From a virus: a stretch of 32,263 bases of DNA. Of the stretch, positions 1 to 32,263 are shown piece after piece (the first letter of the stretch is position 1; each line of letters opens with the position of its first letter). The notes beneath the pieces were generated by a model, which ran no database searches, was not told where the DNA came from, and saw only the letters and a program-made list of their open reading frames with translations. The stretch is taken from IMG/VR virus record IMGVR_UViG_3300009433_000024, positions 1 through 32,263 of that record. One strand, given 5' to 3'. A program made the position numbers and the translations under genes.

Positions 1-556
1 AGATGCATCAGCTGCTGATGAATATTGGAATGCAAGCAATAACAAAGCTCTTAATTCTGGTAAAACAGGATATGATGATTTAGGTTTCTATAATACACAA
101 GGGCAATGGTTCCAAACATTAGGAACTAAAATGCAAAAAGTATCTAACAAAATTCACCAAAAGACTCTTAGAGGTGGTGCTAATTTCTGTGTGATATCTC
201 CTTCAGTAGCAACTATCATTGAATCAATCCCAGGATTTGCTTCAAACTCAGATGGTGATGCTTCAAAAGGAAAATTTGCATTCGGTATCCAGAAAATGGG
301 ACAAATGAACAGCAGATATGATGTTTACAAGAATCCATATATGACTGAAGGAACAATCCTTATGGGATATAGAGGTAACCAATTCCTAGAAACAGGAGCG
401 GTATTTGCACCTTACATTCCATTGATTATGACTCCATTAGTATACGATCCAGACACTTTCACACCAAGAAAAGGTCTATTAACGCGTTATGCTAAGAAGA
501 TGATTAGACCAGAATTTTATGGAAGAGTATTTGTTAGCGGATTAGCGTCTGTATAA
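1..556 (+). CDS. 23: Major capsid protein (T4 gp23-like), C-terminal part, 5' end outside window
   Basis: The reading frame is open from base 2 to the stop at 554-556, giving the last 184 residues of the protein. The first in-window ATG (131) is internal and is not the start. The sequence shows the typical end of T4-type capsid proteins: a 'GGANFCVISPSVATII' segment, then a 'YDVYKNPYMTEGTILMGYRG' stretch, 'GAVFAPYIPL', 'YDPDTFTPRKGLLTRYAKK', and a short basic/aromatic tail. T4 gp23 is about 520 residues, so roughly the last third is present. It forms the hexamers of the prolate head shell. A strong intrinsic terminator follows at once, and the next gene has its own late-type promoter, so this very abundant product is insulated from the downstream neck genes. 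The family call is firm. Whether a protease cleaves the N-terminus, as in T4, cannot be seen here. Confidence 0.93.
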   Translation, partial: DASAADEYWNASNNKALNSGKTGYDDLGFYNTQGQWFQTLGTKMQKVSNKIHQKTLRGGANFCVISPSVATIIESIPGFASNSDGDASKGKFAFGIQKMGQMNSRYDVYKNPYMTEGTILMGYRGNQFLETGAVFAPYIPLIMTPLVYDPDTFTPRKGLLTRYAKKMIRPEFYGRVFVSGLASV

Positions 557-582
557 GATACACTCTTAATATAATTTCAATT

Positions 583-612
583 AAGACCTGGCTTTTTAGT
601 CAGGTCTTTTTT
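583..612 (+). terminator. Rho-independent terminator after the capsid gene
   Basis: An 11-bp inverted repeat (583-593 with 598-608, including one G-U pair) closes a TTTT loop and runs into a T tract at 607-612. It begins 26 nt after the capsid stop codon, as expected for an intrinsic terminator, and a late-type promoter box follows 20 nt further on. Confidence 0.88.
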
Positions 613-632
613 ATTTCCATTTTATCTTTTAG

Positions 633-642
633 TATTTATAAT
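633..642 (+). promoter_or_regulatory. Late-type promoter box TATTTATAAT
   Basis: TATTTATAAT lies in the short gap between the capsid terminator and the gene at 650, with 7 nt between the ten-base box and the ATG. It belongs to an eleven-member set of near-identical boxes found just upstream of structural and lysis genes. Confidence 0.7.
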
Positions 643-649
643 CAAAACT

Positions 650-1075
650 ATGGCTGATTTCACCCTTTTAATAAGAGAACGTGTTTTACTTGAAGGTACC
701 GAGAGAGGAACTGATTATAATCTTACAATAAACAACATTGAAAATATTGATAACAGGATAGTTACTATCCCTTCAGGCAGTGTAACTACTATTTTTAAAT
801 ATAGTAATCTCCCAGGAGCAGGTACATTTACTTCAAGTAGTTTTAAATATGGTAGAATATCAAATTATTCAACAACCACACCAATAAATTTAAAAGTATC
901 CTCTTCTTCTGAATTGTTAAATTTTTCATTAGCAGCTGGAGGAACATTTATGCTTTCTACAAGTGAAATAACAAGTAGTTTAACAAATACATTTACTTAT
1001 GATAATATAGACTCAGTTTCAGTAGAACCATCTGGAAGTAATGCTAAAGTAGAGTATTTTATAGCAACCACTTAA
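650..1075 (+). CDS. Unrecognised small structural protein between capsid and neck genes
   Basis: This 141-residue protein matches no family I recognise. It is rich in Ser, Thr and Asn, has no cysteine, no signal peptide and no membrane segment, and its alternating hydrophobic/polar pattern suggests an all-beta fold ('IVTIPSGSVTTIFKYSNL', 'SVSVEPSGSNAKVEYFIATT'). It is the first gene of a transcription unit with its own late-type box at 633 and lies directly between the capsid gene and gp13. That position suggests a virion component, for example a head decoration or neck-associated protein, but this is inference from place and composition only. There is no Shine-Dalgarno sequence; the ATG at 650 is chosen because it follows the promoter box and opens the frame. 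Confidence 0.6.
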   Translation: MADFTLLIRERVLLEGTERGTDYNLTINNIENIDNRIVTIPSGSVTTIFKYSNLPGAGTFTSSSFKYGRISNYSTTTPINLKVSSSSELLNFSLAAGGTFMLSTSEITSSLTNTFTYDNIDSVSVEPSGSNAKVEYFIATT

Positions 1076-1086
1076 TTTAAAATATT

Positions 1087-2235
1087 ATGAATATACCTAT
1101 TTGGACAGGATCATCAACCTTTGCCGTGGGGCAAACCCCATTTGGTTTTTATGACCATCAATTAGACTTCCAAAGAGATGCGGATAAAGTAGCTGACTTT
1201 TGTGCTAGACGTTTAGGTTATCCTTTAGCTGATGTAGAATTACAATCAGGTTCATTTTATACTGCTTTTGAGGAAGCAATTACCATATATGGAAATGAAT
1301 TATATGCTTATAAAGTAAGAGAAAATTATTTATCATTACAAGGAGCTTCATCTACTATTGATGCTAATCTCCAATTAATATCACCAAATTTAGCTAATGT
1401 TGTTAGAATTTCTGAACAATATGGTGTTGAAGCTGGAGTTGGAGGTAACGTGACTTGGTATTCAGGTTCTATAAATTTAACTTATGGAAAACAAGAATAT
1501 GACATGAATGCTTGGGCAGCTGCTAATGCTGATTTAAAAGCAAATGATGGTATAGAAATTAAAAGGGTATTTTATGAATCACCTCCTGCTATTACAAGAT
1601 ATTTTGATCCATACGCAGGTACTGGAACAGGAATGATTGATTTATTAGATTCATTTGGTTGGGGTAGTTATTCACCTGCTATTAACTTCTTGTTAATGCC
1701 TATAAATTATGATTTACAAACAATACAAGCTATAGAATTTAATGATACAATTAGAAGATCAAATTATTCCTTTGAATTAGTAAATAACCAATTAAAAATA
1801 TTCCCTATTCCAAATGGTAGTGTTCAAAAATTATTCTTTCAATATATAAAAAAATCAGAAAGGAATAACCCATACACAAATGGAAATGATATTATTACTA
1901 ATGTTTCTGAAGTACCATTTGAAAATCCAAATTACAACACAATTAACTCAATTGGTAGACAATGGATATTTGAAATGACTTTAGCAATAGCTAAAGAAAT
2001 GTTAGGATATGTTAGAGGTAAATACTCAACAGTTCCAATCCCTGATGCTGAAGTAACATTAAATCAACAAGATTTATTATCTTCAGCTACTGCTGATAGA
2101 GCAGCTTTAATAGAAAGATTAAGAAATTATTTTGATGAAACATCAAGAGATAAATTATTAGAAAGAAAATCATTAGAAGGAGATTATTTAGAAAAAGAAT
2201 TAAATAAAGTTCCAAGAGTAATTTATATAGGATAA
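1087..2235 (+). CDS. 13: Neck protein, head completion (T4 gp13-like)
   Basis: This 382-residue protein resembles gp13, which with gp14 forms the ring that closes the DNA-filled head and receives the tail. Supporting segments are an N-terminal 'FCARRLGYPLADVELQSG' followed by 'FYTAFEEAITIYGNE', and a C-terminal 'RQWIFEMTLAIAKEMLGYVR' with 'GKYSTVPIPDAEVTLNQQDL' and a helical 'ALIERLRNYFDE' tail. These are hallmarks of the gp13 family (T4 gp13 is about 310 residues). The extra length sits mainly in the middle (roughly residues 100-200), where an Ala/Gly/Tyr-rich section looks like an insertion. The gene ends 1 nt before the gp14-like gene and has no promoter box of its own, so it is probably read from the box at 633. 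Confidence 0.8.
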   Translation: MNIPIWTGSSTFAVGQTPFGFYDHQLDFQRDADKVADFCARRLGYPLADVELQSGSFYTAFEEAITIYGNELYAYKVRENYLSLQGASSTIDANLQLISPNLANVVRISEQYGVEAGVGGNVTWYSGSINLTYGKQEYDMNAWAAANADLKANDGIEIKRVFYESPPAITRYFDPYAGTGTGMIDLLDSFGWGSYSPAINFLLMPINYDLQTIQAIEFNDTIRRSNYSFELVNNQLKIFPIPNGSVQKLFFQYIKKSERNNPYTNGNDIITNVSEVPFENPNYNTINSIGRQWIFEMTLAIAKEMLGYVRGKYSTVPIPDAEVTLNQQDLLSSATADRAALIERLRNYFDETSRDKLLERKSLEGDYLEKELNKVPRVIYIG

Positions 2236-2236
2236 T

Positions 2237-2800
2237 ATGGCGTTATTTGGAGGTCAAAGAGATATAAGTCTATTTAGACATGTTAATAGAGAATTAATGG
2301 GTAACATTATTTCTCAGGAATGTGTTTACTATAAATTTAAATTAGATGAAACCAAAGTCAACATCTATGGAGAAGCTGCTGAATCCAAATATTATTTTAG
2401 GGGTGTTATACTCAGTTGTTTAGTTCAAAGATCACCACAATCCTACCCAGATGATGAATTTGGTGTACAATATTATCAAAACATTGATTTTCGTTTTTTA
2501 CGTGATGATTTACTACAAAGAAATCTTGATTTTAATAAAGACTTTGATCAAGGAGATTATTTTGGAGCTGATTTAGTTCCTGAAGTAGGCGACATCATCT
2601 ACTATTATGGTGGGTATTATGAAGTTGATGATATTGTAGCAAATCAATATTTTGTAGGCAAAGATCCTGATTATGATTACGCTGAAAATCCAATAAATCC
2701 AGGATTACAAAACTTTGGTAGTGATTTATCTATTATATGTAAAACTCATTACACCCCTGTTGATAAAGTACAATTAGAGAAAGGAAGAATAAATGGCTAA
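2237..2800 (+). CDS. 14: Neck protein (T4 gp14-like)
   Basis: The 187-residue product fits the gp14 neck family by position and by its N-terminal section, where 'NIISQECVYYKFKLDETKVN' and 'IYGEAAESKYYFRGV' correspond to the 'E.v.yyk..l.et..niYGE' region of gp14 proteins. The middle is acidic and aromatic (residues about 70-145, ending 'VGDIIYYYGGYYEVDDI'). It is shorter than T4 gp14 (256 residues), as is common outside the close T4 relatives. Its last 8 nt overlap the start of the next gene, which suggests coupled translation. It should assemble with the gp13-like protein on the portal vertex. Confidence 0.72.
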   Translation: MALFGGQRDISLFRHVNRELMGNIISQECVYYKFKLDETKVNIYGEAAESKYYFRGVILSCLVQRSPQSYPDDEFGVQYYQNIDFRFLRDDLLQRNLDFNKDFDQGDYFGADLVPEVGDIIYYYGGYYEVDDIVANQYFVGKDPDYDYAENPINPGLQNFGSDLSIICKTHYTPVDKVQLEKGRING

Positions 2801-3890
2801 AAATTATAGAAAACCAGTACCTAAATCTCAAAAAGAGATATCAAAGGGATTACAAACACCCTATGATGCTAAAATGGGTAACCCTAATAATGCTAAGGAA
2901 GGTTCTCAATTTCCACCAACAAATGAAGCTAATGTTCCTTTCAATAGGTCAACTAAAATGTCTTTTAAAGATGATGAAACTAAACCATTTGTAGTTAGTA
3001 TAAAAGATATTGATGAATCTATAATGTATTATTTTAATAATGTTATTAGACCTTATGTAATACAAAATGGAGAAAGAATAGCAGTTCCTATTATATATGG
3101 TTCACCTGAAAGATGGAAATCAGTTCAAAAAGATGGTTATTATAGAGATAAAAAAGGAGCTATAATGAATCCCATTTTAATGTTTAAAAGAGATTCAATT
3201 GAAAAAAACAGAACATTATCAAGAAAATTAGATGCAAACCATCCTAATTTATATACTTCTTGGCAAAAATCTTATAATACTAAAAATTTCTATAGTAATT
3301 TTAATTTATTAAACAATAGAATTCCTACTAAACAATTTATAGCTAATGTTGTTCCTGATTATGTTAATATAACCTATAGTTGTATAGTCCAAACCTACTA
3401 TGTAGAACAATTAAATAAAATAGTTGAAGCAATAAATTATGCCTCTGATTCATATTGGGGTAACCCAGAAAGATTTAAATTTAGGGCTAGTATAGACAAT
3501 TTTGCTATTGTAACTGAATTACAACAAAGTCAAGAAAGATTAGTTAGAAGTACATTTCAAATTAAAACATATGGGTATATAGTCCCTGATGTTGTTCAGA
3601 AAGATACTAAAGCTATAAAGAAATATAATGATAAATCCAAAGTAATTTTTCAAATAGAAACAACTTCAGATCCAAATAGATATGAAGCAAACCCAACTAC
3701 TACAGATGATGGTAGAAGTAGGGATACTCAAGGAGGAGGAAGTGTAACTTTAACATCTCCACCTGTTTCTTTTCCATCATCACCAGCAACCCCTGCTTTA
3801 ATTTCATTAAATGATTTACCAACATCTGATCCGGGTGTATCAGGTGTATTATGGAATAATGGAGGGGTTCCAACTATATCAACTGGGTAA
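2793..3890 (+). CDS. 15: Tail completion / sheath stabiliser protein (T4 gp15-like)
   Basis: The 365-residue protein contains the features of the gp15 terminator family: a 'YYFNNVIRPYVIQNGERIAV' segment then 'PIIYGSPERW', a 'YYRDKKGAIMNPILMFKRDS' stretch, and 'PDYVNITYSCIVQTYYVEQL' followed by 'NKIVEAINYASDSYWG' and 'RFKFRASIDNF'. gp15 caps the finished tail and joins it to the neck. The core lies at about residues 60-270. The first 60 residues (Lys/Pro/Asn-rich) and the last 70 (low-complexity Thr/Ser/Pro/Gly) are extra compared with T4 gp15 (272 residues). It overlaps the gp14-like gene by 8 nt and ends immediately before a late-type box, so it closes this transcription unit. Confidence 0.75.
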   Translation: MAKNYRKPVPKSQKEISKGLQTPYDAKMGNPNNAKEGSQFPPTNEANVPFNRSTKMSFKDDETKPFVVSIKDIDESIMYYFNNVIRPYVIQNGERIAVPIIYGSPERWKSVQKDGYYRDKKGAIMNPILMFKRDSIEKNRTLSRKLDANHPNLYTSWQKSYNTKNFYSNFNLLNNRIPTKQFIANVVPDYVNITYSCIVQTYYVEQLNKIVEAINYASDSYWGNPERFKFRASIDNFAIVTELQQSQERLVRSTFQIKTYGYIVPDVVQKDTKAIKKYNDKSKVIFQIETTSDPNRYEANPTTTDDGRSRDTQGGGSVTLTSPPVSFPSSPATPALISLNDLPTSDPGVSGVLWNNGGVPTISTG

Positions 3891-3900
3891 TATTTATAAT
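3891..3900 (+). promoter_or_regulatory. Late-type promoter box TATTTATAAT
   Basis: The box starts directly after the gp15-like stop codon and lies 11 nt before the ATG of the fibre gene at 3912. It probably drives the first half of the fibre/LamG cassette. Confidence 0.7.
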
Positions 3901-3911
3901 AAAAAAATTAA

Positions 3912-5171
3912 ATGGCAAATGTTAGATTTTTAGATCAGGTATCAGTAAGTGCTTTTGGAAATACAGGAGATGGGGGAGGTTCTTCTATTTCTTCTTCTTA
4001 CGCTGAAACAGCATCATTTGCTCAAAGTGGAGATGGAAATTTTAGTGGTTCATTTTCAGGATCATTTCAAGGTGATGGTTCTAATTTAACAGGAATAGTA
4101 ACAGATCCATTTCCTTATACAGGATCTGCTCTTATATCAGGGTCATTAAACTTAACAGGGTCATTAAGTGTAAATAGTGGAATAATAAATTTATCATCAA
4201 CACCTACTTCCCCAGGTGTAAATTCACAAGTAAATATAGGTGCAGATTCTGATACATCTATTAAAGTTTTAAAAGTATATTCAAATGCGGGTTATGTAGA
4301 GATTGGTCCTCAAAATGCTAGTTTCTCCCATTTCTATACAGATAGAGCTAAATATTATTTCAATAAACCCCTTCAAGTAGCAGGTGAAGTAATGAGTCAT
4401 ACTGATCAAGATTTAGTATTAGGAAGTAGAGGAGGAACTAGTGATACAATTACCATAGGTACTAATGATATTATATTTGAACTAAATAATAATAATATAT
4501 TCTACATGACCACAGGTAGTTCAGGTTTAGATTCAATATTAAGTGGTAGTGCAACATCAACAGCATCCTTTGGAACATATTTAGGTGATGGTTCACAATT
4601 AACAGGTATTTCAACTACACCATTTCCATTTTCAGGTTCAGCAGTAATAACAGGAAGTTTAGTAGTATCAGGGTCAAGCAAACCCCTAGAAGTAATTGGA
4701 AGTGGCTCAACAGTATTTAGTATACAAGGTAGTTTAGGAGAATTATTTGCTATAGATGATCAATTATCAGGTTCATTACTAGTTGTAAATAATATTTCAG
4801 GTTTACCTCAATTTGAAGTATTTTCAGATGGTAGAACTTTAATAGGAGCAGACCCTCGTTCATTATACACTACTGCGATTATAAATGCAACATCATTAGC
4901 TACCTCACAGTCTATATATTCACTAAGTACTAGCTCATATGACGGTGTATTCTTTGATTACACGGTAACATCCGCATCAAATGCACGAGCAGGAAACATA
5001 ATGTCAATATGGAATGGAGGAAATTTAGTTTACACAGAAAATACTACAACCGATATAGGATCAACAACAGGAGTTACATTTAATGTAGAAATTTCACAAT
5101 CACAAGCCCAACTTATTTCAGTAACAGATACTGAAGGATGGAAAATTAAAACAATTATAAGATCAATATAA
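3912..5171 (+). CDS. Fibre-like structural protein with internal duplication
   Basis: The 419-residue protein is Ser/Gly/Thr-rich with low-complexity stretches typical of trimeric phage fibres. It carries two copies of a module: 'GDGSNLTGIVTDPFPYTGSA' near residues 54-73 and 'GDGSQLTGISTTPFPFSGSA' near 225-245, each followed by a 'GSL.L.GSL'-type beta repeat. The same GSFQGDGSxLT segment recurs in the gene at 6726, so the two fibre proteins share a building block. The C-terminal third ('TSSYDGVFFDYTVTSASNAR', 'WKIKTIIRSI') looks like a compact beta domain of a kind often seen at fibre ends. No enzymatic motif is visible. It likely forms part of a receptor-binding or neck/baseplate-attached fibre. 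The fibre class is well supported; its place on the virion is inferred. Confidence 0.7.
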   Translation: MANVRFLDQVSVSAFGNTGDGGGSSISSSYAETASFAQSGDGNFSGSFSGSFQGDGSNLTGIVTDPFPYTGSALISGSLNLTGSLSVNSGIINLSSTPTSPGVNSQVNIGADSDTSIKVLKVYSNAGYVEIGPQNASFSHFYTDRAKYYFNKPLQVAGEVMSHTDQDLVLGSRGGTSDTITIGTNDIIFELNNNNIFYMTTGSSGLDSILSGSATSTASFGTYLGDGSQLTGISTTPFPFSGSAVITGSLVVSGSSKPLEVIGSGSTVFSIQGSLGELFAIDDQLSGSLLVVNNISGLPQFEVFSDGRTLIGADPRSLYTTAIINATSLATSQSIYSLSTSSYDGVFFDYTVTSASNARAGNIMSIWNGGNLVYTENTTTDIGSTTGVTFNVEISQSQAQLISVTDTEGWKIKTIIRSI

Positions 5172-5175
5172 TGTT

Positions 5176-5919
5176 ATGTCGTTACAAAGAGGACCAAAAA
5201 TAGTAACTGAAGGGTTAATATTTTATGTAGATGCTGCTAATCCAAAATCATATGTAAGTGGTAGTACTACAACAAATAATCTAACTAACACAGATGAAAT
5301 TGGAAATTTAATAAACAATACAGGTTTTTCCACAGACAATCAAGGAACTTGGGTATTTGATGGTGTTGATGATTATATAACATTTGGGGATCTAACATCC
5401 ATAAATCCTGAATTAAATAGTTTTACTTGTAATATATTTTTTAAAATAGACCCTACTACCTTAACAACTAATGTGGTTTTAACTAAGGGAAGTAGTTCAT
5501 CTAATTTAATTGGTTGGGCGATATTTTATGGAGATGTAAATGGAGTAATAGAAATTAGATGTAATGGGAATAATGGTTTAAGTCAAAGAGCTGGTCAATA
5601 TATACCTATAAATGAAAACCAAATTTATATGGTTAGTTTAGTTATTAACCGAACTGATAACACAATAAAAGGTTATTTAAATGGTAGTAATAATAATTGG
5701 AATGATGGTAATTTTGCTGGAAGTTATACTACTAACTCTATTACAGGATTTGGTTCAATAATATCCCCAGATGACTTTTTTATTGGAAGAAGAAGTAATA
5801 TTGGTGCTCCTTTACCTATGCTTGGTAACATTTATTTAGTTAATTGTTACAATAGGGCTTTATCAGAAGAAGAAATTTTACAAAACTATAATACATTAAA
5901 AGGGAGGTTTGGATTATGA
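5176..5919 (+). CDS. LamG-domain (concanavalin-like) protein, one module
   Basis: The 247-residue protein is a single LamG/laminin-G-like jelly-roll. Signs are 'GLIFYVDAANPKSY' at the N-terminus, the 'WVFDGVDDYITFGD' strand, the 'IYMVSLVINRTDNTIKGYLN' and 'FFIGRR' strands, and the C-terminal 'NIYLVNCYNRALSEEEILQN' helix typical of LamG_3-type domains. Such domains usually bind glycans or act as adhesion modules on phage fibres. Unlike its three paralogues downstream it lacks the GPLPPSFNN start and the C-terminal NM..D...D.P repeat, so it is the most divergent member. It starts 4 nt after the fibre stop codon, and its TGA overlaps the next ATG (ATGA), which suggests translational coupling. 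Confidence 0.8.
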   Translation: MSLQRGPKIVTEGLIFYVDAANPKSYVSGSTTTNNLTNTDEIGNLINNTGFSTDNQGTWVFDGVDDYITFGDLTSINPELNSFTCNIFFKIDPTTLTTNVVLTKGSSSSNLIGWAIFYGDVNGVIEIRCNGNNGLSQRAGQYIPINENQIYMVSLVINRTDNTIKGYLNGSNNNWNDGNFAGSYTTNSITGFGSIISPDDFFIGRRSNIGAPLPMLGNIYLVNCYNRALSEEEILQNYNTLKGRFGL

Positions 5920-6587
5920 GCGGACGAGTAGGACCATTACCACCTTCATTCAACAACATATATTCGTTTGCATTTGATGGAGTTGATGACCAAATTCTTA
6001 CTTTATCAAGTTTTATAGCTACTGGAGAATTTACTCTTTCTTCATGGATGAAGCCAACAATTTTAAATAGCACTCAAAATATTTTAGGTAATGGTACAAG
6101 CTCTCAAAATTGGATAAACCCAAGTTCAGCAACAACTATAAGAGTAAAACCAGCTGGAACTTTATTGAATTTTTCTGAAACAGGTGGCAATAATTTAACT
6201 GTTGGTTCTTGGAACCATATTTTAATATATAGAAATTCAAGTAATGATATAGGAATTTTTGTAAATGGTGCAACTTTTGGAACTACTGCAAATAATTCTA
6301 ATACATTAACCTTAGCAACAATAGGTAGGGGAGTTAATAGATGGTTTTCAGGCAATCTTGATGAAGTAGCATTTTTTAATAGTGATAAATCAAGTGATGT
6401 AGCTACAATTTATAACTCAGGAGTACCTTCAGATTTAACATTTTTAAATCCTTTTGCTTGGTACAGAATGGGAGAAAAGGCAACCTATGATGGTACAAAT
6501 TGGACATTAGTTGATCAAGGCAGTGGTGGAAATAATGGAACTTCTGTTAACATGGATTTAATTGACAGAGTAGAAGATACACCTTAA
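5916..6587 (+). CDS. LamG-domain protein, one module with one C-terminal 12-residue repeat
   Basis: The 223-residue protein has one LamG module. It begins near residue 5 with 'GPLPPSFNNIYSFAFDGVDD', continues through 'GEFTLSSWMKP' and 'WNHILIYRNSSNDIGIFVNG', and closes with 'NLDEVAFFN' and 'ATIYNSGVPSDLTFLNPFAW'. A 'YRMGEKATYDGTNWTL' linker leads to a single 12-residue tail unit, NMDLIDRVEDTP, at the very C-terminus. The same start, linker and tail occur in the genes at 7177 and 8791, so these are recent paralogues. The start overlaps the stop of the preceding gene. The likely role is glycan or receptor recognition; the ligand is unknown. Confidence 0.8.
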   Translation: MSGRVGPLPPSFNNIYSFAFDGVDDQILTLSSFIATGEFTLSSWMKPTILNSTQNILGNGTSSQNWINPSSATTIRVKPAGTLLNFSETGGNNLTVGSWNHILIYRNSSNDIGIFVNGATFGTTANNSNTLTLATIGRGVNRWFSGNLDEVAFFNSDKSSDVATIYNSGVPSDLTFLNPFAWYRMGEKATYDGTNWTLVDQGSGGNNGTSVNMDLIDRVEDTP

Positions 6588-6597
6588 AGGAAAAATT

Positions 6598-6654
6598 ATG
6601 AGATTCGGACCATTACCACCAACTTTACTTTTAGATGATTATGGGTTAACTTAA
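6598..6654 (+). pseudogene. 18-codon stub of a LamG gene start
   Basis: An ATG at 6598 opens a tiny frame coding MRFGPLPPTLLLDDYGLT and then a stop. The DNA from 6592 to 6620 is identical to 8785-8813, the upstream region and first codons of the three-module LamG gene at 8791 (MRFGPLPPSFNN), after which similarity ends abruptly. This looks like the leftover 5' end of a LamG gene whose body was lost or replaced, or a landing site for LamG module exchange. A late-type box follows 9 nt after the stop. It could be translated, but an 18-residue product with no fold is unlikely to have a role of its own. Confidence 0.65.
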
Positions 6655-6663
6655 ACTTTAACA

Positions 6664-6673
6664 TATTTATAAT
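6664..6673 (+). promoter_or_regulatory. Late-type promoter box TATTTATAAT
   Basis: The box is followed by AAACATAG, an extension shared with the copies at 17024 and 31944. It lies 52 nt before the ATG at 6726, the longest leader among the eleven boxes, and would drive the second half of the LamG cassette. Confidence 0.7.
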
Positions 6674-6725
6674 AAACATAGTAAAAAATATTTAACCTCT
6701 TTTTGGATAGTGAAAAAAAGATAAC

Positions 6726-7172
6726 ATGGCAAACGAATTTATAATAAAGAAAGGCTTAATCTCAAAAGCCAACTCAGTAGTATCAGGTTCTCTGATAGTA
6801 ACAGAAGGAATCTCAGGTTCATTCTCAGGTTCATTCCAAGGTGATGGTTCACAATTAACAAATCTTCAAAGACCAATTTCAAGTTCTGTATCTACAAATG
6901 TTACTGCTAGTAATTCAAATTCAGGATATTATTTTAGAGCAGGTGGAAATGTAACTTGTTCTATTCAAACTAATGCTTCAGTACCCTGCAATGTAGGATC
7001 TGAATTTGAATTCTTCCAAACATCATCTGCAGGTAATATGTTGTTTTTAACAGGAAGTGGAGTAACATTAAATTCAAAAAGTGGAAATATAACTCTAACA
7101 GGACAATTCTCAGCAGCTACCCTTAAAAAAGTAGACAATGATGAATGGGACTTAATAGGAGATTTATCTTAA
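6726..7172 (+). CDS. Short fibre protein sharing a module with the 3912 fibre
   Basis: The 148-residue protein begins MANEFIIKKGLISKANSVVS and then carries the 'SGSFSGSFQGDGSQLTNL' segment found in the fibre gene at 3912. The C-terminal half ('SGYYFRAGGNVTCSIQTNAS' through 'GSEFEFFQTSSAGNMLFLTG', 'GVTLNSKSGN' and 'KKVDNDEWDLIGDLS') matches a common small beta domain at the ends of phage and prophage fibres. In that domain a 'G.n.tv....' strand, a 'v.q.g.G.v.f..g.gvti.s' core and a 'k...neW.l.Gd' end are usual. It is the first gene after the box at 6664 and is followed 4 nt later by the two-module LamG gene. It may be a small tip or connector on which LamG proteins are mounted; that part is inference. 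Confidence 0.7.
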   Translation: MANEFIIKKGLISKANSVVSGSLIVTEGISGSFSGSFQGDGSQLTNLQRPISSSVSTNVTASNSNSGYYFRAGGNVTCSIQTNASVPCNVGSEFEFFQTSSAGNMLFLTGSGVTLNSKSGNITLTGQFSAATLKKVDNDEWDLIGDLS

Positions 7173-7176
7173 AAAT

Positions 7177-8778
7177 ATGGCTTTAGGTATAAAATTAGGA
7201 ATTATAGCATCAACATTTCCTCAAACACCTTCATTCACCAACACATATTCTCTATCGATGGATGGTGTGGATGATACAGTTAACTTTCAAAATGAGTGGT
7301 TTGCTCCAAGTACACCATCTCAAACAACAGGTAACACAGTAGGAACTATTTCTTTTTGGGTAAAATTACCAACAAATATATCTTCAGGTGGTTTAATGGG
7401 TATGGTTAGTATTAATGTAGGTTCAAATAGTAAGCCATTAATTTGGCTTTTGTTTAATAGAAGTGCAAGTTCAACTGGGAGGTATATTAGAGCATATGTT
7501 AGTGGTGCAAATTCTACACAAACTGGGGTACTACAAAACCAACAGTTTTTTATTTATGATGATAGTAGTACTACTTACCCAAATTCAGGAATTACTTTTA
7601 GCGCTGATACTTGGTATCATATAGCAGTAGTACACGACAAAGACGCGACAAATAGATACAAAGCATATATAAACGGAAATGAATTTTTAATTCCTAACAC
7701 AACAGGAACAGGTAGTAATGGAGAGAGAACAATTGGCGAAATGCCTTATAGCTTACCTTACAATCCAACTGCTTTTGGAATAACCCCTAATGTTGATTTA
7801 GGATTTTCAAGAACAAGTTCAAGTGGGGGGTTACAATATTTTGAAGGCAATCTTGATGAGGTGGCTTTTTGGAATAGTGCTTTAACCTCTGAAAACGTAA
7901 CTTCAATTTACAATTCAGGAGTACCCAACGATTTAACAAGTTTAAATCCTGTTGCTTGGTACAGAAATGGCGATAACGGAACTTGGAAAAGCCCTCAATG
8001 GCTAATCCCTAATAATAGTAATGTTGCTAATTCAAGATTTTCAAATTATAGTTTTGAGTATGATGGAGTTGACGATTATGTACAAGCACCTTTAGATGGC
8101 ACATCAACAGGTGGAATATTAGCTGCTTCAGATAGTGATGTAGAATTAACTATTTCTTTTTGGTTTAAATTAAATGCTGGTGCTAATCCCGCAGGAGTAT
8201 TTCAATGGGCAAATTCGTTAAGTGATGGTACACCTTTTCTTCTGCTTCAACAGAACTTAATTCCAACAAATGTTAAATTTGTTATAGATGGGGGTTTTCG
8301 CACACCAATAAATGTAAATTTAAGTCAATGGTATAATATGACATTAACAAGAACGGCATCAGATAATACTTGGAGAGCTTATTTAGATGGTGTTGAGGTT
8401 ATTAGTTATGATGATGGTGGTACAATTACTAATAGAGCATCAGCAACAGATATTTATTTAGGCAATGGGTATGGTGGTTATGCTCCCTGTAATATTGATG
8501 AGTTTGCAGTTTGGAATAGTGTACAAGATGTAGCTACTATTTACAATTCAGGAGTACCCACAGATATTTCTTCACTTTCCCCTGTTGGATATTGGAGAAG
8601 TGAAAATTCAACATTCTTAACTAATTGGACTGTTACAGATAATGGTAGTGGTGGTAATGATGGAACTTCTGCAAATATGACCATAGAGGATAGAGTAGGA
8701 GATGCACCAAATAGTTCAAATAATGCAGTTAGTTTTAATATGGATGAAGTTGACAGAGAAACAGATGTACCAACTTAA
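7177..8778 (+). CDS. LamG-domain protein, two modules with two C-terminal repeats
   Basis: The 533-residue protein holds two tandem LamG jelly-rolls, at about residues 20-270 and 285-480. Each opens with a 'Y.S...DGVDD' strand ('SLSMDGVDDTVNF', 'SFEYDGVDDYVQAP') and closes with 'N(L/I)DE(V/F)A.WNS' and 'IYNSGVP'. They are joined by a 'WYRNGDNGTWKSPQWLIPNN' linker that recurs in the next gene (55 of 60 bases identical). The tail carries two 12-residue units, NMTIEDRVGDAP and NMDEVDRETDVP, separated by a short Asn/Ser linker. There is no signal peptide or catalytic motif. It is most likely a virion-borne adhesion protein binding host surface glycans. Confidence 0.82.
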   Translation: MALGIKLGIIASTFPQTPSFTNTYSLSMDGVDDTVNFQNEWFAPSTPSQTTGNTVGTISFWVKLPTNISSGGLMGMVSINVGSNSKPLIWLLFNRSASSTGRYIRAYVSGANSTQTGVLQNQQFFIYDDSSTTYPNSGITFSADTWYHIAVVHDKDATNRYKAYINGNEFLIPNTTGTGSNGERTIGEMPYSLPYNPTAFGITPNVDLGFSRTSSSGGLQYFEGNLDEVAFWNSALTSENVTSIYNSGVPNDLTSLNPVAWYRNGDNGTWKSPQWLIPNNSNVANSRFSNYSFEYDGVDDYVQAPLDGTSTGGILAASDSDVELTISFWFKLNAGANPAGVFQWANSLSDGTPFLLLQQNLIPTNVKFVIDGGFRTPINVNLSQWYNMTLTRTASDNTWRAYLDGVEVISYDDGGTITNRASATDIYLGNGYGGYAPCNIDEFAVWNSVQDVATIYNSGVPTDISSLSPVGYWRSENSTFLTNWTVTDNGSGGNDGTSANMTIEDRVGDAPNSSNNAVSFNMDEVDRETDVPT

Positions 8779-9429
8779 AAAAGGAAAATTATGAGATTCG
8801 GACCATTACCACCTTCATTTAACAACACCTATTCGTTAGCATTTGACGGGGTGGATGATTTTGTTAATTCAGGTGCTTCAACTTTAAGTGGTGAAACTGC
8901 TTTAAGTATTTCTGCTTGGGTTTATCCTACTTCTTATGGAGATGCTACTGCACCAAGTTTTGTTAGTACAGATGCAGCATCACCAAGAGCATTTTATTTA
9001 GGTTTATTTAATGGAACAAATTTTAGATTTAGTTTAAGTACAAACGGAACAGCTTTAACTTCTTTAGACACTGCTGCAGGTACAGTAGATTTAAATGTAT
9101 GGCAACACATTTTAGTTACTTGGGATCAAGTTAATTTAAAACTTTATAAAAATGGGGTTTTATTAAAAACAGTAGCTACAACATTCGCAAGTAATGGAAC
9201 TTTCACAACTACAAATGATTTATTAATAGGTGCAAGAAGGTCAAGTGCAGGATTTTTTGAAGGTAATATAGATGAGGTTGCAGTTTTTAATTCAGTAGTT
9301 GATATTGCTGATGTTTGGGATGGAACAGGTGAAGCAACAGATTTAAGTTCTATTAGTGGTTTAACTAATTGGTACAGAAATGGCGACAACGGAACTTTTA
9401 AAAGTCCCCAATGGCTAATCCCTAATAAT
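7957..9429 (+). repeat. Pair of 60-bp repeats encoding the LamG inter-module linker (7957-8016 and 9370-9429)
   Basis: Bases 7957-8016 and 9370-9429 differ at 5 of 60 positions and encode the linker WYRNGDNGT..SPQWLIPNN in two neighbouring LamG genes. Near-identical DNA at module borders is a natural site for homologous exchange of LamG modules. Confidence 0.85.
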
Positions 9430-10748
9430 GAGAATAAAACCAAATTTTCAAATTATAGTTTTGAATATGATGGGGTGGATGATTTTGTAAATATTTCAAA
9501 TCCTATTCCTTTAGGATTAACATCTATTTCATTTTGGATGAAATCTACTCATTCTGGAAATGACAGTATAACAAGTGGTTTAGGTAATTTAAGTTTTATA
9601 GGAACAACTCCTTTAGTACGTCTATCGGGTTTAAATTATAGATACTTTGCAGACCAAGCTTCTAAATTTGATGGAGAATGGCATCATTGGTTTTTATTAA
9701 TTGCTGGTTCTGGACAAAGTGATATAACTAACTCAAGATTATTTGTAGATGGTGTAGAAATATCAAGTGGAATAACTGTAAATTCTGTACCACCTTCTTC
9801 TTGGACAAATTCAGAAATAGGTAGGGGGTTTTATGGAAGTATAAATGCATCAATAGATGAGTTTGCAATATGGCAAAGTGATGAAACTGCAAACATTAGT
9901 ACTATCTACAACTCAGGAGTACCCACAGATATTTCTTCACTTTCACCTGTTGGATATTGGAGAAGTGAACAAAGTAATTTTACAGATAATTGGTTAGTTG
10001 ATAATTCAGCATTAAGTAACTATTCTACAAGGTCATTTGCTTTTGATGGGATAGACGATTACATACCTGTAAATGGTTCTATTATATCTTCGGCAGGGGA
10101 TATGACTATTTCAAGTTGGGCAAATTTTTCAAGTTTAGCAGGGGTTCAAGGGATTTTTGATAGTGCTAATTTTTATAGGTCAGGTTTTAATGGTGGTTTT
10201 TCTTTTAGAACTATTGGCACAAATTTAGATGTTGCTTTTTCAAATGGAACTGTTTTTAGCTCTTATAGTGCAAGTACAGGGTTATCAACTTCTGGGGGTT
10301 GGTATCATTTAGCATTCACTTTTAATAATACAACAAAATTAGGAACATTTTATTTAAATGGTGTTGCATTTGATACATACACTTTTACAGGTTTTGACAA
10401 TGCAGATTTAGTTAATGGTGGTGTAATTGGTAGAGCAGTAAGAATTAACTCATATTGTTTTACAGGTTTTTTAGACGAAATATCAATTTTTAATAGCATA
10501 GTAGATGTAGCTACTTTATACAATTCAGGAGAACCTGCAAGAATTGAGGGTGCAGTTGCACATTGGAGAATGGGCGAAGATGCAACATTTAATACTAATT
10601 GGAATGTACCTGACCAAGTTGGAAGTGCAACAGGAACAAGTGCAAATATGACAATAGCAGATTTAGAGGGTGATGCACCTAACTATACAGGTGGTGGATT
10701 ATCAAATAATATGACCATAGAGGATAGAGTAGGAGATGCACCAAATAG
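8674..10748 (+). repeat. Pair of identical 41-bp repeats in the C-terminal tails (8674-8714 and 10708-10748)
   Basis: The two 41-bp copies are identical and encode the NMTIEDRVGDAP tail unit plus the following Asn in the genes ending at 8778 and 10812. Exact identity at the 3' ends of both genes points to recent duplication or gene conversion. Confidence 0.88.
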
Positions 10749-10812
10749 CACAAGCAATGCTTTAAGCTACAATATGGATGAAGCAGATAGAGAAACAGAT
10801 GTACCTTCATAA
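8791..10812 (+). CDS. LamG-domain protein, three modules with three C-terminal repeats
   Basis: The 673-residue protein contains three LamG modules, at about residues 10-195, 220-395 and 405-585. Their opening strands are 'SLAFDGVDDFVNSG', 'SFEYDGVDDFVNIS' and 'SFAFDGIDDYIPVN', and their closing segments are 'NIDEVAVFNS', 'SIDEFAIWQS' and 'FLDEISIFNS'. The first two modules are joined by the WYRNGDNGT..SPQWLIPNN linker. The tail carries three 12-residue units (NMTIADLEGDAP, NMTIEDRVGDAP, NMDEADRETDVP). The start MRFGPLPPSFNN is shared with the 18-codon stub at 6598. This is the largest member of the paralogous array and ends the transcription unit before the box at 10823. It is likely a multivalent host-surface binding protein of the virion. 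Confidence 0.82.
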   Translation: MRFGPLPPSFNNTYSLAFDGVDDFVNSGASTLSGETALSISAWVYPTSYGDATAPSFVSTDAASPRAFYLGLFNGTNFRFSLSTNGTALTSLDTAAGTVDLNVWQHILVTWDQVNLKLYKNGVLLKTVATTFASNGTFTTTNDLLIGARRSSAGFFEGNIDEVAVFNSVVDIADVWDGTGEATDLSSISGLTNWYRNGDNGTFKSPQWLIPNNENKTKFSNYSFEYDGVDDFVNISNPIPLGLTSISFWMKSTHSGNDSITSGLGNLSFIGTTPLVRLSGLNYRYFADQASKFDGEWHHWFLLIAGSGQSDITNSRLFVDGVEISSGITVNSVPPSSWTNSEIGRGFYGSINASIDEFAIWQSDETANISTIYNSGVPTDISSLSPVGYWRSEQSNFTDNWLVDNSALSNYSTRSFAFDGIDDYIPVNGSIISSAGDMTISSWANFSSLAGVQGIFDSANFYRSGFNGGFSFRTIGTNLDVAFSNGTVFSSYSASTGLSTSGGWYHLAFTFNNTTKLGTFYLNGVAFDTYTFTGFDNADLVNGGVIGRAVRINSYCFTGFLDEISIFNSIVDVATLYNSGEPARIEGAVAHWRMGEDATFNTNWNVPDQVGSATGTSANMTIADLEGDAPNYTGGGLSNNMTIEDRVGDAPNSTSNALSYNMDEADRETDVPS

Positions 10813-10822
10813 AATAGACATA

Positions 10823-10832
10823 TATTTATAAT
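10823..10832 (+). promoter_or_regulatory. Late-type promoter box TATTTATAAT, very close to the start codon
   Basis: Only 3 nt separate the ten-base box from the ATG at 10836. If the box acts at -10, transcription would start at or just after the ATG, so the mRNA would be leaderless or the box geometry differs from T4. Confidence 0.62.
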
Positions 10833-10835
10833 AAA

Positions 10836-11084
10836 ATGGAAAAAACAGTTTTATCAAAAGAAGAAATTACACAACTTTCTACGTTACAACAACAACAAGA
10901 CAATTTAATAATCCAACTTGGTCAAATTGAATATCAAAAAAGTTTATTAGACCAACAAAAACAACAGATAAAAGAACAAATTAAATCTTTTGAAAACAAC
11001 CAAATACAATTAGCTAAACAACTTGAAGAAAAATATGGTAAAGGAACAGTTAATTTAGAAAATGGTGAGTTTGTTAAATCCTAG
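10836..11084 (+). CDS. Small coiled-coil protein, unrecognised
   Basis: The 82-residue protein is Gln/Lys/Glu-rich with heptad-like hydrophobic spacing from about residue 8 to 65 ('LSTLQQQQDNLIIQLGQIEY', 'KEQIKSFENNQIQLAKQLEE'), which predicts one long coiled coil, followed by a short 'YGKGTVNLENGEFVKS' end. It has no cysteine or membrane segment and I do not recognise a family. It is a single-gene unit between two late-type boxes, directly before the tail sheath gene, which suggests late expression and a structural or assembly role. Methionine 1 is the only methionine, so there is no alternative in-frame ATG start. Confidence 0.6.
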   Translation: MEKTVLSKEEITQLSTLQQQQDNLIIQLGQIEYQKSLLDQQKQQIKEQIKSFENNQIQLAKQLEEKYGKGTVNLENGEFVKS

Positions 11085-11105
11085 TCGATTTTTAAAGGAT
11101 TTTTT
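11076..11105 (+). terminator. Possible weak terminator before the sheath gene
   Basis: A 7-bp inverted repeat (11076-11082 with 11096-11102) with a 13-nt loop runs into a T tract ending at 11105. It overlaps the stop codon of the coiled-coil gene. The stem is A+T rich with only two G-C pairs, so this is much weaker than the terminators at 583 and 13446. Confidence 0.35.
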
Positions 11106-11107
11106 AG

Positions 11108-11117
11108 TATTTATAAA
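11108..11117 (+). promoter_or_regulatory. Late-type promoter box TATTTATAAA before the sheath gene
   Basis: The eight-base core is intact; the tenth base is A instead of T. It lies 19 nt before the sheath ATG at 11137. Confidence 0.7.
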
Positions 11118-11136
11118 CAAAATTAATTTATAAGAA

Positions 11137-12888
11137 ATGGCAGAAGTATTATTATCCCCTGGAGTATTAGCTCGAGAAAATGACGATTCATTTTTACAAG
11201 CCCAACCTGTACAAGCAGGCGCGGCTATTGTAGGTCCTACAGTAAAAGGATCAGTTGGAATACCAACATTAGTTACTACTTATAGTCAATACCAAAATAA
11301 ATTTGGGGCAGTAGTTGAAAGTGGAAGTGCTGAATACACTTATTTCACTTCAATTTCAGCTTACAATTATTTCCAACAAGGTGGAGATTCATTATTAGTA
11401 ACAAGAGTAGTTAGTGGTTCTTACACTAGTGCTACTAGTTCAAATATAGCAAATAATGACCCAACTATTACAGAAACATTTGTATTAGAAACTTTATCAG
11501 AAGGAACAAATCAAAACAGTACTTCAACTTTAGGTTCAGCAGGACAATTAGCTGATGGTACTTCAGATAATATTAGATGGGAAATTGTTTCTCCAAACAC
11601 TGCTTCTGGTACATTTAGTTTATTAATTAGAAGAGGTGATGACATTACAACTTCTAAAACTATATTAGAAACTTGGGGTAATATTTCATTAGACCCAAAT
11701 GCAAATAATTACATTGAAAAAGTAATAGGTAACTCAAAACAAACAGTAACAAATGATGCTTCAACTGGAGAATATTATGTTAAAAACGATGGTACTTACA
11801 ATACATTAAGTAATTATGTAAGAGTTAAATCTGTTGGTGCTAAAACATTAAATTATTTTGATAATGCAGGAAATGCTAAGGATGCTTATACAGGATCTAT
11901 ACCAGTTGCTGCTTCAGGAGCATTTGGTGATGCTGCAGGAGCTCCATTTGTAGGAATGGAAGCTAAATTTTATAGTAATATTGATAGTTCAAATTCCCAA
12001 GGGTTTGATAGTGATGCAATAGCAGATACAACAACAGTAGGTTCTTATTCAGTAGCTTTAAATTTGTTAGCTAATCAAGATTTATACCAATATAATTTAA
12101 TATCAACTCCAGGTTTATATGATGCTGATTATTCTTCTTTGTTAACTTCAATGGTTGACACTGCTCAATCAAGAGGAGATAATTTAGCTATAATAGATTT
12201 AGTTAAATACGCAGCACCAACCATAACTTCAGTAACATCTCAAGCATCAGGAACTGATTCTTCATATGCAGCTACTTATTGGCCATGGTTACAAACAATT
12301 GATCCTGATTTAGGAGGTCAAGTTTGGGTACCAGCTTCAACAATGATTCCAGGAGTATATGCTTTTAATGATAGATCAGGAGAAGCATGGTTCGCACCTG
12401 CAGGTTTAAGTAGAGGTGGATTATCAACAGTATTAAGAGCTGAAAGAAACTTAACAAATGGAAACAGAAACACTTTATATCAAGCAGGTGTTAATCCAAT
12501 AGCTACATTCCCTAACACAGGAGTAGTAGTATTCGGTCAGAAAACATTACAGAAAAAAGCAAGTGCTTTAGATAGAGTAAATGTTAGAAGATTGTTAATA
12601 GAATTAAAATCATATATTTCTCAAATAGCAGATAACTTAGTATTTGAACAAAATACAATAGCTACAAGAAACAATTTCTTAAGCCAAGTTAATCCATATT
12701 TAGAAAGTGTACAACAAAGACAAGGTTTATATGCCTTTAAAGTAGTAATGGATGACTCAAATAACACACCAGATGTTATTGATAGAAATGAGTTAGTAGG
12801 ACAAATTTATATCCAACCAACTAAAACAGCAGAATTTATTTACTTAGATTTCAATGTTTTACCAACTGGAGCTACTTTCCCGGCATAA
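11137..12888 (+). CDS. 18: Tail sheath protein (T4 gp18-like)
   Basis: This 583-residue protein forms the contractile sheath. It opens with the hallmark 'LLSPGVLARENDDSF' and 'AGAAIVGPTVKGSVGIPTLV', then 'TTYSQYQNKFG' and 'YTYFTSISAYNYFQQGGDSL'. The C-terminal contractile core is equally typical: 'YAPT..' counterparts at 'YWPWLQTIDPDLGGQVWVPA', 'MIPGVYAFNDRSGEAWFAPA', 'GGLSTVLRAERNLTNGNRNT', 'VVVFGQKTLQKKASALDRVN' and 'VRRLLIELKSYISQIADNLV', ending in a beta-hairpin 'EFIYLDFNVLPTG'. T4 gp18 is 659 residues; the shorter length reflects a smaller protruding middle domain. The gene is a single-gene unit with its own late-type box on each side, fitting the high dose this protein requires. Confidence 0.93.
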   Translation: MAEVLLSPGVLARENDDSFLQAQPVQAGAAIVGPTVKGSVGIPTLVTTYSQYQNKFGAVVESGSAEYTYFTSISAYNYFQQGGDSLLVTRVVSGSYTSATSSNIANNDPTITETFVLETLSEGTNQNSTSTLGSAGQLADGTSDNIRWEIVSPNTASGTFSLLIRRGDDITTSKTILETWGNISLDPNANNYIEKVIGNSKQTVTNDASTGEYYVKNDGTYNTLSNYVRVKSVGAKTLNYFDNAGNAKDAYTGSIPVAASGAFGDAAGAPFVGMEAKFYSNIDSSNSQGFDSDAIADTTTVGSYSVALNLLANQDLYQYNLISTPGLYDADYSSLLTSMVDTAQSRGDNLAIIDLVKYAAPTITSVTSQASGTDSSYAATYWPWLQTIDPDLGGQVWVPASTMIPGVYAFNDRSGEAWFAPAGLSRGGLSTVLRAERNLTNGNRNTLYQAGVNPIATFPNTGVVVFGQKTLQKKASALDRVNVRRLLIELKSYISQIADNLVFEQNTIATRNNFLSQVNPYLESVQQRQGLYAFKVVMDDSNNTPDVIDRNELVGQIYIQPTKTAEFIYLDFNVLPTGATFPA

Positions 12889-12904
12889 AAACATAAAAAT
12901 TAGA

Positions 12905-12914
12905 TATTTATAAT
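12905..12914 (+). promoter_or_regulatory. Late-type promoter box TATTTATAAT before the tube gene
   Basis: The box lies 18 nt before the tube gene ATG at 12933, in the 44-nt gap after the sheath gene. Confidence 0.7.
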
Positions 12915-12932
12915 TGAAAATAAACAATAAAA

Positions 12933-13421
12933 ATGGCAGTATTAGATCCCAATGAAATATTTTTCACAGCGTTTGAACCTAAACAAGCTAATAGATTCAT
13001 CCTTTATATGGATGGGATTCCAAGCTTTATGATTAAGGGTATAAGTGCAATAACATTACAACAAAACCCTGTTGTTTTAAATCACATTAACGTTGAAAGA
13101 AAAGTTAAAGGTAAATCAACATGGCAAAATGTTACAATGACATTATTTGATCCTATTACACCATCAGGTGCTCAAGCAGTAATGGAATGGGTAAGATTAC
13201 ATCATGAATCAGTTACAGGTAGAGATGGTTATTCTGATTTTTATAAAAAAGATTTAACAGTTAATGTTTTAGGTCCTGTAGGAGATATAGTTTCAGAGTG
13301 GGTTTTAAAAGGATCATTTGTTGTTAATACTAATTTTGGTGAATACAGTTGGGATACAGTTGATTCAGCAATTCAATTATCAGTTGAATTATCTATTGAT
13401 TATGCGGTATTAAATTTCTAA
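12933..13421 (+). CDS. 19: Tail tube protein (T4 gp19-like)
   Basis: The 162-residue product has the length of T4 gp19 (163) and its typical sequence order: 'FEPKQANRFILYMDGIPSFM' then 'IKG', 'HINVERKVKGKSTWQNVTMT', 'LFDPITPSGAQAVMEWVR', a 'SGRDGY'-like 'TGRDGYSDFYKKDLTVNVLG' stretch, and 'EWVLKGSFVVNTNFGEYSWD'. It stacks as hexameric rings to build the inner tube through which DNA passes. Its own late-type box stands upstream and a strong terminator downstream, the same arrangement as the capsid gene. Both encode high-copy virion proteins. Confidence 0.93.
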   Translation: MAVLDPNEIFFTAFEPKQANRFILYMDGIPSFMIKGISAITLQQNPVVLNHINVERKVKGKSTWQNVTMTLFDPITPSGAQAVMEWVRLHHESVTGRDGYSDFYKKDLTVNVLGPVGDIVSEWVLKGSFVVNTNFGEYSWDTVDSAIQLSVELSIDYAVLNF

Positions 13422-13445
13422 TACTTTTCTACATATTTTTTAAAT

Positions 13446-13474
13446 AGAGCTTGGCTATGTCAAGCTCTTTTTTT
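13446..13474 (+). terminator. Rho-independent terminator after the tube gene
   Basis: An inverted repeat (13446-13455 with 13459-13468, 10 bp including one G-U pair) with a 3-nt loop runs into a T tract at 13468-13474. It begins 25 nt after the tube stop codon. Confidence 0.88.
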
Positions 13475-13481
13475 ATATTGG

Positions 13482-13491
13482 TATTTATAAT
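13482..13491 (+). promoter_or_regulatory. Late-type promoter box TATTTATAAT after the tube terminator
   Basis: The box follows the terminator directly and lies 27 nt before the ATG at 13519. It gives the tail assembly chaperone gene its own expression, separate from the tube gene. Confidence 0.7.
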
Positions 13492-13518
13492 AAATTAAGT
13501 TATACCAAATAAAAGATT

Positions 13519-14262
13519 ATGAGTGAATTTAAATTCCCAACTGAAGAAGTTGAATTACCATCAAAAGGATTAATTTATCCTAAAGACAATCCCTTATCAA
13601 GTGGAAAAATAGAAATGAAATACATGACCGCTAAGGAAGAAGATATTTTAACAAATGAAAATCTAATTAAAAATGGCACTGTTTTAGATAAATTACTTCA
13701 AGCTGTAATAGTTAGTGATATTAATTTTAACGATTTAATTATAGGAGATAAAAATGCTATTTTAATTGCAGCACGTATCTTAGGGTATGGGAAAGACTAC
13801 ACATTTGAATATAATAATGAGCAAGTAACAATTGATCTCTCAGACTTACAATTAAAATATTTAGAAGAAGGTGTAATTGAAAAGGGTGTTAACTTATTTG
13901 CTTTTAAACTTCCACACTCAGGAATTGATATAACATATAAAATATTAACTCAAGGAGATGATAATAAAATTAAACAAGAATTAAAAGGAATTAAAAAAAT
14001 TCATAAAACATCTTCCCCAGAATTGTCAACAAGACTTAAACATATTATTACTTCAGTAGATGGAAATGATGATCAAAAATCAATTAGGGAGTTTGTTGAC
14101 AAATACATGTTGGCTCGAGATTCTAGAGCTTTAAGAGAACATATTAAATTAACCCAACCAGACATTAATTTAACTTTTAGTTATACTAATGAAAGAGGTG
14201 ATGAGGAGGACGCCAACATGCCTATGACTGCCGGGTTTTTTTGGCCTGACGTCACAGTATAG
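13519..14262 (+). CDS. 26: Tail assembly / baseplate hub assembly protein (T4 gp26-like), short product
   Basis: The 247-residue protein matches the T4 gp26 baseplate family (T4_baseplate, PF12322, named from memory): 'VELPSKGLIYPKDNPLSSGK' at the start, 'MKYMTAKEEDILTNENLIKN', 'LLQAVIVSDINFNDLIIGDK', 'AARILGYGKDYTFEY', and a 'MPMTAGFFWPD' ending. It lies between tube and tape measure, the place held in many tailed phages by the lambda G-type chaperone that coats the tape measure before tube polymerisation. Near its 3' end is a run of seven T residues (14236-14242) inside the FFW codons. From there the +1 (equivalently -2) frame is open for 98 more codons, described separately. The zero-frame stop is TAG at 14260-14262. 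Confidence 0.82.
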   Translation: MSEFKFPTEEVELPSKGLIYPKDNPLSSGKIEMKYMTAKEEDILTNENLIKNGTVLDKLLQAVIVSDINFNDLIIGDKNAILIAARILGYGKDYTFEYNNEQVTIDLSDLQLKYLEEGVIEKGVNLFAFKLPHSGIDITYKILTQGDDNKIKQELKGIKKIHKTSSPELSTRLKHIITSVDGNDDQKSIREFVDKYMLARDSRALREHIKLTQPDINLTFSYTNERGDEEDANMPMTAGFFWPDVTV

Positions 14263-14539
14263 AGTTACTTTATTTCAACAAATTTATGAGATTATATTTT
14301 ATGGTGGAGGAGGATATGATTTCCATACCGTATACAATTTTCCTATTTGGTTAAGAAGATTAACTCACACTCAAATAGCTAGTAGTAAACAGGCAGAAGC
14401 CGATGCTTATAAAAAATCTACATCTTCCTCTGATTCAGTTGATATAGGAAGTAAAAATATTCCTGAGCATATAAAACAAGCTATAAAAAGTACTCCAGTT
14501 AAAGCACCTTCATATGTAACAAAGTCTACTAAAAAATAG
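14228..14539 (+). CDS. C-terminal extension read by +1/-2 ribosomal frameshift (G-T-like)
   Basis: This frame opens at 14228, just after a stop at 14225, and stays open to TAG at 14537-14539. It has no ATG and no methionine codon, no GTG or TTG start, and no promoter box, so independent translation is unlikely. If ribosomes slip on the T run at 14236-14242 (+1, or -2 with re-pairing of Phe-tRNA on TTT), the gp26-like protein gains about 98 residues starting GLTSQYRVTLFQQIYEIIFY. The segment 'FYGGGGYDFHTVYNFPIWLR' looks folded and conserved in style, and a Lys/Ser-rich tail ending STKK follows. The place (between tube and tape measure) and architecture match lambda gpG-gpGT. Phage Mu is known to use a -2 shift here. 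An alternative is a one-base homopolymer error, with a true fusion or a broken gene. Confidence 0.72.
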   Translation: MPGFFGLTSQYRVTLFQQIYEIIFYGGGGYDFHTVYNFPIWLRRLTHTQIASSKQAEADAYKKSTSSSDSVDIGSKNIPEHIKQAIKSTPVKAPSYVTKSTKK

Positions 14540-14548
14540 TTTAATTAA

Positions 14549-14556
14549 TATTTATA
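14549..14556 (+). promoter_or_regulatory. Late-type promoter box TATTTATA before the tape measure gene
   Basis: The eight-base core is intact and is followed by CCCAAATATT, the most divergent extension of the set. It lies 16 nt before the tape measure ATG at 14573. Confidence 0.62.
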
Positions 14557-14572
14557 CCCAAATATTAGACTA

Positions 14573-17023
14573 ATGGCTAACGGTAATACTAAAAAAAATA
14601 TTAATGATACTAAGCAAGCAATGGATGATTTATTGTTTGCTACTCGAGATTTTACTGATGAAGTCCAAAAATCAGCCAAAGAAGTTTTTGGTATAGGTAC
14701 TCAAGCTAGAGCAGCTACAAAAGCTTTTAGAGATATAGCTAATATTACAAGAGAAATAGATACAGACATAAATGATATTTTAGATGGAACTAAATCTATA
14801 GAAGATTTAACAAAATCTCAATTAAAATTAGACCAAAAAAAGAAAAATCTTACTACTGAATACAGACAAGCCTTAGGTATAATCTTAAAAGACAACCAAA
14901 ATATTGAGGCAGTACTAAAGGGTCAAATGACATCTAGGGAAGCAGCAATTAAAACTGGAAAGGCCTACTCAACACAGGAACTCATATTACTTGACTTATA
15001 TGAAGAACAATTTATTGCTTTACAAGATGTAGATAAAGAAATGGCTCAAATTGTCAAAAAGGCAGAAGATATTGAATCCAATATGGGGAATATGGGTACT
15101 AGTTTAAAAGGATTAGGAGGAATCTTAAAGAAAGTAGGACTTGGTGATTTAGGTGATAAAATGGGTATAGATGATGCTGTTGCTAGTGGGAGAAAATTAT
15201 CCGCCAGTTTAGGGGGGACAGGAAAAAAAGGACAAGTTGCAGCCCATATGATGGGAAAAATAGGAGCTAATTTATCTAAAGCTTTTGGCCCTGCTGCATT
15301 AATAGCAATGGCTATAGAACAGATAGTTAAAGCTTTTAAACAATTAGACCAACTTTCAGGTGAAGTAGCTAAAAGTATGGGAGTATCAGCAGCTGAAGGA
15401 GAATCTTTAGTTAAAAGTATGAATCAAGCTGCTAATTCTACAGGAGAATTAGATGTTTCTACTAAAGATTTAGTAAAAGCTCAAATGGAAATGAATCAAA
15501 TGTTAGGTACTAGTGTTAAATTCTCAGCTGAAATGGCGGAAGAATTTTCATTAATTCAACAAAGAACTGGTTTATCTACTGAAGCAATGTCTTTCTTTGC
15601 AAAAGAATCATTAAGAGCAGGAACTTCAATGAAAGACCAACTTCAAATCGTATCTAAAGTTACTGAGGAAATGGTTGGCCAAACAGGTATAAATTTAAGT
15701 TTAAAAGAAATTCAAGAAGGAGTAGCTTCAGCTTCTAAAGCTACTTTTTTAGCTACTAAAGGAGGAGTTGAAGAATTAACTAAAGCAGTTTTTAAAGCTA
15801 GACAATTCGGTATAACAATGAGTCAGTTAGATAGTACTGCCTCTTCTTTACTTGATTTTGAATCTTCTATAGCTGCAGAATTAGAAGCAGAATTATTATT
15901 AGGGAAAGATTTAAACTTAGAAAAAGCAAGACAAGCCGCTTTAGATAATAATATGGCTACACTATCTGAAGAAATTGCCAAAAATGTAGGTTCAGCAGCT
16001 GAATTTCAAGAAATGAATAGAATTCAACAAGAAGCAATAGCTAAATCAGTTGGAATGCAAAGAGAAGATTTAGCCGGTATGCTCTTAGAACAAGAAACAC
16101 TAGCTAAAATAAAAGATTCAGATTATAAAAGCATGTCTAAAGCCCAAGAAGAAATTAATAGGATGATGGATGAAGGATATACAATTGAACAAGCTAGGCA
16201 AGAGTTAGTAGCCAATCATGTTGATGATACTTTAACTGCTCAATTACTTTCTCAAACTAGAGCAGAAAAAATGGGTAAATTTCAAGAAAAAATGGGAGAT
16301 TTATTTATGCTATTAGCTGAAGCTTTTACTCCTATGATAGATGAATTAATGACAATGATGCCTGGTTTATTAAAAGGTTTACAACCTATTTTTAAAATAT
16401 TAGGGTTTGTACTAACAATATCGATGAAAATTCAAATGGTATTTGGTGGACTTACAGTTGCTATCGAAATTATCTCAGGCTTATTAGAAGGTTTAGGGAA
16501 TTTTTTCACACCCATATTAGAATTACTTCAAAAAATGAAAAAGGCTTTTGATGGAGATGATGGTTTATTAGGTGCTGTAAACGTATTTAAGGATAATATT
16601 GTAGGTACATGGATGAAAATGGGTGTGGCATTTGTAGATTTTGTACTTACTCCTGTAAAAGTTATGTTAGGGTATTTAGCTAGAATAGGTGACTTTGTTG
16701 GAAGTTTATTCAAATCAGATTTTGGTTTTTCAGATATGGTATCATCTATTCCAACCTTATCATCATTTACTCAAGATGCTCCTGTAGAAATGGCAACAGG
16801 TGGTATAGTAACAGGACCAACAAATGCTATAATAGGTGAAGGTGGAGAACCAGAAGCAGTAGTTCCATTAAGTAAAGCTAATTCAGTAGGATTTGGTGGA
16901 AACTCTGAAACAAATTCATTATTAAAAGAATTAATAAGTGCGGTTAAAGCAGGAGGTACTGTTACTTTAGATGGACAAAAAGTAGGGCAAGCATTATCAA
17001 TTTCAAATTACTCAACTCAATAA
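14573..17023 (+). CDS. Tail tape measure protein
   Basis: The 816-residue protein has the usual tape measure layout. There is an N-terminal helical, charged region (about 1-200), a hydrophobic segment near 232-255 ('LSKAFGPAALIAMAIEQIVK'), and a long Ala/Glu/Lys-rich helical middle with 'QARQELVANHVDDTLTAQLL'. A second hydrophobic block lies near 585-650 ('MMPGLLKGLQPIFKILGFVL', 'FGGLTVAIEIISGLLEGLGN'). The C-terminus has the signature 'GGIVTGPTNAIIGEGGEPEA' followed by 'VVPLSKANS', then a small 'GGTVTLDGQKVGQAL' beta tail seen in many tape measures. It sets tail length and is delivered to the cell envelope at infection. It follows the gp26-like/extension pair directly, as in most tail modules. 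It is longer than T4 gp29 (590 residues), which would predict a longer tail if scaling holds. Confidence 0.9.
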   Translation: MANGNTKKNINDTKQAMDDLLFATRDFTDEVQKSAKEVFGIGTQARAATKAFRDIANITREIDTDINDILDGTKSIEDLTKSQLKLDQKKKNLTTEYRQALGIILKDNQNIEAVLKGQMTSREAAIKTGKAYSTQELILLDLYEEQFIALQDVDKEMAQIVKKAEDIESNMGNMGTSLKGLGGILKKVGLGDLGDKMGIDDAVASGRKLSASLGGTGKKGQVAAHMMGKIGANLSKAFGPAALIAMAIEQIVKAFKQLDQLSGEVAKSMGVSAAEGESLVKSMNQAANSTGELDVSTKDLVKAQMEMNQMLGTSVKFSAEMAEEFSLIQQRTGLSTEAMSFFAKESLRAGTSMKDQLQIVSKVTEEMVGQTGINLSLKEIQEGVASASKATFLATKGGVEELTKAVFKARQFGITMSQLDSTASSLLDFESSIAAELEAELLLGKDLNLEKARQAALDNNMATLSEEIAKNVGSAAEFQEMNRIQQEAIAKSVGMQREDLAGMLLEQETLAKIKDSDYKSMSKAQEEINRMMDEGYTIEQARQELVANHVDDTLTAQLLSQTRAEKMGKFQEKMGDLFMLLAEAFTPMIDELMTMMPGLLKGLQPIFKILGFVLTISMKIQMVFGGLTVAIEIISGLLEGLGNFFTPILELLQKMKKAFDGDDGLLGAVNVFKDNIVGTWMKMGVAFVDFVLTPVKVMLGYLARIGDFVGSLFKSDFGFSDMVSSIPTLSSFTQDAPVEMATGGIVTGPTNAIIGEGGEPEAVVPLSKANSVGFGGNSETNSLLKELISAVKAGGTVTLDGQKVGQALSISNYSTQ

Positions 17024-17033
17024 TATTTATAAT
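17024..17033 (+). promoter_or_regulatory. Late-type promoter box TATTTATAAT before the baseplate genes
   Basis: The box starts just after the tape measure stop and is followed by AAACATTA, nearly the same as the copies at 6664 and 31944. It lies 21 nt before the ATG at 17055 and probably drives the baseplate genes up to 22422. Confidence 0.72.
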
Positions 17034-17054
17034 AAACATTAAAAAACAAAAAAC

Positions 17055-17288
17055 ATGGGATTACTAGATAAATTAACAGCGGGAGCAGGATCACCTTTAT
17101 CACAAGGAAATGGCTCAACACCTTCTACACCAGTAGGTGCAACTGATCAATCAAAATTACAGGATACATATTCTATAAATGGAATACCAAATGTACCAAA
17201 TAAACCACAACCATCTGTATTAGATTTAGATGGAGTAGTACCTGCAAATAATTACAGAGACAATACACCTGAGGGCGCTTCATTTTAA
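17055..17288 (+). CDS. Small unrecognised protein at the head of the baseplate operon
   Basis: This 77-residue protein is Pro/Asn/Ser/Gly-rich, without cysteine, signal peptide or membrane segment, and looks largely disordered. It begins MGLLDKLTAGAGSPLSQGNG, resembling the MGLLELKTDLKSLKFG start of the next protein, which hints at a shared N-terminal binding element. Its stop codon overlaps the next start (TAATG), so the two are probably translationally coupled. The position after the tape measure, within the baseplate operon, suggests a small structural or assembly part. No function can be named. Confidence 0.55.
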   Translation: MGLLDKLTAGAGSPLSQGNGSTPSTPVGATDQSKLQDTYSINGIPNVPNKPQPSVLDLDGVVPANNYRDNTPEGASF

Positions 17289-19192
17289 TGGGATTATTAG
17301 AACTAAAAACAGACCTAAAATCATTAAAATTTGGGGTACCTCCTGCTTCTGATAGACCAGGAAATGGAAATAGTGGACAACCTTATATAAAGGACCCTAT
17401 TGACAGAAATATAGTACCCCAATCTGAAGATTTTCTATTAAGAGGAGGATTAAATGCTCCTCTTGATGCGGCTACTGATGTAGTAAGGTTAACAAAGTTT
17501 TTTGGAGATCTAAAATCACCAAGAGGTGTTTTATTTGTAGCTAAAGAAAATCTTCTTTCAAGAATAGGAGCTGCTACTCAAGCAAGTGGAAACCAATCTA
17601 CAAATAATAGTTGGAAAAATTCACCATTAAATGAAGGTCTTTATACTCCTTTATCTACAATAGCCCAAGCAGGGGTAGGATTCACAGGAGCTCATTTATT
17701 TAAACAAGGTTTAAATCCCTTAGCAGGTGTTAGAACATATACTGATGTTAAAACTAAAGTTATAGGTGAGGAAGATGGAACAGGAAATAGACTAGTTAAT
17801 TTATACCAAACTAAAATTAATAATTTAGCAGACGATAATGTCAATATCCTTTCATACTCTGGAGGTCCTAATTCTGATTTAGGAATAGGTAAAACAGATA
17901 TTAAATTTGCTTCTTTTGACCAAAGAACAGGTATAAATTCAGGTAAAAACTTTTCAGTATATCAAATAGGACTAAAAAATTCAGGCACAGATAGAACAAC
18001 CTTACCCCAATTTTACAGTCCTTTAACTAACATAGGAGTTTCAACCTCATATGAAACTTTATCTCCAACATTTCCCCCTCGTTTATTTGAAGGTTTAAAT
18101 AATGATAATGATGGTAAATTTGGTAGAGATTTTATAACTAGTGTTTATAAACCAAATCCTAATAATCAAGAAGGTCAATCATTAAAAAACTCAGATAGAG
18201 TAAATGATAATAATACTTTAACGTGGAATCAAAATAGAATTGATCAACAAACTAATGAAAACGATTCTAAAAATTCAACAGCTATTATAAAAGAAGACTT
18301 TAGAAAACCTTTAATTGATAATTCAGTAGATCCAAATTTCTCTACTATAATGTCAATATCTCCTTCTTATAAACCTAAAGAAGGAAAAACTAAAGCAATT
18401 GATGGAGTAAATGGTTCAAGAATCAGTATGACTTCCCCTGGTCAAAAAGGAAATATAATTAGTTATACAGCAGGAAAAATAGTTAATGGTAGAGTTTCAA
18501 CTGTAGATAAAATAAATGCCCAACCTATTTACCAAAGTAAAATTCCTATAGCTGACAATAATAGTAATGATTTAGTAAAGTTTAGAATAGCTGCTATAAA
18601 TGAAACTAACCCACAAGAAAAAGAATATATTCAATTTAGAGCTTATATTGATAATTTTAGTGATGCCTATAGTGCAAATTGGAATGAAGAAAAATATTTA
18701 GGGAGAGGTGAAAGTTTTTGGAAATATGGAGGGTTTGCTAGATCAATTTCTTTAGGATTTACTGTAGCAGCACAATCCAAACCTGAATTAATAGCACAAT
18801 ATAAAAAATTAAATTTTTTAGCTTCTAATTTAGCCCCTACATACAGCCCCTCAGGTTATATGGGTGGTCCTTTAGTTCAATTAACTCTAGGAGGATGGTG
18901 TTATGAACTTCCTGGATTTATATCCAGTATGACTTTAGATGTTCCACAAGAATCTCCTTGGGAAATAGGAATTAATGATGGAGGTGGGTTTGACCCAACA
19001 GTTAAAGAAATGCCTCATATTGTTAAAGTAACTGGATTTAGCTTTACACCAATCCATACATTTAGACCTGAAAAACAAAATAATTTATATGGTGGAAAAA
19101 ATGGAGTAGTTTCTAAGTATGGTCCTGAAAGATTTATTGCTTTAAAAGCCACAGACTCTAATTATGATGATCCAATAAAAATTAATGAATAG
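17288..19192 (+). CDS. Baseplate protein, possibly tube-initiator-like (gp48/gp54-type)
   Basis: The 634-residue protein has a long, low-similarity N-terminal part (about 1-430, rich in Asn, Ser and Lys) and a compact C-terminal domain (about 435-620). Visible in the latter are 'EYIQFRAYIDNFSDAYSANW', 'YLGRGESFWKYGGFARSISL', 'ELIAQYKKLNFLASNLAPTY', 'MGGPLVQLTLGGWCYELPGF', 'SPWEIGINDGGG' and 'IHTFRP'. This pattern resembles the tube-like domain of contractile-tail baseplate proteins that start tube polymerisation. A LysM-type gene follows directly, and in other contractile systems such a domain accompanies that protein. The family assignment is from memory and should be treated as probable, not firm. 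It overlaps the next gene by 8 nt. Confidence 0.5.
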   Translation: MGLLELKTDLKSLKFGVPPASDRPGNGNSGQPYIKDPIDRNIVPQSEDFLLRGGLNAPLDAATDVVRLTKFFGDLKSPRGVLFVAKENLLSRIGAATQASGNQSTNNSWKNSPLNEGLYTPLSTIAQAGVGFTGAHLFKQGLNPLAGVRTYTDVKTKVIGEEDGTGNRLVNLYQTKINNLADDNVNILSYSGGPNSDLGIGKTDIKFASFDQRTGINSGKNFSVYQIGLKNSGTDRTTLPQFYSPLTNIGVSTSYETLSPTFPPRLFEGLNNDNDGKFGRDFITSVYKPNPNNQEGQSLKNSDRVNDNNTLTWNQNRIDQQTNENDSKNSTAIIKEDFRKPLIDNSVDPNFSTIMSISPSYKPKEGKTKAIDGVNGSRISMTSPGQKGNIISYTAGKIVNGRVSTVDKINAQPIYQSKIPIADNNSNDLVKFRIAAINETNPQEKEYIQFRAYIDNFSDAYSANWNEEKYLGRGESFWKYGGFARSISLGFTVAAQSKPELIAQYKKLNFLASNLAPTYSPSGYMGGPLVQLTLGGWCYELPGFISSMTLDVPQESPWEIGINDGGGFDPTVKEMPHIVKVTGFSFTPIHTFRPEKQNNLYGGKNGVVSKYGPERFIALKATDSNYDDPIKINE

Positions 19193-19484
19193 ATATAGTA
19201 AAATACCAACAACAATAGCTCCAGATGGTGAACAGATATATAAAACTGTTCGTTACCCTGAAATACCAAGATCATTTAACGATATATATGTTTATACCAC
19301 TATTGGGGATAGATTTGATACTTTAGCTCAACAATATTATAATGATTCATCTTTATGGTGGATAATTTCTAATGCTAATGGTGCCCTAAATCAAAATTCT
19401 TTAACCCCCACAGTAGGAACCCAATTAAGAATCCCTTCAAACCCCACACCAACAATAGCAGCTTATAATAAATTAAACCAATAG
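19185..19484 (+). CDS. 53: Baseplate wedge protein with LysM-like fold (T4 gp53-like)
   Basis: The 99-residue protein is mostly a LysM-like unit: 'YTTIGDRFDTLAQQYYNDSS' then 'LWWIISNANG' and 'PTVGTQLRIPSNPT'. This is the pattern of T4 gp53 and of small 'tail X/LysM' proteins that clamp the inner baseplate. The N-terminal 30 residues ('RYSKIPTTIAPDGEQIYKTV' then 'RYPEIPRS') are also typical of gp53-like proteins. In phage baseplates the LysM fold serves protein-protein contacts and need not bind peptidoglycan. The gene overlaps the previous one by 8 nt and is followed after 4 nt by the hub gene, so it sits in a coupled baseplate operon. Confidence 0.75.
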   Translation: MNRYSKIPTTIAPDGEQIYKTVRYPEIPRSFNDIYVYTTIGDRFDTLAQQYYNDSSLWWIISNANGALNQNSLTPTVGTQLRIPSNPTPTIAAYNKLNQ

Positions 19485-19488
19485 AGTT

Positions 19489-22422
19489 ATGGCCATAATA
19501 GGAGAACCTTTTAAAAATTATGTCGCTGAACAAATCAACAAAAGGCAAGAAATATATGGAAGTGGTACAAATTCCACCTCTAGAACCCCGGAACAAATTC
19601 AATACTTAAATTCAAGAAATGCTTGGGCAAAATTAGCCTCTTCAGTTTATATAGACCCTGAAGAAAAAGGAGAAAAAAGATTACAAGAGATAAATTTACC
19701 TTATGATTTTAAAGGCACAACTTTAGCTAGAGAATATATTTTATTTAATGGAATAGGTAGAAAAGGAGATAGAGCTGGGATTGTTTCTCCTAATAACCCA
19801 AATGGTGCTTATGGAATAGGAGGAACTGAATTCGGGTATTCACCAATGCCCGGAATAATAGATGCTAACATTGAATCTTTAAATAGAGGTTCTATAAAAA
19901 AATCTACAATAAACATTAAAGCTAATAACAGACAACAGTTTGATATAATAGATGTTTTATACTTAAGATTAGGTTATACTGTAATGCTAGAATGGGGAAA
20001 TGATAAATATTTTGATAATAATAACCAATATCAAACTATGGAAGAAACTTTAATAGAAAGTGATTTTCTTTTTAGTTCTGCTGCTTCTTCAAGAAGATCT
20101 CCTATAACTATATCACAATTATTAAATAAAATTGAGAATAAGAGAAAAACTTCTAATGGTAATTATGACGCTATAATAGGTACAGTTATTAATTTTACCT
20201 GGACTTTAGAATCAGATTTATCATATAGTATAAAATTAGATATAATAAGTAAAGGAGATGTTATTGAATCTTTAACTACTAATCAAATTAATGCTACATT
20301 CTCCCCTTTTTACAACAGTAATATTACAGGCATACAACAAAAGTTAAAAAACATAGTCTCCCAAGCTCCTTCAGTTACAGGATCATTAGCTTCAGGAAAT
20401 CCTACTCAACAATTAGCTGCAAATTTAATAAAAGGTTTTACAGGACAACATAATAATAGATGGAGTAGATTTGATCTTGAAACTGACTATTGGTTAAAAG
20501 TTAATAATAAATCCACTACTACTCAACAATTTAAAAATTTAGGTACAGATAATATAAAGGTAATTGATCCTTTAAATAAAGGATTTATTTTTGGAAAATG
20601 TTTAAACAGATTACCTAATTTTAAAGGCCTATCAGTTGAATTTTCTAATGATAAAGTTGATTATATTATAACAACAATGAATGGAGGGGAAAAATATATT
20701 AGATTAGGGGCTTTTTTAAAATTTTTCGAAAGTAACCTAATCCCCGTAGCCAATGGAGAATCTATAATTAAAATAGATACAGATGTCAAAACCAACATAT
20801 GTTATACTATTAATAATCAAACCCTTTCATTAGACCCTAGAGTTTGTATTATTAAAAATAGTAATTTTTTATATGAAGGGGATAAGCCTTCAAAAATATT
20901 TCAAGGTTTAGAACAATTTCATAAATATTCTTCTAGTGATAAAAATGTTAAATGGGGACAGACCATGAATATTTACATCAATAATTCTTATATAAGAGAT
21001 ACATTATTTGGTTCATTACGAAATAAAACAGGCAAAATCAACTTATACTCATTATTAAACAAACTTCTAACAGATATTAATTTATCATTAGGGAGCGTTA
21101 ATCAATTAGAAGCAGTTGTTGAAGAAGAAACAAACCAAATCAAAATAATTGATAACTCAACTATCCCTCAAATAGAAAAATTATTTAATTATTTAGGAAT
21201 TGAAGATGATGTTGATTATACTTTTGAAGTATATGGGTATAATGGGACTAAATCTAATTTTGTTAAAAATGCAGGAATTCAAACTTCAATAACTAAGGAG
21301 TATGCTTCTATGATTACTATTGGAGCTACTAGAGAAGGATATGTTCCTGGAGAGGAATCAACAGCATTTTCTAAATGGAACTCAGGAATAATTGATAGGT
21401 TTAAAGCAGAATTAGAAGACCCTGAAGTTTTAAACAACAACATCAATGATGATGATTTTATAAAAAAATATAAAGATATTATAGCATCATATGCCCAATT
21501 CCTTACCTCAGAATATGGGGTTATAGGCTTAGGTCCAAAAGCAGTTGAAAATGTAAAGGATAATAAATTTATTCCTGATACTATTACTTTTAATAAAGAT
21601 ACTATTAAAGGATATAATGAATATTTACATGCCTCTGCTTCTTTAGGAAAAGATTTAGGGTCTAATCAAACAGGTTTTATACCTTTTAACCTCCAATTAG
21701 ATATAGATGGTTTATCTGGAATAAGAATTTATCAAAAATTAAATGTAGATACTAATTTTTTACCCTCTAACTATCCTAATACTTTAGATTTTGTAGTTAC
21801 TAAGGTAAATCATTTAATTAAAGATAATTACTGGCAAACTTCATTAGATACTATGGCCATCGCTATTAGTGCCCCTGTAATAGAAGTTCCAAAAAATTCA
21901 AGAAAATCTAGACCTTTTATTAGATCAGGTGCCTCAACAAATGGTCCAAATGCTAATAAATTAAGAACTACTCTAGATGAGTTAGGGTATACTGAAAAAG
22001 GAGCTGAAATTGATAATGGCGGAGATATTTCTTCCTCATTAGAAAAAGCAGCAAGTTCTTTATTTAGAAAGATTAAAGAATTATATCCTACTTATAGTAT
22101 AAGAGTAACAGGAGGAAATGATGCATATCATCAAAATTTATCTTACAATAGCAGACATAAATCAGGAAGAGGACTTGATTTTGTTGTTACACCTAGTAAT
22201 GAAGAAGCTTTAGATAATATAGTTAAAATTCTTAAAGGCTTTGCAGCAGGAAGTGGTTACCCAAATTTTAGATTTATTGATGAATATAGAAGACTAACCT
22301 CAGCAGGAACTGCTAACCATTTCCATATATCATGGGGGAGTGGAACTGAAGCTAAAAATACAATAGAAAAAGCTAAAAAAGAAGCAGACCAAAATAAATT
22401 TCCTATTTATAATATAACTTAA
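19489..22422 (+). CDS. Baseplate hub protein fused to an M15-type cell-wall peptidase
   Basis: The 977-residue protein is probably the hub at the tail tip. Near residues 125-165 it has 'INIKANNRQQFDIIDVLYLR' and 'LGYTVMLEWG', a motif style seen in hub proteins of the gp27/gpD type, and a long beta-rich body follows to about 790. The C-terminal 130 residues form an M15 (D-Ala-D-Ala peptidase-like) domain. H890 and D897 lie in 'SRHKSGRGLDFVV', and H944/H946 lie in 'ANHFHISWGSG', matching the zinc-binding H-x(6)-D and HxH pattern. This would cut peptide cross-links of the host wall as the tube penetrates, the job done by a lysozyme domain in T4 gp5. The last codons contain a late-type box for the next gene. 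Confidence 0.75.
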   Translation: MAIIGEPFKNYVAEQINKRQEIYGSGTNSTSRTPEQIQYLNSRNAWAKLASSVYIDPEEKGEKRLQEINLPYDFKGTTLAREYILFNGIGRKGDRAGIVSPNNPNGAYGIGGTEFGYSPMPGIIDANIESLNRGSIKKSTINIKANNRQQFDIIDVLYLRLGYTVMLEWGNDKYFDNNNQYQTMEETLIESDFLFSSAASSRRSPITISQLLNKIENKRKTSNGNYDAIIGTVINFTWTLESDLSYSIKLDIISKGDVIESLTTNQINATFSPFYNSNITGIQQKLKNIVSQAPSVTGSLASGNPTQQLAANLIKGFTGQHNNRWSRFDLETDYWLKVNNKSTTTQQFKNLGTDNIKVIDPLNKGFIFGKCLNRLPNFKGLSVEFSNDKVDYIITTMNGGEKYIRLGAFLKFFESNLIPVANGESIIKIDTDVKTNICYTINNQTLSLDPRVCIIKNSNFLYEGDKPSKIFQGLEQFHKYSSSDKNVKWGQTMNIYINNSYIRDTLFGSLRNKTGKINLYSLLNKLLTDINLSLGSVNQLEAVVEEETNQIKIIDNSTIPQIEKLFNYLGIEDDVDYTFEVYGYNGTKSNFVKNAGIQTSITKEYASMITIGATREGYVPGEESTAFSKWNSGIIDRFKAELEDPEVLNNNINDDDFIKKYKDIIASYAQFLTSEYGVIGLGPKAVENVKDNKFIPDTITFNKDTIKGYNEYLHASASLGKDLGSNQTGFIPFNLQLDIDGLSGIRIYQKLNVDTNFLPSNYPNTLDFVVTKVNHLIKDNYWQTSLDTMAIAISAPVIEVPKNSRKSRPFIRSGASTNGPNANKLRTTLDELGYTEKGAEIDNGGDISSSLEKAASSLFRKIKELYPTYSIRVTGGNDAYHQNLSYNSRHKSGRGLDFVVTPSNEEALDNIVKILKGFAAGSGYPNFRFIDEYRRLTSAGTANHFHISWGSGTEAKNTIEKAKKEADQNKFPIYNIT
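22404..22413 (+). promoter_or_regulatory. Late-type promoter box TATTTATAAT inside the end of the hub gene
   Basis: The full ten-base box overlaps the last codons of the hub gene (encoding Ile-Tyr-Asn) and lies 10 nt before the ATG at 22424. Position relative to the next gene matches the intergenic members, although coding use could explain the match by chance. Confidence 0.5.
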
Positions 22423-22423
22423 T

Positions 22424-23095
22424 ATGGCCCGGTATTATCCTAAATCTCAATTACAAATTAATCTGTTCACAAATGGAGGGGAATATATTATAGAACAAAC
22501 AGGTCAAAGTTACCAAGGAGCATACTACAAAACATCTACAAATGAATATTTTGCAGGGAATACTCCTGAAAGTGGAGATAATAGAAAATTAATACCTACT
22601 GAATTTTTTGAAGGAAATATCTTAGGAGTAGACTCACCCCTAGAATCTAGTAATAAATTATTATATGTAGAGGGATATGATGGAGATTTACCTTTTGTTA
22701 CCCCTAATAGTTCTATTAATAATGGTTTATATAATTTATTAACATTAGGCCCCTCATTACCTCCAGTTAAATCAACACCTTTATTTTTATCCCCTTTACC
22801 AACATCAAATGATTATAAAATTGGTGAATTTCAAAGATATTTTTTAAAAAGAACAAATAACTTACTATACCTTGAAATTGATTTTTCTCAATTCCAACAA
22901 TATGTAAATCAAGATCCCCTAGTTACCTTTAATTTGTATAATCCAATTTCCTTACCTTGGAACCTAACAGGGGATGAAAAACAAGTATACCAATCAAATA
23001 AAAATATAGTTGAACTAGTTGAAAGAGAAAATAATTGGTATGGGTTTACTTCATACTTTCAAAAAGATTTTTCTAAATATTATTTGGCTTCATAA
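22424..23095 (+). CDS. Unrecognised structural protein at the end of the baseplate block
   Basis: The 223-residue protein has no motif I can name. It is rich in Tyr, Asn, Leu and Pro, lacks cysteine, and has no signal peptide or membrane segment. Segments such as 'QLQINLFTNGGEYIIEQTGQ', 'SYQGAYYKTSTNEYFAGNTP' and 'IGEFQRYFLKRTNNLLYLEI' suggest a beta-rich virion protein. The 'YQGAYYKTSTNEYFAGNTP' style recalls small tail or baseplate-associated proteins that describe an N-terminal attachment domain, but this is weak. It starts 1 nt after the hub stop codon and is the last gene before the replication block. A late-type box overlaps the end of the hub gene just upstream. Confidence 0.55.
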   Translation: MARYYPKSQLQINLFTNGGEYIIEQTGQSYQGAYYKTSTNEYFAGNTPESGDNRKLIPTEFFEGNILGVDSPLESSNKLLYVEGYDGDLPFVTPNSSINNGLYNLLTLGPSLPPVKSTPLFLSPLPTSNDYKIGEFQRYFLKRTNNLLYLEIDFSQFQQYVNQDPLVTFNLYNPISLPWNLTGDEKQVYQSNKNIVELVERENNWYGFTSYFQKDFSKYYLAS

Positions 23096-23114
23096 AATAT
23101 TGATGTTATATTTA
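23083..23114 (+). promoter_or_regulatory. Early-type promoter before the DNA polymerase (TTTGGCTT, N16, TATATTTA)
   Basis: TTTGGCTT at 23083-23090 is followed after 16 nt by TATATTTA at 23107-23114. This fits the Bacteroidota promoter form (TTTG, about 20 nt, TAnnTTTG) at all but the last base. The same two octamers with the same spacing occur before the SSB gene at 24834. The polymerase ATG (23120) lies 5 nt downstream, so the transcript may be nearly leaderless. Confidence 0.6.
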
Positions 23115-23119
23115 GCCAT

Positions 23120-24388
23120 ATGTTTTGGTTAATAGAAGCAAAAAGACAATTAAACGAGTTTAATAAAAAGGGTTATAAGGAAGCTTATATAGAAGTTATA
23201 CCATATTCTTACAAAACTCACCCTGCAATTACTAATGTTAGTTTAGTTTATATTAGACCATTTGAAGCAACTAAAGGATATATGTTAACTATAAACCATA
23301 GTGAAGCTATGGCGTTAAACAACGAGTATATTGAAGAATTAATTAGTAAATTTGATAAGTTATACGTTTGGGATAAGAAGGAATTTATTCATTTTTACTG
23401 GAGAAGTAATGAAGTAATTGATTTATCTTTAGCAGTTCCTAATTATGAAAAAGAAACAACTAAAACCCATAGGTTATTTAACAATTACAAAAGATACAAA
23501 GATAAATTAGATATTAATAGAATTATTCCTATAGTTAAACATTATGAAGCTTGTGAAAAAAATTACAACAATTTAAAACAGTACAAAAATGAACCCGTCA
23601 ACAAATTTTACAACCAATCAGTACCATTGGTATTCAAATTTATCGAAAAAAATGGTATACGAGTGGATTCCCAAATCTTCGAAGACTACTTCGACCATAA
23701 TAGCAAGGATAGAGTCTACACACAATATAATCTCAGAACAACAACAACAAGACCCTCCAACAGATTTGGAGGAGTAAATTTTGCAGCATTAAATAAAGAA
23801 AATGGATGTAGGAAAGCTTTTATACCAGATAATGATAGATTTGTTGAAATTGATATTTCTGCTTATCATCCTAGTCTTGCCGCTCATCTTGTTGATTATA
23901 AATTTAATACTGATGACATTCATAAGTCCTTTGCTGAAATGTATGGAGTGGATTATAAAAAATCTAAAGAGCTTACTTTCAAACAGCTTTATGGCGGTGT
24001 TTTTAAGCAGTACCGCCATTTGGAGTATTTTCAAAAAATACAAAAATATGTAGATGATTTATGGGAAAAATTTAATACTGATGGTTATGTTGAATGTCTT
24101 ATTTCTAAACATAGATTTGAAAAAGATAAATTAGATAACATGAATCCACAAAAACTATTTAATTATCTCCTTCAAAATTTGGAGACGTCACTTAATGTTC
24201 TTATGTTAAAACATATAATAAAAAGAATAATATTTAAAAAAACTAAATTAGTATTATACACATATGATGCTTTTTTATTTGATTTAGCAGATGATGAAGA
24301 ATATTTAATAAAAGATATAATAAAAATATTTAATAGATATAATTGCAAAGTAAAATTAAAATATGGAACAAACTACGATTTTGAATAA
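23120..24388 (+). CDS. Compact family-A DNA polymerase with degenerate exonuclease part and no visible thumb
   Basis: The 422-residue protein has the family-A palm/fingers motifs. They are 'TTTTRPSNRFGGVNF' with R211 and N220 (like R668/N675 of E. coli Pol I), 'EIDISAYHPSLAAHL' with catalytic D245 (motif A), 'DDIH', 'KSKELTFKQLYGG' with K283, F287 and Y291 (motif B), and 'VLYTYDAFLFDL' with D383 (motif C). The Pol I steric-gate Glu is replaced by H250, and the motif C His-Asp-Glu is Tyr-Asp-Ala. Residues 1-165 resemble a 3'-5' exonuclease fold, but the first metal motif reads YIEV rather than DxE, so proofreading is doubtful. From 'FIEKNGIRVD' to motif R211 there are only about 30 residues against about 120 in Pol I, so the thumb seems missing. 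T4 uses a family-B polymerase, so this is a replacement. It overlaps the next ORF by 26 nt. Confidence 0.8.
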   Translation: MFWLIEAKRQLNEFNKKGYKEAYIEVIPYSYKTHPAITNVSLVYIRPFEATKGYMLTINHSEAMALNNEYIEELISKFDKLYVWDKKEFIHFYWRSNEVIDLSLAVPNYEKETTKTHRLFNNYKRYKDKLDINRIIPIVKHYEACEKNYNNLKQYKNEPVNKFYNQSVPLVFKFIEKNGIRVDSQIFEDYFDHNSKDRVYTQYNLRTTTTRPSNRFGGVNFAALNKENGCRKAFIPDNDRFVEIDISAYHPSLAAHLVDYKFNTDDIHKSFAEMYGVDYKKSKELTFKQLYGGVFKQYRHLEYFQKIQKYVDDLWEKFNTDGYVECLISKHRFEKDKLDNMNPQKLFNYLLQNLETSLNVLMLKHIIKRIIFKKTKLVLYTYDAFLFDLADDEEYLIKDIIKIFNRYNCKVKLKYGTNYDFE

Positions 24389-24833
24389 CATAGATAGTAT
24401 TTATAGGGTGAACTACGATTTTGAAAATCCCCAAAACATTAAAGACTTGAATAACAAATTATTTTGCACTTTTACTACATTAGAGGGGATGGAAGAGCTT
24501 ATTAAAAATCTTACTTCCCAATACAATATTATGTATAACAAAATCTTTGCTTTATATATTAAAAGCAATGATGAATATGTTATAACATATAATGTTGACC
24601 AAGGTAATGTTACTTCAATTCCAGAAAACACCATTTTAGTCCATAGAAAAAAAGAAACAAATACGTTATACACCATAAATTCACTGAATGAACTTATTAA
24701 AAATCTAAACGGTGGGGTTGTCGATACAAAATTCCCTATAGATTGGCAACACTACAAAAATTGTATTTTACTGACTCAACATGGGGAGTTAAAGCAGTTA
24801 AATACCAAGATTCACAAAATAATTGAGCTTTAG
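24363..24833 (+). CDS. Unknown protein overlapping the polymerase gene
   Basis: The 156-residue protein is not recognised. It is predicted soluble, with a helical N-terminal half ('LEGMEELIKNLTSQYNIMYN') and a beta-rich second half ('EYVITYNVDQGNVTSIPENT', 'ILVHRKKETNTLYTINS') ending 'NTKIHKIIEL'. Its start lies 26 nt inside the polymerase gene, and residues 17-21 repeat the last five residues of the polymerase (NYDFE) through a 15-bp direct repeat. The tight coupling to the polymerase and the following SSB promoter suggest a replication role, for example a polymerase accessory or translational regulator. This is inference only. A TATTTATA stretch at 24398-24405 inside the gene matches the late box but is not placed before a start codon. 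Confidence 0.6.
   Translation: MEQTTILNNIDSIYRVNYDFENPQNIKDLNNKLFCTFTTLEGMEELIKNLTSQYNIMYNKIFALYIKSNDEYVITYNVDQGNVTSIPENTILVHRKKETNTLYTINSLNELIKNLNGGVVDTKFPIDWQHYKNCILLTQHGELKQLNTKIHKIIEL
24371..24425 (+). repeat. 15-bp direct repeat at the polymerase/unknown-gene overlap
   Basis: Bases 24371-24385 and 24411-24425 are identical (AACTACGATTTTGAA), with a 40-nt period. The first copy is the end of the polymerase gene and the second is inside the overlapping gene. Both are read in frames giving NYDFE. Confidence 0.85.
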
Positions 24834-24865
24834 TTTGGCTTACTTATTTATTCTTACTATATTTA
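24834..24865 (+). promoter_or_regulatory. Early-type promoter before the SSB gene (TTTGGCTT, N16, TATATTTA)
   Basis: TTTGGCTT at 24834-24841 and TATATTTA at 24858-24865 are separated by 16 nt, exactly as before the polymerase gene. The element begins directly after the preceding stop codon and lies 24 nt before the SSB ATG. It probably drives the SSB-to-NrdA block. Confidence 0.65.
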
Positions 24866-24889
24866 ATCATAATTAAAAAAACACACTAA

Positions 24890-25729
24890 ATGGATTTAAA
24901 CGCTATTAAGTCGAGATTGAACACCTTAAATAAACAGTCCAACTCGCAAAACAAAGAAAAAAAGGATTACACCTTAATTTATTGGAAACCGAAACAAGAA
25001 GGAAAATATCAAATTAGATTTGTTCCTTCTCAACATAAAGTCACAAATGACCCATTTCATGAGGTTATGATGCATTATGGAGTAGGAAAATTTCCTATTA
25101 TGGCTCTAACTAATTGGGGAGAAGATGACCCAATAGTTGATTTTACAGCTAAACTTAGAAAAACAAGTGACCCTGATAACTGGAGATTAGCAAAAAAATT
25201 ATCACCTAAAATGAGAGTATTTGCTCCTGTAATTGTTAGAGGTGAAGAAGATAAAGGAGTTAGACTATTTGAATTTAGTAAAACACTTTATATGGAATTG
25301 TTATCAATTGCTGATGATGAAGATTATGGTGACTTTACAGATGTAGCAGCTGGATTTGATTTTGTAGTTAACGCTACTAAAGTTGTAGACAGACCGGGTT
25401 TTTCATTAAGTTTAAGACCTAAACCAAAACAAACACCATTAAATGAAGATGCTAAAGTTGCTAAAGAATGGTTAACTAATCAACCTTCACTATTAGAAGA
25501 AAGATTTAAATACACTTATGATAAATTAAAAGAGGAATTACAAAAATTCATTTCAGAAGAAGAAGATGAAAATGAAGATAGCATCACATCTGAACCACCT
25601 GTAAGCTTTGATAATGATAGTAAATCAGATAATAATTTTACAATTAAAGACCAAGGAAAAAAATCAATATCTAAATCAACAGAATTTGATACAATGTTTA
25701 AGGATGATGATGATGATTTACCATTTTAA
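24890..25729 (+). CDS. 32: Single-stranded DNA-binding protein (T4 gp32-like), zinc-less
   Basis: The 279-residue protein has the gp32 layout. A short N-terminal self-interaction segment ('IKSRLNTLNKQSNSQNKEKK') is followed by the core opening 'EGKYQIRFVPSQ' (about 38-48), a beta-rich OB-fold core to about residue 190 with 'VRLFEFSKTLYMELLSIADD' and 'FDFVVNATKVVDRPGFSLSL', then a helical segment and an acidic, Ser/Asp-rich tail. Two things differ from T4 gp32. There is no cysteine at all, so the structural zinc site of T4 gp32 is absent. The last residues read KDDDDDLPF, like the tip of bacterial SSB proteins (E. coli ends DDDIPF). It would coat replication and recombination ssDNA and recruit partners through the tail. 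It lies next to uvsX, as expected for a recombination partner. Confidence 0.85.
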   Translation: MDLNAIKSRLNTLNKQSNSQNKEKKDYTLIYWKPKQEGKYQIRFVPSQHKVTNDPFHEVMMHYGVGKFPIMALTNWGEDDPIVDFTAKLRKTSDPDNWRLAKKLSPKMRVFAPVIVRGEEDKGVRLFEFSKTLYMELLSIADDEDYGDFTDVAAGFDFVVNATKVVDRPGFSLSLRPKPKQTPLNEDAKVAKEWLTNQPSLLEERFKYTYDKLKEELQKFISEEEDENEDSITSEPPVSFDNDSKSDNNFTIKDQGKKSISKSTEFDTMFKDDDDDLPF

Positions 25730-25739
25730 ATAAAATTAT

Positions 25740-26813
25740 ATGCCAAGAAAAAAATCACTACAGGAGGCAGTCTCCAAAGAAATAAAATCAAAATTTGACT
25801 TAAGTTCCTTTAAAGAAAAAAAGGGACTTAAGCAAAATGTAAAGTTTAAAGAACAAGAATGGATTCCACTTTCTAAAGCATTCCAAGACGTTACATCAAT
25901 ACCCGGCATACCAATGGGACATATTGTTTTACTTAGAGGTCATTCAGATACAGGTAAAACAACTGCTTTATTAGAAGCAGCAGTTTCAGCACAAAAAAGA
26001 AAAATATTGCCTGTTTTTATTATTACTGAAATGAAATGGAATTGGGAACATGCTCAACAAATGGGTCTCCAAGTAGATGAAGTTGTTGATCAAGATACAG
26101 GTGAAATTGTAAATTATGAAGGTAATTTTATTTATGTTGATAGAGAAAGTATAAATACAATTGAGGATGTAGCTGTATTCATTTTAGATTTAATTGATGA
26201 ACAAAAAAGAGGTAATTTACCATATGATTTATTATTTTTATGGGATTCAATAGGATCAGTACCTTGTGAAATGTCCGTTAAATCAAATAAAAACAATAAT
26301 GAATGGAATGCAGGTGCAATGTCAACCCAATTTGGAAATAATGTTAATCAAAGAATTACATTATCTAGAAAGGAATCATCTAAACATACAAATACTTTAG
26401 TTTGTATTAATAAAGTATGGACAGCAAAAGCAGAATCACCTATGGGTAAACCAAAATTAATGAATAAGGGTGGATTCGCTATGTGGTTTGATTCAACATT
26501 TGTAGTTACATTTGGTAATATTTCAAATGCCGGAACATCTAAAATTAAAGCAATTAAAGATGGTAAGCAAGTAGAATTTGCTAAACGTGTTAATTTACAA
26601 ATTGATAAAAATCATATTAATGGAGTTACTACAAGAGGTAGAATAGTTATGACACCCCATGGGTTTATTAATGATACTGATAAGGAACTTAAAGAATATA
26701 AAACAGATAATGCTGCCGCTTGGAAAAGTATCTTAGGAGGTACTGATTTCCAAATTGTTGAAGAAGATCATGAGTATAATGATATAACTTCATACACCGA
26801 AGAACCAGAATAG
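25740..26813 (+). CDS. uvsX: UvsX, RecA-like recombinase
   Basis: The 357-residue protein is a RecA/UvsX strand-exchange ATPase. Walker A is GHSDTGKT (67-74), the catalytic Glu is probably E97 in 'FIITEMKW', and Walker B is 'DLLFLWDSIGS' (about 163-173). 'MSTQFGNNVNQRITLSRKES' and 'TLVCINKVWTAKAESPMGKP' cover the DNA-binding loop region, and 'GGFAMWFDSTFVVTFG' follows. The length is close to T4 UvsX (391). The C-terminus is acidic ('VEEDHEYNDITSYTEEPE'), as in other UvsX proteins. It forms filaments on ssDNA and supports recombination-dependent replication together with the adjacent gp32-like protein. No UvsY-type loader is recognised in the window. Confidence 0.93.
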   Translation: MPRKKSLQEAVSKEIKSKFDLSSFKEKKGLKQNVKFKEQEWIPLSKAFQDVTSIPGIPMGHIVLLRGHSDTGKTTALLEAAVSAQKRKILPVFIITEMKWNWEHAQQMGLQVDEVVDQDTGEIVNYEGNFIYVDRESINTIEDVAVFILDLIDEQKRGNLPYDLLFLWDSIGSVPCEMSVKSNKNNNEWNAGAMSTQFGNNVNQRITLSRKESSKHTNTLVCINKVWTAKAESPMGKPKLMNKGGFAMWFDSTFVVTFGNISNAGTSKIKAIKDGKQVEFAKRVNLQIDKNHINGVTTRGRIVMTPHGFINDTDKELKEYKTDNAAAWKSILGGTDFQIVEEDHEYNDITSYTEEPE

Positions 26814-26817
26814 AATT

Positions 26818-27849
26818 ATGAGAAAAAAAGAACTACTAGCAATCTTGAATGATACTCAAGATAATGATACAGGTATGCCTAAAGGGGATCGAATATTATT
26901 AATTGATGGGTTAAATTTGTTTTTTAGAAACTTTGCCATGTTACAAATGGTTAACCCAAAAGGAGTACATATTGGTGGATTAGGTGGTTTTTTTAGATCT
27001 TTAGGAGCATTAATTAGACAAATCCAACCTCATCAAGTATATGTAGTATTTGATGGGGCGGGTTCTTCAATGAATAGAAAAAATCTTGTCCCTGAATATA
27101 AATCAGGTAGAGAAACTCAACGAATTACTAATTGGGAGGTATTTGATAATTTGGATGAAGAGCATGATTCTAAAATAGACCAAATAGTAAGAATTATACA
27201 ATATTTAAAAACCCTACCTGTTAAAACAGTATCAATAGATAAAGTAGAAGCAGATGATATCATCGCGTATTTAAGTCATAAAGCGTTAAAACAACAAGGT
27301 GATAAGGCTTTTATAATATCTAGTGATAAGGATTTTTTACAATTGGTAAACGACAGAGTGGTTGTTTATAGACCTATAGAAAAGAAATTTTATACAAATG
27401 AATCTTTTAAGGAGAAATATAATATGCCTTCTGAAAATTTTATTATTTATAAAACACTTATGGGTGATAGTTCTGATAAAATAAAAGGAATAAAAGGTTT
27501 AGGTGAAAAGAAATTATTTAAACTATTCCCAGAATTGAGTAAATGGGAAGTTTCATGGAAAGATATTTTAGATATTTGTGAAAGAAAATACAAAGACCAT
27601 ATTATATATGCTAGGATAATTCAAGAAGTAAATGAATTAGAAAAGAATTACAAAATAATGGATTTAAGTAATCCAATGATGAGTAAAGATGATAAAGAAT
27701 ATTTAGATGGGTTTGTAAACTCCAAAGAATTAACTTATAATCCGAAGTTGTTTACAGACTTATATAATGAAGATGAATTAGGGGGTATGATTAGAAATTT
27801 AGATTTCTGGTTAAGAGAAAATTTTTTAAAATTAGTTTCAAAAAAATAA
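26818..27849 (+). CDS. 5'-3' exonuclease / flap endonuclease (T4 RNase H-like)
   Basis: The 343-residue protein is a FEN-type nuclease. Metal-binding motifs appear in order: 'ILLIDGLNLFFRNF' with D30, 'VYVVFDGAGSS' with D79, a basic arch 'EYKSGRETQR', 'KVEADDIIAYL' with E144, D146 and D147, 'ISSDKDFLQLV' with D170 and D172, and a helix-three-turn-helix 'GDSSDKIKGIKGLGEKK' with D217 and D220. It removes RNA primers and flaps from lagging-strand fragments. In bacteria this activity is part of Pol I, so it complements the compact polymerase encoded upstream, which lacks such a domain. T4 Rnh is 305 residues. The first 22 residues precede the fold; the gene starts 4 nt after uvsX, and ATG 26818 is the only start close to that stop. 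Confidence 0.9.
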   Translation: MRKKELLAILNDTQDNDTGMPKGDRILLIDGLNLFFRNFAMLQMVNPKGVHIGGLGGFFRSLGALIRQIQPHQVYVVFDGAGSSMNRKNLVPEYKSGRETQRITNWEVFDNLDEEHDSKIDQIVRIIQYLKTLPVKTVSIDKVEADDIIAYLSHKALKQQGDKAFIISSDKDFLQLVNDRVVVYRPIEKKFYTNESFKEKYNMPSENFIIYKTLMGDSSDKIKGIKGLGEKKLFKLFPELSKWEVSWKDILDICERKYKDHIIYARIIQEVNELEKNYKIMDLSNPMMSKDDKEYLDGFVNSKELTYNPKLFTDLYNEDELGGMIRNLDFWLRENFLKLVSKK

Positions 27850-27853
27850 AGTT

Positions 27854-29224
27854 ATGACATTAAAATCAATAGAAGAATATGGTCCGGGATTTCAAATTAA
27901 AGTTTTATCTTCACTTTTAACCCATAAAGAGTTTTTAACAAACATTTATGATATTTTAAATGAAGATGATTTTAGTAATGAGGCGCATAAATGGATTATA
28001 AAAGAAATATTAAAGTATTATGATAAGTATCATACAACACCTTCACTTGATATTTTAAAAGTAGAAGTTAAAAAAATTGAAAATGAAGTTTTACAATTAT
28101 CAATTAAAGAACAACTTAGAGAAGCATATATCACTAGCGATGATGATTTAAAATATGTACAAGAAGAATTCTCAGCATTTTGTAAAAACCAACAATTAAA
28201 ACAAGCATTATTATCTTCAGTTGATTTATTAAAAGCAGGAGATTATGATTCAATTAAATTTATGATTGAAAATGCTTTAAAAGCAGGACAAGATAAAAAT
28301 TTAGGACATGAATATAATTTAGACATTGAAACCCGATATAGGGAAAATAATAGAAAATGTATCCCAACACCATGGAAAAGATTAAATGACTTGCTTCAAG
28401 GTGGATTAGGAGGTGGGGATTTCGGTCTAGTATTTGGTAATCCAGGAGGAGGTAAATCTTGGACATTAGTTGCTTTAGGAGGTCATGCTGTTAGATTAGG
28501 ATATAATGTTTTACATTACACTTTAGAATTAGGTGAGGATTATGTTGGATTAAGATATGATGCCTTTTTTACTCAAATTCCAGTAGACCACTTAACTAAA
28601 AATAAAGAAAAAGTTGAAAGTATAGTTCCTCAAATTCCTGGAAAATTAGTAATAAAAGAATTTCCAACTGGAAGGGCTAGTATTAACACAATAGAATCTC
28701 ATATTAGAAAATGTACAGACCATGATATCAAGCCCGATTTAATTTTAATAGATTATGTTGATTTACTTTCTTCTAAAAGAAAGAATGTTGATCGTAAGTA
28801 TGAAATTGATGATATTTATACAAGTACTAAAGGATTAGCTAAAGAATTAAATTTACCAATTTGGTCAGTTTCTCAAGTAAATCGCGCAGGTGCAAAAGAT
28901 GATGTTATTGAAGGTGATAAAGCAGCAGGATCGTATGATAAAATAATGATTACTGATTTTTGTTTATCACTATCAAGAAAAGCAAAAGATAAAGTAAATG
29001 GAACAGGAAGGTTTCATGTTATGAAAAATAGATATGGTATGGATGGATTAACATTTGGAGTAAAAGCAGACACATCAACAGGTCATTTTGAAGTTCATGA
29101 CTATGATGAAGATGATGAATTAGTAACAAATCGTCAATCAACCCATCCAGGTGAAATAGATAATTGGGATAAAGACCATTTATCACATCAAGACGTTACG
29201 AAGAATTTTTTTATTAACAGTTAA
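27854..29224 (+). CDS. 41: Replicative DNA helicase, DnaB type (T4 gp41-like)
   Basis: The 456-residue protein has a helical N-terminal domain (about 1-145, 'QIKVLSSLLTHKEFLTNIYD') and a RecA-like motor. Walker A is GNPGGGKS (195-202), preceded by 'PTPWKRLNDLLQGGLGGGDF'. 'VLHYTLELGEDYVGLRYDAF' carries the Glu of motif 1a. Walker B is 'PDLILIDYVDLLSS' with D300, followed by 'LPIWSVSQVNRAG' (motif 3) and 'FHVMKNRYGMDGLTFGVKAD' with the arginine-finger region. The size is close to T4 gp41 (475). It forms the hexamer unwinding DNA at the fork. A primase (gp61-like) is not visible in the window. The gene starts 4 nt after the exonuclease gene. Confidence 0.93.
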   Translation: MTLKSIEEYGPGFQIKVLSSLLTHKEFLTNIYDILNEDDFSNEAHKWIIKEILKYYDKYHTTPSLDILKVEVKKIENEVLQLSIKEQLREAYITSDDDLKYVQEEFSAFCKNQQLKQALLSSVDLLKAGDYDSIKFMIENALKAGQDKNLGHEYNLDIETRYRENNRKCIPTPWKRLNDLLQGGLGGGDFGLVFGNPGGGKSWTLVALGGHAVRLGYNVLHYTLELGEDYVGLRYDAFFTQIPVDHLTKNKEKVESIVPQIPGKLVIKEFPTGRASINTIESHIRKCTDHDIKPDLILIDYVDLLSSKRKNVDRKYEIDDIYTSTKGLAKELNLPIWSVSQVNRAGAKDDVIEGDKAAGSYDKIMITDFCLSLSRKAKDKVNGTGRFHVMKNRYGMDGLTFGVKADTSTGHFEVHDYDEDDELVTNRQSTHPGEIDNWDKDHLSHQDVTKNFFINS

Positions 29225-29237
29225 ATTTTAATTAAAC

Positions 29238-30224
29238 ATGGCAAAAACTAACCTACTTAAGGAAAGAATAATTTACAAGCCTTTTGAATATCCGAAGGCT
29301 TTTGATTACTGGCTTAAACAACAACAAGCTCATTGGATTCATACTGAAGTTCCAATGATGAGTGATATTAATGATTGGAAACAAAATCTAAATAAAACCG
29401 AAAAAAATATTATTGGTTCTATTTTAAAAGGTTTTGCCCAAACAGAAACAGTAGTAAATGATTATTGGACAGGGTTAGTAACTAAATGGTTTAGAAAACC
29501 TGAAGTAATAGCTATGGCTACAACATTTGGGGCAATGGAAACGATTCATGCCGAAGCTTATTCTTTACTAAATGAGGAATTAGGTTTAGATGATTTTAGT
29601 GAGTTTTTGGAAGACGAAACTACTATGGCTAAAATTGAGAATTTAATGGATGCTAGAGATAGCTTTAATGGCGAGATAGACCCACATGAAATAGCTAAAT
29701 CATTAGCAATATTTTCAGCATTTACAGAAGGTGTTAATTTATTTTCTTCATTCGCTATTCTACTTTCTTTTAAAATGAGAAATAAACTTAAAGGAGTAGG
29801 ACAAATAGTTGAGTGGTCAATAAGAGATGAATCACTTCATTCAGAAGCTGGATGTTGGTTATTTAGAACACTAATTAAAGAAAACCCAAATTTAAAAACA
29901 CCAGAGTTAGAAGCAGCAATAAATGAGGCAGCTTTGCTTTCTCTTAAATTAGAATTAGATTTTATAGATAAAGTATATGAATTAGGAGATCTTGAAGGAT
30001 GCTCAAAATACAATCTACAAAATTTTATTAAAAATAGAGTAAATACAAAATTAAGTGATTTAGGATACAATCCTATTATTTTAGATGTAGATATGTCTGC
30101 AGTTAATAATATGAAATGGTTTGACCATTTATCAGCTGGAAAACAGCATACAGATTTTTTCGCAAATAGAGTAACAAATTATAGTAAAGGACACATTGAA
30201 TGGGATGCTTCCTCAATATTTTAA
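29238..30224 (+). CDS. nrdB: Ribonucleotide reductase small (beta) subunit, class I
   Basis: The 328-residue protein is a ferritin-like class I beta subunit that starts the radical chemistry for dNTP production. Likely metal ligands are E70 ('GFAQTETVVNDY'), E101 and H104 ('METIHAEAYSLL'), E164 ('SAFTEGVNLFS'), and E198 and H201 ('SIRDESLHSEAG'). Y108 is in the place of the E. coli radical tyrosine Y122. The first ligand appears to be Glu where E. coli class Ia has Asp, which is a feature of Mn-containing subclasses. Together with the short partner NrdA this suggests the class Id type described from Flavobacterium. That subclass call is inference. The gene is followed after 3 nt by nrdA; the order beta-alpha is the reverse of T4's nrdA-nrdB. 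Confidence 0.93.
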   Translation: MAKTNLLKERIIYKPFEYPKAFDYWLKQQQAHWIHTEVPMMSDINDWKQNLNKTEKNIIGSILKGFAQTETVVNDYWTGLVTKWFRKPEVIAMATTFGAMETIHAEAYSLLNEELGLDDFSEFLEDETTMAKIENLMDARDSFNGEIDPHEIAKSLAIFSAFTEGVNLFSSFAILLSFKMRNKLKGVGQIVEWSIRDESLHSEAGCWLFRTLIKENPNLKTPELEAAINEAALLSLKLELDFIDKVYELGDLEGCSKYNLQNFIKNRVNTKLSDLGYNPIILDVDMSAVNNMKWFDHLSAGKQHTDFFANRVTNYSKGHIEWDASSIF

Positions 30225-30227
30225 CAT

Positions 30228-31940
30228 ATGGATAATAATTTAATAGAAGATTACACACAATGGGAAAAGGGTAAAGATTATCCTGAATTTATGGATGAAG
30301 TAGCTTTATCTACCATTTCTAAAGGATACCTTTTGCCTGGAGAAACACCCAAAAAAGCATATCGTAGAGTAGCTGGAGCTGTAGCCTCTAGATTAAATAG
30401 ACCTGATTTAGAAAATAAGTTTTTCAAATATATTTGGAATGGATGGATTGGTTTAGCATCCCCTGTCTTATCAAATACAGGAACTGATAGAGGATTACCT
30501 ATTTCTTGTTTTGGTGTTGATACTCCTGACTCAATTAGAGGAATTGGTTTAACAAATGCTGAATTAATGAAATTAACTTCTCAAGGGGGTGGTGTAGGAA
30601 TTGGTTTATCTAGAATTAGAGAAAGAGGAACCCCAATAAAAGGAAATGGTAAAAGTGAAGGTGTAGTTCCTTGGGCTAAAATTTTTGATTCAACTATAAT
30701 TGCTACAAATCAGGGCAGTGTTCGAAGAGGAGCTGCTAGTGTTAATTTAGACATTAATCATAATGATATTAGTGAATTTTTACAAATAAGACGACCAAAA
30801 GGTGATCCAAATAGACAATGTTTAAACTTACATCAATGTGTTGGAATTGATGATGCTTTTATGAAATCAGTATTTTATGAGAAGAATCAAGAAGCCCAAA
30901 AAATATGGTTAGATATTTTAAAATCAAGAGTTGAAACAGGTGAGCCCTATTTAATGTATACTGATAATATTAATAAAGATAACCCAATGGCTTATCTAAT
31001 GAATAATCTTAATGTTTCAATGACAAATATTTGTACTGAAATTACATTACATACAGATGAGGAACATTCGTTTATTTGCTGTTTATCTAGTTTAAATTTA
31101 GCTAAATATGATGAATGGAAAGATACAGATGTAGTAGAAACTGCTATTTACTTTTTAGATGGGGTAATGGAAGAATTTATTCAAAAAACAAATGGTAAAG
31201 AATCTATGATTAGAACCCATAGACATGCTTCAAAAGGTAGAGCATTAGGTTTAGGAGTAATGGGTTGGCATACATTTTTACAACAAAAAGATTTACCTTT
31301 TAATTCTATAGCTTCAACAGCTTGGACACATACAGTATTTTCTCAAATAAAATTAAAAGCAGAATCTGCTTCTAGGCAATTAGCAGAAGAATATGGTGAG
31401 CCTTTATGGTGTAAAGGAACAGGAATGAGAAATACTCATTTATTAGCAATTGCTCCTACAGTATCTAATTCTAGAATTAATAGCTGCTCCGCAGGAATTG
31501 AACCCCAACCCGCAAATGTCTACACATTTAATGGAGCTAAAGGTACTTTTATAGTTAAAAATAAAGAATTAGTTAAGGTCTTAGAAGAAAAAGGACACAA
31601 TATTGAAAAAATATGGGATCAAATTTTAGTAGATAATGGGTCAGTCCAAAACTTATCAAATAAAATCCTAACGGAGGATGAGAAAGAAGTATTTTTAACA
31701 TTTTCAGAAATTAATCAATTAGGATTAGTTCAACAAGCCGCCATCCGTCAGAAATATATAGACCAAACTCAATCATTAAATTTAAGTTTTGACCCCACAG
31801 ATTCTCCTAAATGGATAAATCAAGTACATATGGAAGCATGGAAACTAGGAATTAAAACATTATATTACTTAAGAACAGATTCAGTTATTAAAGGTGATTT
31901 AGGTTCAAGAATGGCCGATTGTGTATCTTGTGATGGTTAA
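30228..31940 (+). CDS. nrdA: Ribonucleotide reductase large (alpha) subunit, short form without ATP cone
   Basis: The 570-residue protein is a complete but minimal class I alpha subunit (E. coli and T4 about 755). Active-site features are present: C94 in 'PISCFGVDTPDS' and C284 in 'FICCLSSLNLA' (redox pair), the N267-C269-E271 catalytic set in 'MTNICTEI', and the tyrosine pair Y546-Y547 in 'TLYYLRT' for radical transfer. A C-terminal 'DCVSCDG' tail (C565, C568) would reload the site by thioredoxin or glutaredoxin. The N-terminal ATP cone, which gives dATP shut-off, is missing: the protein begins almost directly with 'LSTISKGYLLPGETPKKAYR'. Thus overall activity is probably not inhibited by dATP through a cone, favouring strong dNTP supply during phage replication. 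The end lies 3 nt before a late-type box. Confidence 0.93.
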   Translation: MDNNLIEDYTQWEKGKDYPEFMDEVALSTISKGYLLPGETPKKAYRRVAGAVASRLNRPDLENKFFKYIWNGWIGLASPVLSNTGTDRGLPISCFGVDTPDSIRGIGLTNAELMKLTSQGGGVGIGLSRIRERGTPIKGNGKSEGVVPWAKIFDSTIIATNQGSVRRGAASVNLDINHNDISEFLQIRRPKGDPNRQCLNLHQCVGIDDAFMKSVFYEKNQEAQKIWLDILKSRVETGEPYLMYTDNINKDNPMAYLMNNLNVSMTNICTEITLHTDEEHSFICCLSSLNLAKYDEWKDTDVVETAIYFLDGVMEEFIQKTNGKESMIRTHRHASKGRALGLGVMGWHTFLQQKDLPFNSIASTAWTHTVFSQIKLKAESASRQLAEEYGEPLWCKGTGMRNTHLLAIAPTVSNSRINSCSAGIEPQPANVYTFNGAKGTFIVKNKELVKVLEEKGHNIEKIWDQILVDNGSVQNLSNKILTEDEKEVFLTFSEINQLGLVQQAAIRQKYIDQTQSLNLSFDPTDSPKWINQVHMEAWKLGIKTLYYLRTDSVIKGDLGSRMADCVSCDG

Positions 31941-31943
31941 TAA

Positions 31944-31953
31944 TATTTATAAC
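31944..31953 (+). promoter_or_regulatory. Late-type promoter box TATTTATAAC before the lysis genes
   Basis: The box and its extension AAACATTAG nearly repeat the copy at 17024. It stands right after nrdA and 14 nt before the holin-like ATG, marking the switch back from the replication block to late genes. Confidence 0.72.
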
Positions 31954-31967
31954 AAACATTAGCTAAA

Positions 31968-32204
31968 ATGAAATTTATAAGCGACATATTTACAGAAGAC
32001 AAAAGAGATGATAAATACTCATCTAAAAAAACATTTGGAATAATCTCAGGCGTACTTGTATGTCTTGCTTTTATAGGAGATGGTTTTCATTGGTTTACAG
32101 TCAATGAAAATTTATTTAATTCAATGTTGATTTTTTCAGCTACAATGTTAGGGGTATCAACAATAAAATCATTTGCAAAACCTAAAAAAGATGATAGTAA
32201 TTAA
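31968..32204 (+). CDS. Holin-like small membrane protein
   Basis: The 78-residue protein has two predicted membrane spans, about residues 22-43 ('TFGIISGVLVCLAFIGDGFH') and 49-69 ('LFNSMLIFSATMLGVSTIKS'), with a charged N-terminus (FTEDKRDDKYSSKK) and a Lys/Asp-rich C-terminus. This is the topology of many small phage holins, which open the inner membrane at the end of infection so the endolysin can reach the wall. The sequence itself matches no family I can name; the call rests on topology and on the next gene, which overlaps it by 14 nt and begins with a peptidoglycan-binding motif. A late-type box precedes it. Confidence 0.68.
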   Translation: MKFISDIFTEDKRDDKYSSKKTFGIISGVLVCLAFIGDGFHWFTVNENLFNSMLIFSATMLGVSTIKSFAKPKKDDSN

Positions 32205-32263
32205 AAAAGGTGATACTGGAGAAAAAGTAAAACAGATCCAAGAAGCCCTTCAGATAATTGTTG
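32191..32263 (+). CDS. Endolysin, N-terminal peptidoglycan-binding part, runs off the window
   Basis: An ATG at 32191 opens a frame that continues to the window end: MIVIKKGDTGEKVKQIQEAL and then QIIV. This is the start of a PG_binding_1-type domain, whose signature is 'L..Gd.G..V..lQ..L...G'. Such domains occur at the end of phage lysozymes, amidases or peptidases, so this is most likely the endolysin working with the overlapping holin-like gene. The catalytic domain is outside the window and cannot be named. The start overlaps the holin-like gene by 14 nt in another frame. Confidence 0.72.
   Translation, partial: MIVIKKGDTGEKVKQIQEALQIIV

Follow-up and report, generated by a model that had tools for sequence, protein, structure and literature searches.

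A probable +1 frameshift giving two lengths of a gp26-like tail assembly chaperone in a large group of T4-like phages

Introduction

In a viral sequence of 32,263 nt (IMG/VR record IMGVR_UViG_3300009433_000024, positions 1 to 32,263; hereafter, the window) a gene similar to gene 26 of phage T4 ends inside a second open frame that has no start codon of its own. Why is this frame kept open, and how would ribosomes enter it? The original prediction was that the phage makes a gp26-like protein and a minor, extended form of the G/GT type by a programmed shift of +1 or −2, the two being left joint, and that T4 gp26 is thereby linked to the G/GT chaperone family. Tail assembly chaperones are already known to come in two lengths through shifts of −1, −2 or +1 (PMC5009743). 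For T4-like phages, Vladimirov, Gautam and Davidson (2022, Virology; as cited in PMC10885494 and PMC12846349) identified such chaperones; PMC12846349 also describes T-rich −1 signals in T4-like TAC-N genes.

Results

The overlap and its conservation

The gp26-like ORF encodes 247 aa (C-terminus ...TAGFFWPDVTV*) and ends in GGG TTT TTT TGG CCT GAC GTC ACA GTA TAG; as predicted, its stop is at 14262 and the +1 frame is open from 14228 to 14539, with a translation starting (LPG)FFGLTSQYRVTLFQQIYEIIFYGGGGYDFHTVYNFPIWLRR... Other elements of the prediction were borne out by the sequence as well: the extension frame holds no ATG, GTG or TTG and no methionine, seven T residues (14236–14242) lie within the Phe-Phe-Trp codons TTT TTT TGG, and a −1 shift would end at once at the TGA of 14247–14249. 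This short gene sits between those for the tail tube and the tape measure (Table 1), an order common to Flavobacterium phage immuto, SP-15 and LIS04. No evident SD precedes the starts of gp26 and the tape measure gene within 13480–14600, while the shift region between them has a conserved SD-like element.

Table 1. Features of the gp26-like locus (window coordinates)
Feature	Position	Strand	Basis or remark
Tail tube protein (gp19-like), adjoins upstream	12933..13421	+	phrog_4542 E 1.6e-16, PF06841 E 1.7e-4
gp26-like short form (TAC-N), zero frame	13519..14262	+	stop TAG 14260-14262; phrog_150 'baseplate hub' E 5.4e-13, residues 4-242
GAGGAGG, SD-like purine element	14203..14209	+	29 nt before P-site codon
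Codon before site, GGG	14233..14235	+	third base C or G in 136/148 clusters
Putative shift site TTT TTT TGG, next base C	14236..14244	+	open-frame intersection, 148 clusters; re-pairing counts
Extension (TAC-C), +1 frame	14243..14539	+	98 codons and stop; without own start codon
TGA closing the −1 frame right past the site	14247..14249	+	read from sequence; −1 stop here in 126/148 clusters
Tape-measure-like protein, adjoins downstream	14573..17023	+	matches the tail length tape measure families phrog_34082 and phrog_167 at E about 6e-6

The probability of 92 open codons at the local G+C of 29% is about 4e-4, a figure not decisive alone because long open frames also follow other genes of the window, where they are the downstream genes. 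Decisive support for the overlap came instead from comparative data. With the window gp26, the gp26 proteins of immuto and Microcystis phage Mel-JY01 and that of one uncultured jumbo phage as scan queries (80 related loci kept per scan), we gathered at least 259 loci, 257 of them with a recognisable site, which formed 156 clusters at 92% nucleotide identity. Among the matches listed, a +1 extension reaching >150 nt beyond the zero-frame stop was observed in 148 of the 156 clusters; six of the remaining eight are cut by contig ends and two (L318 and L322) have no +1 extension. In these two the +1 frame is lost and the extension is a separate ATG-started gene directly past the gp26 stop; in L318 the slip site is ruined too (TTC TTG TAT). 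Homologues with such a separate downstream gene, which had been named in advance as evidence against the prediction, do occur, then, in these two clusters of the 156; both are nested beside the immuto clade in the short-part tree, and the split arrangement is apparently a derived loss.

A sequencing error or a broken single gene was considered and rejected, as the identical arrangement recurs across many samples, in 148 clusters, and in isolates too. A host look-up in genome contigs gave a match in one uncultured MAG only.

The extension as a protein

The conservation of the extension that the prediction called for was found on alignment of the homologues. The dN/dS ratio of the extension is 0.58, compared with 0.84 and 1.33 for the same DNA in the other frames used as controls; the extension evolves as a protein under purifying selection. 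Its core consensus is GLT....YR..LF.QIH.IVFHG.GGY...TVYNMPIWLR.F. Direct Pfam and PHROG scans of the extension gave no match, and its link to gp51 came only from profile-profile comparison, as had been suggested: hhalign aligned the extension profile with the gp51/cyanophage C-terminal profile with a score of 35.8 (probability 83%), while 31 reversed or shuffled controls scored at most 8.9. By this measure the extension and the C-terminal domain of T4 gp51 are homologous. In public annotation, parts of the extension are listed as separate hypothetical proteins in immuto (L082:6839-6949), RM378 (L085:5698-5874), SP-15 (L084:5809-5928) and Mel-JY01 (L083:6737-6973).

The short form and the extension were folded as two separate models. 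The AlphaFold model of the short form (pLDDT 87.9) is close to those of SP-15 gp26 and other gp26-like proteins; among the solved-structure matches listed, the highest probability was that of HK97 gp13 (2ob9; probability 0.28, E 1.8, TM 0.48 by target length), a weak match that is not significant. The extension is predicted to be a three-helix domain, confident for the first 60 residues.

The shift site

Intersection of the open frames of the 148 clusters confines the shift to positions −8 to +9 around TGG. The putative P-site codon is TTT in 117 clusters, CTT in 28 and CTA in three; the A-site codon is TGG in 145 and TAC in three. All 148 clusters have C after the A-site codon and CCT as the Pro codon; YTT T is present in 145, and CTA T in three. 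A P-site Leu is never encoded by TTA, though TTA is the commonest Leu codon in these genes, nor a P-site Phe by TTC, though TTC makes up 22% of Phe codons; at the first Phe codon TTT outnumbers TTC by 141 to 4. The base before TTT is C in 86 clusters, G in 50, A in 9 and T in 3, the expected numbers being 20, 8, 46 and 74. We think that T is avoided there because it would give rise to U_UUU_UUU, a −1 heptamer, and the −1 frame closes immediately. The notion that the shift is tied to the zero-frame stop was discarded; the stop codon and the last sense codon vary, and the stop lies 9, 12, 18 or 33 nt past the A codon.

Upstream, an SD-like pentamer occurs within −60 to 0 in 133 of the 148 clusters, against a mean of 84 (maximum 95) after synonymous resampling; its spacing to the P codon has a mode of 27–30 nt, and GC3 is raised over codons −17 to −3. 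We know of no stimulator with such spacing; that of the SD-like stimulator of dnaX is about 10 nt. A search for a conserved hairpin or pseudoknot found no common pairs in a fixed register (best mean probability 0.21), and the z-scores of RNA folding were weak, −0.6 around the site and −0.9 at +30 to +100.

Outside the clustered set, more distant relatives likewise have the extension in +1 at the corresponding Phe-Phe codons, with TTT TTT TGG in RM378, TTT TTT CAC in SP-15 and TTC TTT CGT in Streptococcus phage GXN1. The GXN1 site (L088:4700-4730) reads UUC UUU CGU C, and its UUU_CGU_C is presumably the +1 site type known from influenza PA-X.

Mechanism and alternatives

The whole explanation, a tail assembly chaperone of two lengths made through a +1 shift at TTT TTT T|GG C, is in our judgement very likely. 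Most ribosomes would stop at 14262 and release the gp26 short form. On the others, while the A site holds the Trp codon, which is read slowly, the P-site tRNA-Phe (tRNA-Leu in relatives with CTT) would slip from UUU 14239–14241 to UUU 14240–14242, and this minority of ribosomes, such being the presumed efficiency, would resume at GGC 14243 in the +1 frame. The long form would have 339 residues, ...TAGFF-GLTSQYR...KSTKK. If the two forms act like gpG and gpGT, the tape measure protein should be coated by the short part, and the extension should bring in the tail tube protein. The predicted pair of a gp26-like protein and a minor, extended G/GT-type form thus gains support from conservation, the slippery site, the missing start and the gp51 match.

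The direction of the shift, which had been left as +1 or −2, can now be weighed. A −2 shift as in phage Mu, with the P-site tRNA moving back two bases and FF-F-GLT made rather than FF-GLT, would give a product in the identical frame; re-pairing would be possible at 144 of the 148 sites, the strong preference for TTT over TTC at the first Phe codon is explained by −2 no worse than by +1, and besides Mu as a known −2 case there are the arteriviruses, in which −1 runaways likewise stop at once (PMC5009743). The site has no G run. In four clusters (nine loci), the TTC TTT TGG clade, −2 re-pairing fails, however, with a mismatch at the middle position. CTT, moreover, is a classic +1 codon, and distant relatives have UUU_C (SP-15) and UUU_CGU_C (GXN1), the latter of the +1 type named above. 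For a +1 slip, each of the 148 clusters offers mismatch-free re-pairing at one of the two codons; those with CTA need the slip one codon earlier, at UUU_C. Since every site re-pairs in +1, whereas a simple −2 is excluded in the TTC TTT TGG clade, the evidence from the sites favours +1, and we consider −2 unlikely.

Two further explanations would dispense with a ribosomal shift. Transcriptional slippage at the T run would yield some mRNAs with six or nine U, and the seven T that the prediction pointed to are indeed present in the window and in most relatives. The run is not essential, though: it is interrupted in 31 of the 148 clusters, which have TTTCTT or TTTCTA, and in 4 with TTCTTT (TTCTTTT with the next base), where no more than four T stand in a row, and this excludes slippage as a general mechanism. 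T is also avoided before the run (3 observed, 74 expected), and we regard slippage as extremely improbable. Synthesis of the extension as a separate protein, from its own start or by re-initiation, has a model in the ATG-started genes of L318 and L322 and in the cyanophage-type loci, all 74 of which have an ATG 5 nt beyond the zero-frame stop. Yet the extension of the window offers neither ATG, GTG or TTG nor any Met codon, 37 of the 148 clusters likewise lack such a start all the way from the upstream stop to codon 20 of the extension, and the constraint on the site would stay unaccounted for under separate initiation, which we hold to be very unlikely.

Relation to T4 gp26 and gp51 and to the −1 users

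Both T4 gp26 and T4 gp51 match PF12322 and phrog_150. T4 gp26 ends where the short form ends; gp51 is longer by ∼48 residues, which are covered only by the longer profiles of phrog_150 and phrog_634. As judged from these matches, gp26 and gp51 of T4 are paralogues. A PF12322 scan of the window protein gave no match; its homologues in SP-15 and RM378 do match, so the window protein is linked to the family via intermediates. With this homology and that of the extension, gp26 would correspond to lambda gpG as the short chaperone, and the shifted product to gpGT as the long one. T4 has the same family, with gp26 as the short form and the extra C-terminal domain of gp51 as the extension, but as two genes on opposite strands, whereas the window has one gene and a putative shift into the +1 frame.

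In P-SSM2, S-PM2, HTVC008M, phiM12 and phiW-14, gp26 is followed by the extension in −1, with U_UUU_UUY at the overlap; the same holds for 74 of 74 cyanophage-type loci. The overlap in these phages is in the same gene, at the same Phe-Phe codons and with the same kind of extension, but the direction is −1 and the purine element (GAG GG in the cyanophage type) is about 9–10 nt upstream of the site, the usual spacing for −1 sites. All 74 distinct loci of this type (P-SSM2, L140; S-PM2, L141; L328–L407) have both the U_UUU_UUC heptamer and the ATG 5 nt past the gp26 stop; as both are kept, gp51 of the cyanophage type could be produced in two ways, fused and on its own. In two jumbo phages (LR756511, L090; Atu_ph07, L091) the extension lies in frame −1, at T TTT TTC, and Atu_ph07 has an ATGA start/stop overlap as well. 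In Campylobacter phage NCTC12673 (L145), matches to phrog_150 appear in three pieces across about 1.1 kb; the gp26/gp51 pair may be duplicated or split there.

An unrooted tree built from the short part groups gp26 and gp51 of the T4 type in a single clade (100/99) that neighbours the −1 users; the +1 users are on the other side together with the two −1 jumbo phages. How often the direction switched is unsure, given the lack of a root and the long branches of RM378, Atu_ph07 and LR756511.

Lambda G/GT, Mu 41/42 and HK97 gp13 share with the window the place of the gene, the two lengths and an extension in another frame; lambda shifts by −1 and Mu by −2, while +1 is proposed here. No sequence match to these or to other frameshifted chaperones was found in our analysis.

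Discussion

The abstract of the 2022 study is said to report a frameshift in several T4-like groups, with genes 26 and 51 separate in T4. The predicted link of gp26 to the G/GT chaperones is supported by the gp51 C-terminal match and is not new, having been published already (Vladimirov et al. 2022). For the +1 form in T4-like phages we found no description in the literature searched, in which that study was covered through papers citing it; the +1 direction seems to be new, and it is conserved across a very large set of uncultured T4-like phages.

The site resembles that of bacterial prfB (RF2), CUU_UGA_C, in having YUU_U, a slow codon and then C. The RF2 site differs in having a stop codon in the A site and an SD 3 nt upstream, instead of a sense UGG (or TAC) and an SD-like element mostly 27–30 nt away. 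Among +1 sites ranked in RF2 studies, CUU_U was by far the best (PMC5009743), and F. johnsoniae carries the RF2 site (PMC8710568). We give about even chances to the view that the direction of frameshifting has switched at the same Phe-Phe codons, being −1 in cyanophages and their kin and +1 in this clade, where an RF2-like slip would operate with a sense Trp codon and, as a stimulator of a new kind, the conserved distal SD-like element.

One could expect the rule of two-length chaperones to extend to this branch of T4-like phages, very large and for the most part uncultured, which includes phages of Flavobacterium, Microcystis and Rhodothermus. With −1 sites, +1 sites and split genes, a single orthologous gene offers a natural series in which the direction of frameshifting may be related to sequence. 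Flavobacterium, whose ribosomes hide the anti-SD, offers a setting in which to test the candidate +1 site with its sense codon and distal SD-like element.

Elsewhere in the window, two adjoining genes (7177–10812) have three LamG/ConA-like domains each and similar C-terminal repeats (NMTIEDRVGDAPN...NMDE.DRETDVP). A short piece of family A DNA polymerase (23120–24833; PF00476 E 1e-6, below cutoff) overlaps an unmatched ORF of 156 aa, and a separate 5′-3′ exonuclease is encoded at 26818–27849.

Follow-up and report, generated by a model that had tools for sequence, protein, structure and literature searches.

An extra family-A DNA polymerase (PolA), named divPolA1, has been described in 14 phages, Flavobacterium phage immuto included, where it stands alongside a regular DNA polymerase of family A, B or C; its thumb is truncated, its exonuclease is inactivated and its palm is conserved (Yutin et al. 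2024, Virol J 21:200, PMC11348598). Those authors read the surrounding gene cassette as a hint that divPolA1 has a role in replication, and found the function of the regular polymerases 'less obvious' (PMC11348598). The main text of that paper contains neither 'steric' nor 'histidine', and its sections 13-14 make no mention of the small partner gene described below. A literature search for the name divPolA1 returned this paper and its preprint and nothing else, and one on thumbless phage polymerases gave, in the excerpts it returned, Abi reverse transcriptases instead. Neither 'thumb' nor 'steric' appears in the excerpts of two virioplankton PolA papers (PMC6302109, PMC9069017), and the Far-T4 paper, in its corresponding excerpt, lists a DNA polymerase whose family is not named (PMC4360716).

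We analyzed a 32,263-base phage fragment that makes up one IMG/VR virus record, called the window throughout, of which 7.9 kb remains 3′ of the polymerase gene. The protein encoded at 23120-24388 is 38.9% identical to immuto gp001 over residues 1-418 (99% of the query, E 3e-79), and we regard it as practically certain that this gene is divPolA1, the extra family-A polymerase of T4-like phages. Its features are as follows.

23120..24388, + strand: divPolA1, a 422-aa family-A DNA polymerase without a thumb (Pfam, immuto gp001 match, conservation, AlphaFold2 model, fold match, hhalign)
23120..23509, + strand: N-terminal exonuclease-fold region, residues ~1-130, ExoI acidic DxE pair missing (model, fold match, motif count; boundary approximate)
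23669..23749, + strand: short linker, residues 184-210, at the place of the Pol I thumb (conservation, AlphaFold2 model, PolA alignment)
23750..23752, + strand: R211, at the Pol I R668 position (phmmer, conservation)
23852..23854, + strand: D245, motif A metal ligand, Pol I D705 (conservation, hhalign)
23867..23869, + strand: H250, steric-gate position, Pol I E710; His in 258/258 relatives (conservation, hhalign)
23966..23992, + strand: motif B K283..F287..Y291, Pol I K758, F762 and Y766 (conservation, hhalign)
24266..24268, + strand: D383, motif C metal ligand, Pol I D882; flanked by Y382/A384 instead of H881/E883 (conservation, hhalign)

This gene, described from 14 genomes in the sections of Yutin et al. 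that treat it, has hundreds of metagenomic relatives and is common in metagenomic phage contigs: three IMG/VR profile scans for the polymerase confirmed at least 575, at least 596 and at least 596 copies, and two for the partner at least 592 and at least 585, the sets overlapping in both cases. Named genomes with the gene are four immuto records, Microcystis phage Mel-JY01 and a 484-kb uncultured phage; Staphylococcus phage CF5 gave a weak match (E 0.01, 46% covered), and Rhodothermus phage RM378 we take to be a possible split-PolA relative. A pattern scan of one genome each for 84,980 cellular species found 10 loci, all in entries titled MAGs or bins, which are probably phage contigs.

Fold and active site of the polymerase

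The match to the Pfam family is faint. Against PF00476 (DNA_pol_A) the window polymerase scores 28.4 bits, below the gathering cut-off of 34.3 (E 1e-6), and 44 of 98 scanned relatives match at E ≤0.001. When a profile of 98 relatives was compared with three canonical PolAs by hhalign, palm and fingers aligned over 230 columns with a probability of 97 (E 1e-10). The AlphaFold2 model, built from a 98-row alignment (pLDDT 96.1, pTM 0.93), matches Klenow-type structures over its whole length in Foldseek (best E 4e-18), and VIA-align 2 superposes residues 1-422 on Pol I large fragments with a best Z of 26.2 (rmsd 3.6, 387 aligned). By these three methods the protein has a Klenow-like fold with motifs A, B and C. 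This confirms the compact family-A polymerase that a first-pass annotation, made from the sequence alone, had proposed at these coordinates, together with the palm and finger residues it had listed (R211, D245, K283, F287, Y291 and D383).

In Pol I, the thumb confers processivity. Here, the distance from E176 (the E of 'IEKNG') to R211 is only 35 residues, and it is 23-43 residues in all 253 relative rows that have both columns, versus 127 in E. coli Pol I (E541, position 218 of the Klenow stretch, to R668). Because the model places a single 8-residue helix (184-191) between strands 180-182 and 213-216, no replacement thumb is built from other residues in the predicted structure of the polymerase alone, and the earlier description of the enzyme as thumbless stands. 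The N-terminal exonuclease fold is retained, as the VIA-align 2 match spans residues 1-422. Within it, 218 of 226 full-length rows have no ExoI D-x-E in residues 15-45 (8 do), whereas all three canonical PolAs carry one among their first 60 residues; this agrees with the defect noticed earlier in the first exonuclease motif. Acidic residues are frequent at columns 85 (Asp in 156 rows) and 143 (Glu in 236 rows); the residue-level mapping of the exonuclease covers ExoI only. The window polymerase lacks, therefore, both the thumb and the ExoI acids of a proofreading Pol I-type enzyme.

Some neighboring and variant reading frames were seen along the way. A 223-aa ORF at 22424-23095, directly 5′ of the polymerase, has no convincing Pfam or PHROG match. 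The L010 copy (1532-2797, 53% identical to the window protein) has an in-frame TAG after 310 codons past which the match runs on; it may reflect a sequencing error or a special use of the stop codon, and it excluded this copy from the full-length alignments. In the distant relatives L246, L274 and L241 the open frame is 345 aa, giving a polymerase ~80 residues shorter that perhaps lacks a portion of the N-terminal exonuclease fold or is broken upstream.

The active site was compared across 267 unique relatives, with rows gapped at a column set aside for that column. R211, placed at the Pol I R668 motif by phmmer, is kept in 254/254 rows, D245 in 258/258, K283 in 257/258 (the exception being an X), Y291 in 258/258 and D383 in 262/263; hhalign equates D245, H250, K283, F287, Y291 and D383 with E. 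coli Pol I D705, E710, K758, F762, Y766 and D882. Other positions have changed: that of Pol I R754 is mostly Tyr (206/258), that of H881 is Tyr in 261/263 and that of E883 is Ser or Ala in 261/263. Even so, across more than 250 sequences there is little or no variation at the two catalytic aspartates, the Lys and Tyr of motif B, or Q352, and to judge from these residues the active site looks competent. Comparison of the window gene with two close relatives gives dN/dS of 0.080/0.42 and 0.086/0.73 (that is, 0.12-0.19; the L009 pair, which is not codon-aligned, was left out), so the gene is under purifying selection and is not decaying. These observations bear on the idea that the divPolA1 gene is decaying, or that its product is an accessory subunit without catalytic activity. 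The sub-threshold Pfam score and the lost ExoI acids would suit it, but the conserved metal-binding Asp pair, motif B residues and Q352, and the low dN/dS, make it very improbable.

The most distinctive substitution is at the steric gate. Pol I Glu710 selects against ribonucleotides; its counterpart, which the first-pass annotation had read as His250, is His in every one of 258 relatives. In immuto and in record G008 the full-size PolAs keep the gate Glu, keep the D-x-E motif and have a long thumb region, so the three losses are specific to divPolA1. An invariant His where the sugar-selecting Glu should be could mean that divPolA1 makes or extends RNA, as a primase- or RNA polymerase-like enzyme would. 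PolA folds have been co-opted as RNA polymerases in T7-like phages, and Yutin et al., in the sections concerned, raise this option for divPolA2, not for divPolA1 (PMC11348598). Of 11 records searched for a Toprim primase, 7 gave no match, complete Mel-JY01 included. We nevertheless consider an RNA role quite improbable: a separate Toprim primase is found in the other 4 records (immuto, LR756508, G007 and G008), and two of them match DNAG_N as well; Y291 and F287, the counterparts of Pol I Y766 and F762, are retained; and the AlphaFold2 model has no extra N-terminal domain of the RNA-polymerase kind.

The partner gene and the replication cassette

The polymerase gene is followed in the window by a partner gene, four replication genes and then, after the helicase, two ribonucleotide reductase subunits.

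24363..24833, + strand: partner protein, 156 aa, 26-base overlap with the polymerase gene, no trusted family (linkage counts, conservation, profile and fold searches)
24890..25729, + strand: gp32-like single-strand DNA binding protein (SSB), PF08804 (Pfam, PHROG, cassette profiles)
25740..26813, + strand: UvsX/RecA-like recombinase (Pfam, PHROG, cassette profiles)
26818..27849, + strand: 5′-3′ exonuclease, Pol I N-terminal/FEN type, PF02739 (Pfam, PHROG, cassette profiles)
27854..29224, + strand: DnaB/gp41-type replicative helicase (Pfam, PHROG, cassette profiles)

Linkage between polymerase and partner was counted from both sides. In 340 loci, a set that may hold the same contig more than once, there are 342 polymerase ORFs: in 312 cases the partner follows within 4 kb, in 3 at 4.2-4.9 kb and in 27 not at all; 25 of these 27 loci run out within 2.3 kb of the gene, and in the other two, L264 and L240, no partner is detectable despite ~10 kb of room. 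When only unique loci with 7 kb or more downstream are counted, the partner is there in 111 of 113. Starting from the partner instead, only L147 of 80 loci is without the polymerase, its partner starting at base 2 of the contig, and a second search added 77 new loci, 68 with the polymerase and 9 without it, each of the 9 having at most 2.5 kb upstream. The partner is a near-obligate companion of divPolA1, never found apart from it where the contig left room, in locus sets picked by similarity to window queries, from which distant solo copies could escape. The proposal that the overlapping gene encodes a partner is, then, borne out by gene linkage. Overlap itself is variable: the partner open frame (stop to stop) starts before the polymerase end in 54 of the 111 loci and within the next 200 bases in 11, and the remainder lie further away, up to 4.9 kb. 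A polymerase-partner fusion was sought among the ORFs of the loci and none was found.

The partner is itself highly conserved, with a dN/dS of 0.06-0.08 and a core motif H94-R-K-K97..N100..Y103..N106..N109..W128. Residues F37, N77, H94, N100, Y103, N106, N109 and W128 are invariant in 257 sequences, and R95, K96 and K97 are kept in 253-255 of them. No trusted match came from Pfam or PHROGs, each searched with 68 members, nor from the sequences and folds of the PDB. The best single matches were to SusE (3 of 68 members, E 1.5e-4), Cap4_nuclease (1 member, E 3.8e-4) and phrog_22857 (1 member, E 2.4e-4), and no family was matched by more than 5 of the 68. Fold matches to viral Rep proteins are weak (Foldseek E no better than 0.1), as are those to the origin-binding domains of polyomavirus T antigens (Z 6.3-6.7), and we rely on neither; the sole significant BFVD match is an uncharacterized phage protein (E 5e-13). 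In T4, regA adjoins gp43. We rejected T4 RegA as the identity of the partner, as hhalign against five RegA sequences gave a probability of 0.2 over 9 columns; a distant homology is possible.

In the 113 unique loci the SSB and the 5′-3′ exonuclease are present in 113 each, the helicase in 111 and UvsX in 61, and where present the genes keep a constant order: partner, SSB, (UvsX), exonuclease, helicase. The partner, SSB and exonuclease of immuto are gp002, gp004 and gp006. Because the UvsX profile came from the window's own gene and some loci hold a more distant recombinase, 61 is probably a floor; Mel-JY01, for example, has a recombinase annotated at this place.

Regular polymerases in related records

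To understand what divPolA1 accompanies, we searched 44 distinct records with the gene (a selection from the longer contigs among the matches listed, plus immuto, Mel-JY01 and LR756508) for regular polymerases, using PF00136 for family B (PolB) and PF00476 for full-size PolA. PolB is present in 23 records, full-size PolA in 4 (immuto gp199, G008, G038 and G039), both in none and neither in 17. Among the 25 records of at least 70 kb, 21 have a regular polymerase (17 PolB, 4 PolA) and G032, G035, G036 and G037 do not. The regular polymerase starts 11-38 kb downstream of divPolA1 (median 20 kb) in the 25 of 27 records that could be measured; G033 and G038 were left out, as the count would run across contig ends. 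All 17 records that show neither polymerase end 0.8-18.1 kb downstream of divPolA1, so contig truncation accounts for most or all of the absences, even if 7 of the 25 measured distances are below 18.3 kb. By the same measure, a second polymerase belonging to the window would fall outside the fragment, with 7.9 kb after the gene versus 11-38 kb elsewhere.

The four long exceptions (77-137 kb) deserve comment. G036 is 137 kb and ends 18.1 kb downstream; its 19 ORFs of at least 500 aa contain no family A, B or C polymerase by Pfam. A family-C polymerase has been reported for some divPolA1 genomes (Yutin et al., PMC11348598). By motif, none was found among ORFs of at least 500 aa in G032, G035, G036 and G037, and by Pfam none in the 6 of 16 such ORFs scanned in G032 and the 2 of 13 in G035. 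The absence may be real in G036 or G037.

The regular replicase brings its own accessory proteins. G003 and G004, whose divPolA1 is 84% identical to that of the window, have a PolB, a sliding clamp and a clamp loader. Specifically, in G003 a 577-aa PolB piece contains the exonuclease domain PF03104, the second PolB piece is followed by a 244-aa ORF similar to a phage processivity factor (phrog_223, E 6e-6), and the clamp loader lies ~3 kb beyond this clamp ORF (phrog_168, E 1e-75). The counterpart ORFs of G007, G014 and Mel-JY01 have no phrog_223 match and are 40, 43 and 29% identical to the G003 clamp. A profile built from these four, which match it by construction, finds a clamp in 21 of the 23 PolB records (not G033 or G041), in 0 of the 4 full-size-PolA records and in 0 of the 4 long records with neither polymerase. 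Only strong loader matches (E 1e-49 or better) were counted, because the loader family also matches in all 14 cellular control genomes; these occur in 14 of 15 PolB records tested, the exception being G025, whose contig stops 143 bases past the clamp, and in neither of the 2 full-size-PolA records tested. The regular replicase is therefore usually a PolB with clamp and loader, and otherwise a PolA beside which no clamp was detected. divPolA1 stays beside either replicase, also where no such clamp is found, and its cassette is retained with PolB and with PolA alike.

Two features of these regions were noted in passing. PolB is broken into two ORFs, the break falling between motifs B and C, in L033 (439-2172 and 2743 onward; G003 30-33 kb) and in G004; in G003 two small ORFs lie between the pieces, the second SET-like by eye. 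PolB frames of 559-639 aa in G009, G011, G012, G025, G040 and G041 suggest that the split recurs. Downstream of their regular polymerase, four of four records (G007, G014, G003 and G008; L448-L451) encode a GroEL-type chaperonin, and so does immuto (37.9-42.2 kb); a chaperonin of this type near the regular polymerase was noted by Yutin et al. (PMC11348598).

These results change the functional picture. The first-pass annotation had placed divPolA1 in the position of T4 gp43 as the replicative enzyme, and this part of it fails: 27 of the 44 related records (23 PolB, 4 full-size PolA) carry a regular polymerase, and in the close relatives G003 and G004 a second replicative polymerase comes complete with clamp and loader. 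It could still have been right on function if divPolA1 worked at the fork and the regular PolB or PolA were the accessory. It is divPolA1, not the regular polymerase, that sits in the SSB-(UvsX)-exonuclease-helicase cassette, a point made by Yutin et al. (PMC11348598), and some long records show no other polymerase, though all of them stop within 18.1 kb downstream. Against this, the G003 PolB has an exonuclease domain of its own, clamp and loader accompany PolB in the proportions given above, and divPolA1 is without thumb and ExoI acids; we judge a fork role unlikely.

Proposed role and comparison with known systems

We favor, with our judgment evenly balanced, a reading in which divPolA1 is an accessory gap-filling and primer-replacing polymerase, its predicted activity being one part of a 'Pol I in pieces'. 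In this scheme PolB, usually with its clamp, or full-size PolA would copy the phage genome, and divPolA1, with the 5′-3′ exonuclease and the SSB of the same operon, would close short gaps and put DNA in the place of RNA primers, either behind the fork or in recombination intermediates. Working without thumb and proofreading, it would span only a few nucleotides, and the small conserved partner, in a physical contact that we infer, would hold it on the primer-template end. The resemblance to the synthesis half of a dismantled Pol I lies in the missing thumb and ExoI acids, the linkage to a 5′-3′ exonuclease and an SSB, and the retention of divPolA1 where no clamp is found. Several points weigh against gap filling. 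A role in recombination, in translesion synthesis or at the fork would suit the cassette equally well; 17 of 44 records, including the four of 77-137 kb, show no PolA or PolB beside divPolA1; and L264 and L240 have the room for a partner yet no detectable one. In addition, gp43 itself probably serves to mature Okazaki fragments in T4, so the need for a further gap-filling enzyme is not obvious.

A stronger form of this scheme would make divPolA1 and its partner an obligate two-subunit polymerase, in which the 130-156 aa partner replaces the thumb in trans and the invariant His permits work across RNA-DNA primer junctions. The pair would then be a portable Okazaki or primer-processing module, constant while the replicase alternates between PolB, which mostly comes with a clamp, and PolA, beside which none was found. 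We regard this version as doubtful. A translesion or repair polymerase that tolerates damaged or modified bases is also unlikely: missing ExoI acids and thumb suit a low-fidelity, distributive enzyme, and immuto is annotated with 7-deazaguanine DNA-modification genes, but divPolA1 is constant within a helicase/SSB/5′-3′ exonuclease cassette and does not lie in a variable region.

Whichever role holds, the family offers several openings. The thumbless core and its partner make it testable what a family-A polymerase needs a thumb for, the invariant His makes testable how sugar is selected without a steric-gate glutamate, and the switching between PolB and full-size PolA beside a divPolA1 cassette that stays fixed is a natural experiment on replisome swapping.

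Compared with known systems, the window polymerase is closest to divPolA1 of immuto (gp001), with 39% identity over 99% of the length; the two have in common the cassette, the truncated thumb, the dead exonuclease site and the palm residues, both are extra to a regular polymerase, and on the published description no defining difference separates them. What is new beyond the sections of Yutin et al. that treat the family is the hundreds of relatives, the invariant His gate, the near-obligate partner, the clamp near PolB and the constancy of the cassette beside PolB or PolA (PMC11348598). Likened by description only, divPolA2 of barbaviruses (Yutin et al. 2024) is another extra PolA that lacks a homologous thumb and stands beside PolB; unlike divPolA1, it has an unrelated N-terminal globular domain and a variable neighborhood (PMC11348598). 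T4 gp43, of family B, is like divPolA1 a DNA polymerase of T4-like phages, from a different family. With E. coli Pol I the window polymerase shares the fold and the palm and finger motifs; Klenow has a thumb, proofreading acids and Glu710, whereas the window polymerase has no thumb, no ExoI DxE and His250 at the gate.
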